Source: Thermoplasmatales archaeon (GTDB taxonomy: Archaea; Thermoplasmatota; E2; UBA202; JdFR-43). From it: a stretch of 42,648 nucleotides of DNA. The translations under genes and the position numbers were made by a program. This document shows positions 1 through 42,648 of the stretch, in pieces (position 1 is the first letter of the stretch; each line of letters begins with the position of its first letter). The stretch covers positions 1 through 42,648 of the forward strand of contig JACIWB010000007.1 in assembly GCA_014361245.1 (NCBI GenBank), read 5' to 3'. Under the pieces are notes generated by a model. It was not told the origin of the DNA, searched no databases, and saw nothing but the letters and a program-made list of their open reading frames with translations.

Positions 1-1
1 A

Positions 2-133
2 CAATGGGCTCCTGAATACATAGTTGGCTATCCACCTGGTGACTTCGATATTTCCATAGGAGATGCAGTATTCATATTCAGAAATGAAGGAGGAATAATA
101 CAATGGGATGGCGGGCGCTCCTTGCAATCTTAA
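2..133 (+). CDS. C-terminal fragment of a secreted or surface protein (start outside window)
   Basis: An open frame enters from the left edge and stops with TAA at 131-133, giving 43 residues that include YIVGYPPGDFDISIGDAVF and end in WDGGRSLQS. The pattern of a W-x-x-x-Y-hydrophobic segment, then a short glycine/proline turn and 'I..GDAVFIF', resembles repeated C-terminal beta modules of archaeal surface proteins, in which a 'GYAFFVY'-like strand follows. That family link is recalled from general knowledge and is weak. No membrane anchor or sorting signal is visible in the part present. A 5-bp hairpin follows the stop. The function cannot be stated. Confidence 0.5.
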   Translation, partial: QWAPEYIVGYPPGDFDISIGDAVFIFRNEGGIIQWDGGRSLQS

Positions 134-140
134 TTCCAAC

Positions 141-163
141 AAATGCGGTTTTTCCGCAAATTT
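141..163 (+). terminator. Possible 3' hairpin after the left-edge gene
   Basis: TGCGG, a five-T loop and CCGCA form a short stem 10 nt after the stop of the left-edge gene. No long T tract follows, so termination is only a possibility. Confidence 0.25.
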
Positions 164-209
164 GATGAAAGTTAGGTTATATATTTCGAGGAATATTCAA
201 AATTTAAAT

Positions 210-653
210 TTAAAATGCAAAAACTTCCCATGGCTCTATTTCACCATTTACTAAATAAAAAATCGGGTTTAGCTCCAAAACATCATAATTTTTATTGCAT
301 AAGAAGCTATACCTTTCTAAATCCCTTTTTTTTAATTTATTACAAAGATGAAGAAATTCAAATTTAACTTGTCCCGAAGTAACTGAAATTATTTTAGAAA
401 GAGGTTTTTCAATATTTAATTTGTTTCTATCAAATATATAATTTCTTTTTTTAGCTTCTAAATATACATAATATAAGTAGGATTCTATTGCTAGGAGAGG
501 GCTTTTGAAATTTTTAAATCTCAGCAATTGAGGATGATATTTATATCCTTTTGTTTTTCCTTCCAAAACTTTTTTGGCAAGCAATCCTTCACACCATAAA
601 GCAACTATGCCTTTATTATCTAAATATTTTGGATGAATTGACCAGATCCTCAT
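210..653 (-). CDS. T4 endonuclease V-like (pyrimidine dimer DNA glycosylase family) protein
   Basis: This 147-residue protein begins MRIWSIHPKYLDNKG and continues with LWCEGLLAKKVLEG and KTKGYKYHPQL. That start is typical of the widespread short family assigned to the pyrimidine dimer DNA glycosylase / T4 endonuclease V Pfam group. The glutamate in LWCEGLLA (residue 22) lines up with the catalytic Glu of the phage enzyme. The phage enzyme uses the amino group of Thr2 after Met removal, but here residue 2 is Arg, which normally blocks Met removal, so DNA-repair activity is not assured. The gene stands alone, divergent from the membrane protein at 745. Family placement is fairly secure; function is inferred. 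Confidence 0.7.
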   Translation of the reverse strand: MRIWSIHPKYLDNKGIVALWCEGLLAKKVLEGKTKGYKYHPQLLRFKNFKSPLLAIESYLYYVYLEAKKRNYIFDRNKLNIEKPLSKIISVTSGQVKFEFLHLCNKLKKRDLERYSFLCNKNYDVLELNPIFYLVNGEIEPWEVFAF

Positions 654-715
654 TTTTTCCTTATGTCAAAAAATATAACTTCTTCATATAAATCTTTTTA
701 GCCCAAAATGCTAAA

Positions 716-727
716 TTTTATAAATAT
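716..727 (+). promoter_or_regulatory. TATA box for the gene at 745
   Basis: TTTTATAAATAT is centred about 23 nt before the ATG at 745, the spacing expected for a leaderless archaeal transcript. No Shine-Dalgarno sequence is present. Confidence 0.55.
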
Positions 728-744
728 TAAAAACTTATAACCCT

Positions 745-1347
745 ATGAAACTTGATAATAGGGATAAGATGGTTATATCTGTTGGGATTGCAATACTTGT
801 TGTGGCAATAATTGGTATAGTATATCACGAAAGAAGTTATGTTTCAATGCAGGAAATTCAAAAAGAGAAATTCAGGGTTAGCTGGGTTGAATATAGTGAT
901 GAAATAAATGATGAATTCTATGTAGGGAAGGAAGGGATTGAACAGACATATGAAATAAAATTGAATGAAAATTATGCTGGCATTTCTTCACTGCATGCCT
1001 TGATTGAATGGGAGGATAACATAAATCTTCATGGTATAATTTTTAAATGGAACTGGACTGATAAGGTCGATGCAACAATAAGCGTGCCAGAAATGAATTT
1101 CTCGAAATCATATTCTGAATATGGAAAAATAGAAGCAAGTGTTAAAGGAAGCATACCAAATGATTTTATTTTTGAAGGAAATGAAACAGCCCTATATGAA
1201 AAATTAAAAGAATATGAAATTAAGGATGTTAAATGCAAAACAAGTTTTTCAATAACTCCAAAGCCAGTTCTTCTTGATAAAGGAAATGGCATTCAGATAA
1301 AGATTTTATATACCTATTACAAGCCAAAAATAGAAAAAATCAGCTAA
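745..1347 (+). CDS. Membrane-anchored protein of unknown function
   Basis: Two hundred residues. A single N-terminal membrane helix (about residues 10-27, VISVGIAILVVAIIGIVY) follows a charged MKLDNRDK segment. The rest is a hydrophilic, beta-rich domain expected outside the cell, with NWT, NFS and NET sequons. No catalytic motif is recognised. The start is supported by the TATA box at leaderless spacing. The last 8 nt overlap the end of pelA tail-to-tail. It may be an archaeal surface or accessory protein; no family name is justified. Confidence 0.75.
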   Translation: MKLDNRDKMVISVGIAILVVAIIGIVYHERSYVSMQEIQKEKFRVSWVEYSDEINDEFYVGKEGIEQTYEIKLNENYAGISSLHALIEWEDNINLHGIIFKWNWTDKVDATISVPEMNFSKSYSEYGKIEASVKGSIPNDFIFEGNETALYEKLKEYEIKDVKCKTSFSITPKPVLLDKGNGIQIKILYTYYKPKIEKIS

Positions 1348-2341
1348 TCTTATATCTTAAAAAAGCAGCAATTCCGCCGAGCGCCGCCAGCTTTTTCCCT
1401 CCTTCATGAAGTTCGCTCACAAAAATTATATCAGCCCCTGTTTTTTCCGCTTTTTTAATCAGTTCCTCCTCATTCCTTACAAGAGAGTTTAATAAAATTA
1501 GCTTTTCAATTGCTCCAGCCTCAGCATATTTTTCAACCTCTTCCCTGCCGTAAGCAACATTTCCATTTTTTGAAATTTCCTCAAGAATTTTTTCAACAAT
1601 TTCTATTTCCTTTGCAACCCTATTTTCTTCCATGAACTTTCTGACTATTCCTCTTTTTATCGCTTCATATACCCCAGCCGTGCCAGAATTGAAAACGCTG
1701 TCAACAAAATAATTCTTAATTTCATTTTTCGCAAAAGATAAAAATTTCTCTTTGGCAAAGCCAGCCCCAACTATTGCAATTGGCAAATTTATTTCCTTTA
1801 TCTTTCTTAATATCTGTCCATAATATTCTTTTTCATTATATTCTCCCTTATAATCTTTTCCACATTTATCTGAAAAAATATGGAATTTCTCCTCAATTCC
1901 ATATTCATGAATTACTGCAAGAGTTGCTTCGTCATCATCCATAACAAGAATTGCAAATTTTGGCTTTATTTCCTCCGCCTCCCTTAATCTTTTTAGATGA
2001 TATTCTTTCCATTCCTTTTCTATTTTTATTTCCATATTTGGTTCAATTGAAAATGTATGATATGCTCCCGCCTCCTCGCCTTCAACAATTTTTCCCCTAA
2101 TTCTCAGTATATCAGTGAATTCATGAAATTCTTTATCAGTTACTTCTATTTTAAGATAAACTCTTTCTTTTTCCTCTTTCTTTCTCCTTATTTTTTCGAT
2201 GCTATCTTTTTTACTCCTGAAAGTATATCCTGATAAAAAATCTCCTTCTTCTATTACATTGTAAAGATGCCAGCAGTCGTTTTTGCTCTGAACAAGTAAT
2301 CTTGCAATTCCCTTTTTTAAATCCAGTTCCAGTATTTTCAT
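1340..2341 (-). CDS. pelA: Pelota, ribosome rescue factor (aPelota/Dom34)
   Basis: A 333-residue protein close to the usual archaeal Pelota length. It begins [20 protein letters not shown], followed by a basic Sm-like N-terminal domain (about 1-125), an eRF1-like domain 2 containing [15 protein letters not shown], and an eRF1-like domain 3 ending with [20 protein letters not shown]. The GGQ motif of true release factors is absent, as expected. With aEF1A and ABCE1, Pelota enters the empty A site of stalled ribosomes and promotes subunit splitting. It is the third gene of an operon: its ATG overlaps the rqcH stop as ATGA. This places ribosome splitting next to the factor acting on the split 50S subunit. 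Identification is confident. Confidence 0.93.
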
Positions 2342-4083
2342 AAATTTTCCTCCTTTACAGACAATTCTCCAGGAGGCAAAACTTTCTGCAATTCTTCTAT
2401 GCTCACGCCAAAAATTTCTGCAAAACTTTTTGCAATTTTATTTGGATTTTCCCTACCAGGAATAAAAACAACCCATTTTTTAGCAAGCTTTTTAATCGCT
2501 GACGGAGGACCACCCATTATCTTTATCTCTCCTTTAATTTCAACCAATCCAACCGCAATTTCAAGAGCGCACCTTTCATAATTCCTTTTTCCTCTTATCA
2601 TAAATGCTCCAAGAGGCAAATACATGCCAGATTCAGCACTCTTTGAAACCTGCCACGGATAAACCCAGTAGGCATCGCAAGCAGTAAATTGACCCCATGC
2701 TTTAGAATATGAAGCCGCAAACTGACATGCTTCCTTAATTGTGTCTTCGCTTATCTTCAATGGCTTTCCATCCAAATCATGCGCCTTTATTATGCAGGAC
2801 GGCGCCCCATGCACATCTGCATGCACATATATATCATTTTCCTTCAGATATTTCTTTACAATTTTTTCATTGCTTCTTGCATCCTTTCCTCCAATAACAA
2901 TATTTCCATCTGAGGAGATGAACCACCTATAATTTTCAAACCAGTGTTTTTTTTTCTTTTTAACTTCTTCCTTAAATTTACTGATTCTAATTTTTGTTTC
3001 TTCTATTGCTTTCCTTGCCCCCTCTATCTTTTCCCTCATTTTTTTACTCTTTAAATATTTATCATTTGCATTTTCATAGACACTTTTTCTCGAATCTATC
3101 TTAACAATCATATTCTTCCCAATATAAGGTAATTCAACCTCTATAAATGGATACTTCTTCCTTTTTATTTTCTCCTTTTCTTCACCTTTCAATATTCTTT
3201 CAATTAATTCATAATTTGCAAAAATAGCATCTCCCTCTTCCCTATATCTCTTCTCTTCTTCTTCGAATTTCTTTATTGCTTCTTCCTGTTTCGCTATCTG
3301 TCTCTCTATTCTTTCTTTCTCTTCCTCCTTTTTTTCCTTTTCCTCCTTTTTTATTGAATGATAATATTCATCATATGCCTCGCTTATACTTTCAAAAAAA
3401 ATTTTCTCATATCCTTCATATCTTTTTAGGGAATAAGGTAAAACATCTATAAATTCAGAATTTTTTATAATCTGTGGCTCAAATTTTTTCCCCTCAATTT
3501 TTTCAATAAATTTTCTAAAATCTTCATAACTTTTTATTTCCTCTGCATATATTCTTGGAACACCGTTTTCTATTAAAAAATTTAAAATATCCTCTCTTTT
3601 CATGAAATCTTCTTCAGAAATCTTCTTTGGATTTTTTGCAGAAGGAAAAATGTATTTTTCTCCTGGCTTTAATATCCTGTCTCTCCATTTTTGATGTGTA
3701 ATAGGCAGAATTATTTTCCATTCTTCATCTAAAAGCAATATATTTCCAGGAGGAATTATTTCAATAGCCAGCCTGTATATTTTTTCCTTAATTATTTCAA
3801 TTAAAACAATTCTATCCATTTCATACTGCTCTATCTTTGCTATCTTTCCCCCTCCTAAATATTTCCTTAAAGCCATTGCGAAAGGAGGTGGCTGCTTCTC
3901 TTCCTTCTGCCTGTATTTACTCAAGCATATCCATTTCCCGCTTTTTATAAAAAGCTCTTTATCCTTTAAATTTATGAAAATTTCATCATTTTTCTGATAT
4001 ATCTTTCCTACATATCTGCCCACCATGCTCTGGAGCTCGCTAACAATTGCATATATATCGACAGCATCGAGCCTTTCCTTCAT
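2338..4083 (-). CDS. rqcH: RqcH/NEMF (Rqc2, NFACT family) ribosome-associated quality control factor
   Basis: The ATG start at 4083 gives 581 residues; it forms an ATGA overlap with the upstream peptidase stop, whereas the longer frame needs a TTG. NFACT-N spans about 1-200. Asp9 and the DR pair (Asp90-Arg91, in [10 protein letters not shown]) match positions needed for tRNA-dependent tailing in Rqc2/RqcH. A highly charged coiled coil lies near 245-300 and another near 345-380. NFACT-R (DUF814) follows from [20 protein letters not shown] with [20 protein letters not shown] and a C-terminal GGPPSAI segment. NFACT proteins bind obstructed large subunits and can extend the nascent chain C-terminally. 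Tailing by archaeal members is inference. Confidence 0.93.
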
Positions 4084-5741
4084 TTTATCTGCAAGCAAGG
4101 CATTCCAAGAAGAATATACTCCTCCAGCGTTTTGTAATCCTGCCAGTCATCAAGAGGAATTTCAATAATATAATCTTTTATTGCATCATAAAACATATCC
4201 CCCAGAAATTCTGATTCGTAATAATTCTTAAAAAATTCTATTTCAAGATACCCAGAAAGAGTTTTAGTTGTATTGTATCCACTGAGCCCATATGAAAGCC
4301 CGCTCGCCCCAATAAATGCAACAGCACCGCCATGTCTCTTCTTTAAAAATTGCCATCCAAGGCATTCATATGTTAAATTAAATTGGGCTGTATGGCATGC
4401 ATTTGCAAAAATTATTGGTAATTTCCTGTTGTAATAAGTATATACATCAAGTAAGGTAATTCCAATCCATTCATCGCTGTTGTGTGGATGCGTTGCCCAG
4501 CTATTTGGTGAGCCATGTCCAGAGAAATCTATGAAATCAATTCCCTTCATTATTTCCTTCCATATGTTTTTCCTGTTCAATGAGCCATCGCTTGCCTTCA
4601 ACTTTATGCATTCAAAATCATTCATCGTGCCAGCTACAATCTCATTCAAATATTCTCCTTCATTGACATCCTCTCTATCAAATGTATCTGTGTCTCCACC
4701 GCAAAAAAGAATTCTTTTAACTTTATCGCTATTTTCATATTCAATAACCTTTTTTATAACATTTTTTAATTCCGCTTTACTCCTACAAGCAAATCTTCCA
4801 ACATAAACATCTGGCATTAAATCAATTTTGTCATATCTTCCTTCATAATTATATTCAGCAAATATTCCATTCCCATTGCTGTCCCAGTCATCAAAAACAA
4901 TGCTTCCATTCTCATATTTATAAATATCTGCAAAGTATAAATCGCTTATAAATTCATTTTCTGTAAATGGGGGGACATGGTCAATTGCATATGCGTATCT
5001 AACTGGCATGAGCCATTTCTCATTAAACCCAAAAGCCCTTCCTCCTACAAGCATAACATATTTTATTCCCCATTCCTCAATTGCATTTTTAATGAAATAT
5101 TTCACTTTTTCAGCATCATCCCTGCCATTTCTCGCTACATTGCTACTGTAAATTTCATTCAACCCCACTGCTATTGTCTTTATTCCCTTGCTTTCCTTAT
5201 GCTGCTTCAATGCTTCAATCTCGCTCAGCCATGCATCTGGTGAAATTATTAAAAAATCATATAGCGAGGCACTTTCAGTTTTTTCTGGCAAAACATAATC
5301 AATTTTTACATCAAATTCTGCATGCAAAACTTCATTTCTCAAAGCATTGTATCTGAAAGGATAAAGATATAAGGAAAGGAAAATTACTCTTTCGCCATTG
5401 TTTATTCCTGCATGAATTTCATATTCATACCAGCTTGAAGGATAAAACTCATCCTTGCTATATATTTCGCCCTCTTTTATTTCAAATTTTTTTGGATAAG
5501 GAGCGGGAGCTGGCTTTATTTTTTCCTTTAATTTTATCTTTTCAACATTTTTTTCCTTTACTATTACCTCCTTTATTTCAGTTCCAAACGGAAATACATA
5601 TGTTTCATATTTATATGGCAAAACTGGATAGCCCTCTTTATAAATAAAATTTGTATAGCCAGCAAAGATATTTTCATTGCTTTTTTGAACTGCCACAGGA
5701 GCAATCATTACAAGAAATGTTATAAATGCTAAAACTTTCAT
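4080..5741 (-). CDS. Secreted C25 (gingipain-like) cysteine peptidase
   Basis: A 553-residue protein with a signal peptide ([18 protein letters not shown]). An N-terminal beta-rich propeptide-like region (about 25-150, [19 protein letters not shown]) is typical of C25 precursors. The clan CD catalytic pair is intact: His409 in [11 protein letters not shown] and Cys449 in [12 protein letters not shown]. Asp-rich segments such as [14 protein letters not shown] and [15 protein letters not shown] lie between. The protein ends with the catalytic domain, without adhesin repeats or a C-terminal anchor, so it is probably released. It is the first gene of an operon with rqcH and pelA (ATGA overlaps). 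A promoter-like TATA and a hairpin precede it. Activity is likely; cleavage specificity cannot be read from sequence. Confidence 0.87.
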
Positions 5742-5803
5742 AAGAATAATAGTTGTTTATATTAAAAAACTTATGGAGGCAGGGGGAGGGAGGAAAATAA
5801 AAA

Positions 5804-5829
5804 GAGAGGGAGGCATTTTCCCTCCCCTC
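5804..5829 (-). promoter_or_regulatory. Leader hairpin followed by a T-rich run before the C25-rqcH-pelA operon
   Basis: On the minus strand GAGGGGAGGG, a short loop and CCTCCCTCTC pair imperfectly, followed by TTTTTATTTT. It lies downstream of a TATA-like box and about 60 nt before the peptidase ATG. It could terminate the upstream aminotransferase-cyclo-ligase transcript or act as an attenuator. Confidence 0.4.
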
Positions 5830-5846
5830 GTAAAAATCATTATATA

Positions 5847-5856
5847 GTTTATAAAC
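5847..5856 (-). promoter_or_regulatory. TATA box for the C25-rqcH-pelA operon
   Basis: GTTTATAAAC is a perfect palindrome and a good archaeal TATA box. Initiation about 25 nt downstream would start the transcript at the G-rich hairpin near 5829. Confidence 0.45.
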
Positions 5857-5870
5857 AATATGTAGCAAAC

Positions 5871-5898
5871 ATCGAACTGTCTAAGACATTTATCGAAC
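5871..5898. promoter_or_regulatory. Palindrome flanked by direct repeats, upstream of a TATA box
   Basis: ATCGAAC is repeated directly (5871-5877 and 5892-5898) around the inverted repeat TGTCT-A-AGACA (5878-5888). The element sits just upstream of the TATA box at 5847-5856, where an archaeal activator or repressor could bind. The second repeat overlaps the stop of the upstream cyclo-ligase gene. Confidence 0.35.
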
Positions 5899-6438
5899 AT
5901 TGCATTTTATAATTCTTTTTTCAGTAATTATCATATCCATCCTTACATCATGTTCCTGATTAGGAATATTTTTCAAAACCTGAAAATCATAAGCTATTGC
6001 AATTCTTTTTGAAGGAATTTTTTTTAGCAGCCTATCAAAATATCCCTTTCCATAACCTATTCTATTTCCATTTTCATCGAATGCAATTCCAGGAACAATT
6101 ATAATATCCATACCTTTGTTTTCTATTTTTGGATCTTTTGGTTGCAATATTCCATATGCTCCGCTTTCAAGCTCTTCCCATGAATTTATTCTGGCAAGAA
6201 ATATTTCACCATTTTTTATAAATGGAACAAAAAGCTCCCTCTTTTTCGAATATTCTTTAATCAATCCATGTGTATAAACTTCGCTCCCAAATGAAATGTA
6301 GCATGCAATTCTATTTGCTTTTGAAAATTCTTCCAGGCGATAGAGTTTCTCCAAAATTATGTTGCTTTTTTCCAATATTTCATATGTTGAGAGAGAATTC
6401 CTTTTTTCAAGCAATTCTTTTCTTATTTTTTCTTTCAT
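5890..6438 (-). CDS. 5-formyltetrahydrofolate cyclo-ligase family protein
   Basis: The ATG at 6438 overlaps the upstream stop as TGATG, so 182 residues. Family motifs are the N-terminal KEKIRKELLEKRNSLS, YISFGSEVYTHGLI in the middle, IIVPGIAFDENGNRIGYG and the phosphate/ATP-binding loop GYGKGYFDRLL near residue 140. The enzyme converts 5-formyl-THF to 5,10-methenyl-THF using ATP. Together with SHMT and dihydropteroate synthase in this window it argues for tetrahydrofolate rather than only methanopterin as C1 carrier. Co-translated with the class V aminotransferase. Some archaeal members may act on other pterins. Confidence 0.9.
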   Translation of the reverse strand: MKEKIRKELLEKRNSLSTYEILEKSNIILEKLYRLEEFSKANRIACYISFGSEVYTHGLIKEYSKKRELFVPFIKNGEIFLARINSWEELESGAYGILQPKDPKIENKGMDIIIVPGIAFDENGNRIGYGKGYFDRLLKKIPSKRIAIAYDFQVLKNIPNQEHDVRMDMIITEKRIIKCNVR

Positions 6439-7508
6439 CAAAGCCCAAGTATTTCCTCAATTACTGCAAGCAAACCCTTTATATCCTGAACTTGTAAATC
6501 ACCCATATGGGCTATTCTGAATGTTTTTCCCTTTAAATCACCATATCCATCTGAGATACGCATATAATATTTTGCGAGCTGCTCGTTCAGCTCTTTAACT
6601 GATATATTTCTTGTATTCTTTATGCATGTTAGGGTTTTTGATTCATAGCCTTTCTCTGGATATATATCAAAATATTTTCTTGCCCAATCCTGGACAATTT
6701 TTGCCATTTTCTCATGTCTTGCAAATCTATTTTCAAGCCCTTCTTCATTCAATATATAATCAAGTTGCTTGTTCAATGCAAACATCTGGGAAATTGGAGG
6801 AGTAACCATTGTCTGATTCTTCTGATGATATTTATAAAGTAATGTTAAATTAAAATAATAGCTTCTTGGAGGAACATTTTTTGCCCTTTCCAGAAGTCTT
6901 TCACTGACAGATGCAACAGTTATTCCAGATGGAAGGGCAAAGCATTTCTGCACCCCAGCAAGGCACATATCTATTCCAAGCTTATCCACTTCTATTTTAA
7001 CTCCCCCCATAGCAGATACTGCATCAACCAAAAAGAGAACATCATCATATTTTTTCACAACTTCTGCAATTTCCTTTAAAGGATTCATAAGCCCTGTTGA
7101 TGTCTCATTGAAAACAAGAGTTATTGCATCGTATTCCCCGCTTTCGAGCTTTTCTTCGACCATCTCCGCTTTTATTGCCTTATCCCAGTCAATGCTTAAA
7201 GCATCACACGGCACACCATTACCTTTTGTTATTTCATGCCATCTCTTTGAAAAAGCTCCATTAATCAAATTAAGGCATTTCTTCGCAACGCCGTTGCATA
7301 CCGCCGCCTCCATTGCGCCCGTGGATGAAGACGGGAAAATGATGACGGGCTTTTCTGTATATAAAACCTTTTGCAATTTCTTTGTTATTTCCTCATATAG
7401 TTTGCTGAATTCTGCGGAGCGATGATATATCTGGGGGACAGCCATTTCCTGCAAAATTTCTTCTCTTACTTCTGTTGGGCCTGGGGTAAATAATTTTAGA
7501 TGCCTCAT
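6438..7508 (-). CDS. Class V aminotransferase, alanine/serine-glyoxylate (or serine-pyruvate) type
   Basis: A 356-residue PLP enzyme. It opens with LFTPGPTEVREEILQEMAV and YHRSAEFSKLYEEI, the standard start of the alanine-glyoxylate / serine-pyruvate family. The cofactor region has SSSTGAMEAAVCN, and DAVSAMGGVKIEVDKLGID precedes the PLP lysine in LAGVQKCFALPSG. Other possible roles in archaea include (S)-2-hydroxyacid-related or phosphoserine-like transamination, so the substrate is not fixed. Overlaps the cyclo-ligase gene. Glyoxylate from the GlcD/GlcF-like pair and glycine for SHMT make glyoxylate transamination plausible (inference). Confidence 0.88.
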   Translation of the reverse strand: MRHLKLFTPGPTEVREEILQEMAVPQIYHRSAEFSKLYEEITKKLQKVLYTEKPVIIFPSSSTGAMEAAVCNGVAKKCLNLINGAFSKRWHEITKGNGVPCDALSIDWDKAIKAEMVEEKLESGEYDAITLVFNETSTGLMNPLKEIAEVVKKYDDVLFLVDAVSAMGGVKIEVDKLGIDMCLAGVQKCFALPSGITVASVSERLLERAKNVPPRSYYFNLTLLYKYHQKNQTMVTPPISQMFALNKQLDYILNEEGLENRFARHEKMAKIVQDWARKYFDIYPEKGYESKTLTCIKNTRNISVKELNEQLAKYYMRISDGYGDLKGKTFRIAHMGDLQVQDIKGLLAVIEEILGL

Positions 7509-7538
7509 ATAGGTATATCCTGAGCAATACTTAAATTT

Positions 7539-8330
7539 TTACTTTATTCCAAAACCATTTTCTATCAGTTCAACAAACCTACTTATAAACCTTGATATGG
7601 TTGCTCCATCAGCTAAATCATGGTCAAAGGTAATAGTAAGATGTAAATAATCCCTAGCCTCAATTTTATTTTCAAAAATTCCTGGCTTTTTTGTAATTCC
7701 GTTTACAGCAACAAGAATGGATGTGGTTCCCCCTAAAGGAATTATCCATCCTGAAAATTTGCTGAACATACCTATGGATGTTACTCCAACTGTTCCCATA
7801 TGTTTTTTCTTTGTAATTCCTCTTTTTCTAAGCAAAAATAAAATTAATTTTTTTATAAGATATGGTGATTTTATTACAAATCTTTCAGTAAAACTCAATT
7901 TCATGAGCACCTGCTCCTCTCCCTCTCCTTTTTGAGCATTCCTTATTTCCTCAGTTATTTCCTTTATGCTCTTTTCATTTGCCATCCTTATTACATATGC
8001 CATTGGAATATGCTCCCCATTAACTATCTTTTCAATAGGTATGGCAACATCTACATCATCAAATATAACAATTTTATTTCTTCCTTGCCTGTAGGCATTC
8101 AACTCTTTATGTTCAACGAGAGCTTCAGCAAGGCATTTTATTATCCATGCAGTAAAGGAAATATCTCTTCCCTCCTTTTTGTGTTTTTTAATAGTTTCCA
8201 TAGATGCTGTTACATCTGCTTCAACTAAATAATGCAAGCTATGTTTGCGCCATCCCTCTCTTACTATAAGCTCAATATTTTTCCTGTATTTTGAAAATGG
8301 CTTTATTTGATAATTTCCAGCCTTGCTCAC
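7539..8330 (-). CDS. Stand-alone 2-oxoacid dehydrogenase E2-type acyltransferase catalytic domain
   Basis: A 263-residue protein starting at GTG with a TATA-like CTTAAATAG about 25 nt upstream. It has the chloramphenicol acetyltransferase-like fold of E2 enzymes: an early RKNIELIVREGWRKHSLHYL segment and the C-terminal active-site motif HDLADGA (HxxxDG) in TFDHDLADGATISRF. It lacks the N-terminal lipoyl domain and the peripheral-subunit-binding domain of true E2 subunits, and no E1, E3 or lipoate ligase gene is nearby. It therefore probably transfers an acyl group to another acceptor. Substrate unknown. Confidence 0.8.
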   Translation of the reverse strand: MSKAGNYQIKPFSKYRKNIELIVREGWRKHSLHYLVEADVTASMETIKKHKKEGRDISFTAWIIKCLAEALVEHKELNAYRQGRNKIVIFDDVDVAIPIEKIVNGEHIPMAYVIRMANEKSIKEITEEIRNAQKGEGEEQVLMKLSFTERFVIKSPYLIKKLILFLLRKRGITKKKHMGTVGVTSIGMFSKFSGWIIPLGGTTSILVAVNGITKKPGIFENKIEARDYLHLTITFDHDLADGATISRFISRFVELIENGFGIK

Positions 8331-8377
8331 AAAAATAAAGGAGAAAGTCTATTTAAGTTTGAGCTTTCAAATGAAAA

Positions 8378-8389
8378 ATAAATATAAAT
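8378..8389 (+). promoter_or_regulatory. TATA-like box deciding the start of the archaeosine radical SAM gene
   Basis: AATAAATATAAA lies about 20-25 nt before the ATG at 8403 and partly overlaps the alternative upstream ATG at 8388, favouring a leaderless start at 8403. Confidence 0.45.
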
Positions 8390-8402
8390 GCATTTATTAT
8401 CA

Positions 8403-9362
8403 ATGGAGAAATTAAATGAGATTGTTAAGGAATTAAAGAAACACGAAGCGAAAAGAGAGAAGCCGAGAATATGGAGGGAAAAAGAAATTCTGAATAATAA
8501 AATTGTTGATTCTTTTGCATTTATTTTGCATACTTCCGGCTGTGCATGGGCGAAGCAGGGAGGATGCACAATGTGCGGGTATTTCAAGGAAAGTTATGAT
8601 GTAAGCGAGGAAGAAATAATTGAGCAGATAAATTTTGTTTTTGCAAATTATAGCGGGGAAGAAGTTGTTAAGATATATACATCTGGCAGCTTTCTTGATG
8701 AAAATGAACTGCCCGTAGAAATGCAGAATTATATAATCAATAAATTTGATAGAGCAAGCAAAATAGTGATTGAAAGTAGGCCAGAGTTTATAGAAAATCT
8801 TGAAAATTTAAAGCAAAAAAATATTGAAGTTGCTATGGGGCTTGAATCCGCAAATGATAAAGTGCTTGAATATTCAATAAATAAGGGGTTTAAATTTGAG
8901 GAATGGAAGAAGGCAGCTGAAAAAGTTAAGGAATATGGAAAAAGTTTGCGAGCTTATATTTTAATAAAGCCACCATTTCTTACAGATGAAGATGCAATAA
9001 AGGATGCAATCTATAGCGTGGAAAAAATAAAAGATATTGCTGACATAATTTCCTTCAATCCAGTTGCAATTCACAGCAAAACATTACTTGAGTTGTTATG
9101 GAGAAAGAATATTTATCGCCCTCCATGGCTTTGGAGTGTTGCAGAAATAATAAAGGAAAGCAAGGAAATTTATGATGGAATTATAAGATGCGACATTGTG
9201 GCGGGCGGCACGCCGAGGGGGGCGCACAACTGCGGGGTATGCGATGAGGCATTTTTGAGGGAGATAAAAAATTTTTCATTAAACCAGAAAATGGAAGAGG
9301 TAGAGTGCGATTGCAGGGAGGAATGGCTTGATTGGCTTGAGATTGAAAGATTTTTGATTTAA
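8403..9362 (+). CDS. Archaeosine biosynthesis radical SAM protein, RaSEA type
   Basis: From the ATG at 8403 the protein has 319 residues. An N-terminal IWREKEILNNKIVDSF segment precedes the radical SAM cluster ligands Cys47, Cys55 and Cys58 in SGCAWAKQGGCTMCGYF, the spacing of this special family. YTSGSFLDENELP, VIESRPEFI and MGLESANDKVLE follow, as in other members. The C-terminus has GGTPRGAHNCGVCDEAF and a late CDC pair. RaSEA works with the lysine transferase ArcS to convert preQ0-lysine at tRNA position 15 to archaeosine; arcS is not in this window. The 3' end overlaps sepF convergently by 4 nt. Confidence 0.87.
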   Translation: MEKLNEIVKELKKHEAKREKPRIWREKEILNNKIVDSFAFILHTSGCAWAKQGGCTMCGYFKESYDVSEEEIIEQINFVFANYSGEEVVKIYTSGSFLDENELPVEMQNYIINKFDRASKIVIESRPEFIENLENLKQKNIEVAMGLESANDKVLEYSINKGFKFEEWKKAAEKVKEYGKSLRAYILIKPPFLTDEDAIKDAIYSVEKIKDIADIISFNPVAIHSKTLLELLWRKNIYRPPWLWSVAEIIKESKEIYDGIIRCDIVAGGTPRGAHNCGVCDEAFLREIKNFSLNQKMEEVECDCREEWLDWLEIERFLI

Positions 9363-9685
9363 TATGTTTTTAATTTTCTTCTATCAACTTTTACTCCTGC
9401 TGGGGTTATCATGAAGCGATTTCTGTCGATGCCTACTATATCACCATTTACATCACTTGCTACTCTTTTCATTTCATTTATTATTCTTTCTACTTCTATG
9501 CTATCAGCAGATACTGGAGAAATGTCCATAACAAGCATATTTCCTTCATAAACATGCTTTATAAGCTCTTTTAAGTCCTCGTATTTATGCACTTCAGCTA
9601 TCCTGACATACATTTTTGCCTCTTCTTTTTTTTCAACGCCTGTTTCTTCAAGGTCTATATAACCCTTCTTCTGTCTTCCGAACAT
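9359..9685 (-). CDS. sepF: SepF-like cell division protein
   Basis: The ATG at 9685 (108 residues) has a GTGAT Shine-Dalgarno-like sequence 5 nt upstream; a GTG at 9694 would add three residues. The N-terminus MFGRQKKGYIDLEE is the short membrane-binding part of archaeal SepF. After a variable linker, the SepF domain reads MYVRIAEVHKYEDLKELI, GNMLVMDISPV and DIVGIDRNRFMITPAGV. Archaeal SepF anchors FtsZ to the membrane and is central to FtsZ-based division, so the host presumably has FtsZ. It lies downstream of nothing obvious and upstream of the oxidoreductase pair's end. Confidence 0.88.
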   Translation of the reverse strand: MFGRQKKGYIDLEETGVEKKEEAKMYVRIAEVHKYEDLKELIKHVYEGNMLVMDISPVSADSIEVERIINEMKRVASDVNGDIVGIDRNRFMITPAGVKVDRRKLKTY

Positions 9686-9715
9686 GTTAATCACGATAGA
9701 AAATACTTCACTGTT

Positions 9716-10663
9716 TTAAAAGTTTTTCAATTTTTCTTCAATCAGCTGGGTTAAATCTATTGCATCATATTCTTTAAGATGGCTGTAGCAATGAGGAGAA
9801 GAAGTTACGATTGTTGCGTTCTTTTCCTTTGCTTCTTTTGCAAGATATTTTGCAAGCTCATCAGCTTTTTCTGGAAAAGCTAATTTATATTCAATTTCTC
9901 CTCCACACCATCTTGCCATCTTTCTATTTTCTTTGAATTCAACAAGATTCCCAATCTTTTTTATTATTTCTCTTGGCTCTTCATAAATTTTAAGATATCT
10001 TCCCAAAAATTCTGAATCATGATATATATAATTTTTTCCATCTCTCTTAAAGCTGTAATTTGAAAAAAATTGACTTATATGTATTGGCTTATACTCATTG
10101 AATTCAATCATTCCATTAGGACATGAAAATATAATTTTTTCATAATTCTCAAGTTTTTTTTCCTTAAAATTTGTTCCAATTTTTCTGAGTGGATAGCCAC
10201 AGCACTGACTTATTATTTTAATATCCTCGCCAATTCTATCAAAAATAGAAATTATAACATCCTTCATTTCTTTTTTAACCAGGCACCCCATAAAAAATGC
10301 ATTTTTTCCATCTCCATATGAAAAGTTTCCTTCTCCAAAAATGTTATCGTATTTCTGAAAATTTTCATAAATTTTTTTATGCTCTGGCAACAAATTTTTT
10401 AATTTATATCTTGCCCCATTTATTATTTCAGCAATTTTTATATTTGAAGGGCAATCTTCCTCGCATCTTCTGCAAAGGGAGCAGTCCTGCAATATTTTAA
10501 CTAAATCCATATCCTCCTTTATCTCACCGTTAATAAACCCGTAAGCAATCATTATTTTTCCCTTTGGAAAATCACTCTCCTTTTGAGCAAAGCTATAAGA
10601 ATAATATGGCTTTTTACAGAAGCCACAAGCAGTGCAACAAAGTATTTCATCATAAATTTCCAT
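9716..10663 (-). CDS. Iron-sulfur (CCG-domain) oxidoreductase subunit, GlcF/HdrD-like
   Basis: A 315-residue protein. Two 4Fe-4S motifs lie at the start: CCTACGFC (residues 9-16) and CSLCRRCEEDCPSN near 80-90. Two cysteine-rich CCG-type segments follow: ISQCCGYPLRKIG and, near the end, ARWCGGEIEY with SSPHCYSHL. It is shorter than typical GlcF. It directly follows the FAD subunit gene, so the two probably form a glycolate- or D-lactate-oxidising complex passing electrons to a quinone or other carrier. The electron acceptor and substrate are not determinable here. Confidence 0.85.
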   Translation of the reverse strand: MEIYDEILCCTACGFCKKPYYSYSFAQKESDFPKGKIMIAYGFINGEIKEDMDLVKILQDCSLCRRCEEDCPSNIKIAEIINGARYKLKNLLPEHKKIYENFQKYDNIFGEGNFSYGDGKNAFFMGCLVKKEMKDVIISIFDRIGEDIKIISQCCGYPLRKIGTNFKEKKLENYEKIIFSCPNGMIEFNEYKPIHISQFFSNYSFKRDGKNYIYHDSEFLGRYLKIYEEPREIIKKIGNLVEFKENRKMARWCGGEIEYKLAFPEKADELAKYLAKEAKEKNATIVTSSPHCYSHLKEYDAIDLTQLIEEKLKNF

Positions 10664-10685
10664 GGTATGAATTAAAAATTTATAT

Positions 10686-12065
10686 TTATTTATATCTGAG
10701 ATAGGAAATTATGCTCCTCTTCCACTGCATCATTTTCCCAGGATTCATTATATTATTTGGATCTATCGCCTTCTTTATTTTTTCCATTGTCTCAGCATCC
10801 TCATCCATCCAGGGCGCCTTTGTTATGCCGATGCCGTGCTCCCCGCTCGCCAGCCCGCCGAGTTTTTTTACAGTTTTATAGATTTCATCTACCGCTCTTT
10901 CAGCATTTTTCCAGCTTTTTTCATCTCTTGGATTTAGAAGAACTTTTGTATGCAAGTTTCCATCCCCTGCATGCCCGTATGTGCCGACTATTATTCCATA
11001 TTTTTTTGCAATTTTCTGGAATTCCTTTATTGCTTCTGGTATTTTTGAAATTGGAACGCACATATCATCAGCGAGGCTTACTGAAACCATATCATCGCCA
11101 TATCTTGATAGGGAAGGCAGAATTCCTTTCCTCCCTTTCCATAGCTTTTGCATTTCCTTTTCATCATCGGTGAATTCTATCTCTTTGAACATTTTTTTTA
11201 TTTTTTCTATTTCTTCCTTAACTTCACTTTCTTTTCCATCCAATTCAATGAAAAGCAATGCTTCAGCTTCTGGCAATCCAAGATTCATTGCCTTATTAAC
11301 CGCTTTTATGCATATGCTATCCATTATCTCCAGGCTTGATGGGAGAATGCCACTGCTTATTATTTTAGAAACGCATTTACCAGCATCAATTACATCATTA
11401 AATGGCAATAAAGCAACTGCTCTTTTTTCTGGCAATGGAGCAAGCCTTATTGTTGCCTCAGTTATAATTCCAAGTGTCCCCTCGCTTCCAACAATAATTC
11501 TTTCAAGTTGATAGCCAGAAGAATTTTTCAGCGTTAGCCCGCCAAGCCTTTTCCTCCCATAAGGAAAAACAACCTCTAAGCCAAGAACATAGTCACGAGT
11601 AGCTCCATATTTTATTGCTCTTGCTCCAGATGCATTTACAGCAATCATTCCTCCAATAGTGCATACATCCCCGCTTCCTGGAGTTGGGGGGAAAAAGAAG
11701 CCATATTTAGCAAGCTCTTCATTCAAGCTCGCATAAATTACTCCTGGCTCAACAACACAATACAAATCATTTACATTTATCTCCTTTATCCTATCCATCC
11801 CAGTCATGTCAAGCAAAATGCCCCCATGCACGGGCACCGCCTGCCCGCATAGCGCAGTGCCTGCTCCTCTTGCAATCAATGGAATGCGATACTCATTTGC
11901 AATTTTAACTATTTTTTCCACTTCTTCTGCATTTTTTGGTTTTATAACAACATCTGGCATTGCATGGTGTATAGATGCATCAAAACCATAAGCATATAAA
12001 TCACATTCTTTTAGAAATATCCTTGAGCCATCAATTTCATTAATTATTTTATTAAGCCATTCCAT
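10686..12065 (-). CDS. FAD-linked oxidase, glycolate oxidase GlcD / D-lactate dehydrogenase type
   Basis: A 459-residue protein. The FAD-binding PP-loop is seen in PLIARGAGTALCGQAVPVHG, followed by PPTPGSGDVCTIGGMIAVNA and ASGARAIKYGATRDYVLGLE. The substrate domain has the family's GHAGDGNLHTKVLLNP (two metal/substrate histidines) and SGEHGIG motif. It oxidises 2-hydroxyacids such as glycolate or D-lactate with FAD. The FeS partner lies 22 nt downstream. A TATA-like TAGTATAAAATAG on the opposite strand (12081-12093) lies about 22 nt before the ATG. Subfamily substrate is uncertain. Confidence 0.9.
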   Translation of the reverse strand: MEWLNKIINEIDGSRIFLKECDLYAYGFDASIHHAMPDVVIKPKNAEEVEKIVKIANEYRIPLIARGAGTALCGQAVPVHGGILLDMTGMDRIKEINVNDLYCVVEPGVIYASLNEELAKYGFFFPPTPGSGDVCTIGGMIAVNASGARAIKYGATRDYVLGLEVVFPYGRKRLGGLTLKNSSGYQLERIIVGSEGTLGIITEATIRLAPLPEKRAVALLPFNDVIDAGKCVSKIISSGILPSSLEIMDSICIKAVNKAMNLGLPEAEALLFIELDGKESEVKEEIEKIKKMFKEIEFTDDEKEMQKLWKGRKGILPSLSRYGDDMVSVSLADDMCVPISKIPEAIKEFQKIAKKYGIIVGTYGHAGDGNLHTKVLLNPRDEKSWKNAERAVDEIYKTVKKLGGLASGEHGIGITKAPWMDEDAETMEKIKKAIDPNNIMNPGKMMQWKRSIISYLRYK

Positions 12066-12080
12066 GTTGAAATAGTTGGA

Positions 12081-12093
12081 TAGTATAAAATAG
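12081..12093 (-). promoter_or_regulatory. TATA box for the glcD-like operon
   Basis: Read on the minus strand as CTATTTTATACTA, centred about 22 nt before the ATG at 12065; leaderless or near-leaderless initiation is likely. Confidence 0.45.
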
Positions 12094-12137
12094 TTTAGGG
12101 AAATTGCGCAATTATTTTTAACAATGATTTTATTTTT

Positions 12138-14033
12138 TTATTTCCAAGGTGGTTTTGGATCTATTGATAATAAATGTCCTGATCCAACACAATTAATACC
12201 ATGTTTTTCTCTTTCTATTCTAGTAAGATTGCCAGGATTGCTGAGATTTCTTACAAGGGTTAAAGCAGCATGCCATAGATAATAGTCCGAGCAACGAGAA
12301 CCCTGCACTGTTTCTCCTCTTGGGTGTGTTCCATTAAATGTAACTCTCATAAATTCCATGAAATTGTTACGGGAATAAATCATGCGAGTGTTTGACCGTC
12401 TCTCTAGAAAACGTGGTCTATCAACAGAGTACATGTGGTTATTTACTGGTCTATCACTTTCATCGGTATTAACTGTGTCATCATTTGGCAATTCTACTTG
12501 ATTTGGCCAATCTTCACTTTTATTTTCTACTCCTATGAAAATATGATAATGATCTAAATAATGTATCTGGCGAGTAATGTCAAAACATATTCTGCTTATA
12601 TTTCCTATTCCACTTGGATATACAGTGAATTCAATTCCAATTACATTTCCATGCCACCAATTACCATCAACTTGGAATCTTCTTAAACCAAAGCCCCCAG
12701 CGCTATCAATAAGCCATCTAACATTGCCTTGCATATCTGGCCATACAGTATTATCCCATTTATCACTTTTATCATGTTTTACATCTGTAACTTCAGACCA
12801 TATTCCAGTTAAACATACTATATCTCTCGCTCCTGAATAGCTCAATGTAAATGTTATTCCTCTCATTTTTAAATTTTTTGGATTTTCTTCTGTTATTTCA
12901 ACCCACACAGTTTTTGGTAAATCCTTAACTTTAAAAACCCATGTATCTGGTGGGTTTGTTGGCCTAATTTCATTATCCTTTACTTTTGTATCCCAAAGTT
13001 TTACAGCATCCTTGTTCGGACCAGATTTTACCAAAGTTACATCATCATCTGGTTTTACTCCAGGCCCTGTTGGTGGCCATAAGACCATTTTCGCCAAATC
13101 AACTTCATCTCTTCCCCTATATGTTGCTATTACTGGATTTTGGTCTTTGTCTCTTATACTATCTCCATTTGTATCCTGTATATTTGTTACAGTAAAAGCA
13201 CCCTCACTCTCTTCTCTATCTTCTGCAACTTCATTTCCCCCTCCAGCTCCTTCTAATCCATCGTATATGGTTAAATTTATCCTAACAAGTGGGTTAAGTG
13301 TATATATTACCTCTGCTTTTCCATTATTTCCAGCAACATCGCTCACCTCAACTTTAATTATATTCCATCCATCTCGCAATGTAATTGGAATTTCAAAAGG
13401 ATAATAAGTTGGCTGTAATTCAAGATACCAACTGCTTCCTGTTGCTCCTCCTTCCCATTCATGTATATACCCAAATTGCATTATTCCAACATTATCTGTG
13501 GCATATCCTACAACCCTTATATTTGGCTCAGTAAAAGTTGAACCATCTGGCGGATATGTTATAATTACTACTGGCGGCTGTGTATCCGGTGGAACATATG
13601 TTACATTTACTGAATCTGAACCACATCCTCCATAAGGACTGCAGAAAGTAACAGTTATTTTATTCCATCCAGGATGCAAGCCCCATATCTCTATCTTGAA
13701 TTCAACATATTCCGCTGTTGGAAAATATGAAGAATTGCCAGTATATCCGCCTTCCCATTCCCATTTCCATTCCCAGTAATTTAATCCAAATTCATACGAT
13801 GCATATCCAAGAACAATTAAATGAGAATCATTTAATATTGCACCATCTGGTGGCTGTGTTATTACAACAACTGGTTGGAGAGAAGAAGAATAACTGCCTC
13901 TATAAGTAATAGTTGCAATTACCTTATTTTCATCAGCCTTCATGATTAACTTTTCATTGGCCATAATGCTAAAAGCATTGCTAACAAATAGCACGCATAT
14001 CGCTATACTTATCCACCTCTTATTTTTGTCCAT
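12138..14033 (-). CDS. Secreted protein with two Ig-like domains and an unrecognised C-terminal half
   Basis: The start ATG at 14033 is chosen because an AGAGGT ribosome-binding site precedes it and a signal peptide follows (MDKNKRWISIAICVLFVSNA); the longer open frame lacks a signal sequence. It gives 631 residues. Two tandem Ig-like beta domains (about 50-240) each start with PPDG (VVVITQPPDGAILNDSH and VVIITYPPDGSTFTEPN) and contain EWEGG with a following aromatic loop. The remaining ~390 residues, rich in Trp, Asp and Asn, match no family I recognise and carry several possible N-glycosylation sites. There is no C-terminal anchor. Divergent from glyA; GC-rich leader upstream. Confidence 0.8.
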   Translation of the reverse strand: MDKNKRWISIAICVLFVSNAFSIMANEKLIMKADENKVIATITYRGSYSSSLQPVVVITQPPDGAILNDSHLIVLGYASYEFGLNYWEWKWEWEGGYTGNSSYFPTAEYVEFKIEIWGLHPGWNKITVTFCSPYGGCGSDSVNVTYVPPDTQPPVVIITYPPDGSTFTEPNIRVVGYATDNVGIMQFGYIHEWEGGATGSSWYLELQPTYYPFEIPITLRDGWNIIKVEVSDVAGNNGKAEVIYTLNPLVRINLTIYDGLEGAGGGNEVAEDREESEGAFTVTNIQDTNGDSIRDKDQNPVIATYRGRDEVDLAKMVLWPPTGPGVKPDDDVTLVKSGPNKDAVKLWDTKVKDNEIRPTNPPDTWVFKVKDLPKTVWVEITEENPKNLKMRGITFTLSYSGARDIVCLTGIWSEVTDVKHDKSDKWDNTVWPDMQGNVRWLIDSAGGFGLRRFQVDGNWWHGNVIGIEFTVYPSGIGNISRICFDITRQIHYLDHYHIFIGVENKSEDWPNQVELPNDDTVNTDESDRPVNNHMYSVDRPRFLERRSNTRMIYSRNNFMEFMRVTFNGTHPRGETVQGSRCSDYYLWHAALTLVRNLSNPGNLTRIEREKHGINCVGSGHLLSIDPKPPWK

Positions 14034-14040
14034 CTTTACC

Positions 14041-14090
14041 TCTTTCCGCCCCCTGGGGTAGGGTCTTCCGCCTTCCGCCCCAGCCGTCTT
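14041..14090 (-). promoter_or_regulatory. GC-rich hairpin leader of the secreted Ig-like protein gene
   Basis: This 50-nt island in AT-rich DNA contains three GGCGGAA-type repeats on the minus strand and an inverted pair CTGGGG / CCCCAG (14078-14083 and 14053-14058). It lies within the expected 5' untranslated region, ending beside the ribosome-binding site. A regulatory RNA structure is possible. Confidence 0.35.
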
Positions 14091-14125
14091 AAAGCATAAA
14101 AAACAACAATAATAAAAATAGAAAT

Positions 14126-14136
14126 TATTTATAAAA
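14126..14136. promoter_or_regulatory. Shared TATA region between glyA and the secreted Ig-like gene
   Basis: TTATTTATAAA reads as TTTATAAATAA on the minus strand, giving a leader of roughly 70 nt for the gene ending at 14033. The overlapping TTTATAAAAA could serve glyA on the plus strand. Confidence 0.4.
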
Positions 14137-14186
14137 ATTTTGGTTGAAGCATCCATAATTTTTTATTCTTGTTTTCTATTTCTTGC

Positions 14187-15473
14187 ATGGATTGGTTAAA
14201 AGAAGCTTTATTTATAAGAGAGATGGCAAAAAAGAACAATGAATTTTTTGGTAATTGCCTTCCAATGATAGCATCTGAAAATATACTCTCTCCTCTCTGC
14301 CAGGAAATGCTCATAAGCGATTTTCACGGAAGATATGCGGAAGGAACTCCAGGAAATAGATATTACCAAGGGTGCTTATTTTTTGATGAAGTAGAAAAGA
14401 AAGCAATTGAATTAGCTAAAATTCTATTTGATTGTAAATATGCGGATGTTCGTCCAACTTCTGGAACAGTAGCAAATATGGCTGTATTTAAGGCATTTGC
14501 AGAGCCAGGAAGTGATGTAACTGTTCTTGATACTGCAAATGGAGCTCACATTTCATATGGCAAGTGGGGAGCTGCTGGCTTGAGGGGGCTTAATCTGCAC
14601 TTCTATCCTTTTGATGAAGAGAAGATGAATATTGATGTTGATGGGGCAATAAAGCTGATAAGGCAAGTTAAGCCAAAGCTTGCTTTACTTGGGCAGAGTG
14701 TTTTTCTTTTTCCAACGCCTGTTAAGGAAATTGCTGAAGCTGCCCATGAGGAAAATGCAAGGGTGATATATGATGCAGCCCATGTTCTTGGCTTAATAGC
14801 GGGAGGAAAGTTCCAGCAGCCTCTTAAAGAAGGGGCAGATGTAATGACTGGTTCAACCCATAAAACACTTCCTGGCCCGCAAGGAGGAATAATACTTGCA
14901 AATAAAACAAAGGAAGAGGATAAGGAAATGAAATATCTTGACTGGGCTGTATTCCCTGGAGTGACATCTTCCTATCATCTTCACCATGTTGCTGCAAAGG
15001 CAATTGCTTTTGCTGAGCATTTGAATTTTGGAAGAGAATATGCTGGGCAGATTGTTAAGAATGCAAAGAAGCTTGCGGAATGCCTTTATAACCTTGGCTT
15101 TGATGTTTTAGGAAAGGATTATGGATTTACTGAATCTCATCAAGTTCTTTTCAGGGTTGGGAAAGAAAAAGGAAGGGAAGCAGCTGAAATACTCGAAAGA
15201 GGAGGAATAATAACAAACATGAACATGGTGCCAGGAGATGAGCATCCAGCGCGCCCATCTGGAATAAGGCTTGGAGTGCAGGAGATAACTAGGCTTGGGA
15301 TGAAAGAAGGAGAAATGGAAGAAATTGCCGAGTTTTTCCACAGATTGCTTATAAAGGGTGAGGATGCGAGCAGGGTAAAAGAAGATGTTTTTGCTTTCAA
15401 GAAAAATTACAGAAAGATACATTATTGCTTCTATGGTAAAGATCCTTATGAATTCATAGAGATAATAAAATGA
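14187..15473 (+). CDS. glyA: Serine hydroxymethyltransferase
   Basis: The ATG at 14187 gives 428 residues; an upstream TTG at 14169 is less likely. SHMT motifs are MIASENILSPLCQEML near the start, GRYAEGTPGNRYYQGC, RPTSGTVANMAVF and the PLP-lysine segment TGSTHKTLPGPQGGIIL. The C-terminus has SHQVLFRV, NMVPGDEHP and SGIRLGVQEITRLGM. It interconverts serine and glycine with transfer of a C1 unit to a folate-type carrier. First gene of a plus-strand run whose next gene starts in an ATGA overlap. The carrier is probably tetrahydrofolate given dihydropteroate synthase and the cyclo-ligase nearby. Confidence 0.95.
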   Translation: MDWLKEALFIREMAKKNNEFFGNCLPMIASENILSPLCQEMLISDFHGRYAEGTPGNRYYQGCLFFDEVEKKAIELAKILFDCKYADVRPTSGTVANMAVFKAFAEPGSDVTVLDTANGAHISYGKWGAAGLRGLNLHFYPFDEEKMNIDVDGAIKLIRQVKPKLALLGQSVFLFPTPVKEIAEAAHEENARVIYDAAHVLGLIAGGKFQQPLKEGADVMTGSTHKTLPGPQGGIILANKTKEEDKEMKYLDWAVFPGVTSSYHLHHVAAKAIAFAEHLNFGREYAGQIVKNAKKLAECLYNLGFDVLGKDYGFTESHQVLFRVGKEKGREAAEILERGGIITNMNMVPGDEHPARPSGIRLGVQEITRLGMKEGEMEEIAEFFHRLLIKGEDASRVKEDVFAFKKNYRKIHYCFYGKDPYEFIEIIK

Positions 15474-15988
15474 AAATAGCATTAACTGGCACACCTGGCA
15501 CAGGAAAAAGCAGTGTTGCAAATTTGCTTGAAAAAAAAGGATATAAGGTTATCAGAATAGATGATATATATGAAAAATTTGTTGTTGGTTATGATGAGGA
15601 AAGGAAAAGCAAAATAGTTGATGAGAAAAAAATGGATAGAGAAATAAAGAAGATTAAGGAAGAGGGTGTGCTTATAATAGAAGGACATTTAAGCCATCTT
15701 TTGAGCGTTGATGGAGTAATTATTTTAAGATGTAATCCTGAAGAGCTTAAGAAAAGATTAGTTAAAAAAGGATGGGATGAAAAGAAAATAAGGGAAAATC
15801 TTGAAGCCGAAGCATTGGATATTATTCTACAGCGAACATTGCAGAAACATGAAAGAGTATGGGAAATAGATGTAACAGATAGAAGCAGTGAGGAGGTTGC
15901 TGAAGAAATAGATAAGATAATTAGGGAAAAATTGCCGCCACGCTATGGAAAAGTTGATTATAGCAACTGGTTGATTGAAAATGCTTGA
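15470..15988 (+). CDS. Adenylate kinase-like NTPase, Fap7/hCINAP type
   Basis: A 172-residue P-loop kinase with GTPGTGKSSV at residues 7-16 and ALT before it, a short IIEGHLSHLL segment and IILRCNPEELKKRL with a small lid. The late EIDVTDRSSEEVAEEIDKII segment is typical of the archaeal/eukaryal Fap7 group, distinct from classical bacterial adenylate kinase. In this family the protein has ATPase/adenylate kinase activity and helps small-subunit ribosome maturation with uS11; that role here is from family knowledge. ATGA overlap with glyA. Confidence 0.87.
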   Translation: MKIALTGTPGTGKSSVANLLEKKGYKVIRIDDIYEKFVVGYDEERKSKIVDEKKMDREIKKIKEEGVLIIEGHLSHLLSVDGVIILRCNPEELKKRLVKKGWDEKKIRENLEAEALDIILQRTLQKHERVWEIDVTDRSSEEVAEEIDKIIREKLPPRYGKVDYSNWLIENA

Positions 15989-16583
15989 TAGATATAGAAG
16001 CAAGGTTGAAAAAATAATAAATCCAATTGCAAAGAAAATAAATTTAGAGGCAAATTTCCTTAGCTATCTTTCCCTTCTTTTTGCTTTTTTTGCTGGAATT
16101 TCAGCATATTTCTCATATGATTTTCCCTATCTCTTGCTCCTCTCTTCATTTTTTTTAATTATGAATGGCTTTCTTGATGCTCTTGATGGAGAAATTGCAA
16201 GAATTAAAAAAGAAGCCAGCGCAAAAGGTGATTTTGTAGACCATGCAATAGACCGTTTCTCAGATGCCTTCATCATAGGGGGCATAGCTCTCTCTCAGTG
16301 GATAAATAAATCTCTCGGAATATTTAGCATTACAATAATCTTTTTAATAAGTTATCTTGGCACCCAGGCGCAGGCAGTTGGCTATAAAAGAGTTTACTCC
16401 GGCCCGCTGGGGAGGGCTGATAGGATTATAATTCTTTTTTTTGCCTTAATAATTCAATTTTTTATTCGATACAAGCTTTTTGGCTTCTTTTTCATGGAAT
16501 GGGTGATGCTCTATTTTATTTTTGCTGGAATTTTTACAGTTGTCCAGAGATATTTTGAAATAATGAAGTGGTTCGATAAATGA
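15981..16583 (+). CDS. CDP-alcohol phosphatidyltransferase (archaeal phospholipid head-group enzyme)
   Basis: Start taken at the ATG at 15981 (200 residues), overlapping the kinase stop by 8 nt; a TTG lies six bases earlier. The full family motif is present: DGEIAR, eight residues, G, DFVDHAID. Several membrane helices follow (SYLSLLFAFFAGISAYF, IIFLISYLG, IIILFFALIIQF). Such enzymes join a CDP-activated lipid with a polar alcohol; archaeal members of this size include archaetidylinositol-phosphate synthase. Head group not determined. Confidence 0.87.
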   Translation: MLDRYRSKVEKIINPIAKKINLEANFLSYLSLLFAFFAGISAYFSYDFPYLLLLSSFFLIMNGFLDALDGEIARIKKEASAKGDFVDHAIDRFSDAFIIGGIALSQWINKSLGIFSITIIFLISYLGTQAQAVGYKRVYSGPLGRADRIIILFFALIIQFFIRYKLFGFFFMEWVMLYFIFAGIFTVVQRYFEIMKWFDK

Positions 16584-16589
16584 ACAATA

Positions 16590-16598
16590 AAATTTATC
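16590..16598 (+). promoter_or_regulatory. TATA-like box for the secreted Lon-like protease gene
   Basis: AAATTTATC is centred 26 nt before the ATG at 16620, consistent with leaderless transcription. Confidence 0.4.
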
Positions 16599-16619
16599 TT
16601 TGGTTTTTTTTATTTTACC

Positions 16620-18497
16620 ATGAAAAAATTATTAGTGCTTGTTGCTTTCCTTTTGTTTGTAAATTCAATAAACGCAATTCCCGTGAATGAATGGGAAAGA
16701 AATGTTGTCTATAGAAATATAACTCTTTTTGCTCCTGCAGTTGCGGAAATAAATGGAGAAAGCGTTGGAGTGCTTACTGAAATAAATGTTACGATGATGA
16801 ATGGCTCAGGGAATGTATTTGTAACAACAAAACCAATGACACAGCTTGATATGCAGGGCTCCGCAAAACTTGCTGTATTTGTTGCCTGCTCACTTGCTGG
16901 AAAAGATGCAAAAGATTATGACTTCATATTCAGGGTTGTTTCCTCCTCGCCCATCGTCGGCGGCCCATCCGCGGGCGCAGTGATGACAGTTGCTGCGGTT
17001 TGCTTGCTTGAGAATTTGAGTGTTAGCAATGATGTTATAATGACAGGAATGATAAATCCAGACGCAAGCATTGGCCCAGTTGGAGGAATTCTTGAAAAAG
17101 GAGAGGCTGCTGGCAGTGCGGGCTTTAAATATTTTTTAATTCCAAAAGGGCAGAGCATACAATATAAGACGGTTGAGGAAAAAATTGGCTTTTTAACAAT
17201 ATATAGGAGCGTGCCAGTTAATGTATCTGAAGAGCTTTATAAAAAATACGGGATGAATGTTATAGAAGTAGAGGATATAAATGAAGCACTTGCTTATTTC
17301 ACTGGTTTCATGTTTGAAGAGAAGAAATCCGATGTGCCAATAATATCTTCGGATTTTTATAGAGAAATAATGAAGCCAATGGAGGAAAAGGTTATAGAGG
17401 AAGCGGAAGAGATGTATGAAAAAGCTGAAGAAAATTTAAGCAAAACATCTTTACCATTAGGATGGCCATGGTATAATCCTCGTAGCATAGTTTCAAATTC
17501 TCTGGAAAATGCAAGAAAAAATCTTGATGAAGCAAGAAATGCATTATATAATGAATTTTATTATTATGGGATAAGCAAGGCATTTCAATCAAAAATAAAC
17601 TCACTTTTTGTAATATATGCCTGCAATTTTTACAATGGTAAAGGAATTGAAGAAATAAGGAAGGAAGTAGAAGAAATTGTTAATAAGAGCATTTCAGATA
17701 TGAAAAATGCGGAAATAAAAGGGCTTGAAAGTTTGCAATGCATTGGCTCAGCCCAGAAAAGAATTCTTGAAGCAGAAGAATATTTAAATAAAAGCGGAGA
17801 TGATCTGTCTGTGCTATATAACCTTGCATATGCAAAGGAGAGATGTTTAACTGCTTACTGGTGGATGAATTTGAGCAATTATTTCAATGAGAGTTATAAT
17901 ATAAATGAAACATGGATAAAGGAAATTGCAGAAGAATATTATGAATATGCCCAGGATATTTTTTCATATGCAAATATTTTGAGCCAAGAGACGGGTTATT
18001 CAAGCAATTTTATAAGTAAGGCAAATGAAGCTCTTTCAAGAGCTAATGAGCAAAAAGAAGAATTTCCCTCAGCAAGCTTATTTAATTCTCTTGAATCAAT
18101 AGCAAATTCAAATCTTGCAATAGAAATGATTGGTGTAAATGATTTGAGTGATAAGTTGAATAGAACAAGAGAAATGGCAAGTTATGCAATTCAGAAAGCA
18201 AGAGATGCCGGAATAGAGCCAATATTAGCAGTAAATTATAATGAATTTGCAAGAAGCATTGAAAGTGATGCATTAAATTCACTGGTTTATTATAAATATG
18301 CTTACATAATAGCAAATACTCTTTGCCTTTCAAAAGGATACAATGCTATAGGAATTGAAAAAGTAAATATAAATGCACCACTTCCCGAAGAAAATAAAGA
18401 AACTAAAGATAAAAATCAGTTATTTGCTGTGGCATTTATTTCTTTAATCGGTGGAATTTTAGTTGGTATTCTTTTCGCGACAAGGAAATATGAATAA
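16620..18497 (+). CDS. Secreted, membrane-anchored Lon-like (S16-fold) serine protease, COG1750 type
   Basis: A 625-residue protein with a signal peptide (MKKLLVLVAFLLFVNSINA). The Lon-type proteolytic domain (about 30-210) has the catalytic Ser117 in GGPSAGAVM and Lys160 in GPVGGILEKGEAAG, 43 residues apart as in Lon. There is no AAA+ ATPase domain. A long helical region rich in acidic residues and NxS/T sequons follows, then one membrane helix near the C-terminus (LFAVAFISLIGGILVGILF) and a short RKYE tail. The protease would face the outside. Recalled as the archaeal COG1750 predicted protease; targets are unknown. Confidence 0.87.
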   Translation: MKKLLVLVAFLLFVNSINAIPVNEWERNVVYRNITLFAPAVAEINGESVGVLTEINVTMMNGSGNVFVTTKPMTQLDMQGSAKLAVFVACSLAGKDAKDYDFIFRVVSSSPIVGGPSAGAVMTVAAVCLLENLSVSNDVIMTGMINPDASIGPVGGILEKGEAAGSAGFKYFLIPKGQSIQYKTVEEKIGFLTIYRSVPVNVSEELYKKYGMNVIEVEDINEALAYFTGFMFEEKKSDVPIISSDFYREIMKPMEEKVIEEAEEMYEKAEENLSKTSLPLGWPWYNPRSIVSNSLENARKNLDEARNALYNEFYYYGISKAFQSKINSLFVIYACNFYNGKGIEEIRKEVEEIVNKSISDMKNAEIKGLESLQCIGSAQKRILEAEEYLNKSGDDLSVLYNLAYAKERCLTAYWWMNLSNYFNESYNINETWIKEIAEEYYEYAQDIFSYANILSQETGYSSNFISKANEALSRANEQKEEFPSASLFNSLESIANSNLAIEMIGVNDLSDKLNRTREMASYAIQKARDAGIEPILAVNYNEFARSIESDALNSLVYYKYAYIIANTLCLSKGYNAIGIEKVNINAPLPEENKETKDKNQLFAVAFISLIGGILVGILFATRKYE

Positions 18498-18517
18498 AAA
18501 TTGCTAAGAAAGAAAAA

Positions 18518-18526
18518 TTTTATATT
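18518..18526 (+). promoter_or_regulatory. TATA box for the HTH-ACT regulator gene
   Basis: TTTTATATT is centred about 25 nt before the ATG at 18548. No ribosome-binding site is visible, so leaderless. Confidence 0.5.
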
Positions 18527-18547
18527 CAAAGAAGCGTATCTCCTTTC

Positions 18548-19060
18548 ATGTGGGATATAGTCGGGCCATACTTTGAAAAATATCCTGCAAGAGCAAGAGT
18601 TGCAAATCTTCTAATTTCGTATGGGTTAAGCGTGGATAAGAACGGTAACATTTATTGTGGAAAAGTAAAAATTTCTAATTCAGCGATTGCAAGAGCACTA
18701 AAATTAGATAAAAGAACAGTAGACGGAACGATAAAAATGATAATTAAAGAGCCGTTTTTAAGAAAAATATTTTCAAATTTACAACCTATTTGCAATTTAA
18801 AATTTGCGGCATCAGTCATTAGAGAGTGGGATGTAGTGGAAATTTCCGTTGAAGATACTCATAAGCCAGGGCTTCTGGCGCCGATTGCGGCGCTGATCGC
18901 GAAAGAAGGAGTGAGCATAAGGCAGGTGGTTATAGGATACAGAGAGGATAGTTGGGAGGAAATAGTTTATTTGATTACTGAAAACCCAATCCCAGAAAAA
19001 ACATTTAGAAAAATTAAGGATATAGAGGGGGTTAAAGAAGTAAGGCATCTCATTTTTTAA
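18548..19060 (+). CDS. HTH plus ACT-domain predicted regulator (COG2061-like)
   Basis: A 170-residue protein. Residues 1-85 hold a winged-helix-like part (ISNSAIARALKLDKRTVDGT), and 90-170 an ACT domain (VVEISVEDTHKPGLLAPIAA, GVSIRQVVIGYRE, and a final VKEVRHLIF). ACT domains bind amino acids. The family has been predicted to regulate homoserine dehydrogenase or related amino-acid steps; that function is unproven. It has its own promoter and no obvious target gene beside it. Confidence 0.82.
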   Translation: MWDIVGPYFEKYPARARVANLLISYGLSVDKNGNIYCGKVKISNSAIARALKLDKRTVDGTIKMIIKEPFLRKIFSNLQPICNLKFAASVIREWDVVEISVEDTHKPGLLAPIAALIAKEGVSIRQVVIGYREDSWEEIVYLITENPIPEKTFRKIKDIEGVKEVRHLIF

Positions 19061-19190
19061 TCTTTAATGTATAAATATAGCACATTAATGCAGTATGGAA
19101 TACATCAATATCAAAAAATTTGTTTTTTCATATTAATTCCATCAAAAAACTTTTTATAAAGAAAATTTTATAGTTTTGGAGGCAGATAAA

Positions 19191-22100
19191 ATGAAAGGAA
19201 AAATCGTATTAAGCATTGGGGTTGTGCTGGCAATGTTAGTGAGTTCTATAGCACCTATAGCAAGCTCTTTTGAGCTAGGAGAAACTATTACAAAAGAGCC
19301 AAGAGAAGTAAGAATGAAATTTGATTTCCTTATGCCAAAATTGAACAATGTGATGCTTTCTGGAAAAACTTATTCAGTTGTTGATATGGGATTGCCTACT
19401 ATAGGAAATGCTGGGGAGCCAGAAATACCAGTAAAGCCAGTAAATGTATTACTTCCATATGGAGCTGAACTAAAGGAAATAAAAGTTATTGCGGATGAGC
19501 CAATTTTGATTGGAAAAGCCAAAATTACTCCAAAGCCATCATTAATTCCCATTGGAGAAAATGACTTTGTTTTAGTTGCAGAAGAGAATGAAGAAATATA
19601 CAATTCAGACGAAATTTATCCTGGCTATCTATACAAGGAAGTAACAACTCAATATTTCAGGGGCTTTCCAGTAGTTACAATAAATTTATATCCAGTTCAG
19701 TGGAATCCATTGACTGAGGAGTTATATCTCTATCCAAACATGGAACTTGTTGTTGAATTGAAAGATGGGCAAGTAAATGAGCTATTCAGAGGAACAGAAG
19801 TTGATAGGCAGGAAGTTACAAAAATGGTTGATAATCCAAGAGAAGTTTTAACATATCCATTGCTTCCAAGCCATTCATGTGAATATGTTATTATAACAAA
19901 TGAAGCGTTGAAAAATGCACCAGGCCCATATAATTTCCAGGCATTGGCAAATTCAAAAATTGCAAAAGGAATGAATGCAACAATTGTAACTGTTGAATGG
20001 ATATATTCAAACTTTGGTGGAGTAGATAATCCAGAAAAAATAAGGAATTTCATAAGATGGGCGTATCAGGAATGGCATACTCAATATGTATTGCTTGGAG
20101 GGGATGCAGATGCTGGAAATGAAATTGTTCCAGTAAGGAGGCTTTGGAATGAAACATATTTTGGAAATTACAAAGCACACATACCATCTGATTTATACTA
20201 TGCATGCTTAGATGGAAGTTATAATAGTGATGGCGACAGCTACTGGGGCGAGCCAACTGATGGAGAAGGAGGAAAAGATGTTGATTTAATTGCAGAAGTA
20301 TATGTTGGCAGGGCACCAGTTGATAATGCAGCAGAGCTTGCAAACTTTGTAAGAAAAACACTTGAATATGATAGCTCGCAGGATCCTTATCTAAATAAAG
20401 TTTTGCTTTGTTCGGAATATGTTGGATTTGGAGGAATTGCAAATTATGGCTCAGTTTTTAAGGAAGAAATGAGAAATGGCTCAAATGCAAATGGCTACTA
20501 TACAGTTGGTATTCCCGGAGATGAATACACTATTTTAGCATTGCATGACAATGAAACCTTTACTTGGAGTGTTGAACAATTAAAAGAGATAATAAACAGT
20601 GGCATCCATATAATAAACCATTTGGGACATGGAACAATCTCTACTCTAATGAAAATGGTTTCAAGCGATATAGCATCTTTGGAAAATGAAGGAAAATATT
20701 TCTTCCTATATACGCAAGCATGTCTTTCTGGAAACTTTACTTATAATGACAGCATAGCGGAAAAACTCGTTAAAAGTGAGAATGGAGCATTTGCAGTTAT
20801 AACAAATGCTGATTATGGTTTTGGAAGAAGATGGACAACCGATGCCCCAAGCCAGGCATATGATAGAGAATTCTTTGATGCGGTATATGGAGAAAATATA
20901 AGGGAGATAGGAAAAGCAAATCAGGATTCAAAAGAAGATAATTTATATCGCTTGCAGGAAGACGGGATGAGATGGTGCTATTATGGATTAAATCTGCTTG
21001 GTGACCCTGAAATCGCAATAAAGGCGGGAGCAGTATATAATCATGATGTAGGCGTAAAATCAATAAATGAGCCAAAGGGAAAAATATCAACAGGAACGCA
21101 TGCTATAAATGCAACAATTGAAAATTCAGGATTGAGCAATGAAGTTAGAGTCGATGTATTTTGTTCCATATACAAGCTCGACAAGGTCATCCACTTCTTT
21201 GATGATATGGAAAGCGGCTCAGCCAACTGGACGGTAATAGACAAAGATGGCGACGGCCATACCTGGACAATTTCTACAGCAAGATATAAGAGTCCAACCC
21301 ACAGCTTTAGATGCACGGATTATACTACATACCTCCCGAATTCAATAGATGAACTTGTTTCCAAGGCAATTGACCTTAGCTCAGTTGATAATGCGATTTT
21401 GGAATTCTGGTATTGGGCGAAGAATGACTGGCTCACATATGCACACATGCCCTATGGTGACTATCTTACAGTTTATTTGAGCAGTGATGATGGTGTAACA
21501 TGGGTGGAAGCAAAAACTTACATTACTTATACCTCCGAAAATTGGTGGTTAATGAGTATCCCGATAGAAAAATATGTTAATTTGACAAGCCATGTAAGAA
21601 TTAAATTCACATTTGTATCGGATGCCCTCACTCATTATGAAGGAACGTATATTGACGATGTTGTTGTATATTCATGGGTACCTACAATAATGTATGAGGA
21701 TGATACAAGAATATTAATAGACCCAGGGGAAAGAGAATTTGTTGAATTTGCTTATAACTTCTCATTTGAGGGCTTTTATGCAATAAATGTAACAGCATTC
21801 ATTCCAGATGATGAATATCCAAGAAATAACTGGAAGAACATAACAATTGAAGTAAGAAATATAAAAGACGCTGGAGTAATTTCAATAAATTCTCCAGATA
21901 CAAATATTCCTCCTGGAAGTTATACAGTGAATGCAACAGTAACAAACCTTGGAACAATTGATTTAACTAACCTGCCAGTTAATTGCACAGTTTATTACAT
22001 AAATCAATCAACAATATTGGATGAGGACTTTGAATTTTTAACACCTCCAAACTTCAGAACAGGTTGGCTTGTAGAAGATACTAACGGAGATGGAACAAAA

Positions 22101-25100
22101 TGGGTTACATCAACATCCTATCCATATGATGGTTTCAATTGTGCTTTCTATCAATCTCATGCATCAAATACAGCAAGTGATTGGGTATTTACACCCGCCT
22201 TAAACCTTAAAGGAGGAGCAAGTTATACTCTCTCATTCTGGTATAGAGCATACTCAGCATCTTATCCAGCAAGTATGCGAGTTATGATTGGCTCCTCTCA
22301 AAGTTCATCTGGAATGACAACATTGCTGTGGAATAATTCTTCAATAAAAACAACTACTTACACCCAGGCAACAATTTCATTCAGTGTAGAATCGACAGGA
22401 ACATATTATATCGGCTTCCATAGCTACGGGGGAAGCAACGCTAATAGAAGAGTACATGTCGATAAAATATTATTGAATGAAGTTGCTTATGAAATCATCT
22501 ACTCAAACGAGATAAATATAGCAAGTTTGCCAGTGAGGAAGTCAGTGAATGTCGAATTCTCATCGGTTGGTTTTTCAAGAGAAGGAGATTATATAATAAA
22601 TGTAACAACAAAACTTGCTGATGATGAAGATACAACAAATGATTTAAAAAGCAAAACATTGAAAGTTATAAGCATTCAGGATGCAGGAATTAAACAGATT
22701 AACTATCCAACAGAACTGATAACAACAGGAAATGCAAATGTAAATCTAACATTAAAGAACTATGGAAATGTTCCATTAAATAATGTTGGGGTAAATTGCT
22801 TAGTTTATAGTGTAGGCACAACACTTGTAAAAGAAGGATTTAATTCAAGAAGCAGCTCCACTGCTTCGCCTGGCTGGACATTCAGCGGTGTTGGAAGGGG
22901 TACATCAACAGCTGCTCCTAGCCCGCCATATTATCTGTTGGCTACTCCTACTGGAGTAAAATATGTAATTAATAACTCAGTTCCATTTGGAAGCGGAAAC
23001 TATGCGATGGAGCTATGGATTGCAAAAGACCAGGCAGCAATATCTGAGAGGGTGGAGTTCGTGAATATAAGCTATGGAAATTCATCAACTGGGCCATGGA
23101 ATACGCTGTTTAGCATCAATTACACTTTATTAAATGCAATGGAAGTTGAAAAGTGGTACAGGGTAGTGGTTGATTTATCACCCTGTGCTAACGGAAATAG
23201 ATGGATAAATATAAGTGCAACTCTTACAAAAACAAGAATCAGAATTGATGATGTATGGATATACAGCACAAATTTAGTTAGCTACGGCACCACTACAGTA
23301 AATCTTGATGTTGATGAGGAAAAATATGTTGAAATTGCTCCTTGCAATTTTGGAGAAGGAATTTACGATATAATTGCTACAGTGTCAGCAGATGCGGATA
23401 TTTCAAATAATTTCTTATTCTTCAAAGCAAGAGCACACAACCTGAGCGATTTAGGTGTATTGTCCATAAATTCTCCGCCCGCAATAATTCCAACTGGATG
23501 GCAAGCGGGAAATGTAACAGTCAAAAACTTTGGAAACATTCAAAAAACAAACATACCAGTAAATCTATCAATTTATATACCAGAGACAACAATAATAAAT
23601 GAAACCTTTGAAGGTTTGACACCTCCCAACTTCAGCCCGGGATGGGCAATTGAAGACGGCGGAGATGTTGGCGGAGGCAGTGGCAATAGCGTTTATCTAA
23701 AATGGGCTTCCTATAATAACTCGCTTTATGCTCATTCCTCACCAACGATGGCGTATTTCTATTTTGGAACCTCACCAAATAAAGATGCAAATGATTGGCT
23801 ATTCACAAATGCTACATATCTTGAAGCAGGAAAGGCATACTGGTTAAAATTCTGGTATAGGGTAAGTCAACCATATATGCCAGCAAAACTCGATGTATGG
23901 GTTGGCTCCTCTCAAAGCTCATCTGGAATGACAAAGAAAATATGGGATAATTCATATATTAATAACACTGTGCATAATGAAGAGAGCATTATATTCACCG
24001 TCCCAGCGGATGGCGCATACTACATCGGATTCCATGTGTATAGCTATGTGCAGCGTGCTGCAGCAATATATGTAGATGATATACAGCTTATATCCTTGAT
24101 ACCTGTGTATAGTGAAGAAAAGACAATAACATCTCTTGCTCCGGACGAAGAAACTTATCTGAATTTTGGACCAATTTATGCATATCCAGAAGGAGAATTC
24201 ATATTGAATGTCAAAACAACTCTTGAAGATGAAAATGTAACTAATGACGGAAAACACATGGTTGTTAAAGTTTGGAATATAGACGATGCTGGAACAAAAT
24301 CAATAAATTATCCACCATCAGGGCTGTTATTGCTACCACCTGACCAATCAATTAGAGTTAATGCAACAATTACAAACTATGGAAATGTTCCACAGCCAAA
24401 TATTCCAGTAAATTGCTCGATATCCAAACTCACATACTCCCCGATTCTTGAGGAGGACTTCGAAAGCGGTTTGCCATCTGGCTGGATAATTGAAAATGGA
24501 GGAGCCACAGCATATTATCCAGGCACAAACATACCCGCAACATGGACAGACCAAAACCCAGGACACAGAGTTCCGGAAGGCGGTTGCAGGGGCAGATTTA
24601 TGATTGTAGATAATGACTATGCTGGATGGATAATTATGGAGGAAGGGCTTGTTACAAAGGATATAAGTTGTGCTGGCCAGAGTAAGGTTATACTTGAATT
24701 TGACCATGCTTGGCTGGGAGGACTGGCTACTGAGAGAGGATTAGTGCAGGTATGCTGGTATGATAGCCATGAGATGGAGTGGGTAAACACTACTATCGCA
24801 ACTTTCACAGGCCATGATATAGATATAGGTCATAAAACATATGATATCACTTCGCTTGCAGCTGGTAAGACAATAAGAATAAAATGGTATTATAACAGCT
24901 ACAGAGATTATGGTTTCTGGTGGATGGTGGATAATGTAAGAATTGGTGGTGAGCCAGCATATGATCTAAAATTCTGGGACGAAAAAACAGTTAATGATTT
25001 GGACCCAGGAGAAGAGGCATTTGTTGAATTTGAACCATGGAACTGGTTCAGCAGTGGAGCGGGATGGTATGCAATAAATGTGACAACAATGCTTGATGGA

Positions 25101-28100
25101 GATGAATTTCCATCTAATGACACAAAAACAACAATAGTATTCCTACAGGGTGCTTATGATGTAGAGGTAAGGGCAATTGAAAGCCCATTGCCAGGAATAT
25201 ATACAACAGGAACATCCTTTGCCGTGAATGCTACAGTAAAGAATGTTGGAGCAGAAAATCTGACAGATATTAATGTAATTTGCACAATAAGAAATTCAGC
25301 TGGCGATATTGTATTTACAGAAGAAAAAATAGTTTCAACATTAGCTTCTGGACAGCAAACAATTGTTGGATTTTCATCCTGGACAGCAAATATCGAGGAC
25401 ACATACACTATAAATGTTACCGCATCAATATATGGAGATGCAAACCTTGATAACAACTATAAGGAAATATCAATTGTAGTAAATAATATTCCAGATGCAG
25501 CAGTTGTTTCAATAAATTATCCAACAGGAACACAATTTACTGGAAGCTATGCAGTTAATGCAACAGTTGCAAACTTTGGAAATGTTCCAATTGGTTCATT
25601 TAATGTAAATTGCACAATAAGAAATTCAGCTGGCGATATTGTATTTACAGATGAAGAAACAGTAAGTGGCCTAGCTGTTGGACAGAAGGCATATGTAATA
25701 TTTGCTCCATGGACAGTAAGCATTGAAGACACATATAAGATAAATGTGACAACAATGCTTGTTGGAGATGAAGATAACAGTAACGATTATCAGGAAATAA
25801 CAATTATAATAAACGATATAGATGATGTAGGGATGACATCAATTAATTATCCACCACCAATAGTTCCTGTTGGAGAGCATATAATAAATGCAACAGTAAA
25901 GAACTTTGGAAATATTCCGAAGGAAAACATCCCAGTAAATTGCTCCGTTTATCTTGTTTCCAGCCCAGTAACCATCTTACAGGAAGGATTTGAAGCCAAC
26001 CTAGAACCGCCCGCCGGCTGGAACGAGGTGGATGTGGTATACACTGGTGGAGATTGGAGCACAAGCGGAGCAACCACAGCATGCAGCCCATATTACGGAT
26101 ATTACATGGCAAGATTTAATTCTGGAAGCAGCGCCGCTCCAGGATCAGCGACGAGATTGTATCCCGACAGAATTGATTTCACGAGTTATTCAAATGTTAT
26201 TCTAGCTTTCTGGATGTACCATGACACAAATAATCCTGCCAAGAAAGACAGAATAGTTATCCAATATTCACTTGATAATACAACATGGAATAACATAACC
26301 TCAATTTATAGATACGATGGTTCAAGTGGTTGGAAGCTTCATACCATAGATTTATCTCCTTATGTAGCGGGTAAAAATGCATGGGTAGCATTTATGGGAG
26401 TAGCACAGCAGGGAGGACATATCTACATAGATGAGGTATCCATTATTAGCGGAACACTCATTCCTGTTTTCAGTGAAGAAAAAATAGTATCATATTTAGA
26501 TGCTGATGAAGAAAGCTACTTGACATTTACTCCAATAGATGCTTCTGTTGAAGGAATAACATTCCTGCTTAGTGTTAAAACCAAACTTGCTGGAGATGAA
26601 AATACAGGAAATGATGAAATACTCATGCTAGGAAAAGTATGGAACTTTGAGGATGTAGGTGTGGTGTCAATAAATTATCCAGCACAATTGATTGGGCCAG
26701 GATTGCATTCAGTAAATGCAACAGTTGCAAACTATGGAAATGTCCCAGTAGCAAATATTAAAGTTAATTGCTCAATAACACAAATATACGGTGATATCAA
26801 AATAATGGAAGGATTTGAAACGAGCTGGCCACCAGCAGGATGGAAGAGTGTTATAGTCAGTGGATCTGCTCCGTGGTCAAGATCTGGCATTTCTCACACT
26901 GGAAGCTATGCAGCATATTCACCATATCAGGCAGGTGAAAGATATCTTGCAACAGATGTAATTTCTCTTGGAAGTGGAGACTATACGCTTGAATTTTGGT
27001 TATACAGGACTCTTAACTCAATTACCGGAGAATATTTAAATATAAGCGTTGGACCGAGCCAAAATGGACCATGGACAACAGTGTTGAGCTTGGATTATAA
27101 TGCAATAAATAACATAAGTGGATATAAGAAATTCACAGTAAACTTGTCATCATACGCTAATCAGGATATATCGATAAGATTCAACCATCTAACGAAAGGA
27201 GGAGCATCAATATGGCTGGACGATATAGTTGTGTATCGTGAGGGAGCTGGATTAGTTTTCGAAAATGAAAAAGAAATAACATATATGCAAGTGGGAGAAC
27301 AGAAACATGTATTGTTTGATGCATTTAACTTCGAAGCAGGTCAATACTTGGTAAAAGTAAAAACAATATTAAGCGAGGATGAAAACATTTACAACGATGC
27401 GAAGGAAAAAGAATTTTTAGTTTTCACAATTATAGATGCTGGAGTTGTTGCAATAAATTATCCAACAGCTGGCGTATATATGCCAGGAAACTATTCTGTT
27501 GTAGCAACAGTAAAGAACTATGGAACAGTAACAGAGACATTTGATGTGAAATGCGATGTATATAAAGTCAGAAATGTAACCGCTTTATATGAAGATGTTG
27601 AAGGCGGATGGGATGGATGGGCTGTTTATGAACCGAGTGGAATAAATCTATGGCACATAAGCACAAGAAGATATGTAAGTGGAAGTCATTCATTTTATTG
27701 CGGGGACGAGCTAACAGGAAGCTACTATCCAAACATAGCTAACTTTTTAATATCCCCGGGAATAAATGTAGCTGGTGCAGTAAAAGTTACCCTAAGTTTG
27801 AAAGCATGGATTGATGTAGAAGATAGGTATGACTATTTCTATATCACGGTGAGCCCAGATGGTACCAATTTCTACATTGTCCAGGTAATTTCAACTTCTT
27901 CACGCGAATGGAGGAGTTTATCCTATGACATCACTAACTATGCATCAAGTGGAACAATATGGCTTGGCTTTATCCTCCAGAGCGATTCAGCTGTGCAATA
28001 TGAGGGAGTATATCTTGACGATATTGTAGTAACAAAACAGTTAAGGGATAAGGTCTATACAGAAACAGTTACAGTGTATAATTTGCTTAGCGGGGCTGAA

Positions 28101-29363
28101 AAGCAAGTAACATTCCCACCATTTACAGCAGAGGAGAACAGCGTTTATGTAATAAATGTAAGAACACTGCTTGCTGGGGATATAAATCCAGGAAACGATA
28201 CCAAAGAGGTAACAATTAGCACAGTTAATCTTCCACCAGTTACAACATGCAGTTGTGTTGGTTCAATGGGAGAAAATGGATGGTATGTTGGACCAGTTAC
28301 AATCTATTTATCTGCAACAGACCCACAAGAAGTAAGGGCAACATACTATCGCATAAATGGAGGAGCATGGCAAACATACACTGGCCCAGTAAGTGTTTCA
28401 ACTGAAGGATTGTATAAAGTTGAATACTACTCAGTAGATACCTTTGGAAGCACTGAAGAAATTAAATCATGCAGCTTTGGAATAGCTACTTCAATGCCAA
28501 TAACAGAATGCATAATATCTGGCTTGCTTGGAGATAATGGATGGTATAAGAGCGATGTGCAGATTACACTTAAAGCAAATGCATACATATGTGGAGTAAA
28601 AGCAACATACTATCGCATAGATGGAGGAGCATGGCAGGAATATACTGGAACATTTACATATAGCGGAGAAGGAAATCATATTATAGAATACTACTCAATA
28701 AGCAACGCTGGAATAGTTGAAACACCAAAATCAACATCATTCAAGATAGATAAGACAAGCCCAACAGCAAAAGTTATATATCCAAATGGTGGCGAGGTTT
28801 TAGGAGGAATAATAACAATAAGATGGACAGCAAGCGATAACATTGGCATTGCAGGAATTGATTTGCTGTATAGCAGTGATGCTGGATTAACATGGAATGT
28901 TATAGCAAGCAATGTTGCAAACACTGGCTCATATAACTGGAATGTTGCTAGCTTGCCATACGGAAGCAACTACATGGTTAAAGTAGTTGCAAAAGATAAC
29001 GCAGGAAATGTTGCAGTCGATACTTCAGATGGAACATTTACAATAAGCATGCCAAGTCCACCAACAGTAAGCATAATTAAACCAAGAAATGCCTTGTATA
29101 TCTTTGATAGAGAAATAATTCCACTGCCAATACCAGTAATAATTGGAGGAATAACAGTTGAAGCAACAGCAAGCTCAAGCATAGGCATTGCAAAAGTAGA
29201 ATTCTATATAGATGGAGCACTTAAATTCACAGATACAACCGAGCCATACTCGTGGCTCTGGGATGAAAGGGCAATAGGAACACATGAAATAAAAGTAATT
29301 GCCTACGATACCACTGGACAGAAAGCAGAAGACAGAATAAGCGTATTCATAATAAACTTCTAA
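19191..29363 (+). CDS. Giant secreted gingipain-like protein: C25 peptidase with ten CARDB units and inserted adhesin-like domains
   Basis: The ATG at 19191 follows GGAGG (19178-19182), giving 3390 residues; a TTG at 19176 lies upstream of that site. A signal peptide (KIVLSIGVVLAMLVSSIAPI) is followed by a C25 propeptide-like region (about 30-220) and a C25 domain with His480 in NHLGHGTIS and Cys511 in TQACLSGNF. Ten CARDB-like units start near residues 617, 891, 1162, 1418, 1697, 1988, 2100, 2210, 2486 and 2747, each with a (V/I)NATV.N.GN-type strand. Eight hold a cleaved-adhesin/jelly-roll-like insert (EDFE..GW...). Two OmpL47-like modules (about 3015 and 3102) and two Ig-like domains (about 3193 and 3289) end the protein. 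No C-terminal anchor or sorting motif is seen. Confidence 0.9.
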   Translation: MKGKIVLSIGVVLAMLVSSIAPIASSFELGETITKEPREVRMKFDFLMPKLNNVMLSGKTYSVVDMGLPTIGNAGEPEIPVKPVNVLLPYGAELKEIKVIADEPILIGKAKITPKPSLIPIGENDFVLVAEENEEIYNSDEIYPGYLYKEVTTQYFRGFPVVTINLYPVQWNPLTEELYLYPNMELVVELKDGQVNELFRGTEVDRQEVTKMVDNPREVLTYPLLPSHSCEYVIITNEALKNAPGPYNFQALANSKIAKGMNATIVTVEWIYSNFGGVDNPEKIRNFIRWAYQEWHTQYVLLGGDADAGNEIVPVRRLWNETYFGNYKAHIPSDLYYACLDGSYNSDGDSYWGEPTDGEGGKDVDLIAEVYVGRAPVDNAAELANFVRKTLEYDSSQDPYLNKVLLCSEYVGFGGIANYGSVFKEEMRNGSNANGYYTVGIPGDEYTILALHDNETFTWSVEQLKEIINSGIHIINHLGHGTISTLMKMVSSDIASLENEGKYFFLYTQACLSGNFTYNDSIAEKLVKSENGAFAVITNADYGFGRRWTTDAPSQAYDREFFDAVYGENIREIGKANQDSKEDNLYRLQEDGMRWCYYGLNLLGDPEIAIKAGAVYNHDVGVKSINEPKGKISTGTHAINATIENSGLSNEVRVDVFCSIYKLDKVIHFFDDMESGSANWTVIDKDGDGHTWTISTARYKSPTHSFRCTDYTTYLPNSIDELVSKAIDLSSVDNAILEFWYWAKNDWLTYAHMPYGDYLTVYLSSDDGVTWVEAKTYITYTSENWWLMSIPIEKYVNLTSHVRIKFTFVSDALTHYEGTYIDDVVVYSWVPTIMYEDDTRILIDPGEREFVEFAYNFSFEGFYAINVTAFIPDDEYPRNNWKNITIEVRNIKDAGVISINSPDTNIPPGSYTVNATVTNLGTIDLTNLPVNCTVYYINQSTILDEDFEFLTPPNFRTGWLVEDTNGDGTKWVTSTSYPYDGFNCAFYQSHASNTASDWVFTPALNLKGGASYTLSFWYRAYSASYPASMRVMIGSSQSSSGMTTLLWNNSSIKTTTYTQATISFSVESTGTYYIGFHSYGGSNANRRVHVDKILLNEVAYEIIYSNEINIASLPVRKSVNVEFSSVGFSREGDYIINVTTKLADDEDTTNDLKSKTLKVISIQDAGIKQINYPTELITTGNANVNLTLKNYGNVPLNNVGVNCLVYSVGTTLVKEGFNSRSSSTASPGWTFSGVGRGTSTAAPSPPYYLLATPTGVKYVINNSVPFGSGNYAMELWIAKDQAAISERVEFVNISYGNSSTGPWNTLFSINYTLLNAMEVEKWYRVVVDLSPCANGNRWINISATLTKTRIRIDDVWIYSTNLVSYGTTTVNLDVDEEKYVEIAPCNFGEGIYDIIATVSADADISNNFLFFKARAHNLSDLGVLSINSPPAIIPTGWQAGNVTVKNFGNIQKTNIPVNLSIYIPETTIINETFEGLTPPNFSPGWAIEDGGDVGGGSGNSVYLKWASYNNSLYAHSSPTMAYFYFGTSPNKDANDWLFTNATYLEAGKAYWLKFWYRVSQPYMPAKLDVWVGSSQSSSGMTKKIWDNSYINNTVHNEESIIFTVPADGAYYIGFHVYSYVQRAAAIYVDDIQLISLIPVYSEEKTITSLAPDEETYLNFGPIYAYPEGEFILNVKTTLEDENVTNDGKHMVVKVWNIDDAGTKSINYPPSGLLLLPPDQSIRVNATITNYGNVPQPNIPVNCSISKLTYSPILEEDFESGLPSGWIIENGGATAYYPGTNIPATWTDQNPGHRVPEGGCRGRFMIVDNDYAGWIIMEEGLVTKDISCAGQSKVILEFDHAWLGGLATERGLVQVCWYDSHEMEWVNTTIATFTGHDIDIGHKTYDITSLAAGKTIRIKWYYNSYRDYGFWWMVDNVRIGGEPAYDLKFWDEKTVNDLDPGEEAFVEFEPWNWFSSGAGWYAINVTTMLDGDEFPSNDTKTTIVFLQGAYDVEVRAIESPLPGIYTTGTSFAVNATVKNVGAENLTDINVICTIRNSAGDIVFTEEKIVSTLASGQQTIVGFSSWTANIEDTYTINVTASIYGDANLDNNYKEISIVVNNIPDAAVVSINYPTGTQFTGSYAVNATVANFGNVPIGSFNVNCTIRNSAGDIVFTDEETVSGLAVGQKAYVIFAPWTVSIEDTYKINVTTMLVGDEDNSNDYQEITIIINDIDDVGMTSINYPPPIVPVGEHIINATVKNFGNIPKENIPVNCSVYLVSSPVTILQEGFEANLEPPAGWNEVDVVYTGGDWSTSGATTACSPYYGYYMARFNSGSSAAPGSATRLYPDRIDFTSYSNVILAFWMYHDTNNPAKKDRIVIQYSLDNTTWNNITSIYRYDGSSGWKLHTIDLSPYVAGKNAWVAFMGVAQQGGHIYIDEVSIISGTLIPVFSEEKIVSYLDADEESYLTFTPIDASVEGITFLLSVKTKLAGDENTGNDEILMLGKVWNFEDVGVVSINYPAQLIGPGLHSVNATVANYGNVPVANIKVNCSITQIYGDIKIMEGFETSWPPAGWKSVIVSGSAPWSRSGISHTGSYAAYSPYQAGERYLATDVISLGSGDYTLEFWLYRTLNSITGEYLNISVGPSQNGPWTTVLSLDYNAINNISGYKKFTVNLSSYANQDISIRFNHLTKGGASIWLDDIVVYREGAGLVFENEKEITYMQVGEQKHVLFDAFNFEAGQYLVKVKTILSEDENIYNDAKEKEFLVFTIIDAGVVAINYPTAGVYMPGNYSVVATVKNYGTVTETFDVKCDVYKVRNVTALYEDVEGGWDGWAVYEPSGINLWHISTRRYVSGSHSFYCGDELTGSYYPNIANFLISPGINVAGAVKVTLSLKAWIDVEDRYDYFYITVSPDGTNFYIVQVISTSSREWRSLSYDITNYASSGTIWLGFILQSDSAVQYEGVYLDDIVVTKQLRDKVYTETVTVYNLLSGAEKQVTFPPFTAEENSVYVINVRTLLAGDINPGNDTKEVTISTVNLPPVTTCSCVGSMGENGWYVGPVTIYLSATDPQEVRATYYRINGGAWQTYTGPVSVSTEGLYKVEYYSVDTFGSTEEIKSCSFGIATSMPITECIISGLLGDNGWYKSDVQITLKANAYICGVKATYYRIDGGAWQEYTGTFTYSGEGNHIIEYYSISNAGIVETPKSTSFKIDKTSPTAKVIYPNGGEVLGGIITIRWTASDNIGIAGIDLLYSSDAGLTWNVIASNVANTGSYNWNVASLPYGSNYMVKVVAKDNAGNVAVDTSDGTFTISMPSPPTVSIIKPRNALYIFDREIIPLPIPVIIGGITVEATASSSIGIAKVEFYIDGALKFTDTTEPYSWLWDERAIGTHEIKVIAYDTTGQKAEDRISVFIINF
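22289..22320 (+). repeat. Near-identical 32-nt segment shared by adhesin-like inserts 2 and 4
   Basis: The segment recurs at 23903-23934 with one mismatch and encodes GSSQSSSGMT in both copies. Confidence 0.8.
25281..25321 (+). repeat. 41-nt identical segment in CARDB unit 6 (partner in unit 7)
   Basis: Identical to 25611-25651, exactly 330 nt away; it encodes CTIRNSAGDIVFT. This is much more conserved than the surrounding repeats. Confidence 0.9.
25611..25651 (+). repeat. 41-nt identical segment in CARDB unit 7 (partner in unit 6)
   Basis: Second copy of the segment at 25281-25321. Confidence 0.9.
28338..28372 (+). repeat. 35-nt repeat in the two OmpL47-like modules
   Basis: Repeated at 28602-28636 with one mismatch; the two copies encode ATYYRINGGAWQ and ATYYRIDGGAWQ. 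Confidence 0.85.
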
Positions 29364-29423
29364 CCCTCTTCCCTTTTTTAATTTTTACAAAAACAATAAA
29401 ATACAAATTTTTATTTACAAAAC

Positions 29424-30401
29424 ATGATTAAAGAATATCTTAAGCTATCACGCTCGTTTAATGTTGGGCTTACAGCTCTTGCGCCTGTGCTGGGGGCGTT
29501 TTGCAATGGTGAGAGCAGTGCTCTTTATCTTTTCCTCTTCTTTCTCGTTGGATTTTTTGGGCATTGCTATGGGTTTGCACTGAATGATATAATTGATTAT
29601 AAAGTTGATTCTCTTTCTCATGAACTAAAGGAAAGGCCTCTTGTAAGCGGGGAAATAAAAATGAGAAGTGCTTGGATTTTCACATTTTTGATGCTTTTTA
29701 TATCTTTGTCAATAGGATTTTTAATTTCATATCTCTATTCAAATTTTATTTCAATTTCAATTCTTGTTTTGTCCGCAATATCAATAACAATTTATGATTT
29801 AATAAGCAAAAAGTTTCCAGCAATGGACATTTTTGTTGCATTGGGCATATTTTTGCTAATTTTTTATGGAGCATACACAGTAAGCAATGATATAAAGGAA
29901 ATTACCTGGATTGTTGCAATTCTTGGCACATTGCAAGTTCTTTTCATGCAATTCATAGCTGGCGGGCTGAAGGATGCGGAGCATGATTATAAAGCAAAAG
30001 CAAATACTCTTGCAATAAAACTTGGAGTAAGAGTAGAGAAAAAAATTTTCATTCCATTTTCATTTAAATTCCTTGCCTACTTACTTCAAATTATTTATCT
30101 TTTCTTCATTTTTTATCCTTTTTACAAAATATTTGAAGATGCTTTAATTCAGCTTATCATTCTTTCAATTTTGAGCATTTTAATGCTTTATATAAGCTAT
30201 AAATTGCTCTCAATTAAGAAATTTGTTAGAGATGAAGTTAGAAAATATATTGGAGCACACTATTACATAAATTTTTCTCTTGTTCCAATAATGCTAACTG
30301 CAATAAATCCATTCATTTTCCTCCTTGCATTTGTTCCACCTCTTGCGTTTATAATTTCAAATATTGCAATTCATGGAAGCATGCTGCCAAAGACGATGTG
30401 A
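29424..30401 (+). CDS. UbiA-family prenyltransferase
   Basis: A 325-residue polytopic membrane protein. The first Asp-rich motif is NDIIDYKVD in FALNDIIDYKVDS, and the second is GGLKDAEHDYKAKANTLAIK. About eight or nine membrane helices are visible. UbiA enzymes transfer a prenyl chain to an acceptor; archaeal members include digeranylgeranylglyceryl-phosphate synthase for ether lipids, but this protein is longer than the usual DGGGP synthase and the acceptor is unknown. The next gene starts 1 nt after its stop, suggesting co-expression with dihydropteroate synthase. Confidence 0.87.
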   Translation: MIKEYLKLSRSFNVGLTALAPVLGAFCNGESSALYLFLFFLVGFFGHCYGFALNDIIDYKVDSLSHELKERPLVSGEIKMRSAWIFTFLMLFISLSIGFLISYLYSNFISISILVLSAISITIYDLISKKFPAMDIFVALGIFLLIFYGAYTVSNDIKEITWIVAILGTLQVLFMQFIAGGLKDAEHDYKAKANTLAIKLGVRVEKKIFIPFSFKFLAYLLQIIYLFFIFYPFYKIFEDALIQLIILSILSILMLYISYKLLSIKKFVRDEVRKYIGAHYYINFSLVPIMLTAINPFIFLLAFVPPLAFIISNIAIHGSMLPKTM

Positions 30402-30402
30402 T

Positions 30403-31581
30403 ATGATGGTAAGGGTAATAAGAAATAAGAGAGAAGCAATTAAGGAAATGGAAAGAATAGGAGTAGAGAAAGAAGGAATAAAAATAATGTTGCCGAAATT
30501 TTTTCATCTTACTATAAAATTAAAGGATGTTGATGCAAGGGATGCAATAATTATAAAGCAGGAAATGCTTGCATTAGGAGGGGATGCTGCAATTTCAAAA
30601 AAATCGCTTCAAAGCTTGGAAAAGACGGATGTTTTGATTACAGGAAATGAAAAGCAGATTGCCTTGCTGTTAAAAAAATTGAAAAATCAGTATAGCAGAT
30701 TAAAAAATGTATCAGAAGAGTTAGAGGAAATAATAAAGGAAAGAAAAATAAGCATAAAGATAGGCAAAAAAAATTTTCAATTAGGAAAGAGAACATACAT
30801 AGTTGGCATACTTAATGTTACGCCCGACTCCTTTTACAACGGAGGAAAATATCTGGATTATGAAAAGGCAATAGAAAGGGCAAGGCAAATGGAAAAGGAG
30901 GGAGCAGATATAATAGATGTTGGCGGCGCCTCAACCCGCCCATTTGCTCAAGAAGTCGATGCAAAAGAGGAAATGAGGAGGGTTTTGCCAGTTATAGAAG
31001 GGATAAGGGGTGAGATAAATTTGCCGATTTCTGTCGATACTTATAAGCCAGAAGTTGCAGAGAGAGCTGTTGAAAAAGGGGCTGATATGATAAATGACAT
31101 CTTTGCTCTAAGGAAAAAGGGAATGGCTGAAGTTATAAGTGAGCATGACTTGCCAGTTTGCATAATGCATATGAAGGGAGAGCCAAAAAATATGCAGATA
31201 GCTCCATATTATGAGGATGTTGTTGAGGAAATTTTATATTTTTTGAAAGAAAGGATAGATTTTGCGGTTAAAAAAGGAATAGAAAAAATAATAGTTGATC
31301 CAGGAATTGGATTTGGGAAAAGAACAGGAGGAATAGAAGACAATTGCGAAATAATAGCCCGCCTTTATGAGCTGAAAAGTTTAAAAAGGCCAATACTAAT
31401 AGGCATTTCAAGAAAAACATTCATAGGGAATATAACTAAAACAAGCGTTGAAGAAAGGTTGCACGGAAGCCTGGGGGCTGAGGCAATAGCAATTGCAAAT
31501 GGAGCAGATTTTATAAGATGCCATGATGTAATTGAAACTAAAAGAATGGCAATGGTTGTTGATAAAATAGTCAGACAATAA
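30403..31581 (+). CDS. Dihydropteroate synthase with an N-terminal extension
   Basis: Start at the first of two adjacent ATGs just after the UbiA stop (392 residues). The pterin-binding TIM barrel begins near residue 130 (TYIVGILNVTPDSF), then GADIIDVGGASTRP, LPISVDTYKP, INDIFALRK, CIMHMKGEPKNMQ, IVDPGIGFGKR and GISRKTFIG. The enzyme condenses dihydropterin pyrophosphate with p-aminobenzoate (or a related arylamine). Residues 1-125 form an extra alpha/beta domain (DVLITGNEKQIALLLKKLKN), seen also in other roughly 400-residue DHPS proteins. It supports folate use, with SHMT and the cyclo-ligase in the window. Confidence 0.9.
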   Translation: MMVRVIRNKREAIKEMERIGVEKEGIKIMLPKFFHLTIKLKDVDARDAIIIKQEMLALGGDAAISKKSLQSLEKTDVLITGNEKQIALLLKKLKNQYSRLKNVSEELEEIIKERKISIKIGKKNFQLGKRTYIVGILNVTPDSFYNGGKYLDYEKAIERARQMEKEGADIIDVGGASTRPFAQEVDAKEEMRRVLPVIEGIRGEINLPISVDTYKPEVAERAVEKGADMINDIFALRKKGMAEVISEHDLPVCIMHMKGEPKNMQIAPYYEDVVEEILYFLKERIDFAVKKGIEKIIVDPGIGFGKRTGGIEDNCEIIARLYELKSLKRPILIGISRKTFIGNITKTSVEERLHGSLGAEAIAIANGADFIRCHDVIETKRMAMVVDKIVRQ

Positions 31582-31624
31582 AATTTTATATATTCTTAAT
31601 TGTTTTCCCTTAGGAAGATATAAA

Positions 31625-32750
31625 ATGAAAATAAAATATATTGCATCTGGTCTTCTTTTGTTTTGTTTAGTAATATTAATACCATCCACGATAAAAGCAA
31701 CTCCCCAATGCTCCAATTCACATAAATGGGGATGAGGATTTTGCAAACAAAGCAGGCAGTGAAAGATGGCGGGGCAATGGCACAGCAACTAATCCTTACA
31801 TAATCCAAAATTATGAAATAGATGGTGAGGGCAAAGCTTATTGCATATGGATAGAAAATACAAGTGTTTATTTTGTGATAAGAAACTGCGCATTTTATAA
31901 CGCAATATCATCTTGGCCAGCCCCGTGCGGCGTGGGAATATGTCTGAAAAACGTTACTAATGGAAGATTGGAAAACAACAAATGCTATGGCAATATTTAC
32001 GGCATACGCCTTGTTGCTTACTCAAGCAATAACACCATTACAAACAACGACTGCTATGAGAACAATAAAGGCATACGCTTGGACGACTCAAGCAACAACA
32101 ATGTAGCAAGTAACAATTGCTATAACAATTCCGAGGGAATATATCTAGATGATTCGAGCAACAACATCGTAGCAAATAACAAATGCTACGGTAATCTTGA
32201 TGGCATATCTTTATATTCCTCTAGCGAAAAAAATATTATAGCAAACAATACCTGTTACGAGAATTTTTTTGCTGGCATTCACCTTTATCACTATTTAAAG
32301 CCCGGCTACCCAAGTAACAATAGCATAGAAAACAACAAATGCTATAAAAATCGTGAAGGAATATACCTCTCTTCATCGCACAACAACAGCATCACAAACT
32401 GCAGTGTTTATGACAACAGTTACGGTTTTCGTATTTCTTCTTCAAATATTCAAATTCACTATTGCAGTATCTATGGAAATAAAGAATACGGAATTTCTAA
32501 TGAAAACTTGGAAGGAGAATATGAAGTAAATGCAACATACTGCTGGTGGGGGCATGGAAGCGGGCCATTTCATGAAACAAATCCCGGCGGCCAAGGAGAT
32601 AATGTAAGTGATAAAGTTTTATTTATTCCCTGGCTTGAAAAGACAAGTGAAGGAGGCAATACTTCTCCTGAGAAGAAAGGAATTCCTGGCTTTGAACTAT
32701 TTGCAATTGTTGGAGCAGTAGCATCCATATTGAATAGGAGGAAAAAATGA
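31625..32750 (+). pseudogene. NosD-like right-handed beta-helix surface protein, frameshifted after the signal peptide
   Basis: An ATG at 31625 starts a signal peptide (KYIASGLLLFCLVILIPS) that runs out of frame after a CCCC tract at 31703-31706. With one C removed, the frame reads ATPNAPIHINGDEDFANKAG and joins the downstream reading frame, which continues to 32750. The body has about seven 22-23-residue beta-helix repeats with NN..(V/I).NN.CY.N..GI.L patterns (NosD/pectate-lyase-like). The C-terminus is GIPGFELFAIVGAVASILNR plus RKK, a PGF-type archaeosortase sorting signal. Either a real frameshift or an assembly error. The next gene overlaps as ATGA. Confidence 0.85.
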
Positions 32751-33250
32751 GGTGGATTCTTCTTCTAATTTCTCTTGCTATTTCTATTGGACCAATAGGA
32801 GCGGGCTTATTTATTTATCGAGATAACCTATCAGCTTTTATATTGCCAGAAAATATGGAATCAATAACGGAAGTCATGGGTAAGAGTCCTGAGATAGATT
32901 ATATAAATTCAACAATTATTGATTCAACCCTGATATTGAAATTTAAAATTAAGAACCCCTACAATATGGATTTAACCCTGGAAGCTATTTATGCAGAAAT
33001 TTTCTGCTCCTCTCATTCTTTCTATTTTGGCTCTATAAATTGGGACAGCTCATTTACAATTCGAGCAAATTCCTCCTCATATATTGATCTAGCTTTAAAT
33101 TTTACTTCAGAAGGAAAGGAACATGTCTCTACAATGCATAAAGAAGATTTATATGTAGATATCAAAAACCTATCAATTGAGCTTCAAGGAATAAAAATAT
33201 ATAAGGAAGAAATAAGGAATGTGGGACCAATTTATATGGAGGGAATATGA
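32747..33250 (+). CDS. Membrane protein with an LEA14/WHy-like extracellular domain
   Basis: 167 residues. The N-terminal membrane helix (WILLLISLAISIGPIGAGLF) is followed by a beta domain with DSTLILKFKIKNPYNMDLTL, which resembles LEA14/WHy domains (weak, by pattern). Several NxS/T sequons occur. It overlaps both neighbours (ATGA), so the three genes are co-translated. Role unknown, perhaps surface assembly. Confidence 0.72.
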   Translation: MRWILLLISLAISIGPIGAGLFIYRDNLSAFILPENMESITEVMGKSPEIDYINSTIIDSTLILKFKIKNPYNMDLTLEAIYAEIFCSSHSFYFGSINWDSSFTIRANSSSYIDLALNFTSEGKEHVSTMHKEDLYVDIKNLSIELQGIKIYKEEIRNVGPIYMEGI

Positions 33251-33777
33251 AAATAAATTGGCCTGGATTGGTGGGAAGCATTGCAACATTTGCTTTAATT
33301 ATATTTTCCTTCTTTTATCCATGGTGGGAACTTAAAATTGGCAACATAGGGCAAGCTGATATTTCTCCTATAAATTTAAAAATAGATTTATTTGGCTTGC
33401 AATTTAGAATACCAGCGATATATTTCATCAATTTGGCATGTCTTCTTTCTTTAATTGCATCAGCTATTGCCATGCTGATTTATTCCCTTCTTCCAGATAA
33501 AAATTATTCCAAAGATTTGCTGAAATTTGCTTATAAGAAACCATTAATTGTTTTGATAATTTTCTCTCTCTTCCTGCTTATTATTTTATATCCTATTAGA
33601 TTGATGTTTTCCATCTATATTCCTATTAATGGTTCAACAAATGTTACTCTCCCAGCTGGAGATGCGGAGATAGAAGCCATTATTAAAACAGGATTTACTT
33701 TCCTTTTCTGGCTTGCAATAATATCTGCTTTGCTGTGTATTATTGCAAAATTTTATCACAGAAAATTTAAAGAGTAG
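33247..33777 (+). CDS. Four-helix membrane protein of unknown function
   Basis: 176 residues with four membrane helices: LVGSIATFALIIFSFF, IYFINLACLLSLIASAIAML, PLIVLIIFSLFLLIILYPI and FTFLFWLAIISALLCIIA. A short extracellular loop with KIGNIGQADISPINL follows helix 1. No family recognised. Last gene of the beta-helix operon. Confidence 0.72.
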   Translation: MKINWPGLVGSIATFALIIFSFFYPWWELKIGNIGQADISPINLKIDLFGLQFRIPAIYFINLACLLSLIASAIAMLIYSLLPDKNYSKDLLKFAYKKPLIVLIIFSLFLLIILYPIRLMFSIYIPINGSTNVTLPAGDAEIEAIIKTGFTFLFWLAIISALLCIIAKFYHRKFKE

Positions 33778-33924
33778 CCACTCAGATCGCCCATCATTCT
33801 TCATATTTCAGAATTGCGTTTATCATCATTGTGGCAATATTAAATAAGCAAGAAAATTAAAACTTTTTGAAAAAAGTTAAAATTAATTTTTAATAAATTT
33901 TAAAAATGCTGAAAAAATATTGGC

Positions 33925-35292
33925 GTGAAAAAGATAGTAAGCATTGCTTTAATCATCCTTACTTTAATTCCTCCATCTCTTCCCAAAAATTTATCTTTTG
34001 AAATTATTTATCCAAAAAATTCTTTTCCAGCAATAGTTGAAAAAGGTTCATCTTTTGAAATAATCATAGAAAATGTTCATTTCAGCAAAATAGAGGCAAA
34101 AATTGAAACTGCATATGAGCCAATTGAAGATGAAATTCATCTTGAAATCGAAAATATATCAAAAGGAGAAAAAATATGCATAAAAGCAAAAATTCCAGAA
34201 ATAGCTCATCCAGAACTTTATAACCTTACTGTTATAGTGGATGGCATCTCAAGGAAGGAGACAAGGGCGATAAAGGTTGTTGAAAATATATCAGGAAATT
34301 TTAAATTTGCCCATATAAGTGATTTGCATGTTGGGGATCCAAGAGGAGCAATGATAAATTTAAAGGAAAAAATTGGTTCAAGGGCAATAAAAAAATGCAT
34401 AGAGGAAATAAATCTAATTCAGCCAGATTTTGTTATAATTACTGGAGACCTTGTCTTTGGAGCAAGATATGAAGAAGAATATGAAAAATTGTATGAAATT
34501 TTGCAGGAATTTGATGTTCCTACCTATATTTGCCCAGGAAATCATGATGGATATGTAAATAAGCAGGATGGATTTGAATTATGGAGCAGATATTTTGGAT
34601 ATAAAAATTATTCATTCACCTATGGAAATGCACATTTTATAGTGGTAAATTCATATGACTGGGATAAAAAAGATAGGATTGCCTTTTCATTTATCCCTTT
34701 AAACTGGGGTGGCTGGATAGATGATGAGCAAATTGAATGGATTGAAGAAGAAATGAAAAAAGGAAATTATTCACTAAAATTTATTTGCCTTCATCACAAT
34801 CCTTTATGGGATACAGAAAATAATTCTCTTCTTGGCAAGGGATATTATGGAAGGGAAAAAATCCTTGATTTAATAAGAAATTATCGCATTGATTTTGTTC
34901 TTGCTGGGCATATACATGCTGACGACGTAACCTTTTTTGAAAACACAACATTTATTACAACAACTACTCCTTCAAGTTCTTGCAAGGATTACTGGGGATA
35001 TAGAATTATCGAATTTCGGAACTGGAGCATTTTTTCATTCAACTATAAAGAGCCAAAATATTCAATTCCTTCATATATGCTGAATTATACCTATGAAGGG
35101 GATAAAAAAATTATAGTTGAAAACAATCTTGAAATAAATTTAACAGTTCATCTTAAATTTTTTGTTAAAAAAGGAAATTATAAGGTTATAAATGGTTCAG
35201 TTGAGCTAATAAGGGAAAAAGATGGATTCATGGAAATATATGTAAGGAGCGATGTTGAGGGAAAAAGCATTAATGAAATTTATTTAATCTGA
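33925..35292 (+). CDS. Secreted calcineurin-like metallophosphoesterase
   Basis: 455 residues from a GTG start, with a signal peptide (KKIVSIALIILTLIPPSLP). A beta domain (about 20-125) precedes the metallophosphoesterase domain. Metal-binding motifs are complete: AHISDLHVGD, VIITGDLVF, CPGNHDGY, CLHHNPLW and LAGHIHADD. A C-terminal beta domain of about 80 residues follows. The enzyme hydrolyses phosphoesters (nucleotides, phospholipids or phosphoproteins) outside the cell. The 3' end overlaps pcn convergently by 9 nt. Gap 33778-33924 before it holds an AACTTTTTGAAAAAAGTT inverted repeat and no gene. Confidence 0.9.
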   Translation: MKKIVSIALIILTLIPPSLPKNLSFEIIYPKNSFPAIVEKGSSFEIIIENVHFSKIEAKIETAYEPIEDEIHLEIENISKGEKICIKAKIPEIAHPELYNLTVIVDGISRKETRAIKVVENISGNFKFAHISDLHVGDPRGAMINLKEKIGSRAIKKCIEEINLIQPDFVIITGDLVFGARYEEEYEKLYEILQEFDVPTYICPGNHDGYVNKQDGFELWSRYFGYKNYSFTYGNAHFIVVNSYDWDKKDRIAFSFIPLNWGGWIDDEQIEWIEEEMKKGNYSLKFICLHHNPLWDTENNSLLGKGYYGREKILDLIRNYRIDFVLAGHIHADDVTFFENTTFITTTTPSSSCKDYWGYRIIEFRNWSIFSFNYKEPKYSIPSYMLNYTYEGDKKIIVENNLEINLTVHLKFFVKKGNYKVINGSVELIREKDGFMEIYVRSDVEGKSINEIYLI

Positions 35293-36024
35293 CTCAATTC
35301 TTGGGGCGAGCAGATAAACTATTTTTATTACTCCTCCAGACACCTCAAAACTCAGTTTAACTGGATAATTATTTCCAAGATTTATTTTTATTTCAGGACT
35401 TGCCTCTTTTGCAATTTTAATCATATCTCCAAGATAGTCTATCGGAAACATGCTTTTTACTTTTTCCTCGCATTTTATACTTACAAGCTCCTCCTTTGGA
35501 ATTTTTAATTCTACACTGTCGTTATCTCCTTCCGCCTTCATTTCAAAATAATCTTTTCCTCCTTCAAGAATTATGTGGTCAGAAATTCCCTCAGCCGCTT
35601 TTATTATCCTATGCATTTGTTCTGTTGGAACAACAATTTCTGCTTGCAGCTCTAAAGAAGGAACTTTTGTATCAGGCATTTCTGAAGCATCGAGCAATCC
35701 AATCCTTTTTGTTATATTGCTAAAGCCTACAATCAGGCGCCCTTCTTTTTCATATTTTATTTCCACCATGTCATTGCTTCCCGCTATTTTTAAAATTCCA
35801 GAGAGTTTCTCTAAGTCAAAGGCTATTTCCTCCTCACCCTCCAATTTGTATTCATCGAAAGCATCCTTTTCTATCTTAAAGTCAATCATTCCGACATGTG
35901 CTGGGTCAACCATCCTTCCATATATTCCATCTTCCTTTATTTTTATCTTTGCTTCATCAACTAGTATCCCTATTGCATCAGTTATTAGTTTCATAAAATC
36001 CGCTTTTATTTTTCCTTGGAACAT
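35284..36024 (-). CDS. pcn: DNA polymerase sliding clamp (PCNA)
   Basis: 246 residues, the standard archaeal PCNA length. It begins MFQGKIKADFMKLITDAIG, has GIYGRMVDPAHVGMIDFKI, the interdomain linker region with KVPSLELQAEIVV, LGDMIKIAKEASPEIKI and the diagnostic C-terminus IVYLLAPRIESD. It forms a ring that tethers polymerase, FEN1 and ligase through PIP boxes. One copy in the window; a homotrimer is likely but cannot be confirmed. Confidence 0.95.
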   Translation of the reverse strand: MFQGKIKADFMKLITDAIGILVDEAKIKIKEDGIYGRMVDPAHVGMIDFKIEKDAFDEYKLEGEEEIAFDLEKLSGILKIAGSNDMVEIKYEKEGRLIVGFSNITKRIGLLDASEMPDTKVPSLELQAEIVVPTEQMHRIIKAAEGISDHIILEGGKDYFEMKAEGDNDSVELKIPKEELVSIKCEEKVKSMFPIDYLGDMIKIAKEASPEIKINLGNNYPVKLSFEVSGGVIKIVYLLAPRIESD

Positions 36025-36071
36025 TGTTTAAATAATACTTTTCTATTTAAAAACATAGCGATGGTGATAAA

Positions 36072-36581
36072 ATGCTGATTGATATAATAAAAAATAGGAG
36101 AAGTGTAAGGGAATATGAAGAAAAAGATGTCCCAGATGAACTAATTCTCGAAATAATAGAGCACGCCCGCCTTGCCCCCTCCGCAAAAAATCTTCAGGAA
36201 TGGAAATTCATCATCGTAAAAGATAAGACTAGGAGGCAAAAGCTATGCGAGGCGGCAAAAAATCAGAAATTTGTGGCGGAGGCGCCTGTTGTGATAGCAG
36301 GCATCGCAACCTATACTGACTATGTGATGAGCAATGGGGTTACTGCCTGCCATGTTGACCTTGCTATCGCGATGGAGCATATTGCTCTTGCTGCTGCTGA
36401 AAGGGGCTTGGGAACTTGCTGGATAGGAGCATTTTATCAGGAAAAGGCAAAGGAAGTGCTTAAAGTTCCAGATAATTGTAAGATAATTGCGTTGATGACA
36501 CTTGGCTATCCTAAGGATAGGCCTGTTGAAAAGAGAAGAAAGAGTATGGATGAAATAGTTTGCTGGGAAGAATTTAAATGA
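36072..36581 (+). CDS. Nitroreductase-family flavoprotein
   Basis: 169 residues. A strong GGTGAT ribosome-binding site lies 3 nt before the ATG. FMN-binding motifs are IKNRRSVREYEEKDV and ARLAPSAKNLQEWKF near the N-terminus, with GLGTCWIGAFYQE later and MTLGYPKDRPVEKRRK near the end. Such enzymes reduce nitro or quinone compounds with NAD(P)H; the physiological substrate is unknown. Overlaps the next gene as ATGA. Confidence 0.9.
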   Translation: MLIDIIKNRRSVREYEEKDVPDELILEIIEHARLAPSAKNLQEWKFIIVKDKTRRQKLCEAAKNQKFVAEAPVVIAGIATYTDYVMSNGVTACHVDLAIAMEHIALAAAERGLGTCWIGAFYQEKAKEVLKVPDNCKIIALMTLGYPKDRPVEKRRKSMDEIVCWEEFK

Positions 36582-36928
36582 AAATCTGGCAGAAAATTTT
36601 GTTGATTTCTTTTTCAATATTTTTAATCTGCATATTTTTGATGTGGTGGATGAACTACGAGCCATTGAAAATAAAAATAAAGAATGAAAGGAATGAAACA
36701 TTGAGCATAGAAATTAATCTTTTAACTTTGGATAACAAAGAGATTTTTAATCAGAGCCTTTCCTTGAAGGAAAATGAAAGCATGGTAATTGAGAATGTTA
36801 CAAATATGGCAAGCAACTACTATATTGAAATAATAGCTGGAAATGAAAGCAAAAAGAAAAAAATAACATATGGAAAATATCATGAAGAAATAGAAATTTT
36901 TATAGGAGAGGAAATAGAAATTTTATGA
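36578..36928 (+). CDS. Small membrane-anchored protein
   Basis: 116 residues with one N-terminal membrane helix (ILLISFSIFLICIFLMWWM) and an external beta-like domain (LKIKIKNERNETLSIEINLL) that contains several N-glycosylation sequons. It is translationally coupled to the nitroreductase. No known family is recognised. Confidence 0.7.
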   Translation: MKIWQKILLISFSIFLICIFLMWWMNYEPLKIKIKNERNETLSIEINLLTLDNKEIFNQSLSLKENESMVIENVTNMASNYYIEIIAGNESKKKKITYGKYHEEIEIFIGEEIEIL

Positions 36929-36929
36929 T

Positions 36930-38606
36930 TTACATTTCTTCCAGAGCTTCTATTCCAAGGAGATTTAAGCAATTTTTTAAAACCTGCCTTGTTGCATTTA
37001 CAAGAGCAATTCTTTCCTTCTCTTTTTCATCTCCAATAACCCTGCAATCTCTATAAAATAAATTAAAACGCGCCGCCAGCTTATAGGCGTATTCCGCCAT
37101 AGTTGATGGGTTTCTGTTTTCTATGCTTTCCTTAACAATTTCTGGAAAATATGCAATTGTTTTTATCAATTCTATTTCGCTTTCATGCTCATACCTTGGC
37201 TTAATCTTTTCGTATTTAACCTTTTTCAATATTGAACAGCATCTTGCATGTGCATATTGAATAAAAGGAGCACTTTCTCCTTCAAAATTCAGGGCATCTT
37301 CCCATTTGAAAACTATTGCTTTGTCTGGCTTAACCTTTATTATATTATATCTTATTGCTCCAATTGCAACATTTCTTGCTATATATTCAATTTTATCATC
37401 TTTCCTCCTCTTTTTTACTTCCTCTCTTGCTCTTTCAATCGCTTCTTCAATTAAATCATCCAAATAAATTACTCTTCCTTTTCTCGTTGACATTTTTCCT
37501 TCTGGCAAGCTAACAAATGCATAGAATATGTTTTCAGGAATTTTTTTGTTCAAAATTTTTAAAATTATTTCAACACATTTTGCCTCGAGCTTATGATCCT
37601 CGCCCAGAATATTTATCATTATATCTGCTCTGCTTCCTTTCCATATATGATACGCAATATCTCTAAGGGCATAGAGAGAAGTTCTATCGCTTCTTGTCAA
37701 AAAGAATTTATTATTCTTTCCATGTATTCCGAAAGGCTCTAAATCAAGATATAAGGCATTTTCCTCCTCCCTTATATATTCCGTAGAAGAAATTTCATCA
37801 ATTAATTTTTCAACGCTTCCATCTATAACAAATCTTGATTCTTCAACAAATTCATCAATGCTAATATTTATATTTTTTAGTGATTCTTTTATTCCATCGA
37901 GAACTTTTTCATATACTTCCCCTATTTCCTTCAAAATTTTTTCATCCCCTCTTTCGCATTTCCTTACTATTTCATTTATTTCATTTTTAACTTTTTCATT
38001 CTTTTCCATCATTTCATAAGCCCTTTTATAATATTCAACAAAAAAATGGTCCAATTTTTTATTCTCCTCCTTAATTTTCAAATTTTTTACCCCCCAGAAA
38101 AGAATTGCAACCTGCTTTCCCATATCATCAACATAGTATTGAGTTATAACATCATATCCTCCAAACTTGAGCAATCTTGCAATAGTATCTCCAATTATCG
38201 GATTTCTTGCCCTTCCAACATGCAACGGCCCATTTGGGTTTGCTGAAGTATGCTCTACAATAATCTTTATACCTTTTTTTTCAAATCCACCAAAATTATT
38301 TCCCATTTCATCTATTAAATTTAGAGTTTCCTCTGCAACCCTCTTTTCATCTATATAAAAATTTATGTATCCGTTTATTGCTTCCGCCCTTTTAATCAAC
38401 CCCCCTTCCATTTTTCTGCTTATCTCCTCTGCTACTTCAACTGGATTTTTTTTAATAATTTTTGCAAGAGAAAAGCATGCAAATGATGCATCTCCTACTT
38501 TCTGCTTCTCAATTTTTATTTCATGTTCAATTCCATAATTTTTTTTAATTGTATCCGCAAGCCTTTTTTTAACTTCCTCATAAAATTTTTCATATGTATA
38601 TTTCAT
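36930..38606 (-). CDS. argS: Arginyl-tRNA synthetase
   Basis: 558 residues. The N-terminal additional domain (1-95) is followed by a HIGH-motif equivalent HVGR in SANPNGPLHVGRARNPIIGD, YYVDDMGKQV, and LGEDHKLEAKCVEIIL. The KMSKS loop is KMSTRKG in SLPEGKMSTRKGRVIYLDD. The C-terminal anticodon-binding DALR-type domain has AYKLAARFNLFYRDCRVIGD. It charges tRNA-Arg. Third gene of an operon, overlapping dys by 4 nt. Confidence 0.95.
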   Translation of the reverse strand: MKYTYEKFYEEVKKRLADTIKKNYGIEHEIKIEKQKVGDASFACFSLAKIIKKNPVEVAEEISRKMEGGLIKRAEAINGYINFYIDEKRVAEETLNLIDEMGNNFGGFEKKGIKIIVEHTSANPNGPLHVGRARNPIIGDTIARLLKFGGYDVITQYYVDDMGKQVAILFWGVKNLKIKEENKKLDHFFVEYYKRAYEMMEKNEKVKNEINEIVRKCERGDEKILKEIGEVYEKVLDGIKESLKNINISIDEFVEESRFVIDGSVEKLIDEISSTEYIREEENALYLDLEPFGIHGKNNKFFLTRSDRTSLYALRDIAYHIWKGSRADIMINILGEDHKLEAKCVEIILKILNKKIPENIFYAFVSLPEGKMSTRKGRVIYLDDLIEEAIERAREEVKKRRKDDKIEYIARNVAIGAIRYNIIKVKPDKAIVFKWEDALNFEGESAPFIQYAHARCCSILKKVKYEKIKPRYEHESEIELIKTIAYFPEIVKESIENRNPSTMAEYAYKLAARFNLFYRDCRVIGDEKEKERIALVNATRQVLKNCLNLLGIEALEEM

Positions 38607-39580
38607 CTTACTTCTTTAACCATTTTTTTCAAAAACTCATCCCTTTTACTGTAAAGTCTTTTATGCTTCCTCCTCCTGTTTTTAACACTTGAAAAAAGTA
38701 AAGGAGCAACTATTGTTGCATCTCCATAAACAGTAACATATGTCTCTGATTTTGCATTTATCTTTTTCCAGGAAATTGCTTCTTGAGGGGTAGCCCCAGA
38801 TAACCCGCCGTATGGCGGCACATCACTTGTTATCTGGATGAAGTAGTTATGTCCCCTTTCCTTCTTTTTAAATATCTGGCTAATCATTGGCTGGGTCTGC
38901 ATGAAGAAATTTTTTGGTGCCCCCCCGCCAAGAATTACCGCCCCACTTTTTTTGCTGTTGTATATTATTGCTGTTGTTTCAAGGACATCCCTTTCGGCAT
39001 CTGTATGAATTTTTTTATTTTTTGCCCTAAGATAAGCTAAATTCATTCCAATTGAAGAATCTCCAGGAGAAGGACAATATATTGGCACATCATATTTTGC
39101 ACATGTTGCAAGAAGCGAAAAATCTGGCTTTTTGGAGTTTTCTAGCAATTTTTTTCCTAAATAGTTGTGTATTTCTGCTGTTGAAAAATTTCCTTCAATA
39201 TCAAAATTTTCCTGTATATATCTATCTGTCTCAAAAAGGGTTTCAAGGGGAATAAATATATCATATATCCTTACAATTCCGTTTTTAGCGAGTTCGCGGT
39301 CATCCACATTAAAGCTTCCCTTATAAACTGGCAAATCAAGAGCAAAATGCATGTCATGATATAAATTTGCACCAGTTGAAATTATAAAATCAACAAGCCC
39401 TCGCCTCACCATTTCAATTATCGCCCCTCCAAGCCCCGCAGGAATAATTGCCCCAGCAAGGGTAAAGCATATTGTTGCATCCTCATCAATCATCTTTTTA
39501 TATATCTCGCAGGCCTCAGCAAGGCGGGCGGAATTAAATGCATATCCATATGGTGAAAAAATAGGATTTATTTTCTTCAT
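38603..39580 (-). CDS. dys: Deoxyhypusine synthase
   Basis: 325 residues. Motifs are CFTLAGAIIPAGLGG, IISTGANLYHDMHFAL, CPSPGDSSIGMNLAYLRAKN and the active-site lysine region ILGGGAPKNFFMQTQPM. The C-terminus includes ATPQEAISWKKINAKSETYV. The enzyme transfers the aminobutyl group of spermidine to a lysine of aIF5A in an NAD-dependent reaction. It sits between pdaD (2 nt gap) and argS (ATGA overlap). The aIF5A gene is not in the window. Confidence 0.95.
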   Translation of the reverse strand: MKKINPIFSPYGYAFNSARLAEACEIYKKMIDEDATICFTLAGAIIPAGLGGAIIEMVRRGLVDFIISTGANLYHDMHFALDLPVYKGSFNVDDRELAKNGIVRIYDIFIPLETLFETDRYIQENFDIEGNFSTAEIHNYLGKKLLENSKKPDFSLLATCAKYDVPIYCPSPGDSSIGMNLAYLRAKNKKIHTDAERDVLETTAIIYNSKKSGAVILGGGAPKNFFMQTQPMISQIFKKKERGHNYFIQITSDVPPYGGLSGATPQEAISWKKINAKSETYVTVYGDATIVAPLLFSSVKNRRRKHKRLYSKRDEFLKKMVKEVR

Positions 39581-39582
39581 TT

Positions 39583-40128
39583 TTAGTCAACTATAAAAAC
39601 AGCAGCAGCAACAACGCTCGTCCATAGGCCATGGATATCTCCTCTTGCAGTTTGTGTTATATTGCTTGCTTTAACAAATTTTCCGCTCATTCTGAAAACC
39701 TGCTTCTTTTCATCCCATGCTTTATTTGGGTCAAATTCTATTCCAAGAGTTGTTGCAAGCATTGTGGCTGCCAAATCTTCTGATTTTTCTCCCGCTATTT
39801 TTGCACATTCTCCAAAACTATGATATTCTGATAGATAGCCATATAAGTTTCTATCTTTAGGAATTGCAATTCCAACAGATGCAGCAATCAGGCGATTTGG
39901 TTCATTTGTTGAGTTTCTTGCAATAACGACATATGTTATCTGTCCAGGAGAAAGCAATTTTTTTCCTCTTTCAGCAGATATAATCTTGCAATGGGGGGGA
40001 ACTATACTTGACACACTCACAAGGTTGCAGTGCTGGATACCAGCATTTCTTAATGCTAACTCAAAAGATTGAAGTTGATCCTTATGCTTCCCTACTCCCT
40101 TAGTAAGAAACAATTTTGTAGGAATCAC
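39583..40128 (-). CDS. pdaD: Pyruvoyl-dependent arginine decarboxylase
   Basis: 181 residues from a GTG start, with TTTAATATTCG upstream as a possible TATA element. The proenzyme cleaves itself at the Ser40-Ser41 pair in SVSSIVPPH, leaving a pyruvoyl group on the alpha chain. [19 protein letters not shown] and [20 protein letters not shown] are family motifs, as is [11 protein letters not shown]. It makes agmatine, the first step of archaeal polyamine synthesis, feeding spermidine for deoxyhypusine synthase encoded next to it. Confidence 0.94.
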
Positions 40129-40149
40129 AAAAGTAATTAAATTCGAATA

Positions 40150-41415
40150 TTAAAGTTTAATGCTTTGCAAAAAATAGTTTTTCAAAAATTCATCCCATTG
40201 AGTAAATTTTGAAAAAGAAAGGTCTTCATAGTTGGATGGCAATTTTTTTAAAAGTATTGGCTTATTATAAAGAAATTCTTCCTCTGGGAAATATATACTC
40301 AATCCATTATCGAGCCCAGAAATTGTTTTTTTACAGAGAATAGCATCATTTATGCTTTTCATAATATCCTCGCAAATATTTTTTATTTCATCATTTTTAG
40401 AATAATTTTTTAGATTTTCAAGAAAATTGTATAAATCTATGTTGCAATCATATGCATATATTTCAATTGATAGCATATCATATATTGGATAGAAAATATG
40501 GTATTTTGGACTCCATTTACCGTATTCGTTTGAATTAATTCTTGCATATTTTACTGCCTCCATATCATTTATTATTGTTTTTGATAATTCATCCAATCCC
40601 TTTACAATTTTTTCTAACTTACTTAAATTTATTGCTGAAAGAGTTGTGTTTATTGTTACTATATTCAACTTTTTAAACGGCAGGATATCGAAAAATTTTG
40701 CTATAAAATTATTGCATGGATGATAAACCTTTGACTCAAAAAATTTTACAGTTTCTACAGCAAATTTTTCAGCATCCTCACGGAGAGTAGATATTACTTT
40801 CACATCTGGCCATATATCCAAAAATGGATTATCAGTTTCCATTGCCACAAAATAGTTTGCATAAGGAGAAATTTCATATGCTACCTCTATCATTCCTTGT
40901 AAGCATGCTACAAAACTAACTAACTCGATTTTCCTTTTTCCATCCTCAGTTATATTCTTCAAAACATTTCCCATTGAGGGAGTAGTTATAAGATTAAAAT
41001 TTCTGTATCCATACCTATAATCAGGGCATATGCCTTGCCATCCAGGTCCAACAGAAATTATCAGGAGCGCATACCGTTTTGCTGGATAATTTTCAATTGA
41101 AAATCTGCAGAATTTTTCAAGCGTCTCACTTTTTCCAGTATCCGATTCTCTTTCCCATGGAAGCTCTATTAAATTGTCCTTTTCAATTTTATACAGAAAT
41201 GTATCATTATCAGCGAATCCATCAACGAGCGCGACTATGTTAATCCTATCATTTTCTACCCTGCTAAGATTCTGTAGATATAATTTTGCATTATTACACA
41301 TTTTGTTCTCTGTAGCAATATAAAACATCAGTGTCCATTCCTTGCCAGATTTGCCAGCATTTAATGGAATAACAGAAAGAATTATTATTATCGCAAATAG
41401 AGAAGAAAGCTTCAT
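40150..41415 (-). CDS. Secreted clostripain-like (C11) protein, catalytic His replaced
   Basis: 421 residues with a signal peptide (MKLSSLFAIIIILSVIPL) and the clostripain opening WTLMFYIATENKM. Where active relatives have an HGSGW-type motif, this protein has SVGPGWQGI (Val122 at the His position). The later Cys171 in FVACLQGMIEVAYEI is kept, 49 residues away. It is probably not a normal peptidase and may be a pseudoenzyme or binding protein. The start follows GGAGG and lies 1 nt after the nop5 stop, so it is translationally coupled to nop5. Confidence 0.82.
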   Translation of the reverse strand: MKLSSLFAIIIILSVIPLNAGKSGKEWTLMFYIATENKMCNNAKLYLQNLSRVENDRINIVALVDGFADNDTFLYKIEKDNLIELPWERESDTGKSETLEKFCRFSIENYPAKRYALLIISVGPGWQGICPDYRYGYRNFNLITTPSMGNVLKNITEDGKRKIELVSFVACLQGMIEVAYEISPYANYFVAMETDNPFLDIWPDVKVISTLREDAEKFAVETVKFFESKVYHPCNNFIAKFFDILPFKKLNIVTINTTLSAINLSKLEKIVKGLDELSKTIINDMEAVKYARINSNEYGKWSPKYHIFYPIYDMLSIEIYAYDCNIDLYNFLENLKNYSKNDEIKNICEDIMKSINDAILCKKTISGLDNGLSIYFPEEEFLYNKPILLKKLPSNYEDLSFSKFTQWDEFLKNYFLQSIKL

Positions 41416-41416
41416 T

Positions 41417-42352
41417 TTATCCTCCCAAAATTCTTTTATATTCTTCCTCCATTTCCTTCCTTAATTTTTCCCCCATGATGTTTCCAGTAAATGCATCCGC
41501 TCTTGCAGCAATTGAAATTTTTGAAGCCAAAAATCTCGCTATCTTTCCTCTTTTATTTCTAGGAGCTCTATTTATCATTTCATGCTGGAAAATTATACCA
41601 TGTTTCGGCGGCGGTGTGCTGTCTTTCAGGTGCCTGAAAAGAGCTCTTTCTGCTCCGAGAAGCTGTACTGTGCTTGCGGGCATTTTCGCGAGATTGTCTA
41701 TGCTTCCTGCTTTTGAAACGAGCTTTGATGCTATTGAATGGCCGACAAGTGCTGTTAGATTTGGTGCAATTTCCTCCATCGCCATTTTTATGTAATTCTC
41801 CAAATCATCTCTTGCACTATTCAAAGATTTTATTACTTTCGCTATATTTTTGAGGTTTTTTTCCTCTTCCTTATCTATTTCTTCCCCGCCTATTTCCAAA
41901 TCAAAAATTCTATCTATATCTTCATCAAATGAAAAATATTCATACCAGCTCCTCACTCTTTCAAGCAATATGTTTATAACCTTATTTATATCCTCTATTG
42001 CATTAACTGCCTCAACTATTCTTTTTTCCCTTTTCTTTTGCTCTTCTTCAATTTTTTTAATTGAAAGCTTTATGCATGCTTCTCTTAGCAAATTTTTTCC
42101 ATAGCCAAATTCTTCAGCATTTATTTTAATTTCTCTGAATTTTCCATCTTTTCCAATTCCGAGCAATCTTTTTTCCCCAACAACTGGCTTATGTTCGGAA
42201 AATTTTATTTCTTCTTCGAGCAATTCATTTTTTGAAATTTTATATAGCCTTTTTGCTATTTCATCAGCATCCTTTGGAAAAAGAATTTTATCCTTAATCC
42301 TTTTTTCATCATAAAGAAATACTCCGAACCATTTTGTTGCCATGTATAGCAT
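41417..42352 (-). CDS. nop5: Nop5 (Nop56/58-like) C/D-box RNP protein
   Basis: 311 residues (or 308 from the second ATG at 42343). An N-terminal domain with KWFGVFLYDEKRIKDKILF is shortened relative to some archaeal Nop5. The coiled coil (about 95-200) and the Nop domain follow: ALVGHSIASKLVSKAGS, LAKMPASTVQLLGAERALF, GIIFQHEMINRAPRNKRGK and ISIAARADAF. It bridges L7Ae-bound C/D sRNA and fibrillarin for 2'-O-methylation. In many archaea the fibrillarin gene is next to it; here the neighbour is a clostripain-like gene. Confidence 0.95.
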   Translation of the reverse strand: MLYMATKWFGVFLYDEKRIKDKILFPKDADEIAKRLYKISKNELLEEEIKFSEHKPVVGEKRLLGIGKDGKFREIKINAEEFGYGKNLLREACIKLSIKKIEEEQKKREKRIVEAVNAIEDINKVINILLERVRSWYEYFSFDEDIDRIFDLEIGGEEIDKEEEKNLKNIAKVIKSLNSARDDLENYIKMAMEEIAPNLTALVGHSIASKLVSKAGSIDNLAKMPASTVQLLGAERALFRHLKDSTPPPKHGIIFQHEMINRAPRNKRGKIARFLASKISIAARADAFTGNIMGEKLRKEMEEEYKRILGG

Positions 42353-42380
42353 GAATATAAATCGGAAGTTATTCTAAAAT

Positions 42381-42648
42381 TTTTGCTGTGTTGCACAACT
42401 AGTGGAAGCCATACTTCCACTAAATTTTGAAAAAAAACTGGGCTTTTTTACAAATTGATGAGCATGGCATAGAACACAAATTTCAATCCTGAGAAAAATG
42501 TTTCTTTAGCCTTTTGCTTTTGTGGAAGCATTTTCTCTTGTTTTGATGATTGGCTCTATTCCCTGCTTTTTTAGATAACTAAAATTCTTTCTGCTATCAT
42601 AGGATTCATTTCCGTCATCCTCTCTATTTTTTATTGCCAATGGTTCTC
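42381..42648 (-). mobile_element. Right-end remnant of an IS5-like insertion sequence (continues beyond window)
   Basis: On the minus strand a frame from 42646 to the stop at 42506-42508 reads DDGNESYDSRKNFSYLKKQG and GIEPIIKTRENASTKAKG, like the DDE transposases of archaeal IS5-type elements. In another frame, KETFFSGLK and KFVFYAMLINL up to the stop at 42448-42450 are transposase C-terminal motifs fused by a deletion. GCTGTGTTGCACAAC-like sequence at 42384-42398 resembles an IS end. The transposase is broken. Exact IS family is a recollection. Confidence 0.65.
42401..42421. repeat. Perfect 8-bp inverted repeat near the IS end
   Basis: AGTGGAAG, CCATA, CTTCCACT. It lies between the broken transposase stop and the presumed IS terminus, upstream of nop5. 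Confidence 0.7.

Follow-up and report, generated by a model that had tools for sequence, protein, structure and literature searches.

An archaeal gingipain-like protease with adhesin domains nested in CARDB units and a recurrent terminal domain as a candidate for surface retention

The contig JACIWB010000007.1 of a Thermoplasmatales archaeon encodes a giant C25 protein of 3390 residues in an intact open reading frame (19191–29363, + strand of the 42,648-nucleotide stretch analysed here, termed the window). The protein begins with a signal peptide, which is followed in order by a C25 propeptide, the C25 catalytic domain, ten CARDB units and then OmpL47-like and Ig-like modules, two of each; eight jelly-roll inserts sit within the ten-CARDB stretch. 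The frame and the Pfam and NCBIfam domains thus confirm the original prediction of a gingipain-like protein with one C25 domain and a long adhesin-like array. Judged by its computed domains, from which its activity is extrapolated, the giant is most likely a C25 cysteine protease that is synthesised as a zymogen and exported via Sec. The domain order, the catalytic pair, the homology of the inserts, their nesting, the conservation in relatives and the re-use of the terminal Ig-like domain (CTD) were all computed. We give an even chance to a model in which this exported zymogen grips particles by its adhesin arm, cuts protein and is held at the cell surface by the CTD. The arm of ten CARDB units and eight adhesins would multivalently bind particles rich in detrital protein or glycan, the C25 domain would cut nearby protein, and the CTD would hold the enzyme on the cell surface, or direct it there, such that peptides are freed near the cell. 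The CTD, which the original prediction missed, is a more valuable lead than the giant itself. Sediment Thermoplasmatota are regarded as degraders of buried protein, and we know of no account of how they hold exported enzymes close; a domain common to about thirty exported proteins per genome offers a concrete and testable handle on enzyme retention.

The ATG at 19191 was taken as the likely start because of the spacing of the upstream GGAGG, and an alternative TTG start at 19176 was discarded on the same ground. A TATA-like stretch was found 5′ of the gene. The hydrophobic N-terminus is consistent with the signal peptide that had been proposed. The features are as follows.

19178–19182, +: Shine-Dalgarno-like GGAGG, 8 bases 5′ of the ATG, seen in the sequence
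19191–19268, +: predicted signal peptide, residues 1–26 (hydrophobic N-terminus, inferred cleavage site)
19311–19766, +: C25-type propeptide, residues 41–192 (Pfam Propeptide_C25, E 2.9e-13)
19884–21014, +: Peptidase C25 catalytic domain, residues 232–608 (Pfam, E 1.5e-63; PDB matches Kgp and RgpB)
20628–20630, +: catalytic His480 (alignment with RgpB, Kgp and paralogues)
20721–20723, +: catalytic Cys511 (same alignment)
21042–28229, +: ten CARDB-type Ig units, residues 618–3013 (segmentation; Pfam CARDB, E 1.4e-7)
21192–21662, +: nested jelly-roll (cleaved-adhesin/MAM/choice_anch_J) insert 1 (NCBIfam; segmentation; profile against PDB)
22014–22469, +: nested insert 2 (NCBIfam; segmentation; profile against PDB)
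22827–23255, +: nested insert 3 (segmentation; profile against PDB)
23592–24083, +: nested insert 4 (segmentation; profile against PDB)
24444–24941, +: nested insert 5 (segmentation; profile against PDB)
25155–25820, +: CARDB units 6 and 7, without insert (segmentation)
25974–26438, +: nested insert 6, in unit 8, the unit that was folded (Pfam MAM; AlphaFold2; Foldseek match to Kgp K1)
26802–27227, +: nested insert 7 (segmentation; profile against PDB)
27585–28025, +: nested insert 8 (Pfam InhA-like_MAM; segmentation; profile against PDB)
28230–28754, +: two OmpL47-type modules, residues 3014–3188 (NCBIfam NF047446, E 2.5e-29)
28755–29057, +: Ig-like module, residues 3189–3289 (segmentation; weak match to the terminal-domain profile)
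29058–29360, +: terminal Ig-like domain (CTD), residues 3290–3390 (ends at the stop; 34 genome copies; fold)

OmpL47-type and Ig-like modules follow the CARDB array, in agreement with the original prediction, and there are two of each. That prediction had also seen no visible C-terminal anchor, which holds for a transmembrane or PGF-CTERM anchor, with the PGF motif, a transmembrane stretch and a basic tail all absent from the giant's C-terminus (...ISVFIINF); it fails, however, in that the last 101 residues form a recurring terminal domain. The CTD matches Pfam Big_7 (PF17957) with 59.6 bits against a cut-off of 24.1, and the Big_7 match in the giant reaches an E-value of 9e-17; all 61 aligned copies of the CTD match Big_7 at E ≤ 0.01. 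AlphaFold2 models were assessed by confidence, DSSP and Foldseek; the predicted fold of the CTD is an Ig/FN3-like sandwich with a pLDDT of 98.1. Structural similarity search revealed that its core most closely resembles the FN3-like (X1/Big_7) modules of Clostridium thermocellum CbhA, with a TM-score of 0.81 on 3pe9, and the nearest PDB sequence is likewise CbhA (3pdd, E 1e-18). Compared to the CbhA modules, the CTD has an extra N-terminal β-hairpin (LYIFDREI.P) and is nearly always C-terminal. This hairpin is without counterpart among PDB sequences, because the best matches begin only at profile position 31, leaving the first 30 residues (LYIFDREI...IIIG) unmatched. NCBIfam holds no model for the CTD. 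Homology to the C-terminal domain of RgpB was considered and rejected, as RgpB lay outside the best 50 folds.

The CTD occurs in 34 copies in the giant's own genome, 32 of which reach to within 10 residues of the stop codon. By a crude measure, the N-terminus is hydrophobic and signal-like in 30 of the 34 carriers; of the remaining four, two are truncated by contig ends. Each of 17 sampled relatives of the same order has 9–47 copies, and three more distant class members that were sampled have 10, 2 and zero; in a profile search over 390 genomes of the phylum, strong matches were almost confined to one class. For the scan of named genomes the alignment of 24 sequences was too diverse, and a closer set of six was used. 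The named carriers are Thermoplasmata MAGs, such as Guaymas B44_G15, B78_G9, HyVt-387 and JdFR-43, many of which presumably stem from hydrothermal sediments or vents, as judged partly from isolate names. Two high-identity copies (L107, L129) lie in a MAG labelled Altiarchaeota (CSMAG_1615), whose contigs are possibly misbinned Thermoplasmatota. Over all loci read, which were partly picked via the CTD itself with a bias on its abundance and none on its position, 123 of the 147 copies are terminal (≤10 residues from the stop), compared to 0/51 for OmpL47, 0/47 for CARDB and 3/21 for the other Ig module in these loci. A few copies have extra residues after them. The carriers include C25, papain (C1), M28 and M14 peptidases, GH113/GH114 proteins, and NosD β-helix, PKD, cohesin and DUF11 proteins. 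Among carrier pairs, 459 are alike in the CTD and 99 are alike upstream; as judged by sequence comparison, the carriers are unrelated upstream. The CTD thus holds a terminal position on unrelated exported proteins, as would be expected of a C-terminal sorting domain. One carrier (L184, G000:C49:4200–6980) is a cohesin-domain protein that ends in the CTD. Of 21 genomes, 17 have dockerin matches, and in a genome other than the giant's own a C25 protein (L042, G015:C44) ends in a dockerin-like repeat, so a cohesin–dockerin assembly of exported peptidases is possible on sequence grounds.

Many exported C25 paralogues stop right after the catalytic domain and lack the CTD, which is therefore not needed for export as such; for the same reason we prefer retention to export as its role. 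The CTD is a candidate surface-retention or sorting domain that would be analogous, not homologous, to the type IX secretion system (T9SS) tail of the bacterial gingipains. We know of no partner, sortase or receptor for it. Another anchoring route exists beside it: an archaeosortase A gene is present (G000:C1:93711–94445, E 7e-44), and a NosD-like β-helix protein of the window (31875–32750, +) ends in PGFELFAIVGAVASILNRRKK, by eye a PGF-type archaeosortase tail. The short and insensitive PGF_CTERM model gave no match at E ≤ 1 in the same genome. The CTD would then be a second route, and we tentatively put forward, with somewhat less than even confidence, that it is an undescribed archaeal sorting or retention signal, carried by dozens of exported enzymes per genome within one Thermoplasmatota class, which would work beside archaeosortase and resemble the C-terminal domain of T9SS cargo without the machinery of that system. 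Alternatively, the CTD might be just a folding cap, a dimerisation module or a substrate-binding module of a freely secreted giant, its terminal position being historical. This reading, possible though rather doubtful, draws on the ordinary Big_7/FN3-like fold shared with the CbhA modules, on the export of C25 paralogues that lack the domain, and on at least two carriers (L186, L201) whose signal peptide looks lipobox-like, which would make a second anchor superfluous. A mere cap would, however, sit poorly with a domain that is terminal in so many copies, usually one per protein, on unrelated enzymes, while these proteins carry their other Ig modules internally and often in tandem; nor does it account for the 30 N-terminal residues that set the domain apart from PDB sequences.

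Upstream of the retention candidate and the adhesin arm lies the protease, and both its propeptide and its catalytic domain were detected as anticipated. The Peptidase_C25 match scores 215.8 bits against a cut-off of 23, which places the domain in family C25. In the alignment, His480 and Cys511, predicted to be intact, fall opposite the catalytic residues of both RgpB and Kgp, so that a misalignment is not indicated. In the paralogue alignment the catalytic His is missing in just two distant C25 paralogues. In a weak pairwise alignment, the S1-pocket residue matching Asp163 of RgpB, which bears on Arg/Lys specificity, is not conserved in the giant. Activation by cutting at the propeptide is plausible.

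The adhesin arm consists of exactly ten CARDB units, starting at residues 618, 892, 1163, 1419, 1698, 1989, 2101, 2211, 2487 and 2748, and exactly eight inserts, one in every unit but 6 and 7; both counts agree with the original prediction. The NCBIfam choice-of-anchor J model (choice_anch_J, NF038128) matches the inserts of the giant in seven stretches with an E-value of 3e-62, and Pfam MAM matches with 7.9e-21, whereas Pfam Cleaved_Adhesin (PF07675) stays under its cut-off in the giant (18.6 versus 21.4 bits). Despite this sub-threshold score, two further comparisons agree that the inserts are cleaved-adhesin-like jelly rolls, as had been proposed. A profile built from the eight insert-bearing units and run against PDB chain sequences matches domains K3 (3m1h, E 3e-12) and K1 (4itc, E 1e-9) of Kgp, and these matches span profile positions 50–206, which correspond exactly to the insert. 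Unit 8, modelled by AlphaFold2 with the eight units as alignment, gave a pLDDT of 83.7 and a pTM of 0.81, and Foldseek with this model returned Kgp K1 (4itc) with a TM-score of 0.73 on the target, followed by K3 (0.67) and K2 (0.61), in addition to MAM domains and CBM16. Profile and model alike identify the inserts as homologues of the cleaved-adhesin domains in Lys-gingipain from bacteria. Compared to choice-of-anchor J proteins, the inserts of the giant are nested in CARDB, and the terminal element is an Ig-like domain instead of a tripartite tail. The ten units (21042–28229) contain 50 N-X-S/T sequons (shuffled mean 30, sd 4.7), and the last 377 residues (28230–29360) contain none (shuffled mean 3.2); the CARDB–adhesin arm may be glycosylated.

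In the model of unit 8, the two halves of the CARDB fold flank the insert, and the strands at 34–55 and 200–226 are long enough to cross both domains, which places the adhesin domain in a β-hairpin of the CARDB fold. On this model, every adhesin domain is housed in a CARDB hairpin. The nesting bears on the mechanism proposed originally, in which a gingipain, as is the case for RgpA and Kgp, processes itself by cuts between domains, after which the adhesin fragments are released or bound again. The C25 domain, the propeptide and the cleaved-adhesin homology all accord with such a protein, and a protease-adhesin acting on extracellular proteins is plausible given the exported C25 domain and the true relatives of gingipain adhesins. 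Release of the adhesins by self-processing is nevertheless unlikely, since nested inserts cannot be freed intact by cuts between units, and a cut beside an insert would break its host CARDB domain. Single CARDB domains in relatives even carry two inserts. The junctions between units are short, and the Arg/Lys sites expected there exist in that basic residues lie within 8 residues of most junctions, but these are irregularly placed and share no common motif.

The giant resembles the gingipains RgpA and Kgp of Porphyromonas gingivalis in its signal peptide, propeptide, C25 His/Cys pair, jelly-roll adhesins and terminal Ig-like domain; RgpB also ends in an Ig-like C-terminal domain (PMC4804311). 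It differs from RgpA and Kgp in that its eight adhesins are nested in CARDB, in its additional OmpL47-like modules, in its archaeal host, and in a terminal domain outside the T9SS family. The T9SS tail (Por_Secre_tail, PF18962) is absent from both the giant and its genome, and by the tests made the giant appears not to be T9SS cargo. The gingipain plan of a C25 domain with cleaved adhesins thus exists, differently built, in an archaeon that lacks the tail domain of the T9SS. Exported C25 peptidases are a feature shared with the MBG-D/Thermoprofundales sediment Thermoplasmatota: according to the available parts of two reports, C25 genes of MBG-D archaea are known and expressed (PMC6461988), and C25 peptidases make up 41–45% of signal-peptide peptidases in estuary sediment (PMC6752024). 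In the same parts, genes are counted, and the nested architecture and the CTD are not described (PMC6461988, PMC6752024). Our literature search, which took in only a minority of subscription journals, found no description of nested CARDB–adhesin units or of the CTD. Overall, earlier publications already report C25 expansions in sediment Thermoplasmatota, whereas the nested architecture and the CTD appear undescribed.

C25 expansions were found in 36 of 41 genomes. About 20 C25 genes, including two giants, were counted in the giant's own genome, which spans 1.48 Mb and is 99% complete. A similar layout is found in the second giant (L021), in L040, L041 and L208 (same-genus genome), and in L209 from another genus of the same family; nested CARDB–insert units also occur elsewhere in the class. 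In L021, L040 and L208, one CARDB domain has two inserts in two different loops, and L209 has two inserts at a single place in CARDB. In L040 (G001:C8) the propeptide and the catalytic domain lie in different frames, which probably reflects a frameshift or an assembly error.

The two giants of the genome (P0001, described here, and L021) are 80% identical in C25 and 98% in the CTD; the protease and the last two modules together range from 80 to 98%, and units 3, 4, 8 and 9 share just 33–40%. By comparison, L021 and its sister-species counterpart L208 share 78–85% identity in units 3, 4 and 9. Conserved ends with divergent units would be expected if one protease and one anchor are kept while the ligands change. 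The same pattern, together with the CARDB-type Ig domains common to the hypervariable Ig proteins (VARTIG) of Thermococcales (PMC8416519), could point to a protein of conflict or kin recognition with the diverging adhesin units as its variable part, which is very improbable given that the variable part of VARTIG is the C-terminal Ig domain, the most conserved part here, that no cassette of Ig genes lies downstream of the giant gene, and that the catalytic protease is intact. VARTIG was accordingly discarded as the closest system.

At the DNA level, the last 1.2–1.4 kb of the giant gene is 87.5–91% identical to L021 and to an unrelated β-helix gene on contig 29, and positions 28234–29386 of the window are 90.7% identical to the 3′ end of an unrelated β-helix gene of the same genome (L182). 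Such near-identity to an unrelated gene suggests that the C-terminal cassette has been swapped between proteins or homogenised, by exchange or gene conversion.

Further exported or protease-related genes lie in the window. A second C25 peptidase (4080–5741, −) lacks the CTD, and an exported peptidase of the clostripain family (C11) was found at 40150–41415 (−) with an E-value of 2.5e-31. Upstream of the giant gene, 16620–18497 (+) encodes a protein that has a signal peptide and a Lon (S16) proteolytic domain and whose long tail ends in a hydrophobic, probably membrane-spanning segment.

Follow-up and report, generated by a model that had tools for sequence, protein, structure and literature searches.

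Introduction

In the RTX adhesins AhLap, FrhA and MpIBP, Ig-like split domains project a ligand-binding domain (excerpts of PMC12077191 and PMC10865825). In the Porphyromonas gingipains RgpA/Kgp and in HagA, cleaved adhesin domains vary and are shuffled (excerpts of PMC5266723). Among archaea, the hypervariable Ig protein VARTIG of the Thermococcales is a variable protein with CARDB-like Ig domains (excerpts of PMC8416519). Clostripain and gingipain genes have both been reported from MBG-D archaea, and the extracellular peptidases that this group expresses include C25 peptidases (excerpts of PMC6461988).

Here we describe a giant gene in a 42,648-nucleotide stretch of DNA from an uncultured Thermoplasmatales archaeon (contig JACIWB010000007.1), referred to below as the window. 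We read its product, with a probability of about 0.78, as a secreted C25 protease on a CARDB stalk whose nested heads are exchangeable cassettes in fixed sockets. The closest known design is the RTX split domain and the closest known shuffling is that of the gingipain adhesin domains. As described in the RTX excerpts, an Ig-like stalk domain is interrupted by a sideways-projected domain and split domains stand among uninterrupted Ig-like extenders; the predicted layout of the giant is alike in both respects. The interruption and a two-strand ribbon are seen in our model of one unit, and ligand binding is putative. Unlike the RTX adhesins, which are bacterial and have few split domains per protein, the giant is archaeal, is built on CARDB, carries eight split domains in one protein and is fused to a C25 protease. 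Doubly nested units, found in its relatives, and cassette-like exchange are further differences; word searches of PMC12077191 and PMC10865825 found no passage on exchange of the projected domains. None of the 12 Pfam matches of the giant at E up to 1 is to an RTX-type family. By analogy, the giant appears to work like an RTX split-domain adhesin but is not one.

The giant resembles the gingipains in having cleaved-adhesin-type domains behind a C25 propeptide and a C25 catalytic domain. Whereas theirs are linear modules with DUF2436 and short binding motifs (PMC5266723, in excerpt), the heads are here nested in CARDB, and Pfam finds no match to DUF2436 in the giant. For VARTIG, the excerpts of PMC8416519 describe variation at the level of gene modules and do not describe a nested domain. 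The first-pass annotation of this DNA, made from the sequence, took the nested architecture as not known to have been described. We found no paper on nested CARDB units in the open-access literature, which does not show that they are absent from print, and the Ig-like split domains of RTX adhesins have been published (excerpts of PMC12077191 and PMC10865825).

Results

The giant gene and its protease part

The gene (19191..29363, plus strand, as are all features of the giant given below) is the longest ORF in the window. The ORF opens at a TTG (19176-29363). We preferred the ATG at 19191, which gives a product of 3390 aa, because a paralogue in the same genome (L009) has the same MKGK start and because the N-terminus resembles a signal peptide. 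Pfam matches a Propeptide_C25 domain at 19311..19766 (PF08126, residues 46-197; E 2.9e-13, 49.8 bits) and a Peptidase C25 catalytic domain at 19884..21014 (PF01364; E 1.5e-63, 215.8 bits), and both matches place the protein in the C25 family. A motif search located HLGHG at residue 477 and QACLSG at residue 509 of the giant; these are the putative sites of the catalytic His and Cys. The C-terminal 377 residues (28230..29360) consist of OmpL47-type repeats and Big_7 Ig domains (NF047446, PF17957). They are 90% identical to those of L009, and despite this identity the Pfam and NCBIfam matches revealed no recognisable anchor or sorting motif in them.

Identity between the window giant and L009 varies strongly along the protein. 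It is 80% in the catalytic domain and 95% in unit 7; the ends and unit 7 span 75-95%, and the nested units described below diverge faster (33-59%). At the DNA level unit 7 (25488-25817) is 95% identical to its L009 counterpart, compared with 71% for unit 6 and 53% for unit 8. This excess may reflect recent conversion or strong constraint.

The genome, 1.48 Mb in 105 contigs, has 23 matches to the C25 profile. Within the window lies a second, short C25 peptidase at 4080-5741 on the minus strand (PF01364, 187 bits). The window also has a weak clostripain-type (C11) match at 40150-41415 on the minus strand (42.3 bits against a cut-off of 550). A gene for a NosD-like right-handed beta-helix (31875-32750, plus strand) lies downstream of the giant. 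At 16620-18497 (plus strand) a 625-residue protein is encoded in which Pfam matches only a Lon-type S16 proteolytic domain (residues 50-188), with no match to an AAA domain. Genes for aNOP56, an eRF1-type protein and NFACT are among the genomic neighbours and point to an archaeal host.

Jelly rolls are nested inside CARDB units

Ten CARDB-type units occupy positions 21039-28229; units 1-5 and 8-10 are nested and units 6 and 7 are uninterrupted. Unit 1 (21039..21860) has an insert at 21174-21683 (NF038128, 33.2 bits; Cleaved_Adhesin, 23.4 bits) and unit 2 (21861..22673) one at 21996-22490 (NF038128, 70.7 bits; MAM, 27.2 bits). The insert of unit 3 (22674..23441; insert 22818-23270) is diverged, and no Pfam or NCBIfam domain exceeds its cut-off there. 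Units 4 (23442..24278; insert 23577-24095) and 5 (24279..25151; insert 24426-24953) match NF038128 with 41.8 bits and, below the cut-off, 26.6 bits. Units 6 (25152..25487) and 7 (25488..25817; 94.5% aa identity to L009 unit 7) score 26.0 and 23.5 bits against PF07705, whose cut-off is 22.7. Unit 8 (25818..26645; insert 25968-26456) was modelled. It is followed by unit 9 (26646..27428; insert 26781-27245; NF038128, 43.2 bits) and by unit 10 (27429..28229; InhA-like_MAM, 43.4 bits), which is nested once.

The first-pass annotation had proposed that adhesin-like domains sit inside CARDB folds at a constant position, with units 6 and 7 as uninterrupted internal controls. We trained HMMs for the N-half, the insert and the C-half on the eight nested units alone, leaving out units 6 and 7. 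The order N-half, insert, C-half was found in 8/8 nested units. Units 6 and 7 gave N-half (E 2e-7 and 2e-15) and C-half (E 5e-13 and 2e-15) joined by a 6-residue turn; both are valid controls. In a reverse test, an HMM was built from 15 uninterrupted units of the window and of seven relatives' loci, including sister units of the same proteins. It matched 41 of 45 nested units as two pieces, 139-175 residues apart, and gave 0/900 two-piece matches to shuffled sequences. In unit 8 the two pieces are model positions 2-48 and 49-100. Unit 3 of the window is one of the four misses; its C-half scores no better than E 0.016.

The Pfam CARDB model stops at position 44-46 in units 2, 5 and 8 and begins at 45 in unit 10; these matches are weak (E 0.02-0.2) and below the cut-off. 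Units 1, 3, 4 and 9 have no Pfam CARDB match. No nested unit reaches the PF07705 gathering score, the best being 15.6 bits from half-matches alone; units 6 and 7 pass it over most of the domain. We therefore call the nested units split CARDBs on the strength of the three-HMM order, the uninterrupted-unit HMM and a natural empty unit (see below), not of Pfam. The ends of the HMM pieces and of the Pfam half-matches agree on a constant insert position, the C-C' hairpin at CARDB model position ~45-48. The insert begins with a (D/E)xFE..GW motif that is visible in the alignment, as had been noted, and the predicted separation of the two halves is real. Its length is narrower than the 135-190 residues first estimated: HMM boundaries give 151-176 residues for the eight window units.

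Of the solved CARDBs, 2kl6, 2l0d and 3idu are hit by the profile of the uninterrupted units; the matches extend across both halves and are weak (E 0.007-0.014). The profile made from 45 nested units gives weak CARDB matches in the halves (2l0d at 12-44, E 0.005; 2kl6 at 51-99, E 0.02). Units 6 and 7 thus resemble the known CARDB family (PF07705; solved as 2kl6/2m8x, 3idu and 2l0d). In contrast to the solved members matched, which are uninterrupted, the eight nested units of the window hold an entire domain in the C-C' hairpin.

The AlphaFold2 model of unit 8, made from 45 alignment rows, has a mean pLDDT of 93.9 and a pTM of 0.86. In it, a single strand (35-56) comprises host strand C and the insert's first strand, and another (201-227) comprises the insert's last strand and host strand C'. 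Since the strands run on into the head, the model predicts that the head projects sideways on a stiff two-strand ribbon. The host strands fit a seven-strand Ig-like sandwich. Fold matches cover mainly residues 49-271, and no CARDB chain is among the listed matches of unit 8 or of the doubly nested L009 unit described below; the host sandwich has no fold match of its own because the insert fills the match list of the structural aligner. The case for one host sandwich therefore rests on sequence, the continuous strands and the natural empty unit. Together, the three HMMs, the reverse test, the Pfam half-matches and the unit 8 model confirm the nesting of a jelly roll within CARDB, always at the same position.

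The inserted head

The insert is a jelly roll of the choice-of-anchor J / MAM / cleaved-adhesin type. NF038128 (choice_anch_J) exceeds its cut-off of 30 bits in 6/8 window inserts; unit 5 falls short and unit 3 has no match. Against solved structures, the profile of 45 nested units matched, over the insert, Kgp K3 (E 3e-16) and Kgp K1 (E 2e-14), and also reelin, immune inhibitor A and neuropilin. In the unit 8 model the insert superposes on the meprin beta MAM domain (4gwm; Z 18.7, rmsd 2.1, 153 residues aligned) and on Kgp K2 (3km5; Z 17.8, rmsd 2.3, 151 aligned), which places it in the MAM/cleaved adhesin fold. Its sequence and fold are thus those of choice-of-anchor J (NF038128), MAM (PF00629) and reelin subrepeat domains. 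The difference lies in the setting: in this genome and in relatives such domains are also found outside CARDB units, whereas here they are nested.

Filled, empty and doubly filled units in relatives

We examined seven giants: that of the window, its paralogue L009, three from another species of the genus (L041, L042, L043) and two from other genera of the family (L044 and L045, the latter a fragment on a 3859-base contig). Loci contained within larger stretches were skipped in the unit HMM scans. Ten units, arranged in the same order and with units 6 and 7 empty, make up the arrays of the window giant, L009, L041 and L042. L043 has nine units, and its unit 2 is empty too. In that natural empty unit the two host halves are contiguous, and they are 84% and 82% identical (aa) to those of the filled unit 2 of L009.

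The last unit is doubly nested in 5/7 giants (L009:8563-9885, L041:1018-2334, L042:940-2277, L044:1189-2553 and L045:149-1459). The A-B loop (N-half positions 13-16) houses the second head, which is absent from unit 10 of the window and from the last unit of L043. Unit 4 of L044 (minus strand) holds two jelly rolls in tandem within one socket. A model of the doubly nested L009 unit (12 rows; pLDDT 82.4, pTM 0.55) is less sure than that of unit 8. Its first insert resembles Kgp K3 (Z 16.2) and its second the meprin MAM domain (Z 16.8). In both models the chain passes into and out of the head on neighbouring strands.

Nested units also occur further afield. In the class, at least 20 of 80 genomes have a match that spans positions <=7 to >=258 of a 267-position model (a span criterion, counted by eye). 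In the phylum, 33/389 genomes pass E 1e-25, at most six candidates being scored per genome. The three HMMs found the order N-half, insert, C-half in loci of eight families, two within the class (f1 and f4) and six outside it (f21, f35, f39, f44, f45 and f48). A C25 protein from Cloacimonadota (L089) gave no match to the unit HMMs at E below 0.01.

Hosts and inserts have different histories

Trees were built separately for hosts and inserts; both are short and partly unresolved. The host tree, from which one host row of 60 was left out as shorter than 75 residues, arranges the units largely according to position. Units 1, 5 and 10 keep this arrangement in the insert tree, their inserts following the hosts, and units 2, 3, 4, 8 and 9 do not.

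Two pairs of inserts within single giants are near-identical (98-99% DNA identity) in hosts that are 65-73% identical. Between units 2 and 9 of L041, 103/294 nucleotides differ in the host and 11/480 in the insert (Fisher 1.4e-36). At fourfold sites with the same residue the figures are 8/23 and 3/67. Between units 3 and 5 of L044, 84/306 host and 7/444 insert nucleotides differ (Fisher 4e-28), with 6/28 and 1/66 at fourfold sites. In both pairs the near-identical block starts at the FE motif of the insert and stops just past its DD motif, and these edges in the DNA suggest homologous exchange between heads. The AU test does not reject the hosts of L044 units 3 and 5 as sisters (p 0.6). This pair alone therefore leaves room for duplication of a whole unit with later divergence of the host; its fourfold sites speak against that.

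The converse is seen between giants. The unit 8 hosts of L009 and L041 are 87% identical and their inserts 53% (41/309 and 194/411 nucleotides differ; Fisher 4e-23). In unit 9 of L041 and L042, 59/291 host and 256/456 insert nucleotides differ. As controls, units 1, 2 and 3 of L009 and L041 show no significant difference between host and insert (Fisher 0.62, 0.39 and 0.08); in unit 5 of these giants the difference is significant (Fisher 1.1e-4), with the insert more diverged than the host. Applied to the insert data, the AU test rejects monophyly of the four unit-8 inserts (p 2.7e-7), whose hosts form a clade with support 99, and of the three unit-9 inserts (p 1.5e-6), whose hosts form a clade with support 95. 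Reciprocally, monophyly is rejected by the host data for five hosts with grouped inserts (3.5e-5; this group was named after seeing the insert tree). All relatives come from draft assemblies, and such assemblies can go wrong at near-identical repeats; the evidence for the unit-8 and unit-9 swaps among L009, L041 and L042 is, however, not confined to repeats of this kind. The uncoupling is partial, since host and insert identity still correlate across all 1081 pairs (r 0.59).

The window's own unit-9 insert has its closest counterparts in the unit-4 and unit-8 inserts of L009 and L041 (61% and 60% aa identity; hosts 44-45%). In the insert tree it groups with these and not with the unit-9 inserts of the same two giants. 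The window thus shows the same uncoupling, at greater age.

Discussion

We suggest that the giant joins a secreted cysteine peptidase of gingipain type to a tethering stalk of ten Ig-like CARDB units. Unit order is constant, hosts sort by position and many inserts are uncoupled from them; we therefore regard the CARDB as a fixed socket and the head as an exchangeable cassette. The two strands of the C-C' hairpin would continue into the head, forming its first and last strands. With two adjacent strands as the only predicted contact between head and host, the stalk could stay intact when a head is replaced, lost or doubled. The socket would keep its place in the array while heads are copied or swapped between sockets, and now and then a head would be lost, doubled in one socket or put into a second socket, the A-B loop. 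The agent of exchange may be gene conversion or ectopic recombination. The heads are putative binding domains that could fasten the protease to cell surfaces or to particles of protein or polysaccharide, and their exchange may be a means of varying binding.

These readings depend on the units being single split domains. Were they instead linear strings of a separate half-CARDB, a jelly roll and another half-CARDB, with an incidental likeness to CARDB, the sub-threshold Pfam scores of every nested unit and the weak match of the host to solved structures would be expected. Separate half-domains had been named beforehand as the outcome that would overturn nesting. The unit 8 model shows none; it is a confident one-piece model with strands running through the junctions. 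The halves lie contiguous in the empty unit 2 of L043, and two-piece matches occur in nested units and not in shuffled sequences. We rejected this reading as extremely improbable. Growth of the array, past and continuing, by whole CARDB units duplicated together with their nested domain had been proposed in the first-pass annotation. The overall correlation of host and insert identity, the agreement of the two trees at units 1, 5 and 10 and the sister position of the window hosts of units 4 and 8 (support 96) favour it. Against it, the window giant, L009, L041 and L042 are identical in the number and order of units and in the empty units 6 and 7, the hosts sort by position, and the insert data reject the unit-8 and unit-9 clades; moreover, units 2 and 9 of L041 share an almost identical insert in 65% identical hosts. 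As a general account, whole-unit growth is thus distinctly unlikely, and it is not supported given the uncoupling of inserts 2, 3, 4, 8 and 9. We rejected it for units 8 and 9 and kept it for units 1, 5 and 10 and for the origin of the array, which must at first have been made by duplication of whole units.

Uncoupling could also arise by uneven evolution, with inserts constrained in some pairs and fast in others, and not by exchange. The faster divergence of the nested units, relative to the ends and unit 7, in the comparison of the window giant with L009 is consistent with this. However, two separate pairs show a sparing of silent sites that is bounded at the domain junctions, which protein-level constraint does not produce, and the fourfold sites of L041 units 2 and 9 differ far less in the insert than in the host. 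The unit-8 inserts of L009 and L041, for their part, fall into different insert clades and not into one diverged clade. Uneven evolution is accordingly a very improbable explanation. A further proposal concerns function: the heads might be structural spacers or protease-resistant filler that bind nothing. No binding site has been identified, and similarity of fold shows no function. Yet gingipain adhesin domains, MAM domains and CBMs all belong to this family; the strands by which the chain enters and leaves the head are neighbours, as in the projected ligand-binding domains of RTX adhesins (PMC10865825, in excerpt); and a pure spacer needs no exchange of diverged versions. We consider a spacer role unlikely.

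Exchangeable heads in fixed sockets remain our preferred reading, and a bolder version of it can be put forward tentatively, as possible but doubtful. The CARDB hairpin may be the dedicated socket of a combinatorial adhesin system in which heads move between sockets, between proteins and even between loops, with recombination edges set by the conserved motifs FE...GW and Y(I/V)DD. Putative binding specificity would then be re-dealt while stalk and protease stay fixed, and domain nesting would give these archaea an equivalent of antigenic or tail-fibre variation.

A nested domain can be exchanged without disturbing the stalk, which is one reason why nesting may be favoured over a linear string in adhesins. 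The versions of one scaffold that occur naturally, whether filled, doubly filled, empty or swapped, form a ready test set for domain-insertion engineering. They also bear on how sediment archaea, from which expressed C25 peptidases have been reported, hold their proteases to varied substrates. Exchange of plugged-in heads could let a microbe alter what its protease sticks to; should this exchange prove adaptive, it would represent a type of diversification system that is, to our knowledge, little known in archaea.
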